Below are positions 1-64,000 of a stretch of DNA of 64,000 nucleotides, piece after piece. The stretch comes from Rhodospirillales bacterium (GTDB taxonomy: Bacteria; Pseudomonadota; Alphaproteobacteria; Rhodospirillales; JAPHRK01). The DNA lies in contig JAPHRK010000033.1 of assembly GCA_026196105.1 (NCBI GenBank), positions 62,001 to 126,000 of the forward strand, in the 5' to 3' direction. The translations under genes were made by a program, and so were the position numbers. The notes beneath the pieces were generated by a model that was not told the DNA's origin, did not search any database, and worked only from the letters and a program-made list of their open reading frames with translations. Each line of letters starts with the position of its first letter. The first letter of the stretch is position 1.

Positions 1-2
1 GA

Positions 3-302
3 GACCTAAGTCTTTTTGCTATCGATGCTGATGAAGAAATCACCCCTTCAAAAATGGTTTCAAACCTGAAGGCTTGTGGGCTGGAAGAAACGTTTATCTA
101 TACATGGCATGATGAATCGCGCCCTGAGATTTGGTTGCATTTGGTTGAAGTCAAAGGCTTCATGGCAAATGAGGACCCTCGACTGGAAGCCATGGCCAAT
201 AAATTAGGTATTCATTTGCGCAGGATTGTGCCTCTTGGAGGTTATTGCGACCCTTTTAGAGCTGAAGAGCTTTCTACAGACAATGAAGACGGCGCAAAGT
301 AA
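3..302 (+). CDS. C-terminal fragment of a prephenate dehydratase/chorismate mutase-type protein (ACT domain)
   Basis: The frame is open from the window edge, so the 5' part of the gene is missing. What remains (about 99 residues) looks like the regulatory ACT domain of PheA-type proteins. It carries the ESRP motif that binds phenylalanine in that family, followed by a hydrophobic strand and a DPRLEAM helix start. The domain ends with a short acidic tail. The gene overlaps hisC by one base (TAATG) and is followed by tyrA, which fits phenylalanine/tyrosine synthesis. The catalytic domain lies outside the window, so dehydratase versus mutase cannot be decided. Confidence 0.62.
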   Translation, partial: DLSLFAIDADEEITPSKMVSNLKACGLEETFIYTWHDESRPEIWLHLVEVKGFMANEDPRLEAMANKLGIHLRRIVPLGGYCDPFRAEELSTDNEDGAK

Positions 303-1405
303 TGGGCAGTTCCCTTACCCCGAAGCCGGGAATTATGGATATCAACTTCTATGTGGCTGGTGAATCAAAAATTCCAGGTATTGAGAGAATCATAAAACTC
401 TCCTCAAACGAAGGTGCTTTTGGTCCGAGCGAAAAAGCGATTGCGGCCTCACAAAAAGCTTTGAGCTCTATGCACCGCTATCCGGTGGATGGTTGCCCAA
501 ATCTGACGCCTGCTATTGCTGAAAAACATGGAATTGACCCTAAGCAGATCGTTGTCGGTGTTGGCTCTGATGAAATTATCACCCTTTTAGTGCGGGCTTA
601 TGCCGGGCCAGGGGACGAAGTGCTTTATAGCGAGCATGGCTTTTCCATGTACCCAATTGCCGCTCGTTCAGTTGGGGCAACGCCAGTAACGGCACCTGAA
701 GTTGATCTTAAGGCCAATGTCGAGAACCTCCTAGCAGCAACCACGGAAAAGACCACCATTGTCTTCATTGCCAACCCAAACAATCCAACAGGGACTTATC
801 TGACAACGGATGAGTTGTTGCGTTTGCGTGAAGGGCTTGCTCCTAACGTTTTGTTGGTAGTTGATGCGGCTTATGCGGAATATGCTCAAGATAGGGAAGA
901 TTATTGTGCTGGAGCTGAACTGGTCGAAAAATTTGATAACGTGGTGATGATGCGGACTTTCTCCAAGGTTTATGGCCTGGGAGGGATGCGTGTTGGTTGG
1001 GGCTATTGCCCGGTAGAAATTGCGGGAGTTCTACACCGCTGTCGCAACCCGTTTAATATTTCAAGTGCTTCAGAAGCTGCGGCTTTAGCTGCGCTCAAGG
1101 ACGAAGAGTTTTTAGTCAAAAGCATTCAGCATAACAAGACCTGGCGGGATATTCTAACCCAAAACCTGCGTGGCATCGGGCTTGAGGTTACGGAAAGTTT
1201 GGGCAATTTCATCTTGGTTCAGTTTTCTGGAAAGAATGGAAAAACGGCGGATGCAGCAGACATTTTCCTAAAATCTAAAGGTATTATTGTCCGCAAAGTT
1301 GGCGGATATGGTCTGCCTGATTGTTTACGTATTACCATTGGATTAGAAGAAGAACTGCGACCTGTCATGGATGGGCTTGCAGAGTTTATGGGGACATCGG
1401 CATGA
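302..1405 (+). CDS. hisC: Histidinol-phosphate / aromatic aminotransferase
   Basis: Fold-type I PLP aminotransferase of 367 residues, the usual HisC length. Visible motifs are the NPNNPTGT loop, VVDAAYAEY with the PLP-ring aspartate, and RTFSKVYGLGGMRVG, where the lysine forms the Schiff base. It starts on an ATG overlapping the previous stop and ends in an ATGA overlap with tyrA, so the three genes are translationally coupled. HisC-family enzymes also transaminate phenylpyruvate and 4-hydroxyphenylpyruvate. Sitting between a pheA-like gene and tyrA, this copy probably serves aromatic synthesis, possibly besides histidine synthesis. Confidence 0.9.
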   Translation: MGSSLTPKPGIMDINFYVAGESKIPGIERIIKLSSNEGAFGPSEKAIAASQKALSSMHRYPVDGCPNLTPAIAEKHGIDPKQIVVGVGSDEIITLLVRAYAGPGDEVLYSEHGFSMYPIAARSVGATPVTAPEVDLKANVENLLAATTEKTTIVFIANPNNPTGTYLTTDELLRLREGLAPNVLLVVDAAYAEYAQDREDYCAGAELVEKFDNVVMMRTFSKVYGLGGMRVGWGYCPVEIAGVLHRCRNPFNISSASEAAALAALKDEEFLVKSIQHNKTWRDILTQNLRGIGLEVTESLGNFILVQFSGKNGKTADAADIFLKSKGIIVRKVGGYGLPDCLRITIGLEEELRPVMDGLAEFMGTSA

Positions 1406-2298
1406 GCGTTGAAAAACGGGAAATCCTATTTGAGAACGTCACCATTATTGGTATTGGCCTTATTGGTTCCTCTTTGGCTCGTGCTATCCGCTGGAAATGG
1501 TTGGCTCATAAAATAACAGTTTGTGATTCATCAGAAGAGCACCGCAAACTAGCTCTTGATCTGGCCCTGTGCGAAGCTGCTACTGATGATCCGGTTGAGG
1601 CCGTTAAAGATGCTGACTTAGTTATTTTATGCACACCCCTTGGGTCCTATAGGTCGATTGCAGAGGCCATTGGTAAAGTTATGAAACCTGGTACGATCTT
1701 AACGGATGTTGGGTCTTCCAAAGCTTCAGTTTTTGAAGATGTTGCGCCTCATATTGCTGATGATATTCATCTTATTCCGGGGCATCCAGTAGCTGGAACG
1801 GAAAACTCTGGACCTGAGGCTGGATTTAGAGAGCTGTTTGACGGGCGCTGGTGTATCCTCACACCAAATGGCAAGACTGACGAAGAAGCTCTCAACAAAT
1901 TGAAAAAATTCTGGGAGCAGCTTGGCTCCAGCGTTGAGATTATGGATGCGGCACATCATGACAAGGTGCTCGCTATTACTTCTCATGTTCCCCACCTTAT
2001 TGCTTATACCATTGTGGGAACAGCGACTGATTTAGCTGATGATTTAATGGGTGAAGTGGTTAAATACTCTGCTGGTGGTTTTAGGGACTTTACAAGGATT
2101 GCGGCTTCTAACCCAACGATGTGGCGTGATGTCTTCCTTAAAAATAGTGATGCTGTGCTGGAGATGTTGGGGCGTTTCAGTGAAGATTTGACCGCTTTAC
2201 AAAGAGCTATCCGCCGTGGTCAGGGTGACGCGCTATATGACACCTTTGAGCGTACCCGCGCCCTTCGCCAAGGGGTTATCGACGCTAAGCAAGATTAG
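1402..2298 (+). CDS. tyrA: Prephenate/arogenate dehydrogenase
   Basis: NAD(P)-dependent dehydrogenase of the TyrA family, oxidatively decarboxylating prephenate or arogenate in tyrosine synthesis. The N-terminus has the Rossmann motif GIGLIGSSLARAI. IPGHPVAGTENSG carries the conserved histidine region, and HHDKVLAITSHVPHL is the family's helical signature. An upstream TTG in the same frame exists, but the ATG at 1402 overlaps the hisC stop (ATGA) and gives the normal length of 298 residues, so it is preferred. It is the last gene of the operon and is followed by a strong hairpin. Confidence 0.92.
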   Translation: MSVEKREILFENVTIIGIGLIGSSLARAIRWKWLAHKITVCDSSEEHRKLALDLALCEAATDDPVEAVKDADLVILCTPLGSYRSIAEAIGKVMKPGTILTDVGSSKASVFEDVAPHIADDIHLIPGHPVAGTENSGPEAGFRELFDGRWCILTPNGKTDEEALNKLKKFWEQLGSSVEIMDAAHHDKVLAITSHVPHLIAYTIVGTATDLADDLMGEVVKYSAGGFRDFTRIAASNPTMWRDVFLKNSDAVLEMLGRFSEDLTALQRAIRRGQGDALYDTFERTRALRQGVIDAKQD

Positions 2299-2327
2299 AA
2301 AATCTGCTAAAGAATTAGGACAAAAAC

Positions 2328-2363
2328 AGCCTAAAACCTCAATTTGGTATGAGGTTTTAGGCT
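2328..2363. terminator. Bidirectional terminator between tyrA and the chemoreceptor gene
   Basis: A perfect 13-bp inverted repeat (arms 2328-2340 and 2351-2363, left arm agcctaaaacctc) with a 10-base loop lies between two convergent genes. T-rich tracts on both sides suit termination in either direction. Confidence 0.85.
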
Positions 2364-2375
2364 TTGCTTTGAGTG

Positions 2376-3524
2376 TTAACCCTTACGGTTAAGTTCCGCG
2401 AGGAAGCCGGTCATTTCCTGACCGAGTGACTCACTTTGTTTTGATAGCTCAGAAGCAGCATCTAGAACTTCATTCGCAGATTGCCCAGTTTCATTGGCAC
2501 CTTGATTGACTAGGTAAATATTTTCCGAAACATCTCGGGTTCCCGCAGAAGCTTGCTCAATATTTTCAGCAATTTCCTGAGTTGCGGCATTCTGTTCTTC
2601 AACGGATACAGTAATGGTTGTTGTTATCTCATTGATTTGGGTGATCGTTCCAATAATGCCTTTAATGGCATGGACAGCATCGTTCGTTGCATTTTGGATA
2701 GCCCCGATTTGGGTGCTGATGTCGTCGGTCGCTTTTGCTGTTTGGTTTGCCAAGTTTTTCACTTCACTGGCAACAACCGCAAACCCTTTGCCAGCATCCC
2801 CAGCGCGTGCGGCCTCAATCGTTGCATTTAGAGCCAGGAGATTAGTTTGCTCAGCAATATCTGAAATCAGTGCAACAACGTCACCAACTTTTTGTGCGGC
2901 CTCGGCTAAACCTTGAACCTGCTCATTACTTTTTTCGGCTTCCTGAACAGCACCTTCTGTAATATTGGAAGATTGTTCAACTTGGCGCCGAATTTCAGAA
3001 ACAGAAGCTGATAGCTCCTCTGTAGCCGAGGCAACAGTTTGAACGTTGGCTGAAGCTTCTTCGGCGGCAGCTGCAACAGTTGTCGACTGCTCTGATGTTG
3101 AGTTCGCTGTCCCTTGCATGCCTTTTGATGTTGCTTCTAGCTCAGTGGCAACAGCTGCAACGGCTCTAACCATATCGCCCATATTATCGGCAACACCTGA
3201 GAAGTCTTCGACTTTCTTTGCCATGGAGTCTGTCGCACTATTAATTGTGCGTGAAGCATTTAAAAAACTTCCGGTCATTCCAGGCTCTAAAATCCGTCGG
3301 AAATACTGGTTTTTACTTACATACTGAAGGCAGGCTGACGATTCACGGACATAGGCATCCGTTCGGTCGATTAATAAGTTAATCGTATGGAGGAGTTCTC
3401 CCATTTCGCCTTGTTCAGTGATATCAATAATCCGGGCTTCAAAATCACCATCTGCAACGGCTTTACATACTTTTAATGCCTTGTTAATCGCCTCAGAATT
3501 TGAGCTGCTACCTAATCCAAACAT
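2376..3524 (-). CDS. Soluble methyl-accepting chemotaxis protein
   Basis: Chemoreceptor of 382 residues without any transmembrane segment or recognisable periplasmic domain. The first 100 residues resemble a HAMP-like linker. The rest is the long MA four-helix signalling domain with the conserved hairpin tip (about residues 220-250, including [18 protein letters not shown]). No C-terminal CheR/CheB tethering pentapeptide is seen. It follows the PAS-protein gene 47 bp downstream on the same strand, which suggests the PAS protein supplies sensory input to this cytoplasmic receptor, so that an Aer-like receptor is split over two genes. Confidence 0.88.
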
Positions 3525-3571
3525 AGTATTCTTCCTTTTTTTTAATACCGTTCAATGCGCTTTCAAGGAAC

Positions 3572-4099
3572 TCAAATATGAGCCGCGATGAATTCATCGT
3601 ACTCAACATTTTTTTCTCTCAGCAAGTCGGTCAGCATTTTATATGATGCTTCCATTCCTGCTTTGCGGTCTGAGTGTTTACTCTCTTCAGCAAGCAAGGA
3701 TTTGTATAAAGGTATGATCGTGTTATCTAGAATTTGGCGATTAACGACGCGACGATTTGAGTGATATCCAAGGATGTTTCCACTCGCGTCTAAGCTGGGC
3801 GTAACATGAGCTAGAACCCAGTAATGATCTCCATTTTTGCACCGGTTAACAACATAGGCGAAAAGCTCGTGCTTGCTTTGGATTGTTTCCCAAAGAAGCT
3901 TAAATATGCACCTAGGCATTTCAGGGTGCCTAATCATGCTATGCGGTTGTCCCAGACACTCTCGTTCAGTGTAACCAGCTATACGTAAGAAAACATTATT
4001 CGTATAAGTCAGGCGACCTTTAGTGTCGGTTTTGCTAACAATAATCTCGTTTTTTTCAAAAAACTGTTCAACACCAGTTAAATGTTGGTTTGATTTCAT
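3572..4099 (-). CDS. PAS-domain sensor protein, Aer-like
   Basis: A protein of 175 residues whose N-terminal 120 residues form a PAS domain of the aerotaxis type. DTKGRLTYTNNVFLRIAGY, MIRHPEMPR and NGDHYWVLAHVTP are characteristic of Aer-like PAS domains, which bind FAD or haem. The C-terminal 50 residues are helical and could contact a receptor. The ATG at 4099 has a GGAG ribosome site at good distance and is chosen over an in-frame TTG at 4114. It is cotranscribed with the soluble chemoreceptor downstream. Sensing of oxygen or redox state is inferred from the family. Confidence 0.82.
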   Translation of the reverse strand: MKSNQHLTGVEQFFEKNEIIVSKTDTKGRLTYTNNVFLRIAGYTERECLGQPHSMIRHPEMPRCIFKLLWETIQSKHELFAYVVNRCKNGDHYWVLAHVTPSLDASGNILGYHSNRRVVNRQILDNTIIPLYKSLLAEESKHSDRKAGMEASYKMLTDLLREKNVEYDEFIAAHI

Positions 4100-4114
4100 T
4101 TTTTTCTTCTCCAA

Positions 4115-4506
4115 AGCTTTCAGCTAGCCAGGAAACCAATTCCCCAAATTAGAAATGCAAAGTAATTTTTTCAACTTATCTCTAAGCGGTAGCTTCATTT
4201 TTTAAATCATATCTTAAAACGTATTTAGTTAATTTATTTTTAGATATGTATGTTTATATGATTGTTTTTATCGAGTATAAAATATTATTTTATAATACTA
4301 AAGTATTATGTGGTATTTACCTTGTCGATTTTGAAGTCTTTTTATGTAATCAAGTGCAAATCCATTCAAAAGAACTTTTCTAATAAAAAAATGCTGTCTC
4401 TCTCTGGTGTTTCTGTGAGCTAGTCGTTATAGAGCGTTACCTCCCGATTATTGGGAAGGTGACCCTACAAACAATGTAGGTTTTCTTAAATAGAGATAGG
4501 CTTCCA
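4115..4506. other. Intergenic region with a small hairpin before the helicase gene
   Basis: About 390 AT-rich bases between the divergent PAS and helicase genes, presumably holding both promoters. A short perfect repeat (cctaca 4464-4469, tgtagg 4475-4480) followed by TTTTCTT lies about 26 bases before the helicase start. It might attenuate or terminate. Nothing else is recognisable and no coding frame is convincing. Confidence 0.4.
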
Positions 4507-6342
4507 ATGCACCTTAGGAATTGGCAACAACAAATCATCGACACCTTTCCGTCGATCATAGAACAACATCGCCGATTTATCCTTAAGGCGCCTACTGGTG
4601 CCGGTAAGACTGTGCTTGCAAGCGAGATTATCGAACGGTTTTACAAAGGCAAAAACATTCTCGTTCTTTGCCATCGGCTGGTGCTTTTGGAACAACTTGA
4701 AAAAGCCCTTTCTGAAAAACATACAGTCCACAAGTTAGCTGTCTCAGATAAGGGGCCTGCTTTTGAGGGATATGATGTTCTCCTCTCAACGAGCATGCGG
4801 GCAAAAGCAGTTTTAGCGGATGCAGTTTTGAAAGCAGACCTGATTATTGTTGATGAAGCGCACCGGGTATCTCCGAATGGACAAATTTATAAGGTGATTC
4901 TCGACAGCTTTAATAAATCTGGTAAAGCCACAGCCCAATTCATGGGGTTAACTGCGTCACCAGAGCGCCGTACTGGTGATCAGCGTGATCAACTTAACTT
5001 GGCCTTTGATGCGATTATTGATTGCGCGAATATTGAAGATTTAATTTCAGAAGGTGTTTTGGTTCAGCCCGTTTACCGACCCCATTTTGTGCATAACCTT
5101 GATTTGGAAAGTATTGATATCAGTTCTGGGGATTTCCCCGTGGCAACACTGGCTCCAGCGATTATCAAATCATCAATGATTGATTATGCAATTTGGAGCT
5201 ATCATGAGGAACGAACAAATATCTCGTCAAAACCTGTCTCTGCTTGGTTTTGTGCGGATGTCATGGTTGCTGAAGCAACATTAGAGAGCATCCAGAAATC
5301 AGGTATTGAAGCGGCAATCGTTACGGCTGCCACCCCTTTGAAAGAGCGAATGAAGCTTCTGGAGAGCCACGAAAATGGTGAGATCGAAGCGATGGTCTCT
5401 GTTGGGGTGCTTGCTGAAGGTTGGGATAATCCAAACTGTAATATTATTGTTCATCTTCGACCTACCTTGTCTAAAGTTTTGTGGGGGCAATCCGTCGGTC
5501 GTGGGCTGCGCTCTGCGCCAGGTAAGGATAAATGCATCATCATCGATGTAAGTTCGAATTGGAGCACATTTGGTCCTGTTGAAAAATTGGAATGGAGCCT
5601 GTGGAGCCACCGGCGTTCTTATTTACAGTTCATGAACAGATTCAATTGGATTGGAGAGCGCCAAGATGATGAGGACGCTCAAGAGACATACCTCTTGTGT
5701 AAGAACGAATTACCCAATGGAATGCGCTGTTCTCATATTTATTTGAAGAATGCATATGAAAACGAGACATGTCCTGTTTGTGGCACCTTCGCGGCAATTG
5801 ATATCTATAAAGAACAGAAACTCGATAGTTCTCTGAACGAAAATAAATTGCACACTCTATTCTTTGAGCGTGTCCCCAAAGTTTATGACGAGATGGATCT
5901 ATCCGTCTGGAGTAGCCTTGGCCGAACCGCTTGGAAATCTGCGACTCCAAAGGAACAGGTCTTCCTTACCTTCTGTATGGCCTTTAAAGAAGTCTCTGGT
6001 GAACCTACAAAGTCAGAATCCGACTATTGGGATGCAACCATTGCGGCGGAAACGCTCATTCGGGGCTATTTGGTGAAGAACAAGTTTCAGATTGTGAAGC
6101 AGAACGATTTCAATCTCGCAGATATCGCCGACGGTATGTTAGCCGGGACGGTGGTTCGAGCACTTCAGTCCCATTACGGTATTTCACTTTGTGGTGATGT
6201 CTTTAAGAACTTCTCAGACGCAGAATGTGACCGCAAATACCACAAGGCCATTAAAATTGCTGAACGGCTCGCTATGATCGGTTGTTCGCATCAGGATAAC
6301 CTACCTTATTTCAATGCAGCTAATTATTTAGCTTCCTTGTAG
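4507..6342 (+). CDS. Superfamily 2 DEAD/DEAH-box helicase with a C-terminal zinc-binding motif
   Basis: A protein of 611 residues. Helicase motifs appear in order: Walker A APTGAGKT (about 29-36), motif II DEAH (116-119), motif III-like MGLTASPER, then VLAEGWDNPNCN and QSVGRGLRS (motifs V and VI). Four cysteines around residues 398-424 (ending CPVCG) look like a zinc-binding finger. The last 150 residues are unassigned. SF2 enzymes of this RAD3/XPB-like type unwind DNA or RNA with ATP. The gene stands alone, with no nuclease, methylase or other partner. It could belong to repair, a phage remnant or a solitary defence gene, and the sequence does not decide. Confidence 0.8.
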   Translation: MHLRNWQQQIIDTFPSIIEQHRRFILKAPTGAGKTVLASEIIERFYKGKNILVLCHRLVLLEQLEKALSEKHTVHKLAVSDKGPAFEGYDVLLSTSMRAKAVLADAVLKADLIIVDEAHRVSPNGQIYKVILDSFNKSGKATAQFMGLTASPERRTGDQRDQLNLAFDAIIDCANIEDLISEGVLVQPVYRPHFVHNLDLESIDISSGDFPVATLAPAIIKSSMIDYAIWSYHEERTNISSKPVSAWFCADVMVAEATLESIQKSGIEAAIVTAATPLKERMKLLESHENGEIEAMVSVGVLAEGWDNPNCNIIVHLRPTLSKVLWGQSVGRGLRSAPGKDKCIIIDVSSNWSTFGPVEKLEWSLWSHRRSYLQFMNRFNWIGERQDDEDAQETYLLCKNELPNGMRCSHIYLKNAYENETCPVCGTFAAIDIYKEQKLDSSLNENKLHTLFFERVPKVYDEMDLSVWSSLGRTAWKSATPKEQVFLTFCMAFKEVSGEPTKSESDYWDATIAAETLIRGYLVKNKFQIVKQNDFNLADIADGMLAGTVVRALQSHYGISLCGDVFKNFSDAECDRKYHKAIKIAERLAMIGCSHQDNLPYFNAANYLASL

Positions 6343-6711
6343 TGGGTAGTGTCAGAAATCACACTAGATGCGATAAATTTTCACCTTTTCCACTGTAGTC
6401 ATTTTCTAAAAAAGGTGAGAAGTGATGTGCCAATGTCTGCTTTTTTGTTTCGCACTATATTCAGAAACTTCAGTCCAAAAATGTGAATATCTAGGGCTGG
6501 GTGACTTGTTTAATGATTGTTCTAGTAAAAGTTTTTTTGATGGAGACACCTTTTTTTAGTGAAGAATATTAGACAATCCCTTATAGATTGTTGCTGAAAG
6601 TGCCGTAAATACGAACTAAGAAGAAATTAAAACCGGGGAGATGAGGCTCTGATTTTTAAATAGGGAGTCGCAGATACGTCATAACCTTTTGTATTTTATA
6701 AGGAGTTATAG
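6343..6711. other. Intergenic region, no clear gene
   Basis: About 370 bases between the helicase and the lipoprotein gene. A loose inverted repeat (ttcacctttt near 6379 against aaaaggtgagaa near 6413) might end helicase transcription. No other structure or frame is supported. Confidence 0.35.
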
Positions 6712-8067
6712 ATGACTTTTTTATTGTATAGAGTACTGCCGATTGCCTTAGTTGTGGGTTTGACGGGCTGTGCTTCAAGTTTTGATCTTGATGTGCCGGA
6801 CGGAAAGCTTGTCAAAGCTTGTGTTATTGACCCAAGGAACTCATACACCCCTGAAGAAAAAATACAATTTGCCTCTGGGACGACGGTGTTGGGAACTCTA
6901 ACAGCAGAATTTGTTACCAATGACTTGGTTGATGGTTCGGCACACATCCTGAACCCTGCGGTTACAAAACAACTCTTGGCCGGTTATAATTTTGTAGAAA
7001 ATGGGGTGAACGTGGAGGTAAATCTATCAAAAGCGATCACAAGGGAAGGAGACGCCCTATGGAATCATCCTGTCCATCAAAAAATGCTAACTACATATAA
7101 AGGCCTTGTAAATCAAGTTGAGATGGCTCCTATTAAACTCAGCGCAAAAGAAATGAGTGACTATCAGTCAAAATCGAAAAAATTTGCTTTGCGGGATGGC
7201 TGGTCGATTTATGGTATCACGGCTCTCATGCAAGAAAAAGGCGCATCTATAAATATTGATCAGCTTAACCTACAAAAGGGTGTCGGTGGACTTCTTATTT
7301 CGGCCTATATGGATGCTTATTTTAGAAATGGAAAATTTATTCAAGGGAAATGGGATATTGGAAATCCCATCAGAAAAGCACTGGAGAATTTACCTAAAGA
7401 AGCTCGTGATAAACTTAAAAGAATCATTCCCGATTCAAAACTAGATGAATTTGAGAAAAAGTTAAACGAGGTTACGAAAGGAGAGGTCGAGAAAATTGCC
7501 GATGTCAGTTTTGTATCCCGAGGCGGAGACAAAATAGCAATCCCTCCCATTTCGGTTAAATTTGCCCCTAGTGGTCAGAAACATCTTACTTATTCCGGTT
7601 TTGATGCGGCAACAGTTGGTGCCGATATCGTTAGAGTTACGTTCGAAGCATTGGGTGATATGATCAACCATATTCCGGCCGTTTCCAAAGCGACAGGTGT
7701 TATTTCCAAAAAACTCACTGAGAAAGGTGCTCAGCTTTATGACGTGGCAAAGGTCAAGCTTAACTCCACTAACGAGCCGATGGAAATAGAAACCCTTGGT
7801 AAGGTCGAAGGTCTGGCAACCAAAGCGCACAGTATTGTCAGTTCCTCAACGGGAACCTTTGTACGTGGTGGCAGTATCGTTGCGCTAAATAATGAGTCGG
7901 TTGCTAAGATATTGGAGTCGATAGCAGGAACCATTGCTCGGAAAGTAACGGAGCGTATAGCTTGGTGCTGGTATGCCTCCGAGAAGGCACAGAAAAAAGA
8001 GGGTGTTTTTGCAATAGTGGAGCAACCACCGGTCTGGCGAAAAGTATCCGTTTCCTTTAGTCATTAG
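6712..8067 (+). CDS. Putative lipoprotein of unknown function
   Basis: A 451-residue protein with a lipoprotein signal peptide: hydrophobic core and lipobox LTGC at about residues 17-20, giving a mature N-terminal cysteine. Residue +2 is Ala, so sorting to the outer membrane is likely. A good ribosome site (aaggag) precedes the ATG. The body is mixed alpha/beta with a Lys/Glu-rich helical stretch around residues 225-265. I recognise no family. Two terminal-region tryptophans (WCWYASEK) are unusual. It is monocistronic, ended by a GC-rich hairpin. Confidence 0.75.
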   Translation: MTFLLYRVLPIALVVGLTGCASSFDLDVPDGKLVKACVIDPRNSYTPEEKIQFASGTTVLGTLTAEFVTNDLVDGSAHILNPAVTKQLLAGYNFVENGVNVEVNLSKAITREGDALWNHPVHQKMLTTYKGLVNQVEMAPIKLSAKEMSDYQSKSKKFALRDGWSIYGITALMQEKGASINIDQLNLQKGVGGLLISAYMDAYFRNGKFIQGKWDIGNPIRKALENLPKEARDKLKRIIPDSKLDEFEKKLNEVTKGEVEKIADVSFVSRGGDKIAIPPISVKFAPSGQKHLTYSGFDAATVGADIVRVTFEALGDMINHIPAVSKATGVISKKLTEKGAQLYDVAKVKLNSTNEPMEIETLGKVEGLATKAHSIVSSSTGTFVRGGSIVALNNESVAKILESIAGTIARKVTERIAWCWYASEKAQKKEGVFAIVEQPPVWRKVSVSFSH

Positions 8068-8090
8068 GTAAACAGGTAAAGAAATCCAAA

Positions 8091-8122
8091 CCCGCCCTTA
8101 ATATCCAAGGGCGGGTCAGCTT
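8091..8122 (+). terminator. Rho-independent terminator after the lipoprotein gene
   Basis: A perfect 9-bp GC-rich stem (cccgccctt 8091-8099, aagggcggg 8107-8115) with a 7-base loop begins 24 bases after the stop codon, followed by tcagctttt. Confidence 0.8.
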
Positions 8123-8332
8123 TTGAAACAAGCATAGCAAGCCTAGATAGCCGTTGATCAGCGATATCTGGGAAGCCGTCTCAGGGTTTCAAATAGAATT
8201 TGCTAGACAGGGTTTTAAGCAAACCGTTGAAATAAAAACAGTAGTAGATGCAGCGATGACATTTTGTCGCAGATAGAGCGATAATTTTTCAATTAGAATG
8301 AGAACAGACAGATAGCTCGGGATATTTTATCT

Positions 8333-8365
8333 CGTTATAGAATCGTTATATTTACGTTATCAGGG
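8333..8365 (+). promoter_or_regulatory. Three 11-bp-period direct repeats (likely OmpR-family operator)
   Basis: CGTTATA at 8333, CGTTATA at 8344 and CGTTATC at 8355 start exactly 11 bases apart, about 90 bases before the Met-rich peptide gene. Tandem repeats with an 11-bp period are the usual binding layout of OmpR/PhoB regulators. The same element occurs before msrAB (10989-11032), and an OmpR-type regulator is encoded between them. Confidence 0.65.
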
Positions 8366-8456
8366 TGTGATCTCGGCCCTGTTTAGTAGGTTGCGTTACA
8401 ACAGACCTCCATGAGGGGTGTCTGACAACCTATCTTACTCTTTTGGAGATCTCCTT

Positions 8457-8717
8457 ATGTTTAAAACGGCCTCTACCCTTACTGTCGCCGCCCTTGCGAT
8501 GATGATGACCCTTTCCGCAGCTCAAGCTGGAGATATGAAAGGCGATATGAAAAAAGACGCTATGATGAAGAAGGATACCATGATGAAAAAAGACACCATG
8601 GGTAGCGATATGAAAAAAGAACACGCGATGGACGGAAAAATGAAAAAAGACGATATGATGAAAAAAAAGGACAAAATGATGGAAAAAAAGGACAAAATGA
8701 TGGAAGAAAAGAAATAG
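8457..8717 (+). CDS. Secreted methionine/lysine-rich pentapeptide MXKDX repeat protein
   Basis: An 86-residue protein with a Sec signal peptide (residues 1-24, cleavage after AAQA). The mature 62 residues are about one quarter Met (16) and one third Lys (21), with no Cys and no aromatic residue. They are built from repeats such as MMKKD, MKKD and DKMME, matching the MXKDX pentapeptide repeat family. The ATG at 8457 follows a GGAG ribosome site; an earlier in-frame start would hide the signal peptide. It lies 38 bp before the response regulator gene. Periplasmic Met-rich peptides of this sort (MrpX in Azospira) act as sacrificial hypochlorite scavengers. That role here is inferred from the msrAB context. 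Confidence 0.85.
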   Translation: MFKTASTLTVAALAMMMTLSAAQAGDMKGDMKKDAMMKKDTMMKKDTMGSDMKKEHAMDGKMKKDDMMKKKDKMMEKKDKMMEEKK

Positions 8718-8755
8718 CTTTCTAATTGTCCTCTGTGAACGGAAAGGAGTTGCCC

Positions 8756-9493
8756 ATGATTACCTCTTCCCCGGCGACTTCTTCTCCGGACTTGCCTCGT
8801 CAGGTTTTGGTTGTTGAGGATGATCCAGATATCGCCTCGCTGATCTCCATGCACCTCGGCGACAACGGATTTGAGGTCCAGGTTGAAAACCGAGGCGATA
8901 CAGGTTTGGAGGCATTCAAAGAGGGTGCTTTCGATTTAGTTGTATTGGACCTTATGTTGCCAAACATGGATGGTTTGACCTTGTGCCGTGAAATGCGTAC
9001 TGGCAACGGCTACATCCCCATATTAATGTTAACCGCAAAATCTACGGAGTTGGACCGAGTGCTTGGTTTAGAAATGGGGGCCGATGATTATCTAACCAAG
9101 CCTTTTAGCCTGCCCGAACTTATCGCCCGCGTAAAAGCTCTGCTCCGGCGTGTCGATGCTCTTTCTGCCAAACAATCAGAGCCTAAGGCCGTCCAGATTA
9201 TTAAAAAAAGTGGCCTGACTATCGATGTTGAAAAACGTCAAGTCGTGGTAGAGGGACAGGAGATGGACCTAACCGCCCGTGAATTTGATCTACTTCTCCA
9301 TCTTGCAAGCCACCCGGGGCGGGTTTATAGCCGCATTCAGCTTCTAGATCAGGTTTGGGGCTACAGTTATGAAGGCTACGAACATACTGTTAATACCCAT
9401 ATTAACAGGCTCCGGGGTAAAATAGAAAAAGACCCGGCTAAACCAATCTATGTCCAGACTGTTTGGGGCGTAGGGTACAAGTTTGCGCAATAA
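8756..9493 (+). CDS. OmpR/PhoB-family response regulator
   Basis: A 245-residue two-domain regulator. The receiver domain (about residues 20-135) has the acidic pair VVEDDPD, the phosphoacceptor in VVLDLMLPNMDG, and the switch residues LTAK and TKPF. A winged-helix DNA-binding domain (about 150-245) ends with HTVNTHINRLRGKIE and VWGVGYKF, the OmpR signature. The ATG at 8756 has an AGGAG site six bases upstream and is preferred over an in-frame TTG at 8726. It is followed 13 bp later by its kinase. Its likely targets are the 11-bp repeats before the MXKDX gene and msrAB. Confidence 0.92.
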   Translation: MITSSPATSSPDLPRQVLVVEDDPDIASLISMHLGDNGFEVQVENRGDTGLEAFKEGAFDLVVLDLMLPNMDGLTLCREMRTGNGYIPILMLTAKSTELDRVLGLEMGADDYLTKPFSLPELIARVKALLRRVDALSAKQSEPKAVQIIKKSGLTIDVEKRQVVVEGQEMDLTAREFDLLLHLASHPGRVYSRIQLLDQVWGYSYEGYEHTVNTHINRLRGKIEKDPAKPIYVQTVWGVGYKFAQ

Positions 9494-9506
9494 GAGAGGG
9501 CCCAAA

Positions 9507-10979
9507 ATGTTACGAACCCTTTATGCGAAACTTGCCGTCGGATTGTTAGTTCTATTGATCGCTGTTGGGGCAATCTATACAGCTATAAACCTTGTCGTTA
9601 CTGACAACTACCTACGCCAAGTCAACCAGGAAATTAATCGTCATCTGGCTCGAAACCTGGTTGCAGATCGAAATTTAGTTGCCGAAGGCCGTCTCAACGA
9701 AAAGGCCTTAAAAGAAACGTTTAGCCTTTATATGTCGATCAATCCAAGTATAGAAATTTATTTGTTAGATAACACTGGGCGCATTCTTTCTTATTCGGCA
9801 GATCCAGAAAAAATTAAACGTAAATCAGTTTCTTTGGAGCCCATTAAAGCTTTTTTGAAGATGAAAGATCCTTACCCTTTGCTTGGGGATGACCCTCGGA
9901 GTCATGATCGCCAAAAAGCTTTTTCTGTAACAGAAATCCCCGGACAAACGGTGACAGAAGGTTATCTTTATGTCGTTTTGAGGGGAGAGCAATATGATTC
10001 GGCCGAAACAATAGCCCGGACCAGTTATCTATTGCGTATGAGTGGTTGGGCAATGGCAGCCAGTCTAGGGTTTGGGTTGCTTGCGGGGCTAATTGTTTTT
10101 CACTTGCTCACGGGTCGTCTGCGTCGTTTGACCGAACGCATGGAAAAATTTGCTAAGCAAACCATTAAGCAGGAAACACAAGAAGTAGATTTAGGACCAA
10201 AGGGAGATGAGGTGGAAGCGCTATCAGTCACATTTGACCGTATGGCTGAGCGCATTGGACTGCAAATTGATTTGTTGCAGGAGCAAGACGCTTTGAGGCG
10301 TCGCCTTGTTGCTCAAGTTTCTCACGACTTACGCACCCCCTTAGCCTCTATGCAGGGCTATCTCGAATCCTTGCAAATAAAAAAGCAAACGCTAAGTGAG
10401 GAAGAGAAAGAAGAATTTCTAAATATTGCTCTTCGCCAAGGTCAACGCTTAGGAAAAATGTTGGGTGAGCTCTTTGAATTAGCAAATTTAGAGGCACGGG
10501 AAAGCCAACCCCAACCAGAACCCTTCGCTTTGCCGGAACTTATTTATGATGCCGTTGAAAAACATCATCTCAAAGCCGAAAGTGAAGGGGTTTCTTTGAG
10601 TCTGTCCGTTTCACCAGATGTTCCATTTGCATTTGGTGATATTGGTATGACCGAACGAGTCATTGATAATTTGTTGGATAATGCCATTCAGCACACGCCT
10701 GTAAAAGGGACGATAGAAGTTGCAACCTCCATCGTAAATGATAGGGCGATTGTTTCGATCTGTGATAGCGGTCCGGGTATTGCCCCAGATCATTTGCCCC
10801 ATATTTTTGATCCTTTTTATAGAGGGGATCGCACGGATAAATCCACCCAGCATGCGGGGCTAGGGCTTGCCATTGCTAAACGCATAATGGATATGCAAAA
10901 GGGTAAAATTACTGCGGCTAATGGGTCAACTGGCCAAGGCTCAGTATTTAGTTTTGAATTACCCTTGTATCGTTCTTAA
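9507..10979 (+). CDS. Membrane sensor histidine kinase
   Basis: A 490-residue kinase. TM1 lies at about residues 7-30, followed by a periplasmic sensor region of about 145 residues, TM2 (about 176-200) and a HAMP domain. HisKA has the phosphorylated histidine in VSHDLRTPLASM. The ATPase domain shows LLDNAIQHTP (N box), DSGPGIAP (G1) and GLGLAIAKRI (G2). The start ATG at 9507 has a GAGAGGG ribosome site. The periplasmic part matches no sensor family I can name. It contains methionines but no cysteine, so if it senses oxidants it would have to do so through Met or indirectly. Confidence 0.9.
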   Translation: MLRTLYAKLAVGLLVLLIAVGAIYTAINLVVTDNYLRQVNQEINRHLARNLVADRNLVAEGRLNEKALKETFSLYMSINPSIEIYLLDNTGRILSYSADPEKIKRKSVSLEPIKAFLKMKDPYPLLGDDPRSHDRQKAFSVTEIPGQTVTEGYLYVVLRGEQYDSAETIARTSYLLRMSGWAMAASLGFGLLAGLIVFHLLTGRLRRLTERMEKFAKQTIKQETQEVDLGPKGDEVEALSVTFDRMAERIGLQIDLLQEQDALRRRLVAQVSHDLRTPLASMQGYLESLQIKKQTLSEEEKEEFLNIALRQGQRLGKMLGELFELANLEARESQPQPEPFALPELIYDAVEKHHLKAESEGVSLSLSVSPDVPFAFGDIGMTERVIDNLLDNAIQHTPVKGTIEVATSIVNDRAIVSICDSGPGIAPDHLPHIFDPFYRGDRTDKSTQHAGLGLAIAKRIMDMQKGKITAANGSTGQGSVFSFELPLYRS

Positions 10980-10988
10980 AGAGCACAA

Positions 10989-11032
10989 AGTTATCAAATT
11001 GTTATATTTGCGTGATTTTTACGTAAGGCTAC
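10989..11032 (+). promoter_or_regulatory. 11-bp-period direct repeats upstream of msrAB
   Basis: Units start at 10989 (aGTTATC), 11000 (tGTTATA), 11011 (cGTGATT) and 11022 (cGTAAGG), an exact 11-base period with decreasing match. They match the repeats at 8333-8365 in unit sequence and spacing. Both regions also carry the ten-mer aacctatctt (8427 and 11034), at different distances, so that ten-mer may be part of a promoter. Confidence 0.6.
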
Positions 11033-11112
11033 AAACCTATCTTCTTAATACCAAACAGCAGACGTGAACCGTCTAATCCGTAAAATGTAAATAAGTTAAG
11101 TGAGATGTCATC

Positions 11113-12282
11113 ATGAAAAAAATTATTTTCGCAGGCGTTGCCGTAGTGATTGCAGGGTTAAGCTATGTGACGTTGGGTTCGGCTGGAACCGTAGAAAAGA
11201 AAATAACCGATGAGTTGTCCGGTTTATCTGTTGCTACATTTGCCGGAGGTTGTTTTTGGTGTGTAGAGTCTGGATTCGAGAAAGTCCCTGGTGTTAAGAG
11301 TGTTATTTCTGGCTATACTGGGGGCGATGAACCTAATCCAAATTATGAGCAAGTTTCGGGTGGTCGCACCGGTCATACAGAGGCCGTTCAAGTTTATTAC
11401 GATCCCCAAAAAATCACCTATGAAGGTTTATTAGAGTCTTTTTGGCGTATTTTTGATCCGACCGATGGGACTGGCTCCTTTTATGATCGGGGAAGTCAGT
11501 ATCGACCAGGTATTTTTGTTACCAATGAAACCCAACGCCAGTTAGCCGAAAAATCTCGTGATGCTCTTGATAAATCAGGTCGTTTTAACAAACCGATAGT
11601 GGTGAAGGTCACAGATTTTAAAAGCTTCCACATAGCAGAAGATTACCACCAGGATTACTATAAAAAGAACCCCATTCGTTACAGGTTGTACACCAATGGC
11701 TCGGGGCGAACCCAGTTCGTTGAAGACGCTTGGGGTAAAGACCTGAAACTTGATTATTCAAAGTATCAAGGGTCTAGTGAGAAAACTGAGACAAAAATGG
11801 ATAAAGCCATGCCGACGGCCCGTTACGTTAAACCTTCAGAGGCAGACATCAGAAAAAAACTCAGTCCTTTGCAATATAAAGTAACTCAGGAAGATGGCAC
11901 TGAAAGGCCATTCAAAAATGAGTATTGGGATAACAAACGTGAAGGTATTTATGTCGATATCGTCACTGGAGAACCTTTGTTTTCGTCAAAAGATAAATTC
12001 AAATCAGGTACCGGCTGGCCGAGCTTTACACGCCCGATTAACGACAAAATGGTGACGGAGCATATGGATACTAAATTCTTTATGTCTCGGACTGAAGTAC
12101 GCAGCAAAATTGGAGATTCTCATCTTGGCCATGTTTTCAATGATGGCCCTGCTCCAACGGGTTTACGCTATTGCATGAATTCTGCTTCTTTGAAGTTTAT
12201 TCCCGTCAAAGAAATGAGCAAAAAAGGTTATGGAGATTTAGTCTCACTTTTTAACCCCAATTCCTTAGAAGCTGCTCGTTAG
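11113..12282 (+). CDS. msrAB: Exported bifunctional methionine sulfoxide reductase (MsrA-MsrB fusion)
   Basis: A 389-residue protein with an N-terminal signal or anchor segment (about 1-24), then MsrA (about 38-200) with GGCFWC, reducing Met-S-sulfoxide. MsrB (about 250-375) follows, with [10 protein letters not shown] and RYCMNSASL, reducing Met-R-sulfoxide. The MsrB part lacks the two CxxC zinc pairs (positions read DIVTG and SKIGDS) and the usual resolving cysteine (SGTGWPSF). The whole protein has only three cysteines. Unlike PilB it carries no thioredoxin-like reducing domain, so an outside periplasmic reductant is needed. It follows the two-component genes and has the same upstream repeats as the MXKDX gene. 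Confidence 0.92.
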
Positions 12283-12543
12283 AGCAAATCTCCCTGAATC
12301 GGACCCACTTGATGGAGGCAAAAGATCGTTTTGGGTAGGAGCGGTGCGTAGAGCGATGTGGTTCATCGTTCAAGCATCGCAACGCCCCCCAAAACGTTCA
12401 GTTGCCCCACCGAAGGTCGGGTTCTTTTAAATTGTGGCTGCGTTATGCCGTTTGCACGATGCGCCGCATCGTCCTGCACAGCCTGCCTAACCACAATTTA
12501 AAATAATCCCGGTCAAATGGTTCCGATTTAGGGAAATTTACTC
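12282..12543. repeat. 262-bp nested palindromic element after msrAB
   Basis: Imperfect 34-base terminal inverted repeats (12282-12315 and 12510-12543) enclose two further hairpins. One has arms gttttggg 12328-12335 and cccaaaac 12388-12395. The other has perfect 13-bp arms at 12425-12437 and 12491-12503, with an inner cgatgcg/cgcatcg pair. The whole could fold as a three-way junction. The left end begins within the msrAB stop codon. It resembles a non-coding mobile repeat (MITE-like) or a structured 3' RNA. No frame is supported. Confidence 0.7.
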
Positions 12544-12564
12544 TAGGTAGATAAGTTATGATAA

Positions 12565-12589
12565 CCTTGGGTTCTCTGGGAGCCCAAGG
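12565..12589 (+). other. Hairpin in the fadD upstream region
   Basis: A perfect 7-bp stem (ccttggg and cccaagg), extended by CTC/GAG around a small loop, lies about 120 bases before the acyl-CoA ligase start. It has no T tract, so it is more likely an RNA stem or operator than a terminator. Confidence 0.4.
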
Positions 12590-12710
12590 CAAAGTATTGA
12601 TAGATTAATATTTCACCCTGCTAACGAGTATGAAAATCCCGCTCTTGCTATCTTGATCGACATTCCGCATAGTTAATTAAATAAATTAAAAGTAGGCTGG
12701 GAGTTGTAAG

Positions 12711-14423
12711 ATGGGACATTTGTGGGAAAAATCATATCCGGCTGGGGTGAGTTGGGGGCAAGAGCTGTCGACTTACCCTCTGCCGCAACTGTTAGATGAG
12801 GCGGTAGAAAAATGGCCTGACCAGGTAGCTTTAGATTTCATGGATAAAACCATGACCTATCGGGAGCTTAACCAGGTTGTTAACCAAGCCGCTAAAGGAT
12901 TTCAGGTTTTAGGGGTAAAGCCTGGGGTACATGTTGGGCTGTTTTTGCCCAATACGCCTCATTATGTGATCGCTTATTTTGGCGTTATGCGTGCCGGGGG
13001 CAGTGTTGTGAACTACTCCCCTTTGGATGCTGAGCGGGAACTTGTCCATAAAATCACGGACAGTGAAACCCATATTATGGTTACCTTGGATTTGGTCGCT
13101 CTCTACGCAAATATGGAAAAAGTTCTGCACCAGACAGACCTCCAGAAAGTTATTATTGGCAACCTTCAGGAGATGCTGCCTTTTCCAAAAAATCTTCTCT
13201 ATCCTTTAGTTAAACGCAAAGACATTGCCTCTGTTCCTAAAAATGACGGGTTACATATGCCTTTCAAGGCACTCTTAGCTAATGATGGAAATTATACGCC
13301 CTATCCGATTGAAAACTTGGAAGATAGCCTAGCGGTAATTCAGTATACCGGGGGTACAACAGGTCTTCCTAAAGGGGCTATGCTTTCCCATGCAAATCTG
13401 AGTGCGGCTGTTTCTCAGTATCGGGTTATGAGTGATGGAGACGAAAAAACACTTCGCGATGGGGAAGAGACCCTGATGGTTGTTTTACCTCTGTTCCACG
13501 TATTTGCTATGACAGTTTTAATGCTCCTTGGTATGGCAGGTGGCTCACGAATGATCCTACATCCTCGTTTTGATGGAGATGCGGTGATTAGGGACATTGA
13601 TAAGAAGAAAGTGACGGTCTTCCCAGGGGTGCCGACTATGTTTATGGCCATCGCAAGTAATCCCAAGGTGGGTGAACATGACCTCACTTCGTTGCGTTTC
13701 TGTGCTTCTGGTGGTGCTCCGCTCCCTGCCGAAGTTCAGGACCGGTTTGAGGAGATTTCGGGTGTTCGCTTACTAGAAGGCTGGGGGATGACTGAAACTA
13801 GTCCTTCGGGGACTTCCAACCCCGTGGGGGGGGAGAAGGTGAGAGGTTCTTGTGGCTTACCCTACCCAGGAATTGAAATTAAAATTGTTGATGTTGATAA
13901 TCACCAAAAAGAGATGCCTGTTGGTGAAACAGGAGAGATTTTAATCAAAGGGCCAAATGTCACTAGAGGTTACTGGAAGAAGCCAGAAGCCGATCGAGAA
14001 GCCTTTGTTGATGGCTTTTTCCGGACAGGAGATACAGGTTATCTCAATGAAGACGGTTATATGTTCATCGTTGATCGTACTAAAGATATGATCTTATCAA
14101 GCGGCTTCAACGTTTACCCACGCAATATTGAGGAAGCTATTTATGAACGAGAAGGTGTTGATGAAGTAACGGTTATCGGCATCCCTGATCAATATCGCGG
14201 CCAATCAGCGAAAGCCTTTATCAAACTCAAAGAGGGAGCTTCTGAATTCACCATTGATGAACTTAAAGAGTTCCTGAATGATAAATTAGCTAAGTATGAA
14301 ATCCCAACAGAGTTGGAATTCCGAGCAGAACTTCCCAAAACGTTGGTTGGTAAATTAACCAAAAAAGAATTGGTTGAGGAAGAATTAGCTAAAAGAGCAG
14401 CGCAAGAAAAAGCTGAAAGTTAA
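12711..14423 (+). CDS. fadD: Long-chain fatty acid-CoA ligase
   Basis: A 570-residue enzyme of the adenylate-forming (ANL) family that activates fatty acids to acyl-CoA through an acyl-AMP. Motifs: phosphate loop YTGGTTGLPKGAMLSH (about 212-227), GWGMTETSPSG, DGFFRTGDTGYLNEDGYMFI with the ribose-binding aspartate, the hinge DRTKDMILSSGFNVYP, and the catalytic lysine in LPKTLVGKLTKKEL. Length and motifs fit bacterial FadD. The ATG is preceded by ggctgggag, a weak ribosome site. Monocistronic; substrate chain length cannot be read from sequence. Confidence 0.9.
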   Translation: MGHLWEKSYPAGVSWGQELSTYPLPQLLDEAVEKWPDQVALDFMDKTMTYRELNQVVNQAAKGFQVLGVKPGVHVGLFLPNTPHYVIAYFGVMRAGGSVVNYSPLDAERELVHKITDSETHIMVTLDLVALYANMEKVLHQTDLQKVIIGNLQEMLPFPKNLLYPLVKRKDIASVPKNDGLHMPFKALLANDGNYTPYPIENLEDSLAVIQYTGGTTGLPKGAMLSHANLSAAVSQYRVMSDGDEKTLRDGEETLMVVLPLFHVFAMTVLMLLGMAGGSRMILHPRFDGDAVIRDIDKKKVTVFPGVPTMFMAIASNPKVGEHDLTSLRFCASGGAPLPAEVQDRFEEISGVRLLEGWGMTETSPSGTSNPVGGEKVRGSCGLPYPGIEIKIVDVDNHQKEMPVGETGEILIKGPNVTRGYWKKPEADREAFVDGFFRTGDTGYLNEDGYMFIVDRTKDMILSSGFNVYPRNIEEAIYEREGVDEVTVIGIPDQYRGQSAKAFIKLKEGASEFTIDELKEFLNDKLAKYEIPTELEFRAELPKTLVGKLTKKELVEEELAKRAAQEKAES

Positions 14424-14447
14424 AGAGTAAGGGGCCTTGAGGTGTTT

Positions 14448-15716
14448 CTAATTTAGCCTAATGCGTTTGTGCATGTTGCGCCGTCGGGACTCTTCAGCAA
14501 TGAGAGTCTCGACGTGACGCCCTTGGAACAGTTTGATGCCTACAGATTGACCATATTCAATGGCATCTCGATCATCGCAGCGCGCCAAGATCATGCGCGC
14601 TTCACCAGCCATTGATACCACTTCACGCATTTCTTGTAGCGGGATGTCCTCAGTGACCAACAACTCCGGAGACCAGTTGAGTTTGATCAGATCAATCCCC
14701 ATGCGTTCACGGTCAATGTATCGCAATGTATTGTAGTCGATCCCATCAATACACAGACGATACCCTCGGTCTTTGACAAACTCCCGAGCGAACTGAAAAT
14801 CATTTAAGTTGGCAAAGATATCTACTAATTGAAGTTCTAAAACGATGCCACCACGCATTGAAGCAATTACCGCGTCGTCGAAGTTGAGAAATTCTTTCGT
14901 GAGCAAGGTTGCAACATTCAGGTTGATGCTAATATCGCCGGTGAAACTGCGTTCATCGGTTTTGCCAAGCAAAGAAAGAACCCGGTGATCTAGGGTTTCT
15001 GTCAGATGTTGGAATAGCCACCGATTGCCCGTAAGACCAATCCCCGGCAACAAAGTGTCTCGCAAATCTGGGATGGAGATATAGAGCTCACTGAAAACAT
15101 CCTGAGGTGCCCCTTCACCTGTAATGCTGCACACATATTGGCGGCGCATCATGTTGGAGAGGTCAGCACGCATTAGTGCATCACTTACTTGAGCGAGCAC
15201 TTTTGGAGTCATCGGTGGATCTTGTGGCTTTACAGGTGCTTCTTCAAAAGCATCCTCAGCATCCAGACCTTGCTCTTTGGCTTCGGCAACGGTCAGATTG
15301 CTGACAAGTTCACGGGCTAAGTAGAGGAATTCATCGTATTGGGCTTCTACATTATACCAGGTGCAGAACTCTCGTCCTTTACGTTCTTGGGTTTTTTCCT
15401 CCAGCAGAGGGTCATCGCTGAAAAGGAAGCGAAGTTTAACAATTGCGGTTTCTACATCGTCTTTCGCGCCTTCTTTATAAACCAGGATGAGATCTGTATT
15501 TTTAAGAAGAAAGACCTGGCCGTTGAGGGTTTTGACGATGCCGTCAAATGTATTCAAGGCTGATTGCAGGTGGTTGTCTCGCCGATTGTACGGCATAAGG
15601 CGAGAGATATGGACATGGACAGCCCGGCGACCCTTCTTGAGCTTTTCAAGACGGTGGACATAGTCCAGCAGCAAGCTTTCCTGACTTTGCAGATGTGTCT
15701 TTGCCACTTTAGCCAT
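14448..15716 (-). CDS. Degenerate EAL-domain protein (copy 1)
   Basis: A 422-residue cytoplasmic protein. The C-terminal half (about 185-410) has the EAL phosphodiesterase fold pattern (IVLELQLVDIFAN, RGYRLCIDGIDYNTL, FQGRHVETLI). The EAL motif is replaced by ELQ and the metal-binding DDFG by DGID, so cyclic-di-GMP hydrolysis is unlikely. The N-terminal 130 residues may be a degenerate GGDEF-like domain. It lies 39 bp after a clear paralogue, same strand and layout. The likely role is ligand binding or protein interaction. Confidence 0.75.
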   Translation of the reverse strand: MAKVAKTHLQSQESLLLDYVHRLEKLKKGRRAVHVHISRLMPYNRRDNHLQSALNTFDGIVKTLNGQVFLLKNTDLILVYKEGAKDDVETAIVKLRFLFSDDPLLEEKTQERKGREFCTWYNVEAQYDEFLYLARELVSNLTVAEAKEQGLDAEDAFEEAPVKPQDPPMTPKVLAQVSDALMRADLSNMMRRQYVCSITGEGAPQDVFSELYISIPDLRDTLLPGIGLTGNRWLFQHLTETLDHRVLSLLGKTDERSFTGDISINLNVATLLTKEFLNFDDAVIASMRGGIVLELQLVDIFANLNDFQFAREFVKDRGYRLCIDGIDYNTLRYIDRERMGIDLIKLNWSPELLVTEDIPLQEMREVVSMAGEARMILARCDDRDAIEYGQSVGIKLFQGRHVETLIAEESRRRNMHKRIRLN

Positions 15717-15755
15717 TAGTTTTTACTTTGCCTCATTATATGTTTCACCGTGTCT

Positions 15756-17009
15756 TTAAGGAGTCTTTTTGCCTAACTTGTTTGCCATCGCTGAGATCAA
15801 ACGGTCAGTATAAAACCCTTGGAATTGGGAAACACCTAAAGTTAAACCAAACCGAATAGCTTCTTCAGACTCTACATGGGCAACGACAACCTTATCATGC
15901 CCCATATGCTTCACCATATCTTTCATGTCTTCAAACCGTTGGGGGGAAGTTCCATGAGTATGTTGAATGCCCCAGTTAACTTTGAAAAAATCAGGGTCTA
16001 GTGCTGTTGGGTCAAAGGTCTGTAACGATAAGGGGTTAAGCCCATCGATCAAAATTTTGTAACCTCTTTCTCTGAGCTTAGCGCTGGCCTCTAAGTAGAG
16101 GTTCATATTGCCAAAGACGTCCATATTTTGGAATTCAATAACAATCTTTTTTTGCCCATCTCCAACAGCTTCGTCGAATATATCAAACTCATTCATCATA
16201 ACCGTTGAGAGGTTAAGATTGATGCTGGCTGATCCACCCAGTTTGCCAAGGAATTGCTTTGTAAATGACAATAGGATTCGACGATCTAAGACTTCCGTCA
16301 GGTGCTGGAAGAGCCATTTTCCTCCAACCAAATCAACGCCTGGGGCTACTCGGGCTTTTAAATCTTTGATAGAAACAAAGAATTCTTTAAAGAGCAGTTT
16401 TCCTGCACCGCCACTACCAATCTTAATGGCTGACTGGGTGCGGACTAAGTGAGTGATATCTACCCGTTCGACGCTGTTGCAGATGGCATCTAAAGTTTTG
16501 GGGTCCAGGGGGACTTCTTTTGCACTAGCTACTTTCTTGCCCCGCATTTCAAGGGCTTTGATTTTCTGTTCCCGCTTGGCCTCAATAGCTGCAAGGTTTT
16601 GAGCCAAGATATGAAAATTATCGTATTGGCGATTGAGGTCGTACCAAGTGCAAAAATTTTCATCAGGAACATCGTCATCAGTCAAAGGGTCATTTTTAAA
16701 AAGAGTTCTGACTTTAGTAACGATGGATTGCAACTCTACTGGAGTGACATCCTTACTCATAACGATGAGATCACCGTTGGCTAAAGAATAGGCCTGGGAT
16801 TCGGTGTTATTAACAATGCTATCAAATGACCGGGCAGCTACTCGAATATGGTAAGGCTTACGGTAATATTCCAAGAGGTCGGACAAATGGAGGTGAACGG
16901 CTAATCTGCCCATACGGGAACGATTGACCCGGTTAACCTGGTCAAGAAGTAGCTTCTCTTGGCTCGGTTCCATGTTGGAACCGACAGCATTAGACATCAT
17001 ATCGGCCAT
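15756..17009 (-). CDS. Degenerate EAL-domain protein (copy 2)
   Basis: A 417-residue paralogue of the preceding protein, sharing the N-terminal pattern (SFDSIVNNTESQAYSL, FCTWYDLNRQYD) and an EAL-like C-terminal half. The catalytic EAL is replaced here by EFQ (IVIEFQNMDVFGN) and DDFG by DGLN. The segment LFQHLTEVLDRRILLS is almost identical in both copies, so they arose by tandem duplication. Both probably act together as a heteromer or as non-catalytic c-di-GMP or protein-binding factors. Function not established. Confidence 0.75.
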   Translation of the reverse strand: MADMMSNAVGSNMEPSQEKLLLDQVNRVNRSRMGRLAVHLHLSDLLEYYRKPYHIRVAARSFDSIVNNTESQAYSLANGDLIVMSKDVTPVELQSIVTKVRTLFKNDPLTDDDVPDENFCTWYDLNRQYDNFHILAQNLAAIEAKREQKIKALEMRGKKVASAKEVPLDPKTLDAICNSVERVDITHLVRTQSAIKIGSGGAGKLLFKEFFVSIKDLKARVAPGVDLVGGKWLFQHLTEVLDRRILLSFTKQFLGKLGGSASINLNLSTVMMNEFDIFDEAVGDGQKKIVIEFQNMDVFGNMNLYLEASAKLRERGYKILIDGLNPLSLQTFDPTALDPDFFKVNWGIQHTHGTSPQRFEDMKDMVKHMGHDKVVVAHVESEEAIRFGLTLGVSQFQGFYTDRLISAMANKLGKKTP

Positions 17010-17215
17010 ATATTTCTCAGACTCTTAAAGCCCTTATTTTGTATTTGTGCATTTTTGAGAGAATTAACATGATTTTCTCACTTAAAGTGTAAAAAAAGTG
17101 GAAATGTAGCAATTGTTTTTTTAACCAAAAAATTAACCCCTTATCCTTTGTATCACACCTTATTCAATGTTAAGACCGTTCTCACAGTTTTTTACAACGA
17201 AATAACGGGTTGGGA

Positions 17216-18157
17216 ATGTTTTCAAGGAAACGAATTTTGGTCACTGGGGGGGCGGGGTTTTTAGGCTCCCACCTCTGTGAAAAGCTCATTGAAGATGGCC
17301 ATGATGTGCTGTGTATGGATAACCTCTTTACAGGCACTAAAGACAATATAGCCCACCTCATGGGAAACCCATATTTTGAGCTCTTACGCCACGACGTAAC
17401 GTTTCCTATGTACGTGGAAGTCGATGAGATCTACAATTTGGCTTGCCCCGCCTCACCAGTCCATTATCAGTTTGACCCAGTACAAACCACTAAAACGAGT
17501 GTACATGGCGCAATCAACATGCTGGGTTTGGCAAAACGGACCAAGGCAAAAATTTTGCAAGCTTCGACTAGTGAAGTTTATGGTGACCCGGAAGTCCATC
17601 CCCAAACTGAAGATTATCGTGGCAGTGTAAACCCAATTGGTCCTCGCGCTTGCTATGATGAAGGTAAGCGGTGTGCTGAAACCTTGTTCTTTGATTATTA
17701 CCGGCAGCACAAACTTAATATTCGGGTGATGCGTATTTTCAATACTTACGGACCAAGGATGCACCCCAATGATGGGCGTGTGGTTTCCAATTTTGTTATC
17801 CAGGCCCTTAAGAATGAACCCATCACCTTGTATGGTGATGGTGAGCAAACGCGTTCATTCTGTTACGTGGATGACTTAATTCGGGGCATGATGGGCTTAA
17901 TGAATGCCAGCGATGACGTAACCGGTCCGATAAATATTGGTAATCCTAACGAGTTCACTATTAAGGAACTGGCTGAGAAAGTTATTGAACTGACAGATTC
18001 AAAATCTACCTTAAGCTATCACCCTCTTCCAACGGATGATCCAATGCAGCGCTGCCCCAATATCTCTCTGGCTAAAGAGAAATTAGGGTGGGAACCAACG
18101 ATCCAGCTGGAAGCGGGTTTGAAAAAAACTATCGACTATTTTAAAAATATAATTTGA
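17216..18157 (+). CDS. UDP-glucuronate decarboxylase (UDP-xylose synthase type SDR)
   Basis: A 313-residue extended short-chain dehydrogenase. The NAD-binding motif is [16 protein letters not shown] near the N-terminus. The segments [30 protein letters not shown] and [14 protein letters not shown] (YxxxK) are typical of UDP-glucuronate decarboxylases making UDP-xylose. The family's RTYGPRM region appears as [12 protein letters not shown]. The ATG at 17216 is chosen rather than the in-frame TTG at 17210. It stands 17 bp before hldE, consistent with surface polysaccharide or lipopolysaccharide precursor synthesis. Confidence 0.86.
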
Positions 18158-18174
18158 GTGATTGAGCAAAAGCC

Positions 18175-19653
18175 ATGAATTCCGCCCCCAACAATTTTGA
18201 CCTCGTGAACATTGTTGAAAACCTGGGCCAGGCAAAAGTTCTGGTTATTGGTGATGTTATTTTGGATCACTTTGTGACCGGGTCAGTAAGCCGGGTTTCT
18301 CCCGAGGCCCCCATCCCTGTTTTAGCGATTTCACCGGAGCCCAAAAAAGGGATGCTTGGTGGCGCTGGAAACGTGGTGCGTAACTTGCGTGGTATGGGCA
18401 CCGATGTCCATTTTGCCACGGTGGTTGGAAGTGATCAGGCAGGTAAAGACATCTCATCTTTGTTTAATGATTTGCACTTACCAACCAAAGGCCTGATTGT
18501 TGATGTCAATCGGCGCACCTCGGTAAAAACACGCTACGTCGCTGGTGGACAACAGTTGCTTCGTGTGGATAGTGAGATGGTCACGCCTTTATGGTCGGAA
18601 ACCGCGGATAAACTTATCGATACAGCTAAAGAAGCCCTTGCCAGCTGTCATGTGTTGGTTCTGTCTGATTATGGCAAAGGGGTTTTAACAGAGTCAGTGG
18701 TTCGCGCTTTGATCGACATGGCTAATAAGTCAGGTAAATCAGTTATTGTTGATCCAAAAGGGACGGATTATTCAGTCTACAAAGGGGCTACGTTACTGAC
18801 CCCAAATCGCAAAGAGTTACATCAAGCGACTAACCTTCCTGTTGGCACCGATGCTGAAATTATAGCCGCTGCTGATCATCTGATGACCCAATTCGATCTG
18901 GATGGTATTTTGGCAACTCGAAGCCAAGAAGGAATGTCTCTCCTTCGCAAGGATGCCGAGCCAGTTCACCTGCCAACCCGTGCTCGTGAGGTATACGATG
19001 TATCCGGTGCAGGCGATACAGTGGTTGCTGCGATGTCAGCTGTTATTGCTTGCGATGTGGAACAAGATAAAGCTGCTGAAATTGCCAATGCTGCCGCTGG
19101 TGTGGTTGTGGGTAAGGTTGGTACTGCTGCTGTCTCAGCGGATGAACTTATCGCTGCTTTACACCATAAAAATATTTCAGATGCTGAAGCGATGGTACTG
19201 TCACTTGATGCGCTTGTTTCCCAAGTGGAAGTATGGCGAATTGCTGGCTTTAAAGTTGGTTTTACCAATGGTTGCTTTGATCTTTTACATCCAGGGCATA
19301 TCTCTTTGCTGACCCAAGCTGCGTCTCAATGTGACCGCTTGATCGTTGGCCTCAATAGTGATTCATCTATTAAAAGCATTAAAGGCCCAGATCGCCCAAT
19401 CCAAAATGAAGCTTCACGGGCGACAGTCCTTTCATCTTTAGCTGCGGTTAATCGGGTGGTTCTCTTCTCTGAAGATACTCCTCTGGAATTGATCAAGGCT
19501 CTTAAGCCTGATGTTCTGATTAAAGGGGCGGATTACACGGAAGATACAGTTGTTGGCGCTGATATTGTTAAAGAAAACGGCGGCACCGTCTTCCTTGCTC
19601 AGCTTGAAGAAGGGCATAGCACCACAGCAACGATCGCCCGTATGGAGAAATAG
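18175..19653 (+). CDS. hldE: Bifunctional heptose-7-phosphate kinase / heptose-1-phosphate adenylyltransferase
   Basis: A 492-residue two-domain enzyme of ADP-heptose synthesis for the lipopolysaccharide core. The N-terminal PfkB-type kinase domain (about 1-320) shows GGAGNVVRNLRGMG and the C-terminal kinase motif DVSGAGDTVVA. The cytidylyltransferase-like domain (about 355-490) has FTNGCFDLLHPGHISLL with the HxGH nucleotide-transfer motif, then GLNSDSSIKSIKG. Length is as in E. coli HldE. It is followed 12 bp later by a membrane methyltransferase gene. Confidence 0.95.
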   Translation: MNSAPNNFDLVNIVENLGQAKVLVIGDVILDHFVTGSVSRVSPEAPIPVLAISPEPKKGMLGGAGNVVRNLRGMGTDVHFATVVGSDQAGKDISSLFNDLHLPTKGLIVDVNRRTSVKTRYVAGGQQLLRVDSEMVTPLWSETADKLIDTAKEALASCHVLVLSDYGKGVLTESVVRALIDMANKSGKSVIVDPKGTDYSVYKGATLLTPNRKELHQATNLPVGTDAEIIAAADHLMTQFDLDGILATRSQEGMSLLRKDAEPVHLPTRAREVYDVSGAGDTVVAAMSAVIACDVEQDKAAEIANAAAGVVVGKVGTAAVSADELIAALHHKNISDAEAMVLSLDALVSQVEVWRIAGFKVGFTNGCFDLLHPGHISLLTQAASQCDRLIVGLNSDSSIKSIKGPDRPIQNEASRATVLSSLAAVNRVVLFSEDTPLELIKALKPDVLIKGADYTEDTVVGADIVKENGGTVFLAQLEEGHSTTATIARMEK

Positions 19654-19665
19654 GAGAGCTGTGCT

Positions 19666-20256
19666 GTGGCTCTGGTGAGTGGGTTTGACAATCATCTCCT
19701 CTATTTTCTTTCTTGGATGAGTTTTGGCTTTGGTCACTCTCTCATTGCCGGGCCGAAGCTAACCAAATATTTTGGCTCCTATACACGGCTATTCTATAAT
19801 CTGTTCGCCTCAGTCCATATTGGCTTGGTTTTTTTCGTGGGCTGGCGGATGTTAGATAGCGAGACTGCCCTGAATTTTGGTCGTCCATGGTCTTGGGTGA
19901 TTTATGCGCTTGGGTGGATTGTTCTTCTAAGAGCCGCTCGAGATTACGACCTTGGTCTCCTCTCAGGGTTAAAACAAATTCGACTAGGCCCCAATGCGAC
20001 TCTAGACGAGCCGACGCTTCATATTTCGGGTATGCATAAGCATATGCGTCACCCGCTTTATACCGGGGTATTTCTTCTCCTTTGGGGTGGGATTGGTCAT
20101 GAGTTGGAGTTAGCGACTGCCGTTTGGGGGTCTCTCTATCTACTTGTCGGGACAGCCTACGAAGAACGACGGTTGGGCAAGCAGTTCGGTGAGGCGTATG
20201 TTGATTATCGCAAGTCGGTCCCGGCTTATATTCCATGGAAGGTATTCATAAAATGA
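19666..20256 (+). CDS. NnrU/isoprenylcysteine methyltransferase-like membrane protein
   Basis: A 196-residue membrane protein with about five hydrophobic helices. The C-terminal part GMHKHMRHPLYTGVFLLLWG and EERRLGKQFGEAYVDY matches the SAM-binding region of the PEMT/ICMT/NnrU family (the RHPxYxG motif is nearly intact). The start is GTG, preceded by a GGAGAG ribosome site. It overlaps the next methyltransferase gene by 4 bp. The substrate is unknown; lipid or membrane small-molecule methylation is inferred from the fold. Confidence 0.75.
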   Translation: MALVSGFDNHLLYFLSWMSFGFGHSLIAGPKLTKYFGSYTRLFYNLFASVHIGLVFFVGWRMLDSETALNFGRPWSWVIYALGWIVLLRAARDYDLGLLSGLKQIRLGPNATLDEPTLHISGMHKHMRHPLYTGVFLLLWGGIGHELELATAVWGSLYLLVGTAYEERRLGKQFGEAYVDYRKSVPAYIPWKVFIK

Positions 20257-20960
20257 CCCAAGAAAGCGGCTCAACTGCTCGTTACACTGAAAAACGTGCC
20301 AAAGTCTATGACAACCTTATCCGTCAAGTGGTACCGGGATATGAAGTCCTTCATGACCTGACGACCCTTGTTTTGAGGCAAGAGCTAGCTAATGACGCAC
20401 ATATTCTGACCGTTGGGGCTGGGACGGGCCATGAAATTGAATGCTTGTGTAATGTTGATGAAACTTGGCGTTTTACAGGAGTTGAGCCCGCATCTGAAAT
20501 GGCAAAAGCAGCTCAAGAAAGAATTAATTATGCCAAACTTGAACAGAGGGTTGAACTGGTAAAAGGGTTTGTTTACGACCTCCCCGAAGGTCCGCAGTTT
20601 GATGCAGCAACCATGATGCTGGTGATGCACTTTGTGGCTGACGATGGAGGTAAAGCCGATTTACTTAAGTCCATTTGTTCGAGGCTCAAACCGGGCGCGC
20701 CGTTAATTTTTGCGGATCTTAATGGAGAACGAGGTAGCCCGCGATTTGAGAAATTTTCAGAGCTATGGCGTTCCTGGCAACTTCATGCCGGAATGCCTGA
20801 ACATCAAGTGGATAAGGGCTTTCGAACCATGATCAAGGATATCCACTTTGTGCCTGTTGAGCGTACCTTAGCATTACTTTATGAGGCCGGTTTTGAGGCC
20901 CCTGAACCCTTTTTCAGCGGCCTCATGTTCGGTGGCTGGATCGCTAAGCGAAAAGCATAA
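20253..20960 (+). CDS. Class I SAM-dependent methyltransferase
   Basis: A 235-residue soluble protein with motif I TVGAGTGHEIECL (about 52-64), an acidic loop VEPASEMAKAAQERI, and motif VMHFVADDGGKADLL further on, the Rossmann methyltransferase pattern. The ATG at 20253 forms an ATGA overlap with the previous stop and is preferred over the in-frame ATG at 20235. It is coupled to the ICMT-like gene, so the two may act in one pathway. Substrate unknown. Confidence 0.82.
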   Translation: MTQESGSTARYTEKRAKVYDNLIRQVVPGYEVLHDLTTLVLRQELANDAHILTVGAGTGHEIECLCNVDETWRFTGVEPASEMAKAAQERINYAKLEQRVELVKGFVYDLPEGPQFDAATMMLVMHFVADDGGKADLLKSICSRLKPGAPLIFADLNGERGSPRFEKFSELWRSWQLHAGMPEHQVDKGFRTMIKDIHFVPVERTLALLYEAGFEAPEPFFSGLMFGGWIAKRKA

Positions 20961-20970
20961 AAGGGATTTA

Positions 20971-21357
20971 TTAAAGAGCCTCAATCATCTCTTTAAGAAG
21001 ATCGCGGACTTCTCCAGCAATTTCACCCAAGGCAGGGTTTTCAATAGCTTGCATGCTGGCCATGGGATCAACGGCAGAGATTTCTATAGTGCCATCTTCT
21101 TGCTGTTGAACAACGACGTTACAGGGCAGCATGGTGCCAATTTTGTTTTCATTGCTCAGGGCTTTGAAGGCAAAATGCGGGTTACAGGCACCTAAAATTG
21201 TGTAGGGCTGAAAGTCGGTATCAATCTTTTCTTTGAGAGTCTTTTTCACATCAATGGTGGTGAGAACTCCAAAGCCATTTTCTTTTAAAGCGGCAGTGGT
21301 TTTTTCGATGGCTTGCTCAAAAGGAAGGTCGAGGGTGGTCGTGAAATGGTAGCTCAT
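20971..21357 (-). CDS. DUF302 domain protein
   Basis: A small cytoplasmic protein of 128 residues with the DUF302 pattern: an N-terminal strand-helix-strand (FEQAIEKTTAALKENGFGVLT) and YTILGACNPHFAFKAL with the conserved CNP, then GTMLPCNVVV. DUF302 proteins often sit near sulfur, metal or redox genes but have no settled function. A GGAGG ribosome site precedes the ATG, and a perfect palindrome lies in the promoter region (21373-21394). It converges with the methyltransferase gene. Confidence 0.85.
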   Translation of the reverse strand: MSYHFTTTLDLPFEQAIEKTTAALKENGFGVLTTIDVKKTLKEKIDTDFQPYTILGACNPHFAFKALSNENKIGTMLPCNVVVQQQEDGTIEISAVDPMASMQAIENPALGEIAGEVRDLLKEMIEAL

Positions 21358-21372
21358 GGCTAACCTCCATTA

Positions 21373-21394
21373 TATATAAGTTGCTACTTATATA
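21373..21394. promoter_or_regulatory. Perfect palindrome upstream of the DUF302 gene
   Basis: tatataag (21373-21380) and cttatata (21387-21394) form an inverted repeat around ttgcta, 16 bases before the DUF302 start and after the PBP1A stop. This looks like an operator for a dimeric repressor, possibly of the ArsR type. No regulator gene is adjacent. Confidence 0.5.
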
Positions 21395-21426
21395 TCTTGC
21401 ATTCTTTATATTAGCAATAACGAATA

Positions 21427-23400
21427 TTAATTACCGCTGAAGATTTTAAATATATCTTTGATGAATTTTGGGATTTCCAAATTCTCAATAGGATTAGGTA
21501 TCCTTTGTGGCTGGATTTTTTTGGGCTCCTGAGGACTCGGAATAGGGCGAATTGGTAAACCTTGATGAGCGGCAACCATAACGTCTTTCCACAAGCGAGC
21601 TGGAAGCCCTCCGCCCGTCACCTTTTTCATAGAGGCGCCGTTATCATTACCAACCCAGACGCCAGCGATGAATTCTCCAGTGTAGCCAATAAACCAGGCA
21701 TCGCGAAAATCTTGGCTGGTTCCTGTTTTCCCAGCACTTGGGCGATCAAGGTGCGCTGACTTTCCGGTGCCATCCTGGACAACAGCTTTGAGCATGACAT
21801 TCATTTGATTGACTTGGCGATTAGAGATTACTTGACCAGGACCGCCCCCCATGCGGCGGTAAAGAATTTTCCCTCTGGAATCCTTGATCTCTGTAACGCC
21901 ATAAGGCCAAACCCCTTTCCCTCCATTGGAAAAGGGGCCATAGGCGGCGGTAATTTCCATCAAGTTGACTTCACCCGCTCCAAGAGCAATGGTGAGATCA
22001 TCTGGCAAAGTACTTGTAATGCCGAGTTTACGTGCTTTTTGAATAACTTGCGACACCCCGGCGTCCTTTGCCACTTTGACCGCAACCGTGTTGATGGATT
22101 CTGCCAAAGAACGGGTGAGGCTCATCGGGCCTTGGAAGGTTCCTTTATAGTTTTTAGGTGACCAGCCAGCGACAGTAATTGGTTCATCGATTACCTGGCT
22201 ATATGGGGTAAGACCAATATCTAAGCCTGCGAGGTAGACAAAAGGTTTGAAGGCTGATCCCGGCTGTCGAAGAGCTTGAGTGACACGATTAAACTGACTT
22301 TTGGCATAGTTGCGCCCCCCAACCATTGCCCGGACTGCCCCTTTGTCATTGAGCACTAAAATTGCGCCTTGGCTAGCGTTGTATCGCTTGCCATGACGAG
22401 CAAGGAGGGCTTCAAGCTTCTTCTCAGCAGAGAGTTGCAATCGTGAATTGAGGGTGGTTTTGATGGTGATATCAAGATCGATCTGACCTAAGTAACCTTG
22501 TGCTTGCCCCATAGCCCAATCAATAAAATAACGAGCTATGTTGGGTCGGGCAGTGGCTCTTAGAATTCGAGTTTTTTGTTTCTTGGCTTTGTCGGCTTGG
22601 GCTTTGTTTAAATATCCTGCAACAACTAAATTGTTGAGAACGACGGCTGTTCTTTTGTGGGCCCTCTCAGGGTTCCGCTGAGGGTTGTACCTTGACGGTG
22701 CTTTGAGTAATCCGGCTATGAGTGCAGATTGATAAATAGATAGTTTCCGGGCTGATACGCCAAAGTATCGCCGTGCTGCGGCTTCAACCCCATAGGTTCG
22801 CGCTCCAAAATATACCCGGTTGAGATAAAGGGTGAAAATTTGGTCTTTGGTGAATTTCTGCTCCAACCACAGAGCCATCATCACTTCTTGAATTTTCCTC
22901 TTAAAGGTTCGTTTTGGGGTTAGGAAGAGGTTTTTAGCGACCTGTTGCGTGATCGTGCTTCCCCCTTGGACAATACGTCCCGCCTTTAAGTTAACCCACA
23001 TGGCCCGAGCAAGACCGATGAAATCCAGGCCGATATGATGGTAGAAGCGCCTGTCCTCAGTCGCCATGATTGCTTGGGGCAGGGACTTGGGAATATCTTT
23101 GATATTTACCGCACCGCCATAAATTTCTCCCACATCCCCAATCAATCGCCCCCGGGCATCAAGCACCTGGATATGAGGCTTGCGAGCAGAGGTGGTTGCG
23201 CTTTCAATATCGGGTAGTCCATAGGCAAAATAACTGAGGATTGCTCCACCGATGACAATTCCCCAAATGGTCAAGATAATAAACCAGTTAAAGAACAGCT
23301 TTAGGCGGCTTTGATCTTCTGACGGCTTGAGTTTATCCAACCACCTTGAAAGGGTCCCTTTTATACGTTCCCAGAGGGCGTTTTGTTTTTTCTTCATCAT
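21427..23400 (-). CDS. Penicillin-binding protein 1A-type bifunctional murein synthase
   Basis: Class A PBP of 657 residues. One N-terminal TM helix (about 38-60) follows a basic cytosolic tail. The GT51 glycosyltransferase domain shows ATEDRRFYHHIG with the catalytic glutamate, then GGSTITQQVAKNL and KIQEVMMALWLE. The transpeptidase domain has the SxxK motif in QPGSAFKPF, SxN in SINT and KTGTSQDFRDAWF. An ATG pair at 23400/23397 is preferred over an upstream TTG-started extension. It polymerises and cross-links peptidoglycan at the inner membrane. Monocistronic. Confidence 0.92.
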   Translation of the reverse strand: MMKKKQNALWERIKGTLSRWLDKLKPSEDQSRLKLFFNWFIILTIWGIVIGGAILSYFAYGLPDIESATTSARKPHIQVLDARGRLIGDVGEIYGGAVNIKDIPKSLPQAIMATEDRRFYHHIGLDFIGLARAMWVNLKAGRIVQGGSTITQQVAKNLFLTPKRTFKRKIQEVMMALWLEQKFTKDQIFTLYLNRVYFGARTYGVEAAARRYFGVSARKLSIYQSALIAGLLKAPSRYNPQRNPERAHKRTAVVLNNLVVAGYLNKAQADKAKKQKTRILRATARPNIARYFIDWAMGQAQGYLGQIDLDITIKTTLNSRLQLSAEKKLEALLARHGKRYNASQGAILVLNDKGAVRAMVGGRNYAKSQFNRVTQALRQPGSAFKPFVYLAGLDIGLTPYSQVIDEPITVAGWSPKNYKGTFQGPMSLTRSLAESINTVAVKVAKDAGVSQVIQKARKLGITSTLPDDLTIALGAGEVNLMEITAAYGPFSNGGKGVWPYGVTEIKDSRGKILYRRMGGGPGQVISNRQVNQMNVMLKAVVQDGTGKSAHLDRPSAGKTGTSQDFRDAWFIGYTGEFIAGVWVGNDNGASMKKVTGGGLPARLWKDVMVAAHQGLPIRPIPSPQEPKKIQPQRIPNPIENLEIPKFIKDIFKIFSGN

Positions 23401-23511
23401 GGACGGAGTTTGCCTTCCTCGCCTTATTATTAAGTTAAGGATAAAGCCTTGCTTCAAAATAATTCAAAAAGGGTGTAGGATAAAACCTGAGCCATAGAAA
23501 GGAGTGATGTT

Positions 23512-23949
23512 ATGAACCAACCCCTTCTCGAATGGGACGATAAATTTCTTATTGGTATCGACCAGTTAGATTTTGAACATAAAGACCTGCTTGAACGTCT
23601 TAATTCTTTGCATGCTGCCTTAGTCGATCACTCAGATGTTGAGCAAATCAATCAATGTCTTGGTGGGATTTATGCCCGGCTCGAAATTCATTTTGCTTTA
23701 GAAGAGCGCGTTATGCGTGAAGGTGATTATCCCGAATATGATGAACACAAAGCCCTTCATGCGGCTCTGCTCAATGATTTCGCAGACCTTATGCATGAAT
23801 TAGAGTCTAATCCAGGACAGGAATATAGCGAAGCAGTCAAAGGAAAGCTCCGCCATTGGCTGATTGATCACATTATGCAAAATGATAAGAAAATGGCGGT
23901 GTTGGTAGCGGATAAGCCAGCTAAACTGGTGACGCAGTTAGGAGCCTGA
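23512..23949 (+). CDS. Bacteriohemerythrin
   Basis: A single-domain hemerythrin of 145 residues that binds O2 at a non-haem di-iron site. Iron ligands are visible in order: FEHKDLLERL, LEIHFALEE (HxxxE), DEHKALH and HWLIDHIMQNDKKM (HxxxxD). An AGGAG ribosome site precedes the ATG. A second hemerythrin domain in this window ends the fusion at 53952-56564. Proposed roles in the family are O2 delivery, storage or sensing. Confidence 0.92.
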   Translation: MNQPLLEWDDKFLIGIDQLDFEHKDLLERLNSLHAALVDHSDVEQINQCLGGIYARLEIHFALEERVMREGDYPEYDEHKALHAALLNDFADLMHELESNPGQEYSEAVKGKLRHWLIDHIMQNDKKMAVLVADKPAKLVTQLGA

Positions 23950-23958
23950 AAAGGAGCC

Positions 23959-24363
23959 TTAAGCGTTTCGCTCGATTTCAACGCCAACGCTAGTGGCATC
24001 AGCAAACACGTCTAGTTTCTCAATACGAACCCGTGCGGTCTCGACTAAGGGATTGGTGAGGCATAGCTCGGCGACACTTTCTGCTAAAGTCTCAACCAAA
24101 TTTACATGACCTCTGGCGACGAGGGCGCGGATATCATCAGTGATTTTTTCATAACAAACCACATTGGCGATATCATCATTTAAAGGGGCGTGAGTTTCAC
24201 GAACCGTCAGGTCAAGATTAAAGCGGACCCGTTGAGGCTCGACTTTTTCATGATCATAAATGCCAATGGAACAATCAAGAGTCAGGTCACGGATAAAAAC
24301 ATGACGCACCGAGGCCGCAGCATTAGCAATCCGCAAAGGATGAACGGTATTTGTCTGACTCAT
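23959..24363 (-). CDS. folB: Dihydroneopterin aldolase
   Basis: A protein of 134 residues with the FolB tunnelling fold. VFIRDLTLDCSIGIYDHEKVEPQ at the N-terminus is the family signature including the IGI(Y/F)xxE-like element. LVETLAESVAELCL carries the conserved glutamate, and VRIEKLDVFADATSVGVEIER closes the domain. It converts dihydroneopterin to hydroxymethyl-dihydropterin in folate synthesis. It is 14 bp downstream of a pteridine-reductase-like gene, so the two are probably cotranscribed. Confidence 0.9.
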   Translation of the reverse strand: MSQTNTVHPLRIANAAASVRHVFIRDLTLDCSIGIYDHEKVEPQRVRFNLDLTVRETHAPLNDDIANVVCYEKITDDIRALVARGHVNLVETLAESVAELCLTNPLVETARVRIEKLDVFADATSVGVEIERNA

Positions 24364-24377
24364 TATAAAACGATCCT

Positions 24378-25154
24378 CTAGCTCAAATCCGGGTCAATTC
24401 CGGATGCAGGTTGTGCATAGCCTAAGTGCTGTCCGGAGTCGAGAGCAACCATTTGCCCGGTCATTGATGGGGTCGTGAGAATAAACCTCATGGCATTGCA
24501 AATTTCATCAAGATCGACACTTCGCTGCAAAGGAGTTGTCGTATATTCTTTGGTAAATTGTTCATCAGTTTGGTGAATGCTTTTTAAGGTTGGGCCGGGG
24601 CCGATGGCATTCACTCTGATTTGCGGAGCCAAAGCCAAAGCCGTTGTCTGGGTTAAAGTCCATAACCCTGCTTTACTCACCGTATAAGAGGCAAAATGGG
24701 GCGTGAGGTTCCAAACCCGCTGATCGATTAGATTGATCACATTTCCTTGTAGGTTTTCTGGCAAACTATTGGCGAAGGCTTGGGTTAGTAAAAATGGCGC
24801 GTGCAGGTTCACACCCATATGAATGTCCCAAGATTTCTTGGTCCCGTTACGAATGGTATCGCTCTCAAAAACCGAAGCGTTATTAACCAGAAGCGTAACG
24901 GGGCCTAAAGCCTGCTCTGCATGAGGAATGAGAGCGCTGACTTCTTCCCCTTTAGCGAGATCAGCCTTTAGCGTAATGGCTGACACACCTTTCTCTCTAA
25001 GTTCAGTCGCTAGGGCCTCTGCGCTGTCTTTAGATGAGTTGTAGTGCAGGGCGAGGTTCCAGCCCTCAGCCGCAAGCGCTTCTGCCATGGCCCGCCCAAT
25101 GCGATGAGCGGCACCAGTGACTAGCGCTGTTCCTTTTTGATTGTTATTTGTCAT
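24378..25154 (-). CDS. SDR family oxidoreductase, pteridine reductase/FolM-like
   Basis: A classical short-chain dehydrogenase of 258 residues. The cofactor motif is VTGAAHRIGRAMAEAL, with arginine after the glycine pattern as in FolM/PTR1, followed by LHYNSS, LVNNAS, and the active-site YTVSK. It lies directly before folB, so dihydromonapterin or dihydrofolate reduction in pterin metabolism is the likely role. The C-terminus shows MTGQMVALDSGQHLG, the substrate-loop end common in SDRs. Exact substrate uncertain. Confidence 0.85.
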   Translation of the reverse strand: MTNNNQKGTALVTGAAHRIGRAMAEALAAEGWNLALHYNSSKDSAEALATELREKGVSAITLKADLAKGEEVSALIPHAEQALGPVTLLVNNASVFESDTIRNGTKKSWDIHMGVNLHAPFLLTQAFANSLPENLQGNVINLIDQRVWNLTPHFASYTVSKAGLWTLTQTTALALAPQIRVNAIGPGPTLKSIHQTDEQFTKEYTTTPLQRSVDLDEICNAMRFILTTPSMTGQMVALDSGQHLGYAQPASGIDPDLS

Positions 25155-25185
25155 TACCTGAGAATGCGATAGCTCTTAAGAGTTG

Positions 25186-26163
25186 TCAAATGGCTGGAAA
25201 GACATTTTCAACGCCTTTTGCCTGTACAGCAATATAGGCAACATAAAAGGCCAAGAAGAGGGTTGCTTCAAACCGATTAACCCTATGGCGGATCACTAAG
25301 AGGGCTAATAACAAGAATGTTGAAGCTAACATTACCCATAGATCAAAGCTTAAGATTTGTTGGGAAACGCTAATGGGGTGAATAACCACTGTCGTGCCCA
25401 TAACCGCCAACATGTTAAAGAGGTTGGAGCCAACAACATTTCCTAAGGCGACTTCCGAATGGCCTCTGAGGGCTGCAACGCCAGAGGCAGCAAGCTCTGG
25501 TAGGGATGTGCCTAAGGCTATCATGGTTAAGCCGATAACTTCTTCAGAGACGCCAAGGCTACGGGCGATGTTAACACCACTATCAACAAGAAGCTCCGCT
25601 CCTACCATCAGGAAACCAAGCCCTGCCAGTGTCGAGACGACTGCAACCCACAAGGGGCCTTTAATGCCTTCAATTTCATCATCTTCAGCAGCATGAAGTT
25701 CTGTAACTTTCACATCTTTTTGGTGGGTTTCTCGCCAGTAAGAATAAAAGAGAAAGCCCATGAAAAAACTTAAAAGAACCACACCGGCAAAAATACTCAG
25801 CACGCCTTGCCAACAGAGAATTGCGAAAACAATACTGCTGATACTCAGGACCATTCCGTCGCGCTTAAAACTAGCCGGATCGCTAATGATAGGAGCAATC
25901 ATTGCGCTTGCGCCGACAATTAGCAGGACGTTTGCAATGTTACTGCCCACTACGTTGCCAATTGCCAATCCGCCAGCGCCACTTAAGGCCGCGCCTACAG
26001 AGACAACGAGCTCAGGCGCAGAGGTTCCCAAAGCAACAATTGTCATCCCAATTACCATGGGAGAAATTCCCCAATGGCGCGCTAACGTTACGGCTCCACG
26101 CACCAAGAGTTCTGCACTGCCAAGCAAAATTGCAAAACCAACTAAGAGTATGAGGTAATCCAT
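25186..26163 (-). CDS. yrbG: Calcium/sodium antiporter family protein
   Basis: An integral membrane protein of 325 residues with about ten helices in two inverted repeats. Each repeat has a CaCA alpha motif: MTIVALGTSAPELVVSV / GNVVGSNIANV in the first, and LTMIALGTSLPELAASG / GNVVGSNLFNM in the second. These hold the ion-binding glutamates. An acidic loop of about 20 residues in the middle faces the cytosol. It exchanges Ca2+ for Na+ or H+ across the inner membrane. Monocistronic as far as visible. Confidence 0.9.
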   Translation of the reverse strand: MDYLILLVGFAILLGSAELLVRGAVTLARHWGISPMVIGMTIVALGTSAPELVVSVGAALSGAGGLAIGNVVGSNIANVLLIVGASAMIAPIISDPASFKRDGMVLSISSIVFAILCWQGVLSIFAGVVLLSFFMGFLFYSYWRETHQKDVKVTELHAAEDDEIEGIKGPLWVAVVSTLAGLGFLMVGAELLVDSGVNIARSLGVSEEVIGLTMIALGTSLPELAASGVAALRGHSEVALGNVVGSNLFNMLAVMGTTVVIHPISVSQQILSFDLWVMLASTFLLLALLVIRHRVNRFEATLFLAFYVAYIAVQAKGVENVFPAI

Positions 26164-26208
26164 GGGGAATAAAGATGCTCCGGAGAAATAGCGGGAAGAT
26201 ATATTGAC

Positions 26209-26703
26209 CTATTTAACGTATTTCTTCAGGTCGGCAACGATCTTTTTGTAGAGCTTACGTTTAAAAGGCACGATGTATTTCACAAGATCGTCGACAGAAA
26301 CCCATTTCCACCTATCAAATTCAGGGTGATTGGTGTGGTTAAGGTTAATATCTTTATCTTTGCCCGTGAATTTGACCGCATACCAACGTTGCTTTTGCCC
26401 ACGATATCTCCCTTTCCACACCAAATGAACAACATGAGGAGGGAGGTCGTAACTCAGCCATTTTCTGGTTTTACCAACGATCTTACCTTTATCGGTACCG
26501 ATCTCTTCTTTCATTTCCCGCAAGGCAGCTTTTTTAGGCTTCTCCCCTTTGTCCAATCCCCCTTGAGGCATTTGCCAGGCGCCGGATGTATCCAGGCGCT
26601 GGGCAACAAAAATTTGCCCTTTTTTATTAAATAACATAATGCCAACTCCCCGGCGAAAAGGGAGCTTAGCTTGTTGTTTTTTGGTTAAAGACTTCTTGCT
26701 CAT
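26209..26703 (-). CDS. rppH: RNA pyrophosphohydrolase
   Basis: A Nudix hydrolase of 164 residues that removes pyrophosphate from the 5' end of mRNA and so starts decay. The Nudix box GGLDKGEKPKKAALREMKEE fits GX5EX7REUXEEXGU. RRGVGIMLFNKKGQIFVAQR and WQMPQGG are RppH/IalA features. It overlaps yibQ by 4 bp (ATGA). In alphaproteobacteria this order (ctpA, yibQ, rppH) is often conserved. Confidence 0.92.
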   Translation of the reverse strand: MSKKSLTKKQQAKLPFRRGVGIMLFNKKGQIFVAQRLDTSGAWQMPQGGLDKGEKPKKAALREMKEEIGTDKGKIVGKTRKWLSYDLPPHVVHLVWKGRYRGQKQRWYAVKFTGKDKDINLNHTNHPEFDRWKWVSVDDLVKYIVPFKRKLYKKIVADLKKYVK

Positions 26704-28331
26704 TTAGGGGTTTGAGTGAGTGCAGGATTAGCTGGTGTTGAGCTAATTGGCGTAGGATTAGCTGGTGCGGAGTTAGCAGGCGCAGGATCTTCTGGTACCG
26801 TTTGAGTAGTCGCAAGAGCAGAAACTGGAGCCAGGACCATATTTTTTTCTTTGAGTTTAGCTGCCCAAGCCACGATACGGTCAATACTGACAGGATAAGG
26901 TGAAGCGATGCCCATGGCAGATTTGTTATTGCGGGCTGCGTATTCTAATTCACTTAAGGCTAAATCAATTGAGTCAGGTGTTGCCATTTGATCAACAGCG
27001 ACATTAACACGGGCAGTGGCTAACCCTACTTCGCCGCCAATTTTTCCAACCTTGGAACTAGGTGTAACGCCTCGATCTACGAGCAATACACCCCGTTCTT
27101 TCAGTTTTAATAGGATAGGCCGTAGGGAGTTTTCTGAAGTGGTAAATTGTGAGCCCATCGTTGTGACCAACCCAACGTATCCACCGCCTTTCCCTAAAAC
27201 CTTGTTAAGCCTCACCATGTTAGTTGCGGCTTTTAAGGTTGTCAGCATCGCCAAGGGTCCAGGGTCAGATATGGGGTAATTGATAGGCTCCATGGGGAGG
27301 CTGATAAGAACCTCGTGCCCAGCTGCGCGGGCTGCAGGAATCCACTTGTCGAGTTGTCGGCCGTAGGCATCAAAAGCAAGCGTTACCCCAGGCGGAAGAT
27401 GTGTAATGGCGGCTTGGGTTGCTGCAGAGCTTAAACCAAGTCCGCCAACGATCATAGCAATACGAGGCCTTTGGTCATTTTTATCAAAAGGTCGTGCATA
27501 GGCTTTTAGAGAGGAAAGTCCGGCAGCACTTTTGACGGGGAGAAAACCGTCCTTGGTTTCTTCTACCAATTCTCTGATCGGTGCTTGGGCTAAGGGCTTG
27601 CCAGGAGGAGCCTTTCCAACTTTTGCATAAGAACTAACAAAAACCGAGGGAACAACCACACCTGCCCCGGCTGAGGGAGGCGGCATTTTACCTGTCTTTA
27701 CGGCTGTATTATTGCCGGCTGTAAGGGCTGCTACTTGGGGAGCTGTTGCTGGAGCTGCCCCAGTTGCAACACCAGCAGAAACCATGGCGGCTGGTGCCAT
27801 TACTCCTGCCGCTGGTTGTTGTGGTGGAGTATCGGCGGCATCATTTAGAGAATTTAGATTTTTTCTTGGGGCTGTTGACGTAGGTGTATCTTCTATATCA
27901 TTGAGGGAAGGGCCACTTCTCTTCTTAGGCGGTGTCATTGTGTTGCTGGCTGTATCGTTAGCAGATACCCGCTGTCCTTTTGCAGGGAGGGCTAGCGAAA
28001 CTTGATTTGAACCGGAAGAAGCTTCGGCAGCTTCTTCCTCAGCAGAATCGCTACTCATAAACCACCAAAGACCACCAGCAATAACCACTACGGCGGCACT
28101 TGCCCCACCGATAATGGCCATTTTCTTTTTCTTCTCTGGGCTTAAGCCACCGCCTTCATCGTCTTCGTCGTAATCGAAATCATCATCATCGTAGTCATCT
28201 CCCTCGGAATCGCCATCACCGTCAGAATCACCGCTACCGGTTTCTTCATCATCGTCGTCTTCATAGTCGTCATATTCATCGTCGTCAGACGATTTCTTTT
28301 TCTTAAAAAGACCGGCAATATCGAACTTCAT
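26700..28331 (-). CDS. Divergent polysaccharide deacetylase family protein (YibQ-like)
   Basis: A protein of 543 residues. The N-terminal 65 residues are extremely acidic (Asp/Glu/Gly runs) and cytosolic. They are followed by one TM helix (about 72-92), then a Pro/Ala/Thr-rich periplasmic linker and the catalytic-like domain (about 290-520) with RIAMIVGGLGLS and EVLISLPMEP. It ends in a Pro/Ala repeat tail with a roughly 30-base DNA period. YibQ homologues are thought to act on envelope glycans, but substrate proof is lacking. The acidic cytoplasmic head is unusual. Lies between ctpA and rppH. Confidence 0.82.
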   Translation of the reverse strand: MKFDIAGLFKKKKSSDDDEYDDYEDDDDEETGSGDSDGDGDSEGDDYDDDDFDYDEDDEGGGLSPEKKKKMAIIGGASAAVVVIAGGLWWFMSSDSAEEEAAEASSGSNQVSLALPAKGQRVSANDTASNTMTPPKKRSGPSLNDIEDTPTSTAPRKNLNSLNDAADTPPQQPAAGVMAPAAMVSAGVATGAAPATAPQVAALTAGNNTAVKTGKMPPPSAGAGVVVPSVFVSSYAKVGKAPPGKPLAQAPIRELVEETKDGFLPVKSAAGLSSLKAYARPFDKNDQRPRIAMIVGGLGLSSAATQAAITHLPPGVTLAFDAYGRQLDKWIPAARAAGHEVLISLPMEPINYPISDPGPLAMLTTLKAATNMVRLNKVLGKGGGYVGLVTTMGSQFTTSENSLRPILLKLKERGVLLVDRGVTPSSKVGKIGGEVGLATARVNVAVDQMATPDSIDLALSELEYAARNNKSAMGIASPYPVSIDRIVAWAAKLKEKNMVLAPVSALATTQTVPEDPAPANSAPANPTPISSTPANPALTQTPK

Positions 28332-28393
28332 TGCGACACCGTTGGTTATGTTGGAAGCAGAAGGTTGTCAAAACCTTCCACTACCAATTTCAA

Positions 28394-29713
28394 TTACTTT
28401 TGTGACTGCTTTTTAAAGATAGCAAGCCCATGGATGAGATCAAGCGCTCTAGCGAGTTGATAATCTTTTTTCAGGAGTTCAGCTTGTTTCTCTTCTTCAG
28501 ATTTTGCTTCTTTCTTACCTTCTTTAGCCTTCTCTTTAGTTCCGTTCTCACCTGTGTTGTCTAAAGCACCGCGGAGATCTGACTCCCGTTGACGGGTGCG
28601 AGATTTCAGAGTTTCCACATTGGCAGGTTCTACCAGAATGTCTGGGTCAATCCCAACTGCCTGGATGGATTTGCCTGATGGTGTATAATAACGCGAGGTG
28701 GTTAAACGCATAGCGTTTTTCCGTTGCAAAGGCATGATGGTTTGAACGGAGCCTTTGCCAAAGGACTTGGTCCCCAAGATGATGGCCCGTTCGTGGTCTT
28801 GCAAGGCACCGGCTACAATTTCAGATGCTGAAGCCGAACCACCGTTGATCAGGACAACCACGGGCAACCCAGCTGCTAGATCACCAACGCGGGCATTGTA
28901 ACGTTGGGTTTCTTCAGCATGGCGAGAACGGGTTGAAACAATTTCACCTTTTTCCAAGAAAATATCAGAAATCGAAATGGCTTGATCAAGAAGGCCGCCT
29001 GGATTGTTCCGTAAATCCAAGATGACGCCTTCCATCTTTTTGCCGATATCTTTCTCAAATACCTCAAAGGCTTTTTTCACACCTGATTTAGCCTGTTCAT
29101 TAAATTGGGTTATCCGCATGTAACCGACATTCCCAAAGGCTTTAGAGCGGACAGATTGGATTTTAATCACGGCCCGGGTAATCGTTATGTCAAAAGGCTC
29201 TTTCTCAGGGCGAAGGACTGTCAGGACAATATCGGAGCCCACTTTGCCGCGCATTTTATCAACAGCTTGGCTAAGGGTTAGACCCAAGACAGGTTCTTTG
29301 TCTAAGTGACTGATAATATCGCCGGCTTCAACACCTGCGCGAAATGCTGGAGTGTCATCAATCGGGGAAATGACCTTAATCAGGCCTTGATCTAAGGTGA
29401 CCTGGATACCAAGCCCCCCAAACTCTCCGCGGGTTTGGACCTGCATTTCCTTGAAATTCTTCGAACTCATAAAGCTTGAGTGAGGATCAAGAGACGTGAG
29501 CATGCCGTTGATAGCTGATTCGATCAGTTCCTCATCAGTGACCTCTTCAACATATTCGTTGCGTACGCGTTCGAACACGTCACCAAATAGCCGAAGAAGG
29601 TCGTAGGTGTCTTCCGCTTTCTTATCATCCGCGGCCATCGCGAGTGGGATCACTTGCGGATTTATTGCTAAAACACCGATGACCAACATCATCGCCCAGA
29701 AAAATCTTTTCAT
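28394..29713 (-). CDS. ctpA: S41 family C-terminal processing peptidase
   Basis: A periplasmic protease of 439 residues with an N-terminal signal peptide (about 1-27). The PDZ domain (about 95-175) includes GEFGGLGIQVTLDQG. The protease core shows DLRNNPGGLLDQA and the catalytic Ser/Lys pair in GGSASASEIVAGAL and GTKSFGKGSVQT. A charged Lys/Glu-rich tail follows. CtpA-type enzymes process or degrade periplasmic and cell-wall proteins. It sits 43 bp after an EnvC-like gene, consistent with joint control of murein hydrolysis. Confidence 0.92.
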   Translation of the reverse strand: MKRFFWAMMLVIGVLAINPQVIPLAMAADDKKAEDTYDLLRLFGDVFERVRNEYVEEVTDEELIESAINGMLTSLDPHSSFMSSKNFKEMQVQTRGEFGGLGIQVTLDQGLIKVISPIDDTPAFRAGVEAGDIISHLDKEPVLGLTLSQAVDKMRGKVGSDIVLTVLRPEKEPFDITITRAVIKIQSVRSKAFGNVGYMRITQFNEQAKSGVKKAFEVFEKDIGKKMEGVILDLRNNPGGLLDQAISISDIFLEKGEIVSTRSRHAEETQRYNARVGDLAAGLPVVVLINGGSASASEIVAGALQDHERAIILGTKSFGKGSVQTIMPLQRKNAMRLTTSRYYTPSGKSIQAVGIDPDILVEPANVETLKSRTRQRESDLRGALDNTGENGTKEKAKEGKKEAKSEEEKQAELLKKDYQLARALDLIHGLAIFKKQSQK

Positions 29714-29756
29714 CGCTTCGCCTTATCATTTATGGGCCTTCTTAACTTAGGCCTTA

Positions 29757-31019
29757 TCATTTGCTTGCTACCAACCAAGGTACAGGATTTATAGGATGAC
29801 CATCCTTACGCATTTCTAAATAAAGTGTGGGTTTTTTCGATTTATTTTTGCTCATCACTCCAATAGGCTCACCCGCTAAAAGCCATTGTCCAACCACACT
29901 GTCGATACGCTCCATCCCTGCCAGAAGAGTATGATAACCCTCACCGTGTTCAATGATCAACAGTTGCCCATATCCGCGGAAGGGTCCAGCATAAACGACA
30001 CGACCATCATAAGGGGCAACCACATGAGCCCCAAGCCTGGTGCGAATATCCATCCCTTTTCGGGTTAGTCCAGAGGTTAATTTCCCTCCATAAAGCCCTG
30101 ATGAACGTCCTACGACAGGGCGCCACAGGTTACCTTTGGCTTTGGTAATAGGCAAGCCGCCAACAGGGGTGGGAAGGCTGGCGACTTCAAGGGAAGAAGA
30201 TGCTTTTGGTTTCGGTTTACCGCTTTTTTGACTTTTTTCTGCCGCCGCTTCAATCGCTGCTGCCGCTGCAAGAGCTTTGGCGGCTTCTTTGCGGCGGTTT
30301 TCTTCTAACTTTTTAAACAAGTCCCGGACATCTTTAGCTTCTTCGGTAAGTTTCTTTAACCGTACGGATGCTTTTTTCTGTTGGGCCGACATTTTTTTGC
30401 GGCTGGCTTTTTTCTTGGAGATCAAACTATTGAGACGGTTGCTTTCAGACTTAAGCTTGGTGGTTAATGAAGCTAATTCTTGGCGGCGTTTAACCACAGA
30501 CTCTCTGGTTTCAGCTAATGAGGCCAAATCTTTTTTGAGGGCTTTAGCTTTTTCTTCGATTTGCGGCACAGCGGCTCGAAGTAAAATTGCGCTTCTCACC
30601 AAGTCAGATGTACTTAAGGGTTGGGCAATCAACGCTTCCGGGGGATTGCGTGCGAGGCGCTGTAAGGCCCCTAAAACTCCCACGAACTGTTCTTGGCCTT
30701 GTCGCAAAATCACAAGTTTTTCTTTCTCGGCCTCTTCTAGAGCCAGGAGTGTCTCTTCAACTTGAGACATGTCCTCTTCATATTTATGGGCTTTTTTTGC
30801 TGCCACAATAAGCTCAGCTCTTAGTGCTTTTTCTTGCTTTTCAAGAGTAGTCGTTTTCTCTTTAAGGGCTTGGCGTTTTTGCTTTTCCTTTTTCAGCTTT
30901 TCTTCAATGGACTGAAGTTGATTTTTGACCTTTTTGTCCCCCTCGGCCCAAGCAGAACTTGAGACCGCCAAGCTGACGAGAAAAAAGAAAGCAAAAAGGT
31001 TTAGGAAATGACGTTTCAA
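29757..31019 (-). CDS. envC: EnvC-like murein hydrolase activator
   Basis: A protein of 420 residues with a signal peptide (1-25) and two long coiled-coil segments (about 30-240, rich in Lys/Glu/Leu). An Ala-rich hinge follows, then a C-terminal LytM (M23) domain from about 300. The first metal-site motif reads KGMDI and lacks the histidine of active M23 peptidases, as in EnvC, which activates amidases instead of cutting murein itself. The start lies 4 bp after the gpmI stop. It should act in the periplasm at division. Confidence 0.88.
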   Translation of the reverse strand: MKRHFLNLFAFFFLVSLAVSSSAWAEGDKKVKNQLQSIEEKLKKEKQKRQALKEKTTTLEKQEKALRAELIVAAKKAHKYEEDMSQVEETLLALEEAEKEKLVILRQGQEQFVGVLGALQRLARNPPEALIAQPLSTSDLVRSAILLRAAVPQIEEKAKALKKDLASLAETRESVVKRRQELASLTTKLKSESNRLNSLISKKKASRKKMSAQQKKASVRLKKLTEEAKDVRDLFKKLEENRRKEAAKALAAAAAIEAAAEKSQKSGKPKPKASSSLEVASLPTPVGGLPITKAKGNLWRPVVGRSSGLYGGKLTSGLTRKGMDIRTRLGAHVVAPYDGRVVYAGPFRGYGQLLIIEHGEGYHTLLAGMERIDSVVGQWLLAGEPIGVMSKNKSKKPTLYLEMRKDGHPINPVPWLVASK

Positions 31020-31023
31020 ACTT

Positions 31024-32565
31024 TTAGCCCTTAAGCAGGGACTCCCCTGTCATTTCTGAAGGTTTCTCGATGTTTAAAAGTTGGAGCAAGGTCGGGGCAA
31101 CATCGGCGAGACGCCCTTCTTTTAGTCCTGTCACGCCCTCTGGGGCATTAACCAATATTGCCGGAACAGGGTTGAGAGTATGGGCTGTATGGGGTTGTCC
31201 AGTCTCAGGGTCTTTCATCTGTTCTAAGTTGCCGTGATCTGCAGTAATAAACATGGTTCCCCCCGCCTTAATAACCGCTTGTTCCAATTGGCCCAAAGCC
31301 TTGTCCACGGTTTGAGCGGCAATTTGGGCTGCACCTAAAAAGCCTGTGTGCCCTACCATATCTCCATTGGCATAGTTAACGACAATCAGATCAAAAGTGT
31401 CGCCTTTAATAGCATCGACGAGTTTTTCGGTCACCTCACCAGCTGACATATCTGGTTTGAGGTCATAAGTCGCGACATTGGGGGAAGGGATCAAAATGCG
31501 CTCTTCGCCGGGGAAAACTTTTTCCTCGCCACCATTAAAAAAGAAAGTCACGTGCGCGTATTTTTCTGTTTCAGCGATGCGAAGTTGTTTCATTCCTTTG
31601 TCGGCGATGATCTGTCCAAGAATGTTCTCAAGTTGCACCGAGTCAAAGAGAGTTTCCAGATAAGTATTATGGTCCTTGGAATACTCAACCATGCCCAAAC
31701 GGGTCGCAAATTTAACCTCTTTGCTGCGCTCAAAACCATCAAAGCCAGGGTTTGCCAAAGCAGCTAAAATTTCACGAGCCCGGTCAGCGCGGAAATTTGC
31801 CATCAACAGACCGTCGCCATCCTTCATACCACCGTAATTGCCGACAACGGTCGGGAGAACGAACTCGTCATTGACATCTTTTTCGTAGCTTTGGGTTATG
31901 GCAGAAATTGCGTCCGAAGCTTTTTCGCCCTGCCCATCGACCATTGCAGTGTAAGCTTTGCTCACCCGGTCCCAGCGGTTGTCTCGATCCATGGCGTAAT
32001 AACGGCCACTTACCGTCGCAACTCCAAAGTTACCGAGATGAGCGGTTTCACCTAAGAAATTGAGCATAAATTGTTTGGCGCTTGATGGAGGCGTATCCCG
32101 CCCATCAAGAAAAGCATGGATGGCAACAGGGACGCCTGAATGGGTAATATATTCGGCTAAGGCAGCAATATGTTGTTGAGTTGAATGAACACCGCCTGGA
32201 GAAAGCAAGCCCATAAGGTGGCATGTGCCACCCGTCTTTTTTAAGGTTTTAATATGGGCTTTAAGAGCTGGGTTTTTGGCGAGTGAGCCATCTTCAATAG
32301 CTTGATCGATGCGGGGTAAATCCTGCATAACCACACGTCCTGCGCCTAAATTCATGTGTCCTACTTCTGAATTACCCATCTGCCCGGTTGGGAGGCCTAC
32401 TTCTAAAGCTGAGGCATTTAGTCGTGAGGTTGGTCCCTGTTGAGTCAAGCGATCCCAGTTTGGAGTTGAGGCAAGGGAAATAGCGTTATCGTCCTGCGGG
32501 GTCCGTTCCCCCCAGCCGTCAAGAATACATAGAACAACTGGCTTAGGTTTTTGGGTCTGGGTCAT
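31024..32565 (-). CDS. gpmI: 2,3-bisphosphoglycerate-independent phosphoglycerate mutase
   Basis: A glycolytic enzyme of about 513 residues interconverting 3- and 2-phosphoglycerate, with two Mn ions. Motifs: LCILDGWGERT with the metal aspartate, MGNSEVGHMNLGAGR with the phosphoserine, HAFLDGRDTPP, MANFRADRARE, NYANGDMVGHTG and FITADHGNLEQM. The ATG at 32565 is chosen; a GTG at 32577 in the same frame would add four residues and neither has a strong ribosome site. First gene of the gpmI-envC-ctpA-yibQ-rppH series. Confidence 0.93.
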   Translation of the reverse strand: MTQTQKPKPVVLCILDGWGERTPQDDNAISLASTPNWDRLTQQGPTSRLNASALEVGLPTGQMGNSEVGHMNLGAGRVVMQDLPRIDQAIEDGSLAKNPALKAHIKTLKKTGGTCHLMGLLSPGGVHSTQQHIAALAEYITHSGVPVAIHAFLDGRDTPPSSAKQFMLNFLGETAHLGNFGVATVSGRYYAMDRDNRWDRVSKAYTAMVDGQGEKASDAISAITQSYEKDVNDEFVLPTVVGNYGGMKDGDGLLMANFRADRAREILAALANPGFDGFERSKEVKFATRLGMVEYSKDHNTYLETLFDSVQLENILGQIIADKGMKQLRIAETEKYAHVTFFFNGGEEKVFPGEERILIPSPNVATYDLKPDMSAGEVTEKLVDAIKGDTFDLIVVNYANGDMVGHTGFLGAAQIAAQTVDKALGQLEQAVIKAGGTMFITADHGNLEQMKDPETGQPHTAHTLNPVPAILVNAPEGVTGLKEGRLADVAPTLLQLLNIEKPSEMTGESLLKG

Positions 32566-32752
32566 AATCTGCTTCACGTCGTCGATGAGTTAATATTCAG
32601 GTATGCATATAGTGCCCTGGAGATTTTTACCCTCTCTAGAGCCCACTGTCACAGGTTTATATTAGAATATTCCCTTACAAGGCTGTGACGGTTACCTACT
32701 AATCGTTTGCGTGAGCTTTAATGATGTTTGAGTTGAGAGGAACGGTTTTCTT

Positions 32753-33118
32753 CTAGTTCGCTTTTTGGCGAAGGATATAACGTCCGCTACCTTCCCGACC
32801 TTGGAAATAATTCTCCAATTCAGGATGGTGGATAGGCTCGTCGTCTTCATCTTCAAGAACAAGGTTTTGCTCAGAGACATAAGCCACATAGGGTGAGTGT
32901 TCGCTATCTTCTGCAAAAAGGTGATAGAAGGGTTGGTCTTTTGCGGGGCGCATATTTTCAGGAATGGACAGATACCATTCTTCTGTATTGTTGAACTCAG
33001 GGTCCACATCAAAAATAACACCCCTGAAGCCAAAAATCCGATGGCGTACAGGTTGCCCGATAGGAAATCTGGCGCTGGTATTTAATTTTTCACTCTGAGG
33101 CATGACACTTAAATTCAT
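32753..33118 (-). CDS. hspQ: Heat shock protein HspQ
   Basis: A protein of 121 residues with the HspQ (YccV) beta fold: FPIGQPVRHRIFGFRGVIFDVDPEF, then EEWYLSIPENMRPAKDQPFYHLFAED and YVAYVSEQNLV. HspQ binds hemimethylated oriC DNA and stimulates Lon in enterobacteria. The start at 33118 has an agaagag ribosome site. It stands apart from gpmI by about 190 bp. Confidence 0.92.
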   Translation of the reverse strand: MNLSVMPQSEKLNTSARFPIGQPVRHRIFGFRGVIFDVDPEFNNTEEWYLSIPENMRPAKDQPFYHLFAEDSEHSPYVAYVSEQNLVLEDEDDEPIHHPELENYFQGREGSGRYILRQKAN

Positions 33119-33180
33119 AGGTTCTCTTCTTAAAAACGATACAGCCTCTAATTTAGACCAAGATTCCCGCCTGACAAGTC

Positions 33181-33495
33181 CTAGCGACGCTCAAAATGAG
33201 ATTCTCGAACGACTTTACAGACTCGGAGAGAAAAGCTCTGGTACCATTTTTTGTGGCCTAGTCTTTGTGCTTCATGATGTTTGGCGTCTTTTTTCCAGGC
33301 GGCTATAGCTTCTTGGTTTTCCCAGTAGCTGATTGTGATGCCCAGATGTTCGTCTCTTGCTGTTTCGACCCCGATGAAGCCTGGTTGCTGTGCGGCAAGC
33401 TCCATCATACGCTCTGCCATTTCACCGTAACCATTATCTCCCGGGGTACGTTTGCTAGAGAAAATTACAGCAAAATATTCATGCCCGTTGTCCAT
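33181..33495 (-). CDS. Antibiotic biosynthesis monooxygenase (ABM) domain protein
   Basis: A ferredoxin-like protein of 104 residues. Features are FAVIFSSKRTPGD, AERMMELAAQQPGFIGVETARDE and ITISYWENQEAIAAWKKDAKHHEAQRLG, the usual ABM pattern with the Trp near the end of the second helix. An aggagag ribosome site precedes the ATG. ABM proteins include haem- or quinol-degrading enzymes and many of unknown substrate. No substrate is suggested by the neighbours. Confidence 0.85.
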   Translation of the reverse strand: MDNGHEYFAVIFSSKRTPGDNGYGEMAERMMELAAQQPGFIGVETARDEHLGITISYWENQEAIAAWKKDAKHHEAQRLGHKKWYQSFSLRVCKVVRESHFERR

Positions 33496-33529
33496 AACTC
33501 TCTCCTGATTTTTGATTGATAATTCTGTC

Positions 33530-33880
33530 TATCAGCTTCTCAATATCTTAACTTAATACTAAATCGCAATATACATTTTTTCCTCTTAAGAGGAAATTTT
33601 AGTAAAAAATAGTAATTTCTATGGAAATTTTATATATTCTATACGAATATTTAAATACAGATTATATATATAAAAGTAAAAAAAATATATAGAATTATTT
33701 ATTTATTCTTTATTTGGAAATAAATTTTATATGTAATCTCAAAAAAAATTCATAAACAACTTGCCATATGTTGGGAGTAATTTAATTTTTACCAAAAATT
33801 TCTTGACCTATTTTAGGTTGGGCTATACTTTTTTATTAGCGAATTTCTTATGGGAGTTCGTTTTTTTATGCCTTTTGTTA
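33530..33880. other. Very AT-rich intergenic region before the betaine transporter
   Basis: About 350 bases with long A/T runs (atata, aaaaaaa, tttta) between a minus-strand ABM gene and the plus-strand transporter. It must contain both promoters. No frame, repeat array or RNA was recognised. Such AT richness suits binding by nucleoid proteins. Confidence 0.5.
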
Positions 33881-33926
33881 ATTGGAAAAGGCAACAGAGA
33901 TAAAAATTAAAAACAGGGAGTCAGTA

Positions 33927-34931
33927 ATGAAAAGATTGGTTGGTGCAGCGGTTGCGTTGATGGTGATGATGGGGTCCGCTCAAGCTGCAGAAGGGTGTGG
34001 TAAAGTAACTATTGCTGATATGAACTGGAAGTCAGCTAGTATTATTGCCAATATTGATATGTTTATCCTTCAGCATGGTTATGGGTGCGATGCCGAATTG
34101 ATTCCAGGTGACACCATGCCAACGGGCACTTCGATGATTGAAAAAGGCCAACCTGATATAGCGCCTGAATTCTGGAGCAACTCATTCAAAGAAGCCCTCG
34201 AAAAAGGTGTCGCTGAGAAACGTTTGAGAGTTGCCGGTTGGTCCCTTTCTGATGGGGGAGAGGAAGGCTTTTGGGTTCCTGATTATTTGGTCAAAAAAGA
34301 CCCTACTCTTGCGACCCTTAAAGGGATTATGGCCAATGCAAAAATGTTTAAGCATCCAGAGGACCCTTCACGCTCAGGATTCATGACCTGTCCTTCTGGT
34401 TGGGGATGTCAAATCACCAATGGTAATCTTTTTAAAGCATTGAAATTAGAAGAAGCCGGATTTGATCTTGTTGATCCAGGCTCAGGAGCCGGACTCGCTG
34501 GCGCTATCGCAAAAGCTTATGAGCGTAAAGAAGCTTGGTTTGGTTACTATTGGGCTCCAACGGCGGTTCTTGGTAAATATAAGATGGTGAAAGTTGACTT
34601 TGGAACTGGCATTGATCAAGACTACTTTGTTAATTGCCTCGCTAAGGCCGAATGTGAAAATCCTAAAAAAGCCTCTATGTACCCTCCTTCTCCTGTTCAA
34701 ACTGTCACGACAGAAGAGTTCGCTACAAGAGCCCCTGTTGCTTTTACTTATTTAAGCAAACGCTCCTTTAAGAATGCCAAAATGAACACCCTTCTGGCTT
34801 GGATGGAAGATAACCAAGCTGAGGGCGATGTGGCTATGGAGCATTTCCTCAAAAACAATGAAGCAATTTGGACGACATGGGTTCCTGCCGATGTCGCCAC
34901 AAAAGTTAAAAAGGCACTAGCTGCCCTTTAA
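33927..34931 (+). CDS. proX: Glycine betaine/proline ABC transporter, substrate-binding protein
   Basis: A periplasmic binding protein of 334 residues with a signal peptide (1-20, SAQA/AEGCG). OpuAC-family features include IADMNWKSASIIANIDMFILQHGYGC, GTSMIEKGQPDIAPEFWSN, WVPDYL and AWFGYYWAPT. The tryptophans and tyrosines would form the aromatic cage for the quaternary ammonium group. The ATG at 33927 follows a GGGAG site; an upstream extension would bury the signal peptide. First gene of proX-proW-proV. Osmoprotectant uptake is expected. Confidence 0.92.
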   Translation: MKRLVGAAVALMVMMGSAQAAEGCGKVTIADMNWKSASIIANIDMFILQHGYGCDAELIPGDTMPTGTSMIEKGQPDIAPEFWSNSFKEALEKGVAEKRLRVAGWSLSDGGEEGFWVPDYLVKKDPTLATLKGIMANAKMFKHPEDPSRSGFMTCPSGWGCQITNGNLFKALKLEEAGFDLVDPGSGAGLAGAIAKAYERKEAWFGYYWAPTAVLGKYKMVKVDFGTGIDQDYFVNCLAKAECENPKKASMYPPSPVQTVTTEEFATRAPVAFTYLSKRSFKNAKMNTLLAWMEDNQAEGDVAMEHFLKNNEAIWTTWVPADVATKVKKALAAL

Positions 34932-34939
34932 AAGAATAC

Positions 34940-34969
34940 CAACCCCTACCACTCTTATGGTGGGGGTTG
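34940..34969 (+). terminator. Hairpin between proX and proW
   Basis: caacccctacca (34940-34951) pairs with tggtgggggttg (34958-34969) with one G-T pair. Such stems after binding-protein genes usually stabilise or partly terminate the transcript, giving more binding protein than permease. Confidence 0.7.
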
Positions 34970-35008
34970 CTTCTACTGATAGTGAATAAATGACCACCGG
35001 AGTTTCTT

Positions 35009-35908
35009 ATGTCTGATGCCTCATGGCTGACAAAGTTTCCACAAATGGATCGTTCTGATCTTCTTTCCATCAAAAAAACATTAGATGGCGGTTTTCGAGA
35101 ATTTTCTCGTTCTTATGGGGATTACATCGAGTCGTTCTTTGATCCATTACTTTATTTCTTAGTTTGGCTTGAGAAGTTGCTTCTGCAATCTCCCTGGTGG
35201 CTCGTGATCATTGTTGTAACCGCAATTGTATTTTCTGCCACTCGGTCCTGGAAGCTATGCTTGTCAGTTGTTTTCGCCTTTTTAGTTATTGGCTATTTCG
35301 GCATGTGGGATAACACCATGCGGACCTTAAGTATTATTACGGTCTGTACCCTTCTCTCTATCGCTTTGGGAATTCCTATCGGTATCTTGATGGCTCGCTC
35401 GGACCGTATGCAATCTTTCGTTACTCCTATCTTAGACATCATGCAGACCATGCCTGCTTTCGTCTATCTGATTCCCGTAGTTATGCTGTTAGGGATTGGC
35501 AAAGTGCCTGGTGTTATCGCTGTTATCATTTACGCTATTCCTCCGGTCATTCGTCTCACTAACCTAGGTATTCGGTTGGTAGATAAAGAGGTTCTTGAAG
35601 CTGCAACTGCTTTTGGGGCCAGCCGCTCACAACGTCTTTGGGGAGTGCAACTTCCTTTGGCGATGCCGACAATTATGGCAGGGATCAACCAAACTATTAT
35701 GATGGCCTTAGCCATGGTGGTGATCGCGTCAATGATTGGGGTCAAAGGATTAGGGCAACCTGTTTTGAAATCGATTACCAATCAATACTTCACTCTGGGC
35801 CTGTTCAACGGCCTTGCCATCGTTGCACTTGCCATCATTTTTGATCGAGTTTCCCAAGCCTATGCGAAAAGATCCCAAAGACATATGGGAGGAAACCAAC
35901 ATGGCTGA
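35009..35908 (+). CDS. proW: Glycine betaine/proline ABC transporter, permease
   Basis: A permease of 299 residues with about seven TM helices, starting with a cytosolic N-terminus of 55 residues. The coupling loop EAATAFGASRSQRLWGVQLPLAMP has the EAA-G signature that contacts the ATPase. LGIPIGILMARSDR and PAFVYLIPVVMLLGIGKVPG are typical ProW/OpuAB segments. It overlaps proV by 8 bp, so the two are translationally coupled. Confidence 0.93.
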   Translation: MSDASWLTKFPQMDRSDLLSIKKTLDGGFREFSRSYGDYIESFFDPLLYFLVWLEKLLLQSPWWLVIIVVTAIVFSATRSWKLCLSVVFAFLVIGYFGMWDNTMRTLSIITVCTLLSIALGIPIGILMARSDRMQSFVTPILDIMQTMPAFVYLIPVVMLLGIGKVPGVIAVIIYAIPPVIRLTNLGIRLVDKEVLEAATAFGASRSQRLWGVQLPLAMPTIMAGINQTIMMALAMVVIASMIGVKGLGQPVLKSITNQYFTLGLFNGLAIVALAIIFDRVSQAYAKRSQRHMGGNQHG

Positions 35909-37091
35909 TCCCCTTATTCAAATTGAAGGTCTTTATAAAATTTTTGGTGATGATCCTTTATCAGTTGTTCCTCTGGTCAAAGAGGGTAAAAGCAAAGATG
36001 ATATTCTTGCTGAAACTGGTCATGCGGTTGGCCTGAAAGACATTAATCTTAGCATTCATCGGGGAAAAATCTATGTCATTATGGGGCTGTCTGGCTCTGG
36101 AAAATCAACTCTTATCCGTCACTTCAACCGACTGATTGATCCAACACAAGGCCGTATTATGGTTGATGGGGTTGATGTAATGACCCTGTCTCAAGATGAA
36201 TTAGAACAATTCCGCCGACATAAAATGTCCATGGTTTTTCAACGCTTTGGCCTGATGCCCCATCACACAGTTCTAGAAAATGTTGCTTACGGGCTCACAA
36301 TTCAAAAGGTTGAGAAAACAGCCCGTGAGAAAAAAGCCACCGAGTGGCTAGAGACTGTTGGTTTAGGTGGTTATGAGAAACAATACCCCTCTCAGCTTTC
36401 TGGGGGACAACAACAGCGGGTCGGCTTGGCACGGGCTTTGTGTACAGATGCTGAAATTCTCCTGATGGACGAAGCTTTCTCAGCACTTGACCCCTTGATC
36501 CGCAGTGAAATGCAGGACCAACTAATTGAACTACAAGAGAAACTGCACAAAACTATTATTTTCATAACACATGATTTAGATGAAGCCCTTCGCTTAGGAG
36601 ATCGTATTGCGATCTTAAAAGATGGTGAACTGGTCCAAGAAGGAGCTCCAGAGGAAATCTTGCTGTCACCCAAAACAGATTATGTTGAAGCTTTCGTGAA
36701 AGACGTTAACCGGGCGCGGGCTCTGACGGTTGAAACGGTTATGAAACCCGCTGCTTGCCGGATTACTGAAACGACAATTGGCAAAGCACTTGAGCAAATG
36801 AAAACCTTCTCAGGTGATTATGGCTACCATATCAGTGACGATGGCTACCAAGGGATCATTTTGCAGGAAACCTTGGAAACTGCGGTTAAAGAGGATGCAA
36901 ATACTGAAATCTGTGAAAAACAATACGAGGATGTTTCTTCAATCTCGCCTGAGTCCGTTATTGAAGAAGTTATCCCCGAAACTCTGGATACAGAGTACCC
37001 CTTACCCGTAGTCAATGAAGAAGGCGACCTGCAAGGCCAACTCTCTCGAGCGTCCCTTGCACAAGTTCTCGGCGGGCCACACTCAATCTAA
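35901..37091 (+). CDS. proV: Glycine betaine/proline ABC transporter, ATP-binding protein
   Basis: An ATPase of 396 residues. Walker A GLSGSGKST, signature LSGGQQQRVGLARAL, Walker B EILLMDEAFSALDP and the switch ITHDLDEA are all intact. The C-terminal 120 residues form a CBS-like regulatory region as in OpuAA/ProV, ending with YPLPVVNEEGDLQG. The ATG at 35901 follows GGGAGGAAA and lies within the end of proW. The protein powers osmoprotectant import; CBS modules sense ionic strength in characterised relatives. Confidence 0.94.
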   Translation: MADPLIQIEGLYKIFGDDPLSVVPLVKEGKSKDDILAETGHAVGLKDINLSIHRGKIYVIMGLSGSGKSTLIRHFNRLIDPTQGRIMVDGVDVMTLSQDELEQFRRHKMSMVFQRFGLMPHHTVLENVAYGLTIQKVEKTAREKKATEWLETVGLGGYEKQYPSQLSGGQQQRVGLARALCTDAEILLMDEAFSALDPLIRSEMQDQLIELQEKLHKTIIFITHDLDEALRLGDRIAILKDGELVQEGAPEEILLSPKTDYVEAFVKDVNRARALTVETVMKPAACRITETTIGKALEQMKTFSGDYGYHISDDGYQGIILQETLETAVKEDANTEICEKQYEDVSSISPESVIEEVIPETLDTEYPLPVVNEEGDLQGQLSRASLAQVLGGPHSI

Positions 37092-37156
37092 AATATACAT
37101 GCTTATAAAACGAAGAGCTTGGGGAACAAACTTCTAGGGTGTACAGGCAAAAATAA

Positions 37157-37189
37157 CAAAAGGCTAACCTATTGAAGATTAGCCTTTTG
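37157..37189. terminator. Terminator between proV and tRNA-Thr
   Basis: caaaaggctaa (37157-37167) and ttagccttttg (37179-37189) form a perfect 11-bp stem with an 11-base loop. A/T tracts on both sides allow it to end proV transcripts and the opposing tRNA transcript. Confidence 0.85.
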
Positions 37190-37195
37190 CAGATA

Positions 37196-37271
37196 TGGTG
37201 CCGCTTGGGTGACTTGAACACCCGACCCCCGCATTACGAATGCGATGCTCTACCAGCTGAGCTAAAGCGGC
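37196..37271 (-). tRNA. tRNA-Thr, anticodon CGT
   Basis: The reverse strand folds as a 76-nt cloverleaf. The acceptor stem is GCCGCTT/AAGCGGC with discriminator A and an encoded CCA end. The D arm is GCTCAGCTGGTAGAGC. The anticodon arm is TCGCA-TTCGTAA-TGCGG, anticodon CGT, and the T arm is GGGTGTTCAAGTCACCC. CGT reads ACG threonine codons. Confidence 0.95.
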
Positions 37272-37304
37272 TCTGGAAAGTTCCAGTAAAATTGTGGGCG
37301 GAAA

Positions 37305-38705
37305 TTACTCTCCTGGGGGCGCGACGTCAACGCCCTGTGTAACTTCTTGGCGACTTGCCCCTGTTGTTGCCGGGAGAGTGGTTGTTGAACCCTTTGCTGT
37401 TGGGGCTTTTTCCAAGTGTAAAACGCTTGGTGGTATGTGCCATTCTAAGCTATCGAAACTTTGGCATTTGCTGCAAAGGGGTGACCAGTCATTGACCATA
37501 TTTCCGCAAGACTGACAGACCCAAACTGGGTCGGGAGTAGCGCTAGAGGTTTTACGCAACCACTCACGGCTTTTAGCCATATCTTGGTTTTCTTCTTCTT
37601 CAAGCTCAGCCATCAAACGACATACGCGAATTGAAGGGGCGGCAAGGAAAGGTTCAAGATACTTACGGGCTTCTCCCCACAACTTAGCTTTTAAAGCTGC
37701 CTCTGCTCGAGCAAAAGCGCTTTCTTCGTGTGTCGTGTTGAAGTTAGCTAAGCGCTCTACTTTAGGAATTGCCAGGATGTCGTTTTCGGCAGGCCTAATG
37801 CTCAGGTACTGGTTGACTATAGGAGCTTGTGGGGCTTTTGCCCAAAGTTCTTCTAAGGTCTCTTCAGCTTTATTTAAGCGCTTGGCCTGGATTAAAATTT
37901 TAGCTAAATGCCGTCCTGCAGGAATAAAGCTTGGGGCTAAATCGAGGGCTTTTCTTGCTGTCTTTAGAGCAAGCTTGTTATTGTCTTGCCCTTGAATTTT
38001 AGCTTGCTCATGAAGAAGTAAGGCCAGACGGCGATTAGCGTCGCTGGGTTGTAATAATTTGTTTTTAAGAGCAGCTCGGACCAAGGCTTCGGCTTCGGTC
38101 CATTGTTCTTTATGGACCAAAAGATCAAATAAAGTGTCGTTGGCCCAATCAGTCTTTGGGCTCAGTTTATGAGCACGACGGGCAAGACTAAGAGCTGTGT
38201 CTTTATCATTTTGTTTTAAAGCTTGGGTCAAGCGACCTTTTAGTCCAAGAAAAGCCATTTCAGGTTTTTCGGCCATGGCTTCAAAATACTTCTCAGCAGC
38301 TGTTTCATCGCCTGCAAGTTGGGCCGCCTGTGCAGAAAGAAGCATGGTCAAAGGAGGATCACTCAGGAGGTTCTCCGCTTGCTTGGCATTTTTCTCAGCT
38401 TCATTGACGTCGCCAGCTGCTACGGCAACCATGCCTCTGGTGAGAGCAAGGTATCCTTTGCGCCGCCGGCTTTCACGACGGGATTCTCCGATTAATCCTG
38501 GTGTGCGTCTTAGGAAAAGCCATACTCGGTAAAGCAAAGCGCAGATTACGCCGAAGAGGATAAGAGCGATAAGAAGAACAGAGAAGGGGGCTTCAACACG
38601 GTACCCACCCCAATCCAAAGAAGCGGACCCCGGGTTGTCTGCCAGCCATACCGCTCCTGCGACCAGCAAGATGATTACGGCGAGATATTTTAAAATTTGA
38701 TACAT
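37305..38705 (-). CDS. hemY: Haem biosynthesis-associated TPR membrane protein HemY
   Basis: A protein of 466 residues. Two N-terminal TM helices (about 5-24 and 41-63) are followed by a basic segment and TPR-like helical repeats to about residue 400. The C-terminus has two pairs of cysteines (CQSCG and CSKC) with a Trp near the end, which looks like a zinc or rubredoxin-like knuckle. The E. coli HemY lacks this. The ATG at 38705 is preferred over a longer upstream start overlapping hemD. It follows hemC and hemD in the same direction. Confidence 0.85.
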   Translation of the reverse strand: MYQILKYLAVIILLVAGAVWLADNPGSASLDWGGYRVEAPFSVLLIALILFGVICALLYRVWLFLRRTPGLIGESRRESRRRKGYLALTRGMVAVAAGDVNEAEKNAKQAENLLSDPPLTMLLSAQAAQLAGDETAAEKYFEAMAEKPEMAFLGLKGRLTQALKQNDKDTALSLARRAHKLSPKTDWANDTLFDLLVHKEQWTEAEALVRAALKNKLLQPSDANRRLALLLHEQAKIQGQDNNKLALKTARKALDLAPSFIPAGRHLAKILIQAKRLNKAEETLEELWAKAPQAPIVNQYLSIRPAENDILAIPKVERLANFNTTHEESAFARAEAALKAKLWGEARKYLEPFLAAPSIRVCRLMAELEEEENQDMAKSREWLRKTSSATPDPVWVCQSCGNMVNDWSPLCSKCQSFDSLEWHIPPSVLHLEKAPTAKGSTTTLPATTGASRQEVTQGVDVAPPGE

Positions 38706-38715
38706 ATTCTCTCGC

Positions 38716-40803
38716 TTACTTGCTGGTGGTGGCGACCAGCGCAATAGCGCGGGCGTAAAGGGTGCTTAAAGCTTGATCCGCATTTAAGCGTTGTTCAGCT
38801 GAAGTGAGCCAGCTTTTTGCTGTTTCAACAGGCGGGCCTTTCAGAGTTTTAATTTCTTTCACGGCGGCAGCTAAATCTCCTGCCCGTAACAAGGCTTCGG
38901 TCCGAGCAACGATTGCGTCAGTACTCTCCCCGGTAACATTGTCTCCTGTGCGGCGCACTGAAACTACGGAGGCAAGCTGGCTTACGGTTTTTTCCACCCA
39001 ATTTTTACCTTCGGGGGTAATAGATGCCCGAACAATATTTGCTGCTTGGTTGTCAAAATCAGCTCGTAAAGATGTCAGGGATTTGACTCCCTTTGGCGCC
39101 AGAGGTTGCAAAATTGCAATGGCCTGAGCTGCCTCAGTATCTTCTCCTGTCAGAGTTTTAAGCGTTTCTAGTTCACGAACGAAAGAACGTTGCATGCGAA
39201 GTGATTCGCGTAACTGACCAACCGCTAAAATCATTCCCGGGGCAGAAGCAACAGATTCAGCTGCTCGTTTTTCAACACTTTCCAGGTCAGAAAGCCGCTG
39301 AGTAAGAGCATCTAAAGTAGGTTTAAGGTCGGGGGCTGTTGCTAATCGTTCTGCTTCAAGTTTTTCGACACGCCCGGCAAGGGTTTTGAATTCTTCAGCC
39401 CGTTTTGTTGGGTCTGTACTTGCTTCTTCCAGTTTGGCGATCCGTTCTGAAACAGAGTTGATCGCTGCGACGGACCCACCAGGAGCGTCGGGTGAAGAAA
39501 CGGCTGACATCATAGATTTTACATCACTGAGAGCTTTTTCAAGGGTATTAACTCGATTGAGCAAGCGATCTAATTCAGGCTTCATGCGGTCACGTTCAGC
39601 AATGAGTTCTTCGGTTGTAGGAGTCTTTTCATTCGTGTTTTGAGGGCCCGCAGTACTGCTTTGTGGTGCGATACCTAGGATTTGTAAAACAGGTTCAGGT
39701 AAATACGCCGTCATTTTAGGAGTCCAAATTGGCGCTGAGGCAAAAGCAGCCGCCCCGAGAATGATAATAGCAGCTAAAACTGTAAGAAAACTAGCCAGCC
39801 CAGAACCACTTTTCTTTTCAGTAGGCGGTGGCGGTGTTTTTACTTCAGATGACGCTGAAGTTGAAGAAGTTGAAGAAGGTGAAGAAGATGAAGCTGTGGC
39901 ATCAGGGCTTGTTTTATTTTGCCCCTTTTGGGTGCCTGGTTCAGCTTTAGAAGGTGTTTCTTTTTTTGTCCCTTTTGCTTCTGTCTTGGCAGTAGAAGCT
40001 TTGGGGGCATCTTTCTTTGGAGTGGTCTTTGCTGGGGTCTTCATATCGCGTTCTTTGGCCTCGTTTTCTTGGGTCGGTGTGTCGGCATCAGTTTTCAGAG
40101 CTTGTTCGATCCGTCTCACCAGTGATTCCTGCTCCGGTTTGTCGGCGATGTCCAATGTTTTCCACGTTAAAGCTTCAGCTTTTTTAGCAACAGCAGGGCT
40201 TAAACAAAATGCGGTGAGGTTTTTGCAAGCTTTTTGAAGTCTGGCTTTCTTCACTAAATTCACAAAAGCTTCGGCTGTGCGGGGAGAATAAAAAACTACT
40301 CCGTCTATCTTTCCGGACTGAATGGTCTTTTTGGTTTCTTTAGACAGGGCATCGGCTTTTTCTGACCCATAGAGCACAGCGCGTCGGTAATAGAATTCGT
40401 TTTTTTCAAGCAATCCCTTGAGGTCCCCTGCCACATGACTGCCGGCAATATGGAGCAAAGTGCCTTTGTGGGGATCAAGTTTTTCAGTAACCAGTTTCGC
40501 TAAAGCTTCAACATCTCCCGTTGCGCTTGTGACTTTTTCAAAGCCAACTTCTTCTGCCTCGCGTTTAGAGGCATCCCCTACCGTATAGACTGGAAGGTCT
40601 CGGTTTTTTTCAATGTGGGCAAAGGCACGTACACCGTTGGCACTAGTAATGAGAAGCGCTTGTACCCCTTCAAGGGAGACCTTTTTCTTTTCATGATAGG
40701 TAATGGAGAGCAAAGGTTCGACCACCGACTCGACACCAAGTTCGGCAAGGGCAGCCACTAAGGAGATAGAATCCTCTTTTGGCCTTGTGACCAGAATGCG
40801 CAC
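38716..40803 (-). CDS. hemD: Uroporphyrinogen-III synthase fused to a HemX/mitofilin-like membrane protein
   Basis: A 695-residue fusion. Residues 1-235 are a HemD domain (RILVTRPKEDSISLVAALAELG, LLITSANGVRAFA, YTVGDAS, GVVFYSPRTAEAF) closing the uroporphyrinogen ring. Residues 240-330 are a Lys/Thr/Ser/Pro-rich linker and about 333-355 a TM helix. The remainder is coiled coil with a C-terminal helical domain like HemX/mitofilin. In E. coli hemD and hemX are separate adjacent genes. The fusion would anchor the enzyme to the membrane. It lies between hemC and hemY. Confidence 0.88.
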   Translation of the reverse strand: MRILVTRPKEDSISLVAALAELGVESVVEPLLSITYHEKKKVSLEGVQALLITSANGVRAFAHIEKNRDLPVYTVGDASKREAEEVGFEKVTSATGDVEALAKLVTEKLDPHKGTLLHIAGSHVAGDLKGLLEKNEFYYRRAVLYGSEKADALSKETKKTIQSGKIDGVVFYSPRTAEAFVNLVKKARLQKACKNLTAFCLSPAVAKKAEALTWKTLDIADKPEQESLVRRIEQALKTDADTPTQENEAKERDMKTPAKTTPKKDAPKASTAKTEAKGTKKETPSKAEPGTQKGQNKTSPDATASSSSPSSTSSTSASSEVKTPPPPTEKKSGSGLASFLTVLAAIIILGAAAFASAPIWTPKMTAYLPEPVLQILGIAPQSSTAGPQNTNEKTPTTEELIAERDRMKPELDRLLNRVNTLEKALSDVKSMMSAVSSPDAPGGSVAAINSVSERIAKLEEASTDPTKRAEEFKTLAGRVEKLEAERLATAPDLKPTLDALTQRLSDLESVEKRAAESVASAPGMILAVGQLRESLRMQRSFVRELETLKTLTGEDTEAAQAIAILQPLAPKGVKSLTSLRADFDNQAANIVRASITPEGKNWVEKTVSQLASVVSVRRTGDNVTGESTDAIVARTEALLRAGDLAAAVKEIKTLKGPPVETAKSWLTSAEQRLNADQALSTLYARAIALVATTSK

Positions 40804-40830
40804 GACCTACCCCCTTTGATTACGTTTTCC

Positions 40831-41760
40831 TTATATTGTCAGAAAATTTGGTCCAGCGCGAGTCTTCAACTCTTCTCCGACCTGTTTTCCAAGTGTATCA
40901 GCATCTGCTTGATTGCCTTTGCCCTGAGCACTGAGGACTTCGCTCCCGTCTGGCTTGGCAATTTTGCCCTCTAAGGTCATGGTGCCATCGTTATGGAGGG
41001 TCGCAAGGGCCGCGATTGGTGTGCGGCAGGACCCGTCCAGAACTCGCAATAATGCTCGTTCAGCGATAACCCGAGTAACTGTGTCGGCACAGTTAAGAGC
41101 ACTTAAGAATGTATGAGCTTGCTCATCATTTTCCCGGCAGGTAATACCGACGGCCCCTTGAGCAACGGCAGGGAGCATGACGTCGGTATCAATAACCGCT
41201 GTCGCTTCATTTGCCATGTCCATGCGGCGCAATCCGGCAAGGGCCAGCATGGTGGCGTCGACAACACCTTCGTCGAGTTTACGAAGTCTTGATTGAACGT
41301 TACCACGGAAGGTTTCCACTTTCAGGTGGGGCCAGCGGTTAAGAATAAAAGACTGGCGTCGCAGTGAGGCAGTGCCGACAACGGAGCCTTCTGGTAGTTC
41401 GTCAAAGCTTTTGGCTTTTTTCGAGATAAACACGTCGCGCACATCTTCACGGGGCAGCATGCATGGTAAGACGATTCCCTCAGGTAACCAGGTGGGAACA
41501 TCTTTCATGGAATGAACCGCCAGGTCGATGCGCCCGTCCATCATGGACTCATCAAGTTCCTTGGTGAAGAGCCCTTTACCACCAATTTCTGATAAGGCTC
41601 GGTCGAGAATTTTATCGCCTGTGGTCTTGATAACCACTACCTCTACAGCGCCTTCGCCTTGTAATTCAGGGTGGGCGGCAATGAGAAGATCGCGGACTTG
41701 ATGGGTCTGTGCCAGTGCCAGAGGGCTACCCCGGGTACCAATACGAAGAACAGGTTCCAT
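40831..41760 (-). CDS. hemC: Porphobilinogen deaminase (hydroxymethylbilane synthase)
   Basis: An enzyme of 309 residues that polymerises four porphobilinogens into hydroxymethylbilane. Features are [40 protein letters not shown] and [18 protein letters not shown] carries the cysteine that binds the dipyrromethane cofactor. Divergent from tsaD and followed 27 bp later by hemD, giving a hemC-hemD/X-hemY run. Confidence 0.96.
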
Positions 41761-41838
41761 AGTGAATACTCAAAAAATATAGCTATAAATGAGCGCACAG
41801 AGTACTGTCCTCCACGGTTCAGGCAAGGCGTTTTTTTG

Positions 41839-42912
41839 ATGATTATCCTCGGTATAGAGACCAGTTGTGACGAAACGGCAGCAGCCGTTGTCACAGATGA
41901 AGAATTACCCTTAGAAAACAGGGTGTTGGGCGAGGTTGTCTTGTCCCAATTGGAAGAGCACCGTGCTTATGGTGGGGTTGTCCCCGAGGTGGCTGCACGG
42001 GCTCACCTCCAGCACGTGGACCATATCGTCGCTCAGGCGATGGAAAAATCAGGACTCCAGTTCAAAGATCTTGACGCTGTTGCCGCCACAGGGGGCCCAG
42101 GGTTGATCGGGGGGGTCATCGTTGGGGTGATGACGGCAAAGGCTATTGCGGCTGTTCATAATCTCCCTTTTATTGCGGTTAACCACCTTGAGGGACACGC
42201 CTTGACAGTGCGACTGACCCATGATGTTGCCTTCCCTTATTTGTTGCTTTTGGTTTCGGGGGGGCATTGCCAGTTCCTTGCTGTTGAAGGGGTGGGGAAA
42301 TTCAAACGGCTCGGCACCACCATTGATGATGCTCTTGGTGAGGCCTTTGACAAAACCGCTAAGATGCTGGGTCTTGGTTATCCTGGTGGGCCAGCTGTGG
42401 AAGAAACTGCGAAGAAAGGCGATCCAGGAAGATTTAAATTCCCCCGCCCCTTACAAGGTCGAGCGGGGTGTGACTTCTCTTTCTCGGGGCTCAAAGCAGC
42501 CGTACGCCGAGCAATCGAGCAACTGCCACCTGGGGATATTCAAGAAAACGATATTGCCGATATTTGTGCCTCATTCCAAGCGGCTGCTGCCGATGCCCTG
42601 TCAAACCGTCTCAAAAATGCCATTGCCATGTTCAAAGAGCTTTACCCTGAGGGAAGTACTTTGGTTGTCGCTGGCGGGGTTGCGGCTAACCAGTATCTCC
42701 GAGATCGGTTAGAAGGAGCAGCGCAAACTCATGATCTTGCTCTTGTTGCTCCACCCCTTAAGCTGTGCACAGATAATGCCGCTATGATTGCTTGGGCTGG
42801 ATTGGAACATCACCGATTGGGTAAAACGGATCCTCTTACCTTTAAACCACGCCCGCGGTGGCCCCTTGATCCCAATGCGCCAAAGGCGGTGTTTGCCGGA
42901 GCTAAAGCATAA
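41839..42912 (+). CDS. tsaD: tRNA N6-adenosine threonylcarbamoyltransferase
   Basis: An enzyme of 357 residues that places the threonylcarbamoyl group on A37 of ANN-reading tRNAs. Motifs: [15 protein letters not shown] at the start, the metal-binding histidines in [40 protein letters not shown] and [15 protein letters not shown]. The ATG at 41839 begins the conserved N-terminus; a longer frame overlapping hemC is rejected. In many alphaproteobacteria gpsA follows tsaD directly; here it is 6.3 kb away. Confidence 0.95.
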
Positions 42913-42991
42913 GGCTTAAGCTTAGCTTGCTTTGGGTTTTTGAATTAGTTTTGAACGAGCTTGACAATAGCCGAACCACTTTATATTTTAA

Positions 42992-43014
42992 TTGCGAATG
43001 ATTATCATTATTAT
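42992..43014 (+). promoter_or_regulatory. Fur-like operator upstream of the DUF2325 gene
   Basis: ttgcgaatgattatcatta is a near match to the Fur box and ends about 10-14 bases before the start codon. The half-site ttgcgaatga recurs at 44549 and (reverse) 45738, all around iron-storage genes. Confidence 0.7.
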
Positions 43015-43023
43015 TAAGGTGCG

Positions 43024-44325
43024 ATGATGTGTGAAGCTTGTGAGAGCGTTAATCAAGGTGTGAAAACCACAACTCGACGGAAAAAATTATGGGAGCTTGA
43101 TCCTTGGCTCCATTGTTCAATTATTGGAACTTGTTTGTCAGTGAAAGAGCTCAAAAGAATCATCCGTAAGCTGAAGATTGACGTACCAAGTTCTTGCCCA
43201 GATTATTCATTGCATGGCTTTTTTGTGAAAGCTGCGGCTGGTGAAGGAGAGCACAAACAGATCGCGCGCCAACTTCACAAATTACTTGAGCGAAAATTCC
43301 AATCTATCATTAATAAAACCCGAAACATTAAAGATAATGATGACCTGGTGGTATATTGGCAGTCTTCATTAGAAGCAGGTACGATTCCCGGTCCTTATTG
43401 GGCTGTTATCACCTCACCCTATATATCATCTGAATTTCAAGATGTTGTTTATGGTGAGATTCATATGTTGTCCCATTTAGAAGGGGCAGCAAACCGAAAT
43501 GCCTTGGCGCAACTTCAAACCCAGGAAAAGCGATTTGCCCAGATGGAAGAAGGGTTAGCGAAAGAGAGAGCGAAACATCGTCGACAATTAAGTGAACGTG
43601 ATGCTCGAATCCAAGAGCTTGAAGTTTGCACAAGAAGCCTGAGTAAAACTTCTTGTGCTCTTGAAGAAGCGCGAGATCGCTTGAAGCTGATGGTCGAGCA
43701 ATCAAGAATAGATATCCAACAACAGATGATTGCAAATTTACAAACCCGCTTAGCTGAAAGCGAAGAACAAGCAGCCGCTAAAGAGATACAATATAAAGAA
43801 GTTGTCGAGAAATCTGCTTGCCTTGAAAATGCTAATGAAGAGTTACAACGCCGTGTGGAGGCTTTGGTCCGCGATAGCAGAGCCATGGAACAAGCGTTAA
43901 TGGCTATGCAGAACTCAGTTTGTGATAATGGCGATTGTCCTGTCGCTGGGACGGGTGAGATTAATCTTTGTGGTCGTTGCATTGTTTTCGTTGGTGGCCG
44001 TTCAACTCAAGCGCCACATTTCCGAGCCTTAGTGGAGCAATATAATGGCCGGTTTGTCCATCACGACGGTGGGTTAGGTGATGGCCAGGCTCGACTTGAG
44101 GGGGCGTTGTCCAAGGCCGATGCGGTCATCTTCCCCGTTGATTGTGTGAGTCACAATGCGACAAGAGATATCAAGCGCTATTGCAAGCAGACAATGAAAC
44201 CCTTTGTGCCTCTGCCAACTTCAGGATTGGCGTCTTTCACCAGAGGGCTGCATGATACAGTTGAAATGCTGGCGGCTGAAGGTTCGGAAGTTGGAATGGA
44301 TTATACGGATAACAATGAAGGTTAG
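43024..44325 (+). CDS. DUF2325 protein with central coiled coil, probably iron regulated
   Basis: A protein of 433 residues. The N-terminal 150 residues are Cys-containing (MCEACESV, LHCSIIGTCLS) and of unknown fold. Residues about 155-295 are a long coiled coil. The C-terminal 100 residues are DUF2325 (CIVFVGGRSTQAPHFRALVEQYNG, HHDGGLGD, ADAVIFPVDCVSHNATRDIKRYC). Two alternative ATGs lie at 43024 and 43027. A Fur-like box directly upstream and the convergent bfd gene 2 bp downstream tie it to iron. Function unknown. Confidence 0.8.
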   Translation: MMCEACESVNQGVKTTTRRKKLWELDPWLHCSIIGTCLSVKELKRIIRKLKIDVPSSCPDYSLHGFFVKAAAGEGEHKQIARQLHKLLERKFQSIINKTRNIKDNDDLVVYWQSSLEAGTIPGPYWAVITSPYISSEFQDVVYGEIHMLSHLEGAANRNALAQLQTQEKRFAQMEEGLAKERAKHRRQLSERDARIQELEVCTRSLSKTSCALEEARDRLKLMVEQSRIDIQQQMIANLQTRLAESEEQAAAKEIQYKEVVEKSACLENANEELQRRVEALVRDSRAMEQALMAMQNSVCDNGDCPVAGTGEINLCGRCIVFVGGRSTQAPHFRALVEQYNGRFVHHDGGLGDGQARLEGALSKADAVIFPVDCVSHNATRDIKRYCKQTMKPFVPLPTSGLASFTRGLHDTVEMLAAEGSEVGMDYTDNNEG

Positions 44326-44327
44326 GG

Positions 44328-44498
44328 CTATGAACGGGTTTCTTCGCGAATGATTTCTTGGATTGTATCGCTGCATTTCCCACAATTAGGTTTTGACTGA
44401 CAGCTTTTGTGAACACAAGAGACTGAGCAGGCACCATCTTTTTTGATTGCGTTTTTGACATCGCGATCTGTGAAACCATTGCAGATACAAACGTACAT
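44328..44498 (-). CDS. bfd: Bacterioferritin-associated ferredoxin (56 aa)
   Basis: A short gene encoding 56 residues. Cysteines at 4, 6, 39 and 42 (MYVCICNG and NCGKC) coincide exactly with the [2Fe-2S] ligands of E. coli Bfd. Three extra cysteines (24, 28, 33) are not usual. Bfd reduces ferric iron in bacterioferritin so that it can be released. The stop is 2 bp from the convergent DUF2325 stop. A Fur-like operator lies about 50 bp upstream and the two bfr genes precede it on the same strand. Confidence 0.9.
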   Translation of the reverse strand: MYVCICNGFTDRDVKNAIKKDGACSVSCVHKSCQSKPNCGKCSDTIQEIIREETRS

Positions 44499-44548
44499 TC
44501 TTTTAACCCATGACTTTAATTTTGCGTTATAAGATGTAAATAGCTTGG

Positions 44549-44570
44549 TTGCGAATGATTGTCAATAGCG
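44549..44570. promoter_or_regulatory. Fur-like operator upstream of bfd
   Basis: ttgcgaatgattgtcaatag lies between the bfr stop and the bfd start. It shares its first twelve bases with the site at 42992, so bfd likely has its own iron-controlled promoter. Confidence 0.65.
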
Positions 44571-44587
44571 ATGGCGCCTACTTTAAT

Positions 44588-45058
44588 TTATGCTGATTTG
44601 GATTGTAGGTAGTTTTGAAGACCCATTTTATCAATTAATCCAAGTTGTTTCTCGAGCCAGTAGGTGTGGTCCATCTCGGTATCATCCAACAGCTCTACCA
44701 ACAAATCACGACTGACAAAGTCTGAGGCTTTTTCACAGATAACAATAGCTGCTTTCAAGGCCTCAACAACTTCGAGTTCTACCTGAAGGTCGTTTTTGAG
44801 CATAGAAGGCGTATCTTTGCCTATGCAAAGAGCGCTACGAGCGGCAACGTCGGGAACCCCCTCTAAGAAGAGAATGCGTTCAATTAACCGGCGCGCATGG
44901 TCTTGTTCTTCTTCCATCTCGTGTTTTGTATGCTCATGGAGTTCATTTAATCCCCAATCTTCATACATTTTTGCATGAACAAGATATTGGTCTACAGCTG
45001 TAAGTTCGCCAGATAAAAGCAAGTTGAGTTGCTTGATTACTTTCTTATCGCCTTTCAT
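44588..45058 (-). CDS. bfr: Bacterioferritin subunit lacking the haem-ligand methionine
   Basis: A ferritin-like subunit of 156 residues. Ferroxidase residues seem present: GELTAVDQY, EEQDHARR, LQVELEVVEAL and TEMDHTYW. The position of the haem-ligand Met52 is glutamine (EQDHA). The ATG at 45058 has an AGGAGGGG site and fits the family N-terminus, so an upstream extension is rejected. It lies 10 bp after the other subunit. The pair resembles heteropolymeric bacterioferritins of magnetospirilla and other proteobacteria. Confidence 0.92.
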   Translation of the reverse strand: MKGDKKVIKQLNLLLSGELTAVDQYLVHAKMYEDWGLNELHEHTKHEMEEEQDHARRLIERILFLEGVPDVAARSALCIGKDTPSMLKNDLQVELEVVEALKAAIVICEKASDFVSRDLLVELLDDTEMDHTYWLEKQLGLIDKMGLQNYLQSKSA

Positions 45059-45068
45059 TGTCCCCTCC

Positions 45069-45533
45069 TTAAGCCTGTTTTTGAATGAAGTTTTGTAGCC
45101 CCATTTTTTCAATCAGGCTAATTTGTGTTTCAAGCCAATCTAAGTGTTCTTCTTCTGATTCTAAGATGTCTTCAAGAATGTCACGGCTGACAAAATCTTT
45201 CACCTTTTCGCAATACTTTATCGCTTCTTTGAAGTCAGGAATTGCCTGCATTTCTAATTTGAGATCACAATTCAGGATTTCTTCTACGTCTTCACCAATC
45301 ATGATTTTATGGAGGTCTTGGAGGTTAGGGAGGCCTTCGAGAAACAGGATGCGTTCAATTATCTTATCGGCATGTTTCATTTCATCAATGGACTCTTTGT
45401 AAACTTTTTTACCCAGACTTTCGATACCCCAATTATTCAGCATTCGTGCATGCAGGAAATACTGATTAATGGCTGTTAACTCATTGGCTAATAACGTGTT
45501 TAGATGCTGGATGACTCCGCGATCCCCTTGCAT
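45069..45533 (-). CDS. bfr: Bacterioferritin subunit with haem-ligand methionine
   Basis: A bacterioferritin of 154 residues. [23 protein letters not shown] with both the ferroxidase E/H pair and the Met52 haem ligand, LKLEMQAI and SEEEHLDWL are all intact. It stores iron as a ferric mineral inside a 24-mer, with haem at the two-fold interfaces. First gene of bfr-bfr-bfd, with a Fur-like palindrome about 180 bases upstream and a tctcct-complement (GGAG) ribosome site. Confidence 0.95.
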
Positions 45534-45715
45534 ATTTTTCTCCTTGGATAACTAATGTGTTCATATTTTGAGACGGTAATTTTTTAGAGCATAGAATTAG
45601 ATTTTAGAGTTCACTAGATAAAAATCCTCTTAGATCAGTAAATTCATTGAGCTGGTATAGGCTTCCTCGCGACAAGTGGAGAATAGAGTGATTTTACAAT
45701 TTATCCAGAAATAAT

Positions 45716-45738
45716 TTGCAATTGATATTCATTCGCAA
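45716..45738 (-). promoter_or_regulatory. Fur-like palindrome upstream of the bfr operon
   Basis: Reading on the minus strand, ttgcgaatgaatatcaattg continues to a 23-bp imperfect palindrome. It shares the ttgcgaatga half-site with two further operators in the cluster. It is about 180 bp from the bfr start, so it may control bfr or the small upstream ORF. Confidence 0.6.
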
Positions 45739-45838
45739 TAAATATTAAGATTAATAACGTAAGATTTCAAATATTCGGCTTCAAAAATTGATGTTTGGGC
45801 CATGAAATTACGTCCTTAATTTTTGAAAGTGTGATGCA

Positions 45839-46018
45839 ATGATGTTATGGCAAGGGATGTCCAAAAGGGGGGTGGCACAACTCCTTGTTTGGGTTGTAGA
45901 GCGGCATCGTAAGAAAAAGCAGCTTGAAAAAAAACCTGCAATTTTCAAATATCGTTCTTGTCATCCTAAAAGTGGTCTTAGATGGCACAAAGATTTCGGA
46001 TCTTCCAATAAATCCTAA
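45839..46018 (+). CDS. Possible small basic protein (59 aa), hypothetical
   Basis: An open frame of 59 codons beginning with ATG ATG and rich in Lys, Arg and His (RHRKKKQLEKK). Its stop overlaps the end of the convergent membrane-protein gene. The ribosome site (gaaagtg) is weak and no family is recognised. It lies about 100 bp after the Fur-like palindrome, opposite to bfr. It could equally be a chance frame. Confidence 0.3.
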   Translation: MMLWQGMSKRGVAQLLVWVVERHRKKKQLEKKPAIFKYRSCHPKSGLRWHKDFGSSNKS

Positions 46019-46377
46019 GCCATATACCCGGCAATCAGGCTAACGGGCATAAAGAAAACCCATGACAGGTGAGCGCCTTTTGAACCGATAAGAGCAACCA
46101 AAGCACTGATTCCAAAGACGATTGAAACCATCCAAAGAAAAGCGGTTCCATTAAGGTCGGGTGAAAAATGCAGGAAAACCATTTGAGTGGCAATCCCCCA
46201 CCACAAAAGGGATGTTAAATGCCATGCAGCCCTGAGGGTGAGTTTGGTATTCTGCAAGCTACCCAAGATTACTGGGAGACCTTCCATGCGTAGCAGGGGA
46301 GTAATCAAACGCTTCTCTCCTAAAATGGAGTGCATCAGACTTACGGCAATGATCAAGAATGCGGCAATTATCAACAT
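46015..46377 (-). CDS. Small four-helix membrane protein (copy 1)
   Basis: A protein of 120 residues with four hydrophobic helices. The pattern MHSILGEKRLITPLL ... AWHLTSLLWW is shared with the neighbour at 46396 (IHTFAGGKAVAEPLL ... CWHITTILIAF), so they are paralogues. Conserved His, Gly and Trp in the membrane suggest a ligand or cofactor site. Function unknown. Second gene of a pair facing away from a TetR regulator. Confidence 0.7.
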   Translation of the reverse strand: MLIIAAFLIIAVSLMHSILGEKRLITPLLRMEGLPVILGSLQNTKLTLRAAWHLTSLLWWGIATQMVFLHFSPDLNGTAFLWMVSIVFGISALVALIGSKGAHLSWVFFMPVSLIAGYMA

Positions 46378-46395
46378 TTTATGGCTCCAAAAAGT

Positions 46396-46767
46396 CTAAA
46401 CTAGTAAAGCTGCCCAACCGAGTGCAGAGATAGAAGCAAACAATGAAGTAGACGGAAACCGAAGAGGATTGATTCCCCCTTTGAGGGCAACCGCAATACT
46501 GAGAAACGACAAGGATGCAGTTAGAGCCGATAGCAGGATGATCATAGGGGCTTGCTCAGGGTTGAGGGCAAGCCAAGCAAAAGCTGCAGCAATGAAAGCA
46601 ATCAAAATAGTTGTGATGTGCCAGCAATAATAATTTAGCCATTTTGATTCTATTGGTAAGTTTTTGTCAGCTAACAATGGTTCGGCAACTGCCTTACCGC
46701 CTGCGAATGTATGAATAATAAATGTGACACCACCCACAAATGCAGCAGACCATAATAAAATCGACAT
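46396..46767 (-). CDS. Small four-helix membrane protein (copy 2)
   Basis: A protein of 123 residues with four TM helices, paralogous to the downstream gene (His near residue 19, PLL then a CWHITT motif in helix 2). It begins just beyond the perfect operator-like repeat that separates it from the divergent TetR gene, so repression by that regulator is probable. Role unknown; small efflux or stress-related membrane function is only a guess. Confidence 0.7.
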   Translation of the reverse strand: MSILLWSAAFVGGVTFIIHTFAGGKAVAEPLLADKNLPIESKWLNYYCWHITTILIAFIAAAFAWLALNPEQAPMIILLSALTASLSFLSIAVALKGGINPLRFPSTSLFASISALGWAALLV

Positions 46768-46780
46768 AACATTTTCCTTT

Positions 46781-46800
46781 ACTAGAATATTTGTTCTAGT
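46781..46800. promoter_or_regulatory. Probable TetR operator
   Basis: actagaa (46781-46787) and ttctagt (46794-46800) make a perfect 7-bp inverted repeat with a 6-base centre. It lies midway in the 46-bp gap between the TetR gene and the divergent membrane-protein pair. Confidence 0.75.
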
Positions 46801-46813
46801 ATATAATTTCTAA

Positions 46814-47380
46814 ATGGGAAGAATGTCAACGATTCAAGATGAAAAAATATTTGCTGTTGTCGGCGCGCAATTAGCCGACATTGGGACAGTAACGCTTCAG
46901 TCGATTGTTAAAGAGACGGGTGTATCGGTGGGCTCTTTGTATCATCGCTATAACTCCCGGGAAGAGCTATTAGCTCGGACTTGGTTGGATGCGGTGAAGG
47001 GTTTTCACTCATATTTTCTCAGAGAACTTGAAAGCCAAAAGGAGGATGCGGGGGCGCGCGCAGCGATGGCAACACCCAGGTTTTGTAGAGCGGAGCGGGC
47101 AAGAGCGATCGTTTTGTCATGCTGCCGACAATCGGAATTTTTGTCTTCTGAAACACCAAAAGAATTGCGAGATGAAATTGGTTCCATAAACGATAAAGCT
47201 TTTAAGGCTGTTCGTGAATATGCCAAACACTCAGGCTATTCCCTTGAAGCCTGCAAGTTGGGCCTTGTTGCATTTCCCCTTGGGGCCGTGAGGCAATATT
47301 TGCCATCACATAAAGTGCCCACTGCTGTCGATGAATATGTTGCGGCTGCTTTCCGGGCGGTTGTCCAAGTTAAAACGTAA
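46814..47380 (+). CDS. TetR family transcriptional regulator
   Basis: A protein of 188 residues with the N-terminal helix-turn-helix (about 22-45): VTLQSIVKETGVSVGSLYHRYNSREELL. The C-terminal ligand domain is variable and contains cysteines. Its start is 13 bases from the perfect inverted repeat, so it probably represses itself and the divergent membrane pair. Convergent with the next methyltransferase gene. Inducer unknown. Confidence 0.88.
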   Translation: MGRMSTIQDEKIFAVVGAQLADIGTVTLQSIVKETGVSVGSLYHRYNSREELLARTWLDAVKGFHSYFLRELESQKEDAGARAAMATPRFCRAERARAIVLSCCRQSEFLSSETPKELRDEIGSINDKAFKAVREYAKHSGYSLEACKLGLVAFPLGAVRQYLPSHKVPTAVDEYVAAAFRAVVQVKT

Positions 47381-47392
47381 TACCAATTCCAT

Positions 47393-47977
47393 TTAGGTAT
47401 TCTGGGCAAATGCCATCAAGACAGGCATATCACCCTTGGAACTTTTCATCGTAAATGGTTGGGTTATGCGTATTTGTTTGAAGCCTGCTTTATCCAAGGT
47501 CTCACGTATATTTTTTTCTGTTAAGCCAAAGCTAGAGTTGCCGTCTATTGCCATCCAATCCCATTGAAAATAGACACCTGCTGGTCTTAAGAGAGAGCGC
47601 AATAATTTTGCTGTTCCAGGATAATCAGGAAGAAATGAGCAGACAGATGAGGCAACAATCAGATCAAATTTTTCTTCTAATAACTCATGTGAGCTTATCA
47701 GATCAGTTGTCAGAAAATCAGCGATAGTAGAAACAGTAGGGAGGTTTTTTTGATCAAGTTGTTTAATCATCCCTTCCGAACCATCTAAGGCGATTATCTC
47801 ATCTGCGTCGGGGGACATCTTCTCAGTGAGTAAGCCAGTACCACAGCCAAAGTCTAGAACTCGCAAACCAGTCACAGGCGTGAGTTTCTTAAGCGCGGCA
47901 TAGGCCATGTCAGCATATTCACGAGCCGATGAATCCTTATCCCATTCATCGGCATAGTCATCCCATTCGTTAGTCAT
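47393..47977 (-). CDS. Class I SAM-dependent methyltransferase
   Basis: A protein of 194 residues with motif I VLDFGCGTGLLTEKM (about 38-52), the acidic loop IIALDGSEGMI and FDLIVASSVCSFLPDY, the Ubi/COQ5-type methyltransferase pattern. It begins with an acidic WDDYADEWDKD segment seen in many such enzymes. It is 11 bp downstream of a LysE-type exporter, so they may be cotranscribed. Substrate unknown. Confidence 0.85.
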   Translation of the reverse strand: MTNEWDDYADEWDKDSSAREYADMAYAALKKLTPVTGLRVLDFGCGTGLLTEKMSPDADEIIALDGSEGMIKQLDQKNLPTVSTIADFLTTDLISSHELLEEKFDLIVASSVCSFLPDYPGTAKLLRSLLRPAGVYFQWDWMAIDGNSSFGLTEKNIRETLDKAGFKQIRITQPFTMKSSKGDMPVLMAFAQNT

Positions 47978-47988
47978 ACTCAGTTATC

Positions 47989-48603
47989 CTAAAGAACATG
48001 CTTTATGAGGCTTATGGCAATTGCCGCCATGATGCAGCCAATGATGATATCAAGCCAGCGCCATGTTGTTGGTTTGGCGAAAAGAGGCCGTAGCAGGCGA
48101 GCGCCGTAACCAAGGCTATAAAACCAAACAATAGAAGCTGTCATAGCGCCAATGGTAAAAGCAATGCGCTGCTCAAAAGCATATTGCCCGACAATTGTTC
48201 CAATCAGTACAACGGTATCTAGATAAACATGGGGATTGAGGAAGGTGAGAGCCAAAGTTGTGGTGACTGCTGCCTTTAAAGTTAAGCCTGCTGCCCCTTC
48301 CCCTTCTTTTAAAACATGTGGTTTGGCTGCATTCCGAAAGGATTGAAACGAAAGCCATAAGAGGAAAATCGCTCCGCCCCAAGTTGCTATATCCGCGAGC
48401 ATTGGTTGATTGGCTATGACTGTGCCTAAGCCCATGGCTCCAATAGCAATCAAGGCCATATCGCTGACTGCGCAAATTGTGCAGATGATAAAGACGTGCT
48501 GTCCGAGAATACCTTGGCGCAAAACATAAGCATTTTGAGCGCCGATAGCGATAATCAAACCGGCTCCGAGACCGAATCCCTTAAGGGCAGTTAGGATAAG
48601 CAT
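47989..48603 (-). CDS. LysE/ArgO family amino acid exporter
   Basis: A membrane protein of 204 residues with six TM helices. The N-terminal signature GLGAGLIIAIGAQNAYVLRQGI is that of LysE/ArgO exporters of basic amino acids. The conserved FLNPHVYLDTVVLIGT follows in the fourth helix. No LysG/ArgP regulator is adjacent. Substrate (Arg or Lys) is inferred from the close match to the ArgO pattern. Confidence 0.88.
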   Translation of the reverse strand: MLILTALKGFGLGAGLIIAIGAQNAYVLRQGILGQHVFIICTICAVSDMALIAIGAMGLGTVIANQPMLADIATWGGAIFLLWLSFQSFRNAAKPHVLKEGEGAAGLTLKAAVTTTLALTFLNPHVYLDTVVLIGTIVGQYAFEQRIAFTIGAMTASIVWFYSLGYGARLLRPLFAKPTTWRWLDIIIGCIMAAIAISLIKHVL

Positions 48604-48624
48604 TTATTGTTAACAGGTCTTGGG

Positions 48625-49068
48625 TTAAACATTGGGTCCATGATCAGGTTTATCAGCTCGTGGTTTTTTGAATAATTTCCATATGCCTGAAGCGTTTAAC
48701 AGGACTTCACCTTCGCAAGAGACGGTGCCACGAACAAAAGCCAAGGAGGATGTCATTTTGGTAATTTCTGCCGTGCCGTCAATCCATTTTCCAGGGGCTA
48801 CTCCATGGATGAATTCTGAATTTAGAGAAATTGTGGCACAACGCCCTCGCTTGAAATAAACCGCTGAACCCATAAAGGTATCAGCAAAGGTTACTAAAAC
48901 ACCACCGTGGATAACCCCGTTTGGGTTTCCGTGCTTGGCTTCTGAAACAAAACCAAAGCGTGTCCCGTCAGATTCTGGGCCATTAAAGGCATAAAATGGT
49001 CCGGCTGTACTGAGGAAACCCTCTTTAAATGGAAACTGTTGAAAATGCTCTGGGACTAATGAATTCAT
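48625..49068 (-). CDS. PaaI-type hotdog thioesterase
   Basis: A protein of 147 residues. GNPNGVIHGGVLVTFADTFMG is the hotdog active-site helix of the PaaI/4HBT family, followed by ISLNSEFIHGVAPGKWIDGTAEI. Such proteins hydrolyse acyl-CoA thioesters in the cytosol. It lies 21 bp before the exporter gene. Substrate unknown. Confidence 0.87.
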   Translation of the reverse strand: MNSLVPEHFQQFPFKEGFLSTAGPFYAFNGPESDGTRFGFVSEAKHGNPNGVIHGGVLVTFADTFMGSAVYFKRGRCATISLNSEFIHGVAPGKWIDGTAEITKMTSSLAFVRGTVSCEGEVLLNASGIWKLFKKPRADKPDHGPNV

Positions 49069-49233
49069 AAGTGAATCTCCTGTTAGATGCGGAGTGTAGA
49101 AGGCTTGCGTGAAGGGCGCAAATGCTAATGAAAGGTCATTTATCTGCCCTTAGGAGAGTTTTCTACCCTTGCAGATTGAGGCCATTGCCGGGCATAAATG
49201 TCTAAATACATATTTTGATTTGGGGAGCAAGAA

Positions 49234-50226
49234 TTGAAAAAAGTCGGGGTTATTGGGGCTGGTGCTTGGGGAACAGCCCTCGCGCAAGCGGTTCGACAGG
49301 CCGGGAAAGAAGTTGTTCTCCAATCTCATGAAAGTGAGGTTGCGGACGCTATTAATCATAATCATGAGAATACCATCTATTTACCGGGAATTGAGCTAGA
49401 CCCCGGGATTAAAGCGACCCCTGACTTGGCAGAAGGGGCCGATGTTGATGCTGTTTTGTTAGTGGCTCCGGCTCAACATCTGAGAACCGTTTGCGAAGGC
49501 TTAAAGCCTCATTTAAAAAAGAGTGCGCCTGTGGTGATTTGTGCCAAAGGGATTGAGAACGATACTTGCTTGTTAATGAGTGAAGTCGTGCGCGAAGTGT
49601 TGCCTGAAGCACCAATCGCGGTTCTTTCGGGGCCTAGCTTTGCCAAAGAAGTTGCCGCTGGATTGCCTACTGCAGTTACTTTAGCCATGGAAAGCCAAGC
49701 CCTCGTTGAAGAACTTACCGATGTTCTTGCCAGTACTTATTTCCGTATTTATCGCTCTACAGATATTGTCGGTACTGAAATTGGGGGCGCAGTGAAAAAC
49801 GTTTTGGCGATTGCGTGTGGTATTGCCGAAGGTCGGCAGCTTGGTGACAACACTCGCGCCACCCTCATTACTCGTGGCCTCGCTGAAATGGCCCGCTTAG
49901 GGATTGCCAAAGGAGCCCGCATGGAAACCTTGATGGGCCTTTCCGGTATGGGTGACCTCACCCTGACTTGTTCCGCAATGCAATCCCGAAACTTCTCCTT
50001 GGGGTTCGCTTTAGGCGAAGGCCGCACATTAGAAGAAATTCTTAGCGAGCGCCAAGCTGTTACCGAGGGCGTTTTCTCTGCTTCGTCCGTCACTGACCTC
50101 GCGAAACGCCTTGATGTCGAAATGCCTATTTGTACTGCGGTTGATGGCATCATAAACCATTTCGCCGATATTGAAGCGACGATAAAGGGGTTGTTGTCGA
50201 GACCGTTTAAAGATGAGTTTAGCTAA
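49234..50226 (+). CDS. gpsA: Glycerol-3-phosphate dehydrogenase (NAD(P)+)
   Basis: An enzyme of 330 residues making sn-glycerol-3-phosphate for phospholipids. Motifs: KVGVIGAGAWGTALAQAV, VLLVAPAQHLRTVC, CAKGIENDTCLL, SGPSFAKEVAAGLPTAV and GGAVKNVLAIACGIAEGRQLGDNTRA with the catalytic lysine. The start is TTG with a GGGGAG ribosome site; no ATG fits the family N-terminus. Confidence 0.94.
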   Translation: MKKVGVIGAGAWGTALAQAVRQAGKEVVLQSHESEVADAINHNHENTIYLPGIELDPGIKATPDLAEGADVDAVLLVAPAQHLRTVCEGLKPHLKKSAPVVICAKGIENDTCLLMSEVVREVLPEAPIAVLSGPSFAKEVAAGLPTAVTLAMESQALVEELTDVLASTYFRIYRSTDIVGTEIGGAVKNVLAIACGIAEGRQLGDNTRATLITRGLAEMARLGIAKGARMETLMGLSGMGDLTLTCSAMQSRNFSLGFALGEGRTLEEILSERQAVTEGVFSASSVTDLAKRLDVEMPICTAVDGIINHFADIEATIKGLLSRPFKDEFS

Positions 50227-50247
50227 GATCAGGGAGAATCTAACCAA

Positions 50248-50835
50248 ATGACTAAATCCATAGATTTTTGGTATGAGTTTGCCAGCACTTATTCTTACCT
50301 CTCCGTCATGCGGATTGAGGGGGAGGCGGCTAAGCGTGGGGTTTCTGTGAACTGGAAACCGTTCTTGTTGGGGCCGATCTTCCACAGCCAAGGGTGGGAT
50401 AATTCACCGTTTAATATTTATCCGGCTAAAGGTCGATATATGTGGCGGGACATGGTGCGGCGGTGCCGAAGGATCGGATTACCTTTCAAGGTGCCGGAGG
50501 TTTTTCCCGTTCATAGTGTTAAGGCCGCACGGGTCGCATGGGTTGGGGCCAATGAAGGTTGGGGGGCGGCTTATTCTCAACGGGTGTTTACAGCGCAGTT
50601 CGCCGAAGGTCGCAACATTGCCGACCGTGAGGTTCTAAAGGAAATACTTGAAGAACTTAAACTTGAGAGTGACCGAATTATGGCTTTGATTGAAGAAAGC
50701 CCGGTTAAAGATGGATTGCGAAAGCAAACTGAAGAAGCCACCTCACTTGGGATTTTTGGTGCACCGAGTTTCATGGTAGGTGATGAATTGTTTTGGGGCG
50801 ATGATCGTCTTGAAGAGGCTTTGGAGTGGGGTTAA
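50248..50835 (+). CDS. 2-hydroxychromene-2-carboxylate isomerase family (DsbA-like) protein
   Basis: A thioredoxin-fold protein of 195 residues related to kappa-class GST. DFWYEFASTYSYLSVMRIE holds the active-site serine, then WKPFLLGPIF and, near the end, GIFGAPSFMVGDELFWGDDRL. It uses glutathione to isomerise hydroxychromene carboxylates in aromatic degradation, but many members are annotated only by family. It follows gpsA by 21 bp. Actual substrate unclear. Confidence 0.85.
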   Translation: MTKSIDFWYEFASTYSYLSVMRIEGEAAKRGVSVNWKPFLLGPIFHSQGWDNSPFNIYPAKGRYMWRDMVRRCRRIGLPFKVPEVFPVHSVKAARVAWVGANEGWGAAYSQRVFTAQFAEGRNIADREVLKEILEELKLESDRIMALIEESPVKDGLRKQTEEATSLGIFGAPSFMVGDELFWGDDRLEEALEWG

Positions 50836-50883
50836 TAACAGCTGACTTGATTTGCCCCTGCCAACCATGGCAAAGTTGCACTT

Positions 50884-51474
50884 ATGATGAAAACACCTTT
50901 CTTTAGGCTCTTTGCAGCCCTGCTATTCACCCTGACCGTTTCGGCCTGTCAGACAGCTCCGCCGCCTCAGATGCCAACCCTTTCTTACAGCCACCTTCCG
51001 GCTTTGAATTTGGCTGTGTCACAGGTTGAAATTGGCTCCGAATATAAGGCTCCTATGATAGCGCCTAATAAGGAACATACCCTTGCCACTTCACCCTCGA
51101 TGGCTTTTACCCAATGGGTTAATGACCGGGTACGGACTCAAGGGCAGGGGGGGATGGCAAAGTTTGTTGTCGAGGAAGCTTCCGTTATTGAAACTGCTCT
51201 GAACCGAACTAAAGGGGTGAAGGGTTTATTCACCAAGGACCAAGCAGAGCGCTACAATGGCACCCTCAAAGGGCGGGTTGAGATATATAATTCTTCTGGG
51301 AAAAAACTTGGTTATGCAACCGCCTCTGCCACCCGGTCTCAAACTGTTGGAGAGGGTATTAACCTAAATGAGCGGGAGCGTATTCTGTTTGAGTTAGTCG
51401 AAGCTCTTGTTGCAGATTTTGGCACCGCATTAGAGAAAAATATGAGATCCTATTTGACCGATTGGGTGAGGTAA
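50884..51474 (+). CDS. Putative lipoprotein of unknown function
   Basis: A protein of 196 residues with a lipoprotein signal (lipobox VSAC at about residue 22) and a proline-rich mature start. NDRVRTQGQGG and LNEREERILFEL-like segments suggest an outer-membrane-facing globular domain. An ATG pair opens the frame. Its stop overlaps a hairpin shared with the convergent ParA gene. No family recognised. Confidence 0.75.
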   Translation: MMKTPFFRLFAALLFTLTVSACQTAPPPQMPTLSYSHLPALNLAVSQVEIGSEYKAPMIAPNKEHTLATSPSMAFTQWVNDRVRTQGQGGMAKFVVEEASVIETALNRTKGVKGLFTKDQAERYNGTLKGRVEIYNSSGKKLGYATASATRSQTVGEGINLNERERILFELVEALVADFGTALEKNMRSYLTDWVR

Positions 51475-51486
51475 ACCCACCCAATC
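51460..51486. terminator. Hairpin between convergent lipoprotein and ParA genes
   Basis: gattgggtg (51460-51468) pairs perfectly with cacccaatc (51478-51486), loop nine bases, across the stop codon. No strong T tract follows, so it is a weaker terminator candidate. Confidence 0.55.
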
Positions 51487-51494
51487 TTGGTCGG

Positions 51495-52241
51495 TTACGT
51501 CTCTAATCGTCCCTGCACTTCATCGAGCAATGTGTAATAGGCCCGAGCAGGTGCGCTCTTTGGGGCGTACTCACCTACAGGCGTTCTGTGGACACCCATT
51601 TGTTCAACAAAGCTACTGTTAGGGATGGCGGTTTTGAGGACATCTGGATAGCTCTCGTGCAGGCCACTGACAATATCGCGATGCAATTTGCGGCGCCGGT
51701 CCATCATGGAAAAGAAGGGCATAATTTTCAGGTTTTTAAAACGCCGCGACTGGCAAAACTCTGAAACTTGCTCCAGTGTCCTTAAAGAAAGTGTTGTCGG
51801 GATCACCGGAACCAAAAGCACATCAGCCGCCCTTAGGACGTTTTCCGATACCAAAGACATACTTGGGGGGCAATCGAGAAAGATGTTTTCGTACTCTTCC
51901 TTTAAAGGAGAGAGAAATTTATCAAAACGTTGGGTACGATTTTTGTGATCGCCGAGGAACAGGTCCATATTTCGGTAGGAAAAATCGGCTGGAATAACGT
52001 CTAAATATTCAAAATCACTGCCTTTGATAAACTTTTCGGCGCCTTTCTTGTTGCGGAAGAGTTTCTCTCCTCCGCCTTTGATCTTAGGTTTTACTCTAAA
52101 ATAGTATGTTGCGGCACCTTGAGGGTCGATGTCCCAGAGAAGAGAACGCGAGCCTGTTGTGGCAGAGCAATAAGACAAGTTAACGGCTGTGGCTGTTTTG
52201 CCAACGCCCCCTTTGATTTGGAATATGGCAAAAACGGTCAT
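51495..52241 (-). CDS. ParA-family ATPase
   Basis: A protein of 248 residues. The deviant Walker A motif KGGVGKT (10-16) with the signature lysine, DIDPQGAATYY and NIFLDCPPSMS (Walker B region) place it in the ParA/MinD positioning family. No parB or parS is adjacent. The gene overlaps the CHAD gene by 4 bp (ATGA), so the two are coupled. ParA proteins of this type without ParB often position cellular cargoes. A role in distributing polyphosphate granules is inferred from the CHAD partner. Confidence 0.9.
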   Translation of the reverse strand: MTVFAIFQIKGGVGKTATAVNLSYCSATTGSRSLLWDIDPQGAATYYFRVKPKIKGGGEKLFRNKKGAEKFIKGSDFEYLDVIPADFSYRNMDLFLGDHKNRTQRFDKFLSPLKEEYENIFLDCPPSMSLVSENVLRAADVLLVPVIPTTLSLRTLEQVSEFCQSRRFKNLKIMPFFSMMDRRRKLHRDIVSGLHESYPDVLKTAIPNSSFVEQMGVHRTPVGEYAPKSAPARAYYTLLDEVQGRLET

Positions 52242-53872
52242 TGCTTTGCCTCCTTTGAAGGCTGTTTCTCAGCTGTGATTTTTATGGGGCGATTACAAAG
52301 CTGTTTAAATTGTTCAAGGTTTGCAGGAGAGGCAAATGAAGTGAAGCGATCATAAAATTGATTGCGAACATCTACTTTGCGACGCATGAAACCATCAACC
52401 AACATACCCATGGCCATGAGGGTCTCTGATTGATGTCCCCCTTCAGTCATCATGTCACGTCCAAACTCTTTTAAAGAGGCCGCCTGGACATCTAAATCTT
52501 GGAAAACCCCTAAGTTGTCTTGTAAAATCTTAAGGGATTTAACCAGGCCTTTTACTTGTTGCTCTTTATAAAGGCTGGCAAAGAACTCAAGTAGGTAACG
52601 CAGTTTTTTGCAGGTCTTGCGCAGATCATGCAGTGCTTCGGCTGGCGTGTCATTCCCAATAGCAGAACCTTCACGAATAACCCGACGATAGGTTTTCCAA
52701 ATGCGTTGGTCGGCAGTAGTTCTTACCGATATACCTGCTGTTTCTGGAAGCCCGAGAGGGGGTGATTTTTGGTTAAGGTATGTGTGCCAATCATTAATAA
52801 ATTTTTTGAAACGAGCTGAGCGTAAATTCTTAGCCAGGATGCGTTGTTGTTTTTTCTGATGGGCAACGAGGTAATCATGCAGTGGCAGAATATCTTTTTG
52901 AGCATCATCGCTTAGGCTGTCACGGTATTTGGGAAAGTCCAATAGGTAGACATCCATATCCCTTGTGGGTCCGGTTACTTCACCAACCCAGGCAAGGTCC
53001 GTTGAAAACCGATTTAGCACCTCGTCAGGGAAGCTGTCTTTAATCCGGTTAATTAAGGAACGTGAACGACGAACAGCAACTCGGAGGTCATGAAGAAATT
53101 CTGAGTCTAAATCTTTAATTGTGCCATCAACATTTCGCTCAATATGGGCCAGTTGCACCAAGAGGATTTGTCGGCAGGCGTCCCAAGTTCCCTGGGTAGG
53201 TTTCAGAATAGCAGCTTCTTTGGAGCTGTAATCAAGGGGACGGCGTCCAATCTTCTCGAAGGCCTGCTCCATCAATAGGTCATCAACGGGTTTGAGGCCT
53301 GGGACCGTTTTAAGTTTGGCACGTGCTTTGCGGAAATTGGCGCTATAGCCTCTAACTGCCTCCAACCTCAGGCGGTATCCTAAATCATCGAATGACTTGC
53401 TGTCTTGAGAGCGTAATTTATTTTTCTCTAAGGTAAAGCGAACAACAGTTTTACCAAGTTCATCAAGGATAACTCCCGCTCGTTCCTGGGTCACCACTTC
53501 AGCTTTGAGAGAAAGGCTTCTCATTTCCAATAAAGAGGTAACCTTATCGCGGATAAGTCCTGTGGGAAAATCTTCAGCCAAGAGGGGTGCTTTTTTAACT
53601 TGCACCCTTAATTGCCCACCGGGACTGTCTGTTGAATTTATCCAATGGAGCCAAGAAGCTTTCGCATCTTTTTCACGAAGGAGGACCAGCTTGGTTCCGG
53701 CTTCGAAGAGGCGCCAATCGAAAGTTTCCAAATAAGTACGTGAGTATTCTGAGGTCGCTTTAGAGGATGTTTCCCCACCTAATGCCACGGTAATTTTTTC
53801 GTTAAGGGCTTTTCCATCAAGGGCACTTCCATCGGAAGCACTGACGGCAAAGAACTGTGAATTATCAGTCAT
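52238..53872 (-). CDS. CHAD domain protein with an N-terminal CYTH-like domain
   Basis: A protein of 544 residues. The N-terminal 200 residues have the CYTH pattern but a degenerate active site (YLETFDWRLFEAGTKLVLLR with few charged tunnel residues). CHAD follows (about 240-530) with HDLRVAVRRSRSLINRI and HDLRKTCKKLRYLLEFF, whose conserved basic and His residues bind polyphosphate. CHAD proteins localise to polyphosphate granules in other bacteria. Its stop overlaps the ParA start, implying stoichiometric coupling. Confidence 0.86.
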   Translation of the reverse strand: MTDNSQFFAVSASDGSALDGKALNEKITVALGGETSSKATSEYSRTYLETFDWRLFEAGTKLVLLREKDAKASWLHWINSTDSPGGQLRVQVKKAPLLAEDFPTGLIRDKVTSLLEMRSLSLKAEVVTQERAGVILDELGKTVVRFTLEKNKLRSQDSKSFDDLGYRLRLEAVRGYSANFRKARAKLKTVPGLKPVDDLLMEQAFEKIGRRPLDYSSKEAAILKPTQGTWDACRQILLVQLAHIERNVDGTIKDLDSEFLHDLRVAVRRSRSLINRIKDSFPDEVLNRFSTDLAWVGEVTGPTRDMDVYLLDFPKYRDSLSDDAQKDILPLHDYLVAHQKKQQRILAKNLRSARFKKFINDWHTYLNQKSPPLGLPETAGISVRTTADQRIWKTYRRVIREGSAIGNDTPAEALHDLRKTCKKLRYLLEFFASLYKEQQVKGLVKSLKILQDNLGVFQDLDVQAASLKEFGRDMMTEGGHQSETLMAMGMLVDGFMRRKVDVRNQFYDRFTSFASPANLEQFKQLCNRPIKITAEKQPSKEAKQ

Positions 53873-53951
53873 TTTATTGACCCATTTTTATTTGGTTCTG
53901 CGGATAATCTCTCAAGGCGACTTCCCCCAACGTAATAGCTTTTATAATGAT

Positions 53952-56564
53952 CTAGTAGACACCTTTTGTATTAAGATAAGCAGCATAGTCACGATCAGCT
54001 GTTAGAATATGATTGATTATCCATTCTTTCAAAAAAATTATGACCTCTGGGTTGTTCTTCTTATCTTTGGTTTTCTCTTTTAGATCGATTACTTGTTGCA
54101 AAAGAACTTTATGGCGCTCTTTGTGAACGTCTGTTTTTTCATAATCATAACTGGAAAATAAAGCTTCTTCTTCGCGGAAATGATAATCTGTATAGTCAAT
54201 TAAGAAATCTAAAGCGACGTGAACATCTTTCTGGCTTACACGGTTTTTCAGGGCTTCTAAGAGGTTGTTAGACATCTCAACCAATTGTTTGTGGTGATTA
54301 TCAATCAACTGGATATTGACGCTATATTCAGGCCGCCATCGCAAAACGGTCTCGTGAATTTGTTCAAAATCATTAATCAGGTTTCCACGACGCTTAAAGG
54401 CCTCAAAGAGTTTCCATAAAACAATAGGGATATCCCGGACTTCAGCAATGGGCACCCTGAAAACAACACATGGCTCAATGGCAACGGAGCTTAAGATGCT
54501 CGGCGTTGAGAACAAGACAGGTTCTTCCCCAAAGAAATCTCCAGCAAACAAGGCCTCAATAACCTCATCGCCAATCATGTGATGAGCACTACCCGTTCGG
54601 ATCAAAGTAAGAGCATTGTGATCGCAGACAGTAATAACATCGCCTTCATCAAACGTCTCGACTTCCATCTGGGCTGCAATGCGGTTTTTGACTTTGTCTG
54701 AAATGGCTTCACCAAATAGCCAAGTTTTTTCTAAGAATTCTCTGTTTTCCTGTAGCTTTGAGATATTGTCGAAAAGCTTGTTTTGTTTCACAAAGGTTCG
54801 GTAGAAACCGATGGGCATGTTGAGGGCTTGGACAAAACTAGCGGCACGGTAGGTTTCCGTTGAGAAGATTTCGTGTAGGCCGTTTAACTCTCCAATAATA
54901 GCGCCAGCCGATAGGATGCTGTTGACGCCAGTTTGGGAGTTGATGACCTCGACAGCTCCGGTGAGAATGAAGCTGACCTCCTCAATATCATGCCCTTCTT
55001 TTAAGATGATAGTTTCTGGGTTGAAGGTCACCATCTGGTTATTAAGCAGCATGCGAAGCTGGTCTTTGGCAAGATCAGGGAAGTAGGCGTTTATGATACG
55101 GGCAGCGTGACTAAATATAAATTCCTGGTTACCTGGAATTAGGATATCTTTGGTGCCAAATGGGGCTCCGGACCCGATTTCTTTTTCTTCATGGGTCAAT
55201 GGCTTTGAAGTATGGGAGAGAATGATTTTTTCTGAGATATCTTTTTTAAAATCGACGGCTGCACCGTGAATCATACCGCCGCCAACATCAATTTTCTTGA
55301 TATCAGTTGGTTCAAGATAAGATAACTTTACCTCGTCAAATAGTTCTTGCGAAACACCGGGAGCTTTCTCCTCACTGGTGATCATATTGCCCAGCACGTC
55401 TAAAGAGGCAATATCGGCAAAATGGGCATAACTTTTGTAGCCGTCTTTCCACATAGCCCTAAAGACAAAAACAGATGTTTCAACGGGATGGGGAGAGAAG
55501 ATAGGTTTAACTTCGAGGCCGTTAACGGAGTTCCATGTACCTTCTTCTAAATCCTGAATATCAAAGTAGTCCCCAAAATTTGCCTCATCATAAGACAGGA
55601 GAGCTGCTAATTTTTTGGAGACGGAAGAACGAACCAAAGGAGTGGCAAAGTATTTTACCCGGTGATCTGAGCGAATAATTGTCGTGAGGCCAGCAAAGTG
55701 ATCATCGTGGCAATGGGTGTGGAAAATACCTTCAACTTCACTAATACCAATCCCAAGAGAGTGAAGAGTTTTCTCCAAGTTTGGCCCTGCATCTACCAAA
55801 TAGATTTGCCCTTGGTACATCAACACACTGCCCATGCTAGGTCGGTTAATGTCCCAACCATCACCCTGACCAGAGTGGATAACAGCAAAGTATTCCCGGT
55901 TAACCAAATGTGACCCAAGGGGATATGGGGCCTCATAATTTTCAAATGGTTGGAGGTTTAGATCAACAGTAACAGTTTCATCTTTGTAATAGATCTCAAA
56001 AAGGTTGAGGGCAAGCCGTTGGATAGAGACCCCGTTTCTGATTTCCTGTTTGTTGGTGCCCACATTACAATGATCAAGGAGTTCAGAAGGATGGCTAATT
56101 TTCCCAAAAGCAAACTTGAGCTTCATCCGCATCAATTCTTTTGCTTTCGCTGGCTCAACGCCTGCTTCAAGAATTTCTTCTTCAGAAATTAAGCCGTAGT
56201 TGCCCCGGTAGATATATTGCATTTGGGCTGCAACCTGGTCGTCATGCCCAATAAGAAGAGGTTTAGCCCCTGTGTTTCCAGGATGGTTAGGAATGATCAT
56301 GCCCTGGCGATAAAGCATTTGCAGGACTGGGAATTCCGCTAAGTTTGCAAAGCTACCGTTTTGAATAGCAACATCAGAAAGGAGGATGGCATTCGGGCCA
56401 CTTTCATAAGAAACGCCATCAATTTCTGTTGAGGATATGAAACCACGTTTCATGAGGTGTTTGACGCTATCGCCAGGACAGCCACATTGAATTCTCAAAT
56501 CGGCTTCAGGGATATTAACCCAAAAAACTCCTGTAGTTACGCGGCTCTTCGTTATCAAAGGCAT
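53952..56564 (-). CDS. Metallo-beta-lactamase / two cNMP-binding / hemerythrin fusion protein
   Basis: An 870-residue cytosolic fusion. Residues 1-200 are an unassigned N-terminal domain with CGCPGD near residue 27. About 215-460 is a metallo-beta-lactamase fold with HTHCHDDH (282-289) and later His360, Asp385 and His434/451. About 500-600 and 615-725 are two cyclic-nucleotide-binding domains (GELNG and GEEPVLFS are the phosphate loops). The C-terminal 110 residues are a hemerythrin with DNHHKQL, YHFREEE and HKERHK, then NHILTADRDY. O2 or NO sensing coupled to hydrolase activity is inferred. Monocistronic. Confidence 0.85.
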   Translation of the reverse strand: MPLITKSRVTTGVFWVNIPEADLRIQCGCPGDSVKHLMKRGFISSTEIDGVSYESGPNAILLSDVAIQNGSFANLAEFPVLQMLYRQGMIIPNHPGNTGAKPLLIGHDDQVAAQMQYIYRGNYGLISEEEILEAGVEPAKAKELMRMKLKFAFGKISHPSELLDHCNVGTNKQEIRNGVSIQRLALNLFEIYYKDETVTVDLNLQPFENYEAPYPLGSHLVNREYFAVIHSGQGDGWDINRPSMGSVLMYQGQIYLVDAGPNLEKTLHSLGIGISEVEGIFHTHCHDDHFAGLTTIIRSDHRVKYFATPLVRSSVSKKLAALLSYDEANFGDYFDIQDLEEGTWNSVNGLEVKPIFSPHPVETSVFVFRAMWKDGYKSYAHFADIASLDVLGNMITSEEKAPGVSQELFDEVKLSYLEPTDIKKIDVGGGMIHGAAVDFKKDISEKIILSHTSKPLTHEEKEIGSGAPFGTKDILIPGNQEFIFSHAARIINAYFPDLAKDQLRMLLNNQMVTFNPETIILKEGHDIEEVSFILTGAVEVINSQTGVNSILSAGAIIGELNGLHEIFSTETYRAASFVQALNMPIGFYRTFVKQNKLFDNISKLQENREFLEKTWLFGEAISDKVKNRIAAQMEVETFDEGDVITVCDHNALTLIRTGSAHHMIGDEVIEALFAGDFFGEEPVLFSTPSILSSVAIEPCVVFRVPIAEVRDIPIVLWKLFEAFKRRGNLINDFEQIHETVLRWRPEYSVNIQLIDNHHKQLVEMSNNLLEALKNRVSQKDVHVALDFLIDYTDYHFREEEALFSSYDYEKTDVHKERHKVLLQQVIDLKEKTKDKKNNPEVIIFLKEWIINHILTADRDYAAYLNTKGVY

Positions 56565-56790
56565 TTATCGTCTTTTCACTTTGCCCTCATTATGAGGGTT
56601 TGGGAAATTTCAGGGCTTAATCATTATATTATTTAAAATGACTATAAAGGTAGGCTGGCCCTTGAGGAAACCCCTTTTTCCAACAAAGAAAAGGAAGATT
56701 GCCTGATTGTACTCAGTTCGACTTAAAACTTTCAAATAAAATGAATAATTGGACCTGTTCAAATTCGGGGGTTACACTTCTTTTGGTTAG

Positions 56791-57720
56791 ATGTTTATTG
56801 AGGGAAGATTTGGGCAATTTGAAATGGTGATGGATACTAAAAAAATATTCACCGATGCTCTTTTTGCGGCAAGCGATGGTACGCCAGAAAAGGAGGCGCT
56901 TGTTTGTGGTCCTGAGGCGCTTAGCTTTCAAGAATATAAACAGTTATCGTTAAAAACAGCAGGTTTCCTTGCCCAAGAAAAGAGAGTTGCTGTAGTTATG
57001 GTGAATGGCCTTCTAACTGCCCCGGTCATTCTCGGAAGCCTTATGGCGGGGGGGCAGCTCGGCCTTATAAATCCGAATTTAACGGCACAAGCTATTCACG
57101 CTTGGTTGGAATCTTTCGCTCCCACAGTCGTCTTTTGTGACACGACGACGGCACATACGGTTGTTGGGGGGGCAAAGAAAATTGGGGCAAAAGTTGTAAA
57201 CCCTGTGGTGAGTCAAGAACTTAACCAACAAACGCCTCTCGAAATCTCAGAGGTTAAAATTGAAAACTCAAACCTTCTTTTTTGTGGAAAGAACGATGAA
57301 AAGAAAGAAGTAAGTTATGCTGAGTTGGTTGCTGTCGTTAATGAGGCCAACGATAACTTTCCTGTTGGCCAGGGTGATGAAGTTCTCTTGACCGCTATTT
57401 CACATAGCCAAAAATTTGGCCTTATCTATGGAATTCTTACCCCTTTGAGTAGGTTAACTAAGGTTGTTGTCGTTCCTCAAGCTCGGGGGAGCGCCATTTT
57501 GAAATCTCTTCAAAATGACCAAGCGACCATCTTTTTAGGTGGGGCACCTCAGGTGCTTCATGACCTTATGGGGGAGCCTCTTTTCCCTGGGACAAACTTT
57601 TCTCATCTTACAACAACTTGTTTTTACATGGTGATTGGGGATGAAGCACAGGATCAAGACGACATTTTAAGGAAGTGGGCTTTAGCTACGGGTAGCTCAC
57701 TGCTTGAAGGAGAGAATTAA
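56791..57720 (+). CDS. Truncated, degenerate adenylate-forming enzyme-like protein
   Basis: A protein of 309 residues that follows the N-terminal domain of AMP-dependent synthetases (ALVCGPEALSFQEYKQL; NGLLTAPVILGSLMAGGQLGLINPNLT). The phosphate loop is lost: the position expected for TSGTTGxPKG reads LLFCGKNDEKKEV. The C-terminal subdomain with the catalytic lysine is absent, and the frame ends 1 bp from the convergent phosphatase gene. Catalysis is improbable; it may be a decoy or a decayed gene kept open. Alternative ATGs at 56824 and 56830 are possible. Confidence 0.6.
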   Translation: MFIEGRFGQFEMVMDTKKIFTDALFAASDGTPEKEALVCGPEALSFQEYKQLSLKTAGFLAQEKRVAVVMVNGLLTAPVILGSLMAGGQLGLINPNLTAQAIHAWLESFAPTVVFCDTTTAHTVVGGAKKIGAKVVNPVVSQELNQQTPLEISEVKIENSNLLFCGKNDEKKEVSYAELVAVVNEANDNFPVGQGDEVLLTAISHSQKFGLIYGILTPLSRLTKVVVVPQARGSAILKSLQNDQATIFLGGAPQVLHDLMGEPLFPGTNFSHLTTTCFYMVIGDEAQDQDDILRKWALATGSSLLEGEN

Positions 57721-57721
57721 G

Positions 57722-58942
57722 CTATTTCCGTTTGATCCATACAGCCGTAAGGTCGTCTGAGATTGGGGGGACAGCATAGGCAAAAAATTTGTCCATCAAA
57801 GCGTTTAAGGCTGTCTCATTGGGTGATTTACTAACGACTTCGTTGAGCAGGTCATTCACGCCCTCATCTTCAAGCATTTCATCGTGTTCGTTAGGGCTTT
57901 CCTGAATGGCGTCGCTGCAAAAAAAGAGTTCGCTTCCTTTCGCAAAATCAACAGTCGCCGTTGGATATTTTGAGTTAATGGATATCCCTAAAGGCATGCC
58001 AGATGGATCAAGAGGTTTAAAACTTGTTTCACCTGGGCCTTTTATAAACTGGGGTGGGCCTCCAGCAACAGCATAGTGGAGCTTGTCGTTATCAAAATCC
58101 AGATGCCCGGTGGTGGCTGTGGCATATTGTCCACGCGGCAAGGTCTTGTGGAGTCGTCTGTTTAGTTCAGATAAGTATTCGCCAGGATCAATATCTTCCA
58201 ATGATGTATTGGCAATAATTGAGTGAAGCCTAAATGTATTCAGGGCTGCAGGGACGCCGTGGCCCGTGAAATCAATGTTAATAAAAGCCAAAGCGTTTTT
58301 GTCTGGCATTTGTTGCATTCCCCAGAAATCGCCACCAAGTTCTGTTGAAGGTTCGAAAACAGAATCAATCAGGAGATTATATTTCTCTGCCATATGAGCG
58401 ATGTAGCTGGGTGAAGGGACTAAATCTTGTTGCATTTCCCGAGCAAGGCTTAGGTCATCTGCCATTCGTTTGCTGTATGCTTGAAGCTTTCGGGTGAATA
58501 TTCGGTTTTCCAGGTGAATGCGGAGACGGGCTAGAAGTTCAGCTCCATTGAGGGGTTTTGCAACTAAGTCAGTTGCACCGGCATCAAAAGCGCGGTTGCG
58601 TTCTTCTGATGAATCAAAGGCTGTTTCAACAATAACAGGTAAGTCAGCGTAAACGGGGTCGGCTCGAAGTTCTGCAAGAACTTCATAGCCATTTTTCCGT
58701 GGCATGCCGATATCAAGGATAATAAGTTCGGGATTAAACTGCGGGACAACGTGAAGTCCTTCTTCACCATCTTGTGCAAAGAGGAGATTGGTGAATCCTG
58801 CTGCTTCTAAAAACCCCTCAATCATAATTTGAGCGATTTCGTCATCCTCAATCACAAGGATGCGGCTCTCCAGTAAAGATGTAGCTAGCTCTAACCCAAT
58901 ATCTTTCCCTGGATCATCGGCTGCAATTGCGTCGTGCCCCAT
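57722..58942 (-). CDS. Response regulator with PP2C-type serine phosphatase (RsbU-like)
   Basis: A protein of 406 residues. The receiver (about 27-145) has VIEDDEI, LIILDIGMPRKNGYEV with the phosphorylated Asp, and AKPL. The PP2C domain (about 190-405) shows ELGGDFWG, FTGHGVPAALN and GGPPQF and ends with SDDLTAVWIKRK. Such proteins dephosphorylate STAS anti-anti-sigma factors; a STAS gene lies 160 bp upstream. A GGAGACAG ribosome site precedes the ATG. Confidence 0.9.
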   Translation of the reverse strand: MGHDAIAADDPGKDIGLELATSLLESRILVIEDDEIAQIMIEGFLEAAGFTNLLFAQDGEEGLHVVPQFNPELIILDIGMPRKNGYEVLAELRADPVYADLPVIVETAFDSSEERNRAFDAGATDLVAKPLNGAELLARLRIHLENRIFTRKLQAYSKRMADDLSLAREMQQDLVPSPSYIAHMAEKYNLLIDSVFEPSTELGGDFWGMQQMPDKNALAFINIDFTGHGVPAALNTFRLHSIIANTSLEDIDPGEYLSELNRRLHKTLPRGQYATATTGHLDFDNDKLHYAVAGGPPQFIKGPGETSFKPLDPSGMPLGISINSKYPTATVDFAKGSELFFCSDAIQESPNEHDEMLEDEGVNDLLNEVVSKSPNETALNALMDKFFAYAVPPISDDLTAVWIKRK

Positions 58943-59027
58943 TCTGTCTCCAGCTTGAATTAACGGCTATGAACCGCTAAAGCAAATGCACCCTGTCTAG
59001 ATGCTATTATTATCTAAAAAACGGCAT

Positions 59028-59052
59028 CAAAATTATTTAAAGACGCCGTTTT
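59028..59052 (-). terminator. Terminator downstream of the STAS gene
   Basis: On the minus strand the stem aaaacggc/gccgtttt ends in a run of Ts, between the STAS gene and the response-regulator phosphatase. It separates them into different transcripts. Confidence 0.7.
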
Positions 59053-59105
59053 CTATACATGTCATAGAACTATATAGTGTCTCAAAAAAGAGAAACCTAA
59101 AAGCT

Positions 59106-59411
59106 CTAAGATTCAATCGGAATTTCTTCGTCAAACTTTGAAATACGTAAAATCTTATCAACTTGGCCCTGAGGGCTACGAAGAGATAAGCTGAAACCTG
59201 TTTGTACGGCTGTATCTTTGAAAAGAATAAGCATACCAAGACCGGCAGAATCCATAAACTCAAGGTTTGAAAGATTGACTGAGCAGCTTTGTGGTTTTTC
59301 TGATTGCAATGTTTTGAGCAATTCCCGAAACTTTCCATTATCAGCAAAAGTAAACTTGCCCTCTAGATGCACGTCAACTTTCCCGCCAGAGTTTGTAACT
59401 CTATATTCCAT
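59106..59411 (-). CDS. STAS-domain anti-anti-sigma factor
   Basis: A protein of 101 residues with the STAS fold. LSNLEFMDSAGLGMLILFKD contains the serine that is phosphorylated by anti-sigma kinases and dephosphorylated by PP2C phosphatases. An AAAGGGG ribosome site lies before the ATG. It is a natural substrate for the RsbU-like phosphatase next to it. No kinase/anti-sigma gene is present nearby. Similar pairs steer partner-switching of sigma factors or c-di-GMP enzymes. Confidence 0.9.
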   Translation of the reverse strand: MEYRVTNSGGKVDVHLEGKFTFADNGKFRELLKTLQSEKPQSCSVNLSNLEFMDSAGLGMLILFKDTAVQTGFSLSLRSPQGQVDKILRISKFDEEIPIES

Positions 59412-59952
59412 TTCGATCCCCTTTAGGTTCTTATTTTCTATATGTTCTCAATGTTTGTGAATTTTCAGTACTTTAAGCAATGGTCATTACTATACTCTTT
59501 GCCATATCAAAATTCCAAACGGTATCTCGCTATAAAGTGAAAAATATCACCCTTCATATACCCATTAACATACTAATAAGTTAATATTTTACAACGCCGA
59601 TATGGTGGGTGAATGGCAAATAATACCCTAATGCTATGATATAAAAGAGCCTGAAAGGTAATTATTATGTTTTTGGGTAGAAGCTCTGGATATGTATGCC
59701 CCATTGTTGAATATAATTGTAACAAATTCACCCTCCGCGTCAGGGTTTGTTTCATATTTAAGTGCCATTTTCATTAACTACAGCGTCTAAGGGGGCTCAT
59801 TTAGCTATCGCCAATGAAGTAGCGCATTGTTTTGGCCAGTAGATACATTGTGAAACAAGTGCATCATTTTGTATCATAATGAAACAAATGTTGTTTATTT
59901 TATTTTTTCCCTTATTATTACAGTGTATTGTAGCGTAATTGGGAATGATTAA
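59412..59952. promoter_or_regulatory. Intergenic region with three TGAAACAA sites before the RpiR gene
   Basis: About 540 AT-rich bases between divergent STAS and RpiR genes. atgaaacaa at 59879-59887, tgtgaaacaa (core 59851-59858) and an inverted copy ttgtttcat at 59747-59755 are spaced over 140 bp. RpiR regulators commonly bind sites of the TGAAA...TTTCA type, so self-regulation is plausible. No coding frame is supported. Confidence 0.5.
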
Positions 59953-60852
59953 ATGGAATACCCCGCCGTTAAAAAAGATATCCTAGATCGGTTTCAGGAA
60001 CTCAGCCCGCAACTGAAGTTGGCGGCGCGATACGTTTTAGATCGGCCAGATGACATTGCTTTAAACTCCATGCGTAAAGTTGCCGATTTAGCAAAGGTTC
60101 AGCCTGCAACTATGGTGCGGTTGGCCCAGACTTTGGGTTATGAGGGTTACCAAGAATTTCGACTTCCTTTTAACAATCGGTTACGGGGAAAGACGGCAGA
60201 TTATGCTTTAAGGGTGAAAGTGCTTCAGGACCGAAAAGATGGTAACAGTTCAAGGGCCCTTTATGACGATCTTCTGGCTGCGGGAAGTGAAAACCTTGCG
60301 GAGGCTTTTTCAGGAAATAGCTTAGAAAAAATTCTGATTTTTTGCGATGAGTTATTAGCAGCAAATCATATCTACGTTCTGGGTTTGCGCGGAAGTTTCC
60401 CGGTCGCCTTTGCCTTCCATTATGGGTACGGCATGTTTCGCCGTAATGCCACGCTACTGGATGGGCGTGCGGGGACCTTTGCCGATAATTTGCGTACTCT
60501 GCAAGAGGGTGACGTAGTGTTGGCAGTTGGTTTTAGTCCTTATACGGCCTCAACAGTGCGGACTTTGGATTATGCTTTGGATAATGGGGCGAAGTTATTG
60601 AGTCTGACAGATAGCGCTGTTTCGCCATTGGCTGAAAAAGCTCATCAAGCTCTTTTAGTGCCCCACGATAGTCCGTCATTTTATCAATCTTTTGTTGCGC
60701 CACTAGCTGTTGCTGAGGCGTTAGTGGCTTTTATGGCTGCTCGGGGAGGGGCCAGTGTGTTGGCGGATATTGAGGCCAGTGAAAACCAGTTAAGTCAATT
60801 CGATGCTTATTGGGAAGAAACGCTACCCCGGAAAAGGAGAAGCCGGTCATGA
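59953..60852 (+). CDS. MurR/RpiR family transcriptional regulator
   Basis: A protein of 299 residues. The N-terminal HTH_6 domain (about 1-80) has MRKVADLAKVQPATMVRLAQTLGYEGYQEFR. The C-terminal SIS domain (about 125-270) has IYVLGLRGSFPVAFAFHYGY and VLAVGFSPYTAST, usually a phosphosugar or small-metabolite binding site. It overlaps the aminotransferase gene by 4 bp, so it controls the catabolic operon it heads. Confidence 0.92.
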   Translation: MEYPAVKKDILDRFQELSPQLKLAARYVLDRPDDIALNSMRKVADLAKVQPATMVRLAQTLGYEGYQEFRLPFNNRLRGKTADYALRVKVLQDRKDGNSSRALYDDLLAAGSENLAEAFSGNSLEKILIFCDELLAANHIYVLGLRGSFPVAFAFHYGYGMFRRNATLLDGRAGTFADNLRTLQEGDVVLAVGFSPYTASTVRTLDYALDNGAKLLSLTDSAVSPLAEKAHQALLVPHDSPSFYQSFVAPLAVAEALVAFMAARGGASVLADIEASENQLSQFDAYWEETLPRKRRSRS

Positions 60853-62198
60853 GCCATGTATTCCATCGTAACCTAAACGCCCCCCTTCCCAAAGCTGTGC
60901 GTGGTGATGGCGTCTACCTTTATGATGAAGGGGGTAAAGCTTATTTGGACGCCTCAGGGGGTGCTGCTGTTTCTTGCTTGGGTCATGGGGATGCAGAGGT
61001 CATTGAGGCGATCAAAAAACAAGCGGAACAACTGGCTTATGTTCATTCTGGGTTTTTCACGACGGAGCCCTTAGAGGCCTTAGCGGGTGCCCTTATTGAC
61101 TCCGCCCCAAAAGGAATGGAAACGGTTTACTTTACGTCTGGTGGCTCAGAAGCGGTGGAAAATGCTATTAAGTTAGCACGGCAATATTACCTTGAGCGGG
61201 GTGAGTCGAGCCGCCGTACAATTATCGCGCGCCGACAAAGTTACCATGGCAATACCTTGGGGGCTTTAGGTGTGGGGGGAAATGCAGGAAGACGGCAGCC
61301 TTTTGACCCTATGCTGGTTGATGGGGTGCATATTGCTCCTTGTTATGCCTATCGCTATCAACTGCCAGGTGAATCAATTGAGTCTTATGCTTTAAGGGCC
61401 GCGGATGAGCTTGAGCAAGCCATTTTGATGCAGGGGCCAAGAAATGTTGCCGCGTTTATTGCCGAAACAGTTGTTGGGGCGACTATGGGGGCGGTGCCTG
61501 CCGAAGTTGGATATTTCAAACGAATTCGGGAAATTTGTGACCGCTACGATGTGTTGTTGGTTTTAGACGAAGTTATGTGTGGAATTGGGCGAACTGGGAC
61601 TATGCATGCTTGTGAGCAGGAAGGTATCGTCCCTGATATGATAACGGTCGCCAAAGGTTTGGGTGGAGGGTATCAGCCAATTGGGGCAGTGATAATATCG
61701 CAAGAAATTAATAATATGATTTCTCAAGGAAGCGGAGCTTACAAGGGGGGGCATACATACAATGGCCACGCTATTGCCTGTGCCGCATCTTTAGCTGTTA
61801 TTCAGGCAATAGGCCAAAGGGGCTTGTTGTCGAAAGTCGATGAGATGGGAAATCTCCTTGATAAAAAACTTAAATCTCAATTTTCGGACCATCCATTCAT
61901 AGGTGACCTTCGAGGGCGGGGGTTGTTTAGGGGCGTTGAGTTGGTTACCTGCAAAGGGACAAAACTCCCCTTTTCCCCTTCGCTTGGGTTGTCTACTGCT
62001 ATTAAAAACGAAGCTATGGAGCGTGGACTGGTATGTTACCCAGGCTATGGTGGAGTTGATGGAGCGAGAGGAGATCATATCCTTCTGGCCCCTCCTTTTA
62101 TAATTTCAGAGGCCCAGATTGATGAACTTGTTTTCAAGTTAGCAGAGTCTCTAGAAGCTGCTTTACAGAAATCTCATGCCTATGAGGTTGCGGCGTAA
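60849..62198 (+). CDS. Class III (omega) aminotransferase
   Basis: A PLP enzyme of 449 residues in the acetylornithine/beta-alanine aminotransferase class. Motifs: FTSGGSEAVENAIKLARQYY, the NTLG-containing strand, LVLDEVMCGIGRTGTMHACE and VAKGLGGGYQPIGAV with the Schiff-base lysine. It starts on the ATG that overlaps the RpiR stop and abuts the next gene by TAATG. It probably converts an amino acid to the keto acid used by the neighbouring cleavage enzyme. Confidence 0.9.
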   Translation: MSHVFHRNLNAPLPKAVRGDGVYLYDEGGKAYLDASGGAAVSCLGHGDAEVIEAIKKQAEQLAYVHSGFFTTEPLEALAGALIDSAPKGMETVYFTSGGSEAVENAIKLARQYYLERGESSRRTIIARRQSYHGNTLGALGVGGNAGRRQPFDPMLVDGVHIAPCYAYRYQLPGESIESYALRAADELEQAILMQGPRNVAAFIAETVVGATMGAVPAEVGYFKRIREICDRYDVLLVLDEVMCGIGRTGTMHACEQEGIVPDMITVAKGLGGGYQPIGAVIISQEINNMISQGSGAYKGGHTYNGHAIACAASLAVIQAIGQRGLLSKVDEMGNLLDKKLKSQFSDHPFIGDLRGRGLFRGVELVTCKGTKLPFSPSLGLSTAIKNEAMERGLVCYPGYGGVDGARGDHILLAPPFIISEAQIDELVFKLAESLEAALQKSHAYEVAA

Positions 62199-63031
62199 TG
62201 CAAGATTTGTCCCCGGTTATCATCACGGTGGCCCCTAATGGGGCTAGGCGAACGAAGGTTGACCATCCGGCTATTCCCCTCACGCCAGAAGAGCTAGCTC
62301 TGTGTGCTGAAGAATGTATGGAGGCAGGGGCAAGCGTTATCCATCTTCATGTCCGTGATGAGCAAAGTAAACACAGCTTAGACGTAGGGCGATATCAAGA
62401 GGCAATTGTCGCGATTCGAGAAAAAATTGGCGATGAGTTGGTTATTCAAGTTACCACTGAAGCCGTAGGGCACTATACACCCCACGAACAAATGGAGATG
62501 GTTTGTAATCTTCAGCCGGAAGCGGTTTCTTTAGCTCTTAAGGAGCTTATTCCAGATGCGCAATATGAAGCGGGGTTTAGTAATTTTCTTAAATGGCTTG
62601 ATATAAAGGGGGTCGCTTCCCAATTTATTCTTTACGACGAAAAGGATGTTGAGCTGTTTGCCTCTCTTAATGAAAAAGGGATTTTTCGCAGATCCTCAGA
62701 TTGGGTCCTTTTTGTTCTAGGGAAATATCAAGAGGGGCAAGGGAGTGATCCTAGACAATTGGACACTTTTTTATCGATTTGGAATGCAAAACGTCAAACC
62801 CATTCATGGGGTTTCTGCGCTTTTGGAAGCGAAGAGATTAATTGTGCTTTAGCTGGAGCTGTAAAGGGGGGGCATCCAAGAATTGGGTTTGAGAATAACT
62901 TAAGAAGGCCAGATGGAGTCTTATTGCACAGTAATGGCGAGTCGGTTCGGACTCTTTCCGAGGCTCTTAAAAGCCAAAACCGGGTGATTGCAAGTGTAAA
63001 AGAGGCAAGAAAAGCTATGGGGATAGCTTAA
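62198..63031 (+). CDS. Beta-keto acid cleavage enzyme (BKACE, DUF849)
   Basis: A protein of 277 residues. IITVAPNGARR, IHLHVRDE with the two zinc histidines, VTTEAVG and IGFENNLRRPDG with the catalytic/metal glutamate match the BKACE family. Its first member, Kce, cleaves 3-keto-5-aminohexanoate with acetyl-CoA. Residues around the active site vary with the substrate and do not identify it here. Coupled to the aminotransferase by a one-base overlap. Confidence 0.9.
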   Translation: MQDLSPVIITVAPNGARRTKVDHPAIPLTPEELALCAEECMEAGASVIHLHVRDEQSKHSLDVGRYQEAIVAIREKIGDELVIQVTTEAVGHYTPHEQMEMVCNLQPEAVSLALKELIPDAQYEAGFSNFLKWLDIKGVASQFILYDEKDVELFASLNEKGIFRRSSDWVLFVLGKYQEGQGSDPRQLDTFLSIWNAKRQTHSWGFCAFGSEEINCALAGAVKGGHPRIGFENNLRRPDGVLLHSNGESVRTLSEALKSQNRVIASVKEARKAMGIA

Positions 63032-63220
63032 TCAGGGTTGTATCGAGGATTGAGGTTGCAGCAGGGAGATTTTATGGTTTAGGCTACCTCTTCGCTTATT
63101 CAAACAAATGCCGTAAGAAAACTAAAAAGCAAAGATAACTATCTAAAACTGCTCCTAAAATATGAATATGCGTATTCGGGGCGAGGGAATATTTACATAA
63201 ACCAAATGAAGGAGGCATAA

Positions 63221-64000
63221 TTGTCTTTCAGCAAATTTTTTACAGTAACCGCAGCGGTCACAGGACTAGCTCTTGTCGGAACTGCCGTTGCTTCAAACGA
63301 TGCTAGTGCAGAACAAAAATTCATCACCATTGGTACTGGTGGTGTTACAGGGGTTTATTATCCAACAGGGGGATCAATTTGCCGTCTTGTAAATAAAGGC
63401 CGTAAAGCTCATGGCGTTCGTTGCTCAGTAGAAAGTACCGGTGGTTCTGTTTACAACATTAACACCATTCGTGCGGGTGAGTTGGACATGGGTGTTGCCC
63501 AATCTGATTGGCAGTACCATGCCTATAAAGGTACCAGCAAGTTTAAAGAAGCTGGTCCGTTTAAAGGCTTGAGGGCTGTTTTCTCAGTGCATCCTGAACC
63601 CTTTACAGTTGTTGCTCGTGCCGATGCAGGTGTTAAGAACTTTATGGACCTTAAAGGCAAACGCGTTAACATTGGTAACCCAGGCTCAGGCCAACGGGGT
63701 ACTATGGAAATTCTTATGGGCGCGTTAGGTTGGGACAAATCAGCCTTTAAACTTGCTTCTGAACTTAAATCATCTGAGCAGTCAAAAGCTCTTTGTGATA
63801 ACAAAATTGATGCAATGGTCTTTACTGTTGGTCACCCAAGTGGTTCCATCAAAGAAGCAACCACTTCTTGTGAAACCGTGTTGGTAACCGTTGACGGTCC
63901 TGCTGTTGATAAGTTGGTTGCTGATAATGATTTCTATCGTACAGCGACCATTCCAGGTGGCATGTATCGTGGTAATCCAAACGACACGAAAACATTTGGT
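63221..64000 (+). CDS. TAXI-family TRAP transporter solute-binding protein (3' end outside window)
   Basis: A partial gene with 260 codons seen. A signal peptide (about 1-29) follows a TTG start with an AAGGAGG ribosome site six bases away. [25 protein letters not shown] is the TAXI signature, followed by [33 protein letters not shown] proteins bring dicarboxylates or amino acids to TRAP permeases. It lies 190 bp after the cleavage enzyme and probably imports the substrate of that pathway. Confidence 0.92.

What the first reader, a model, noticed from the sequence alone, without database searches (positions are those of the whole stretch)
51495..53872. ParA ATPase translationally coupled to a CHAD polyphosphate-binding protein
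A ParA with a true deviant Walker A and no ParB partner overlaps a CYTH-like/CHAD gene by 4 bp. CHAD proteins bind polyphosphate granules, and ParA relatives position cargoes such as carboxysomes and chemoreceptor clusters. A two-gene device spacing polyphosphate granules along the nucleoid would explain the coupling.
Basis: inference. Interest (0 to 1): 0.7.

Follow-up and report, generated by a model that had tools for sequence, protein, structure and literature searches.

The report
ParA–CHAD pair, likely polyphosphate-granule positioner
Two overlapping genes encode a nucleoid-type ParA motor ATPase and a polyphosphate-binding CHAD protein; this pair recurs across several bacterial phyla beside polyphosphate and phosphate-uptake genes, which makes it a strong, still untested candidate for the machine that places polyphosphate granules in cells.

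Summary
ParA (51495-52241, minus) overlaps the CHAD gene (52238-53872, minus) by ATGA, with a strong ribosome-binding site before parA. ParA keeps all catalytic residues and models as Soj/ParA/McdA. The chromosome's own ParA, with its ParB, lies on another contig. The CHAD protein keeps 9 of 10 polyP-binding basic positions of the CtCHAD-polyP crystal structure; its N-terminal CYTH/TTM fold has lost the catalytic ExExK motif.

The pairing is not chance. CHAD lies directly upstream of the ParA relative in 56 of 75 loci with room, 30 of 57 pairs with the exact 4-bp overlap, across Proteobacteria, SAR324, Acidobacteria and Actinobacteria. In an even sample of 398 phylum genomes, all 8 with this CHAD type carry the ParA, 7 adjacent. 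ppk sits directly upstream in four loci. A second ATPase family (KGGCGKT) is coupled to CHAD in five other Rhodospirillales loci.

Earlier papers noted ppk-parA-CHAD only in Acidithiobacillus and proposed cAMP signalling or copper resistance. One genus keeps this CHAD without the ParA.

The parts
51495..52241 (-). ParA-family ATPase (248 aa); deviant Walker A residues 9-16 IKGGVGKT, Walker A' D37/D39, Walker B D123, basic motif DRRRKLHR 181-188
   Evidence: Pfam AAA_31 2.2e-33; ATPase residues invariant in 62 CHAD-associated relatives; model closest to Soj/ParA/McdA structures
52238..53872 (-). CHAD protein (544 aa): N-terminal degenerate CYTH/TTM domain plus C-terminal long CHAD domain
   Evidence: Pfam CHAD 1.1e-57; AlphaFold2 pLDDT 91, best fold match 6qva, CtCHAD with polyP, TM 0.93 on target
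52472..53167 (-). CHAD domain (residues 236-467) with polyP-contact residues H261, R264, R268, R304, K393, R396, R397, K445, K448
   Evidence: Pfam bounds; alignment to CtCHAD and residue mapping
53273..53872 (-). N-terminal CYTH/TTM-like domain without the ExExK catalytic motif; conserved YxDSFDWRL motif (residues 47-55) and K141
52238..52241 (-). 4-bp ATGA overlap, parA start inside CHAD stop
   Evidence: same overlap in 30 of 57 relatives
52249..52254 (-). AGGAGG ribosome-binding site for parA inside the CHAD gene
   Evidence: sequence

Best explanation
The two genes form a cargo-positioning module for polyphosphate granules. SHOWN by sequence: an intact ParA ATPase of nucleoid-type fold, a CHAD protein with the polyP-binding surface, translational overlap, conserved linkage across phyla and to ppk/pst/pho genes, and loss of the CYTH active site. 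INFERRED: the CHAD protein coats polyP granules through its CHAD domain; its non-catalytic CYTH/TTM domain (candidate contact around the DSFDWRL motif, L136, K141, T142) binds the ATP-dimer of ParA on the nucleoid and stimulates hydrolysis; the resulting ParA-depletion gradient moves granules apart and keeps them spread over the nucleoid so that both daughters inherit phosphate stores, as McdA/McdB does for carboxysomes.
For: CHAD directly upstream of ParA in 56/75 relatives with room, 30/57 with exact ATGA overlap. Even sample of 398 genomes: 8/8 genomes with this CHAD type have the ParA (68/398 background, hypergeometric 5e-7), 7/8 adjacent. ParA and CHAD trees both resolve a CHAD-associated clade. 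When the genes are separated (methanotroph-type records and one Chromatiaceae), 12/12 genomes checked retain both. ppk directly upstream in L069, L099, L101, L119; pstS-like genes in 7 loci, SixA/NUDIX in 10; pstSCAB-phoU-phoB upstream of CHAD-ParA in Paracoccus marcusii. polyP residues kept. ATPase residues invariant. A second ATPase family is coupled to CHAD in five loci. The window genome has ppk.
Against: No localisation, binding or deletion data exist. Six genomes of one related genus carry the closest CHAD orthologue (43-45%) with no ParA of this type. One genome has a ParA of this clade and no CHAD (G421). ParA lacks the canonical Soj IPRNVR segment (here IPNSSF), so DNA binding is inferred from the DRRRKLHR motif and the fold only. 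Granules in Pseudomonas aeruginosa are spaced with the help of AlgP, which is not a ParA (PMC9239181).
Confidence: 0.6

Rival explanations
1. ParA and CHAD form a polyP-responsive regulatory switch rather than a positioning device: polyP-loaded CHAD changes the ATP state of ParA, and this controls polyP synthesis, phosphate uptake or cell division.
For: Linkage to ppk, pst and pho genes fits regulation as well as positioning; relatives such as BcsQ have non-partition roles, and Pfam CBP_BcsQ also scores.
Against: Model is closest to Soj/ParA/McdA rather than MinD/BcsQ; no signalling domain is conserved in the pair.
Confidence: 0.2
2. The pair links nucleoid or chromosome segregation to polyP: polyP granules act as anchors through which ParA helps organise DNA during starvation.
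For: ParA fold is nucleoid type; polyP granule inheritance depends on chromosome segregation in Caulobacter (as reviewed in PMC13052382).
Against: The genome has a complete separate parAB locus.
Confidence: 0.1
3. Class IV adenylate cyclase/triphosphatase signalling unit with an incidental ParA, as proposed for Acidithiobacillus (PMC6416229).
For: The N-terminal domain has the CYTH/TTM fold.
Against: The ExExK motif is absent from 60 of 61 paired proteins and from the window protein, while present in 4/5 type-B and 11/24 other CHAD proteins.
Confidence: 0.04
4. Chance neighbours or a partition remnant of a mobile element.
For: A few relatives lie on plasmids.
Against: Conserved adjacency across phyla with the same overlap; no ParB-like partner next to it.
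Confidence: 0.02

Closest known systems
McdA/McdB carboxysome positioning (eLife 2018, PMC6328274)
   Same: ParA-type ATPase of nucleoid-binding fold, no ParB, and a partner that would sit on the cargo
   Different: Partner is a CHAD protein, unrelated to McdB; cargo would be polyP granules; McdA is only about 20% identical
ParABS (Soj/Spo0J) chromosome partition
   Same: Deviant Walker A ATPase, same fold
   Different: No ParB; the genome has a separate parAB
CHAD phosins and CtCHAD (PMC6537752; Tumlirsch and Jendrossek 2017 as cited there)
   Same: Same domain, polyP-contact residues kept
   Different: Translationally coupled to ParA; degenerate CYTH domain instead of CHAD alone or an active TTM
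folD-ppk-parA-CHAD cluster of Acidithiobacillus (PMC10892726, PMC6416229)
   Same: Same gene adjacency, with ppk
   Different: Reported for one genus, discussed in terms of copper resistance or cAMP signalling; whether its ParA belongs to this clade was not tested here
AlgP of Pseudomonas aeruginosa (PMC9239181)
   Same: Helps to space polyP granules
   Different: Histone H1-like protein without ATPase; unrelated sequence

Membership tests
ParA/MinD deviant-Walker ATPases | Deviant Walker A with signature lysine, Walker A' and B aspartates | tested here: met
   K10, K15, D37, D39, D123 invariant in the clade; Pfam AAA_31
ParA/MinD deviant-Walker ATPases | Nucleoid-binding (ParA-like) rather than membrane-binding (MinD-like) | tested here: inconclusive
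   Best fold matches Soj, ParA, McdA ahead of MinD; basic DRRRKLHR motif; DNA binding not measured
ParABS partition system | Adjacent ParB CTPase and parS sites | tested here: not met
   No ParB next to this gene; ParB lies with the other ParA on C30. parS sites were not searched
McdAB system | McdB-type partner and carboxysome genes | tested here: not met
   Partner is a CHAD protein; the neighbouring genes scanned with Pfam are not carboxysome genes
CHAD polyP-binding proteins (phosins) | CHAD domain with H253/R256/R260/R296-type polyP pocket | tested here: met
   H261, R264, R268, R304 conserved in all 61 paired proteins
CHAD polyP-binding proteins (phosins) | Localisation on polyP granules | not testable with these tools
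   needs microscopy
CYTH/TTM enzymes (class IV adenylate cyclase, triphosphatase) | Catalytic ExExK motif | tested here: not met
   absent from the window protein and from 60 of 61 paired proteins

The most novel reading that the evidence does not exclude
A widespread ATP-driven positioning and partition system for polyphosphate granules, built from a CHAD adaptor and a dedicated ParA clade, present in several phyla and assembled at least twice with different ParA-type ATPases.
Probability: 0.5. Interest if true: 0.85.

Novelty: new variant of a known kind. Interest (0 to 1): 0.72.

Why it matters
How bacteria place and inherit polyP granules is open. A 2025 review (PMC13052382) lists only AlgP for polyP, says it remains to be seen whether energy is spent, and that the Caulobacter factors are unidentified. 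A conserved ParA-CHAD pair gives a named ATPase, a named granule adaptor, candidate interface residues and tractable hosts, so the question becomes directly testable. It would also give an orphan ParA clade its cargo, and the CHAD family, so far known to bind polyP and granules, a cellular function.

Tried and rejected
The family-level genome search held only the window's own species. A viral-contig scan found no relative. The first three close ParA relatives examined (G039, G055, G080) did not have CHAD beside ParA; a TonB gene was found beside it in two of them. This looked like evidence against the pair until the tree put them outside the CHAD-associated clade. TonB is not a general partner of the non-CHAD ParAs; many of those lie divergent from rnfH, with no clear cargo. 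The upstream MBL-cNMP-hemerythrin gene was considered as a third component; no homologue was found in the other loci. Correlation of ParA and CHAD distances (r = 0.81) was not used as evidence because shared species history alone would give it. Plasmid partition was rejected.

Full report
WHAT IS THERE. On the minus strand the order of transcription is 53952-56564 (MBL-fold/cNMP/hemerythrin fusion), a 79-bp gap, the CHAD gene 52238-53872, and parA 51495-52241; downstream lies a convergent gene. CHAD stop and parA start overlap as ATGA, with AGGAGG 7 nt upstream of the parA ATG, the classical anatomy of translational coupling. The genome (3.9 Mb, 99% complete) has a single CHAD gene, one ppk on contig C45 and a separate parA-parB locus beside gidB/gidA on contig C30. 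The window ParA is therefore not the chromosome-partition ParA.

THE PROTEINS. ParA: Pfam AAA_31 2.2e-33; signature lysine K10, P-loop K15/T16, D37/D39 and D123 are invariant in 62 CHAD-associated relatives, and a basic DRR(K/R)KLHR motif (181-188) sits where the genome's own canonical ParA has DKRNNLSD. The AlphaFold2 model (pLDDT 84) matches Soj, ParA-ATP and McdA before MinD or BcsQ. CHAD protein: the model (pLDDT 91) has an N-terminal TTM/CYTH-like domain and a long CHAD domain; the top fold match is 6qva, the Chlorobium CHAD domain solved with bound polyP. The ten residues mutated in that study (PMC6537752) align to H261, R264, R268, R304, W392, K393, R396, R397, K445, K448, so only W392 is not basic. 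H261, R264, R268 and R304 are invariant in all 61 paired proteins. The CYTH catalytic ExExK motif is missing from the window protein and from 60 of 61 paired proteins, but present in 4 of 5 type-B and 11 of 24 other CHAD proteins. The domain has turned from enzyme to something else, plausibly an adaptor (inference).

IS THE PAIR REAL. With at least 900 bp of upstream sequence in 75 loci, 56 have CHAD immediately upstream on the same strand; 30 of 57 measured junctions are the exact 4-bp overlap and the others lie within 40 bp. Records include Gammaproteobacteria (Sedimenticola, Methylomonas, Nitrosomonas, Thiodiazotropha), records labelled Deltaproteobacteria, SAR324, Acidobacteria and Actinobacteria; many are metagenome bins, but one actinobacterial case is a 669-kb contig of a Solirubrobacter strain, so mis-binning is an unlikely cause there. 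Annotated named examples are Paracoccus aestuarii (4-bp overlap) and Paracoccus marcusii plasmids.

A TEST ON AN EVEN SAMPLE. In 398 genomes drawn evenly from the phylum, 68 have a ParA of this wider family (E <= 1e-60) and 8 have this CHAD type (E <= 1e-50). All 8 are among the 68 (hypergeometric 5e-7, window included), and in 7 the two genes are neighbours on the same strand. The caveat is that the CHAD profile was built mainly from paired proteins. The other ParA genes examined there mostly belong to groups without CHAD.

EVOLUTION. The ParA tree has outer groups without CHAD and an inner group in which most members are paired. The CHAD tree has a matching clade of 79 proteins that contains the window. 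Two departures are informative. In 12 genomes (methanotroph-type records and one Chromatiaceae record) where CHAD is not adjacent, it is present elsewhere in every one, unlinked. In one related genus, six genomes keep a 43-45% identical CHAD but have no ParA of this type. In that genus R54, L136, K141 and T142 are replaced, although K141 is 61/61 in paired and 12/12 in unlinked-but-present genomes. These residues are candidate ParA contacts, with the caution that the genus is a single lineage. Independently, five other Rhodospirillales loci carry a different short ATPase (KGGCGKT, about 215 aa) directly downstream of a CHAD gene, mostly with an intact CYTH motif. Two different ParA-type ATPases have thus become coupled to CHAD.

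LINK TO POLYPHOSPHATE. ppk is the gene directly upstream of CHAD-parA in L069, L099, L101 and L119; PstS-like genes lie near 7 loci and SixA/NUDIX genes near 10. In Paracoccus marcusii pstSCAB-phoU-phoB precede CHAD-ParA-CYTH-NUDIX-CYTH. Published context in Acidithiobacillus is folD-ppk-parA-CHAD (PMC10892726, PMC6416229).

MECHANISM AND ALTERNATIVES. The simplest account is a McdAB-like device: CHAD marks the granule, ParA-ATP coats the nucleoid, CHAD stimulates ATP hydrolysis, and the gradient spaces granules. Shown: parts, coupling, linkage, residue conservation. Inferred: DNA binding, ParA-CHAD contact, granule localisation, spacing. A polyP-sensing regulatory switch remains the main rival. 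The cAMP-cyclase reading proposed for Acidithiobacillus is disfavoured here by the lost active site.

NOVELTY. Seven literature searches showed no paper in the held open-access library that proposes ParA-driven polyP granule positioning; preprints and most subscription papers were not searchable. The gene adjacency had been seen in one genus with other explanations. A 2025 review lists only AlgP for polyP granules and calls the energy question open (PMC13052382). I therefore class it as a new variant of a known kind (ParA cargo positioning) with high interest if confirmed.

Noticed in passing
window 53952-56564 (-): 870-aa fusion of MBL-fold hydrolase, two cNMP-binding domains and bacteriohemerythrin, 79 bp upstream of the CHAD gene; possibly co-transcribed, but no homologue in the other loci.
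   Followed up: partly
L013 (2934-3620), L016, L025, L029, L031: A second, shorter ATPase family with KGGCGKT P-loop directly downstream of CHAD genes in five Rhodospirillales loci.
   Followed up: partly
L145, L147, L148, L150 and other L145-L170 loci: A non-CHAD ParA group lies divergent from an rnfH-like gene whose product carries a long Ala/Lys-rich (AKAKKAA) tail reminiscent of PhaF/AlgP repeats; cargo unknown.
   Followed up: partly
L062, L063, L065, L071, L072, L074, L081, L088, L102, L109, L123: In methanotroph loci a glycogen phosphorylase gene lies close downstream of this ParA, mostly in loci without adjacent CHAD.
   Followed up: no
L194 (Marinobacter nauticus pMAQU02) 6164-14309: ParA homologue on a plasmid island with phbB, pyruvate kinase and a CHAD gene about 7 kb away.
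   Followed up: no
L190 and L191 downstream of ParA: Paracoccus pairs are followed by separate small CYTH and NUDIX genes, as if the lost CYTH activity is supplied in trans.
   Followed up: no

Follow-up and report, generated by a model that had tools for sequence, protein, structure and literature searches.

GbpA and GbpB of Dictyostelium are metallo-beta-lactamase (MBL) phosphodiesterases that are activated by cyclic nucleotides (cNMPs) at two domains located downstream of the catalytic domain, as stated in the available part of a published account (PMC11988041). Apyc1 and YhfI also cleave cNMPs, with two zinc ions held by the motif HxHxDH, according to the accessible sections of their source (PMC9117128). 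For the sensor side, it has been reported, in the excerpt at hand, that hemerythrin gating of cyclic-nucleotide enzymes was measured in Bhr-HD-GYP and VcBhr-DGC (PMC8846402). The hemerythrin survey of Bailly in 2008 lists MCP, GGDEF, kinase, CheY-like and EAL as partners in its available sections, together with about 20 unidentified ones (PMC2556348), and neither "lactamase" nor "cyclic nucleotide" occurs in the available part of the Kitanishi 2022 text (PMC9388753). The protein studied here, P0001, joins an MBL domain, two cNMP-binding domains (cNBDs) and a hemerythrin in one chain, and this fusion was not recognised as described in the open literature searched, a scope that does not take in the survey by French (2008) or the first Gbp papers, where it may be listed. 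P0001 does not stand alone but belongs to a bacterial family of signalling enzymes that has been little described.

The window, i.e., the whole stretch of DNA analysed, is 64,000 nucleotides long, and the P0001 gene (53952..56564) lies on its minus strand as a single open frame of 870 residues, with the ATG at 56564 and the stop at 53952; full-length relatives measure 867–909 aa, and the plus strand of the same interval is rich in stop codons. The earlier note had described the fusion of MBL, two cNMP-binding domains and hemerythrin with no strand given, and Pfam confirmed it in the order MBL, two cNMP-binding stretches and hemerythrin, with NCBIfam in agreement for the MBL and the hemerythrin. 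First of all, the N-terminal domain (residues 1–225, 55890..56564, minus) was delimited by conservation, and its border is approximate. It is followed by the MBL-fold hydrolase domain (residues 226–480, 55125..55889, minus), placed by Pfam, NCBIfam and PDB profile search with approximate borders, in which Lactamase_B matches 251–297 (E 4.5e-7, 30.4 bits against a cut-off of 22.7) and Lactamase_B_2 matches 256–360 (E 2.7e-6). Two stretches pass the cNMP_binding model PF00027, the best at 512–594 (E 3.7e-14, 52.9 bits against 27.5): cNBD1 covers residues ~500–600 (54765..55067, minus) and cNBD2 residues ~620–715 (54420..54707, minus), and the solved two-cNBD region of a cGMP-dependent protein kinase (5dyk) aligns to residues 506–701 in one stretch. 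The hemerythrin domain with its seven di-iron ligands (residues 740–866, 53967..54347, minus) is matched by PF01814 at 751–862 (E 4.1e-11) and by the bacteriohemerythrin model NF033749 (117.2 bits, cut-off 84), and DcrH-Hr 2avk is its closest solved structure.

The conservation of the sites was counted in 87 family members, with the window copy included. The HTHCHDDH metal-binding motif occupies residues 282–289 (55698..55721, minus), and further metal ligands are H359 in SPHPVET (55488..55490, minus), D384 in HFAD (55413..55415, minus) and H451 in LSHTS (55212..55214, minus). H284, H286, D288, H289, H359, D384 and H451 are each kept in 87/87 members, so that the claim of a complete MBL site, made beforehand from the motif, is borne out by the intact residues of P0001 and of its relatives. 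The same can be said of the di-iron site: all seven ligands are present in P0001, and in those members that carry the C-terminal hemerythrin they are near-invariant (H758 in 47/47; H795 in 44/46, with Cys in the other 2; E799, H814, H818, H852 and D857 each in 46/46). Since the metal and iron ligands are kept across the 87 members, chance is excluded, and the architecture of P0001 is real and selected. The two cNBDs are kept less strictly. The phosphate-binding cassette of cNBD1 (residues 558–574, GELNGLHEIFSTETYRA, 54843..54893, minus) is intact in the window copy (GEL...ETYRAAS), with G558 found in 80/87 members, E559 in 59/87 and R573 in 82/87, and cNBD2 retains GEE and lacks the Arg at its expected position; as judged from these residues, cNBD2 of the window copy is probably degraded as a ligand site. 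Across the family, the cassette motif was found in 61/87 members for cNBD1 and in 43/87 for cNBD2.

The N-terminal ~200 residues, which had been left without assignment, still have none: no Pfam match lies before residue 251 apart from scattered weak ones, none consistent, and the profile search gave no PDB relative at E<=10. Nevertheless this domain of ~210 residues shows much the same degree of conservation as the MBL, and its marked residues are C27, P30, K35, H94 and RGNYGL at 120–125. In 12 family-rich genomes the 37 N-domain matches equal the core matches in number, genome by genome, and among 190 genomes of the class the N-domain was found solely in the two genomes that carry the core. 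Because the N-domain occurs only fused to the MBL in the genomes searched, it belongs to the catalytic core; its sequence distribution indicates a part of the catalytic unit, and a separate sensor role is not favoured. The structure prediction suggested earlier as a check did not help here, since both models, each built on 5 rows, were poor (pLDDT 44.2 for the whole protein and 50.8 for residues 1–479) and did not give the N-terminal fold.

The domains attached to this core were tallied in 101 members with hemerythrin, receiver and solute-binding models built from the members themselves, and Pfam was used as a check on 10 of them. The core with cNBDs carries a hemerythrin in 51/101 members and no added domain in 24/101; an N-terminal receiver is found in 10/101 and a receiver together with a hemerythrin in 1 more; a solute-binding (SBP_bac_3) input was tallied in 8/101, of which 7 are kept after L145 was dropped, its 52-residue match being too weak; and 5/101 have an N-extension of no assigned domain, as do 2 others that bear a hemerythrin. 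The very long N-extensions of L038, L163 and probably L162 and L106 were rejected as inputs, since they look like overlong frames: those of L163, L162 and L106 gave no Pfam match, and L038 was assessed visually. In the 11 members with a receiver, the acidic pair, the phospho-acceptor Asp and the Lys are kept as far as the alignment shows, apart from L099, where DG replaces DD, and the receiver joins the core via a coiled-coil-like linker. On the core tree, there are no fewer than 11 changes in hemerythrin presence and no fewer than 6 in the N-terminal input, and the receiver and solute-binding forms fall in one clade of 22, L087 excepted. When 65 fused hemerythrins were compared with 31 others, the data were compatible with one clade of fused hemerythrins and did not prove it (AU p 0.73), and thus the simplest history is one old fusion that was afterwards lost repeatedly. 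Roughly half the members have no hemerythrin, which means that it is dispensable for the core; and since hemerythrin, receiver and solute-binding inputs can replace one another, the core appears as an output module to which different inputs are joined.

A class III cyclase gene adjoins the family gene at 10/101 loci, where genome rates predict 2.0, and after clustering at 75% identity at 5/62 clusters against 1.2 expected (Poisson P 0.009). The adjoining cyclases of L028, L039, L096, L097, L101, L158, L161 and L162 were checked by Pfam or share its seed set, and those of L029 and L164 were called by the cyclase model; at the other 91/101 loci, the window's own included, no cyclase adjoins the family gene. 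The genome of the window has 8 class III cyclases, and such cyclases are found in 59/60 relatives, family-bearing or not, and in 48/48 genomes of a second class that also carries the core. Being near-universal, they make a cNMP pool likely wherever the family occurs, and their presence has no discriminating value. The most consistent arrangement is a trio of CHASE2-class III cyclase, TPR-CHAT protein and family gene (L028:2-5932, L039:3-5632, L158, L161, L162 and L164), which spans two subfamilies, the cores of L028 and L039 being 60% identical; its TPR-CHAT was confirmed with Pfam at just two of these loci, L028 and L039, and at L039 it overlaps the family frame by 48 bases. At L101 a divergent cyclase stands 182 bp from the family gene. 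At L096 (3321-5117) a class III cyclase with a 2Fe-2S ferredoxin (Fer2) domain lies 1 bp downstream of a hemerythrin-bearing member, and the two are possibly a redox-set cyclase with its phosphodiesterase.

Other signalling genes also occur nearby. Receiver-bearing genes make up 35/327 of the genes at offsets 1–2 versus 7/167 at offsets 4–5 (Fisher P 0.016, uncorrected for kinship), and clustering places a REC-SpoIIE-type gene close to the family gene at 5/87 loci, the window included, with Pfam on the window and L143. In the window itself, a REC-SpoIIE phosphatase (57722-58942, minus) and a STAS protein (59106-59411, minus) form a partner-switching pair, and L094, L109, L112 and L143 likewise have a gene of this cluster close to their family member. 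A CHAD-domain gene (51495-53872, minus) lies 80 bp downstream of the P0001 gene and overlaps a ParA-like ATPase gene by 4 bases; these two neighbours do not cluster with neighbours at other loci. On the other side, a gene for an AMP-binding (acyl-CoA synthetase-like) protein (56791-57720, plus) diverges from the P0001 gene, and its product of 309 aa is much shorter than a full enzyme of its kind. Promoter and terminator scans performed no better than shuffles. Eleven hemerythrin-domain matches besides P0001 were found in the same genome, several in frames of 798–1368 aa, which suggests much di-iron sensing.

As for the hydrolase, Apyc1 is the top match of the MBL (E 5.1e-6 with the single sequence and 1.8e-7 by profile search), and a fold search with the weak 1–479 model listed MBL-fold proteins, Apyc1 first (2.6e-7), then arylsulfatase, RNase Z, PhnP and YhfI. 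However, the Apyc1 Pfam model PF23023 reaches 24.6 bits on P0001, below its cut-off of 50, with similarity over part of the domain. RNase Z models are matched by all 54/54 family cores tested (best E 1e-12), and all these matches are far below cut-off and confined to the first part of the MBL; on P0001, TIGR02651 gives 37.3 bits against a cut-off of 292.95, over ~60 residues around the metal motif. By sequence, the MBL is nearest to the branch of RNase Z and class II cNMP phosphodiesterases, and outside both Apyc1 and RNase Z by curated cut-offs. This placement, together with the GbpA/GbpB layout, means that cNMP may be the substrate as well as the ligand.

From the GbpA/GbpB domain order, the cyclase linkage and the hemerythrin gating measured elsewhere, P0001 is read as a cNMP phosphodiesterase: we consider it somewhat probable that it is a cytosolic enzyme, with cNMP as its activator and with O2 or redox state acting as a gate via its hemerythrin. 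The N-domain and MBL would together make up a di-zinc catalytic core for the hydrolysis of a 3′,5′-cyclic mononucleotide (cAMP or cGMP). cNMP on cNBD1 would stimulate this core, as in GbpA/GbpB, so giving feedback on the cNMP pool, and the di-iron state of the hemerythrin (O2, redox or NO) would shift core activity, so that the cNMP level would follow oxygen; in the sister proteins, the same core would be driven by receiver phosphorylation or by a periplasmic ligand. We infer the substrate, the direction of regulation by cNMP, the signal sensed by the hemerythrin, the direction of gating and any sensing of NO, and no substrate residue was identified in P0001. Against this reading stand the Apyc1 score under its cut-off and the partial RNase Z matches under theirs, the loci where cyclase linkage is absent and the non-discriminating presence of cyclases, the incomplete keeping of the cassettes, the members that lack hemerythrin and the poor structure models. 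The proposal of the earlier note, a hydrolase under the dual control of a second messenger and of O2 or NO, fits the evidence and is retained as the best reading, but in amended form: the hemerythrin is one of several exchangeable inputs, the N-domain counts as core, and the type of hydrolase is narrowed.

A rather doubtful but possible alternative is that cNMP is a regulator only, and that the enzyme hydrolyses another small phosphorylated or ester substrate, such as a different second messenger, a phosphonate or sulfate ester, or a lactone. Models of arylsulfatase, PhnP-type and lactonase enzymes do match the MBL at similar low scores, the long family-specific N-domain could give the pocket an unusual shape, and Bd1971, with a cNMP domain and an EAL domain, offers a case of cNMP control over the phosphodiesterase of another messenger in the available part of its description (PMC6717892); however, the best sequence and fold matches are to the cNMP-degrading Apyc1, cyclase genes are linked to the family, and the only known enzymes found with an MBL and two cNBDs act on cNMP, as far as the consulted sections report (PMC11988041). 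It is unlikely that P0001 is a cNMP-gated nuclease of RNase Z type acting on RNA: that every core tested matches RNase Z models speaks for it, whereas the window copy scores 37 bits against a cut-off of 293 around the metal motif, and signalling inputs and cyclase neighbours do not indicate tRNA processing. Still less credible is a catalytically silent receptor whose MBL binds a ligand and which works through partners, an idea left room by the fact that core activity is itself a prediction and by the hybrid histidine kinases and receiver proteins near some loci, since a silent domain is not expected to keep all its metal ligands across two classes. An enzyme for O2, NO or peroxide detoxification or for O2 storage, with no signalling role, is the least probable, for although hemerythrins can carry O2 and flavodiiron MBL proteins and the ODP sensor are among the weaker fold matches of the 1–479 model, the motif is an invariant zinc-type HxHxDDH that is kept in members lacking hemerythrin, and other members carry receiver or solute-binding inputs.

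For the spread of the family, residues 1–495 of P0001 served as the core in genome counts (the fuller core being N-domain, MBL and two cNBDs), and the whole-genome searches were made within this phylum. The core was found in 14/60 relatives, where full-length or core-length matches were counted and the own genome is included, in 93/317 genomes of the order, in 5/385 genomes drawn from the class, own included, in 56/398 drawn from the phylum, and in 48/48 of a second class, which we take to be Magnetococcia, one of its core-bearing genomes presumably being Magnetococcus marinus MC-1. Family copies are also present in a genome taken as Magnetospirillum magneticum AMB-1, and the named relatives are Magnetospirillum and Rhodospirillaceae MAGs. 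A pattern scan of genome contigs, which covers all phyla and reaches close relatives only, gave four loci. No relative of P0001 was found in the viral contigs searched, and plasmids matched only the hemerythrin end among the matches listed (20 of 40 records). PF18509, listed as MCR and assumed here to be the magnetochrome domain, marks genomes of the order in which the core is frequent, 33/38 versus 60/279 of those without it (Fisher P 4e-15, uncorrected for kinship), six genomes with matches below cut-off being counted as without. A magnetosome requirement was rejected, because the window's own genome and many other carriers have no PF18509, 5 magnetochrome genomes have no core, and kinship is uncorrected.

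If the reading as an oxygen-gated cNMP phosphodiesterase is true, a single protein would sense both oxygen and cyclic nucleotide and degrade the latter; bacteria would then have an O2-to-cNMP switch as a counterpart to the hemerythrin switches known for c-di-GMP, and the core, with receiver or solute-binding inputs, would serve bacterial signal transduction more generally as a phosphodiesterase output module. From this family it may become clear how oxygen levels are translated into an internal signal in some bacteria that seek oxygen, and the copies in the genomes taken as AMB-1, a tractable strain, and MC-1 make the proposed function testable. A wider picture, which we regard as speculative, is that of a multi-input cNMP phosphodiesterase family, found in all magnetococci and in many Magnetospirillum-like bacteria, that would convey oxygen, phosphorelay and nutrient signals to cNMP in aerotaxis through a core with an undescribed N-terminal domain, and whose relatives may have given rise to the amoebal GbpA/GbpB.

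Among the known systems, several share a part of P0001, as far as the available sections of their sources show. Bdellovibrio Bd1971 likewise has a cNMP-binding domain that regulates a phosphodiesterase in one chain, but its output is an EAL domain acting on c-di-GMP (PMC6717892). In Dictyostelium RegA a receiver drives a cNMP phosphodiesterase, as would be the case in the receiver-bearing members, whereas its catalytic domain is of class I and no cNBD is mentioned in that part of the text (PMC11988041). Bhr-HD-GYP and VcBhr-DGC resemble P0001 in that a hemerythrin domain gates a cyclic-nucleotide enzyme; unlike P0001, the hemerythrin of Bhr-HD-GYP is N-terminal, and the outputs of the pair are HD-GYP or diguanylate cyclase domains on c-di-GMP, with neither MBL nor cNBD (PMC8846402). 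Apyc1, YhfI and Rv1339 have the HxHxDH di-zinc MBL domain in common with P0001 (PMC9117128, PMC9293780), but their solved chains of ~240–260 aa carry no cNBDs or sensor inputs. The closest layout is that of the class IIb enzymes GbpA and GbpB, cytosolic proteins in which the MBL is followed by two cNBDs (PMC11988041), and P0001 has this same order; the likeness is one of published layout. P0001 differs from them in the optional C-terminal hemerythrin or N-terminal receiver or solute-binding input of its family, in its bacterial host, and perhaps in its conserved N-domain of ~210 residues.
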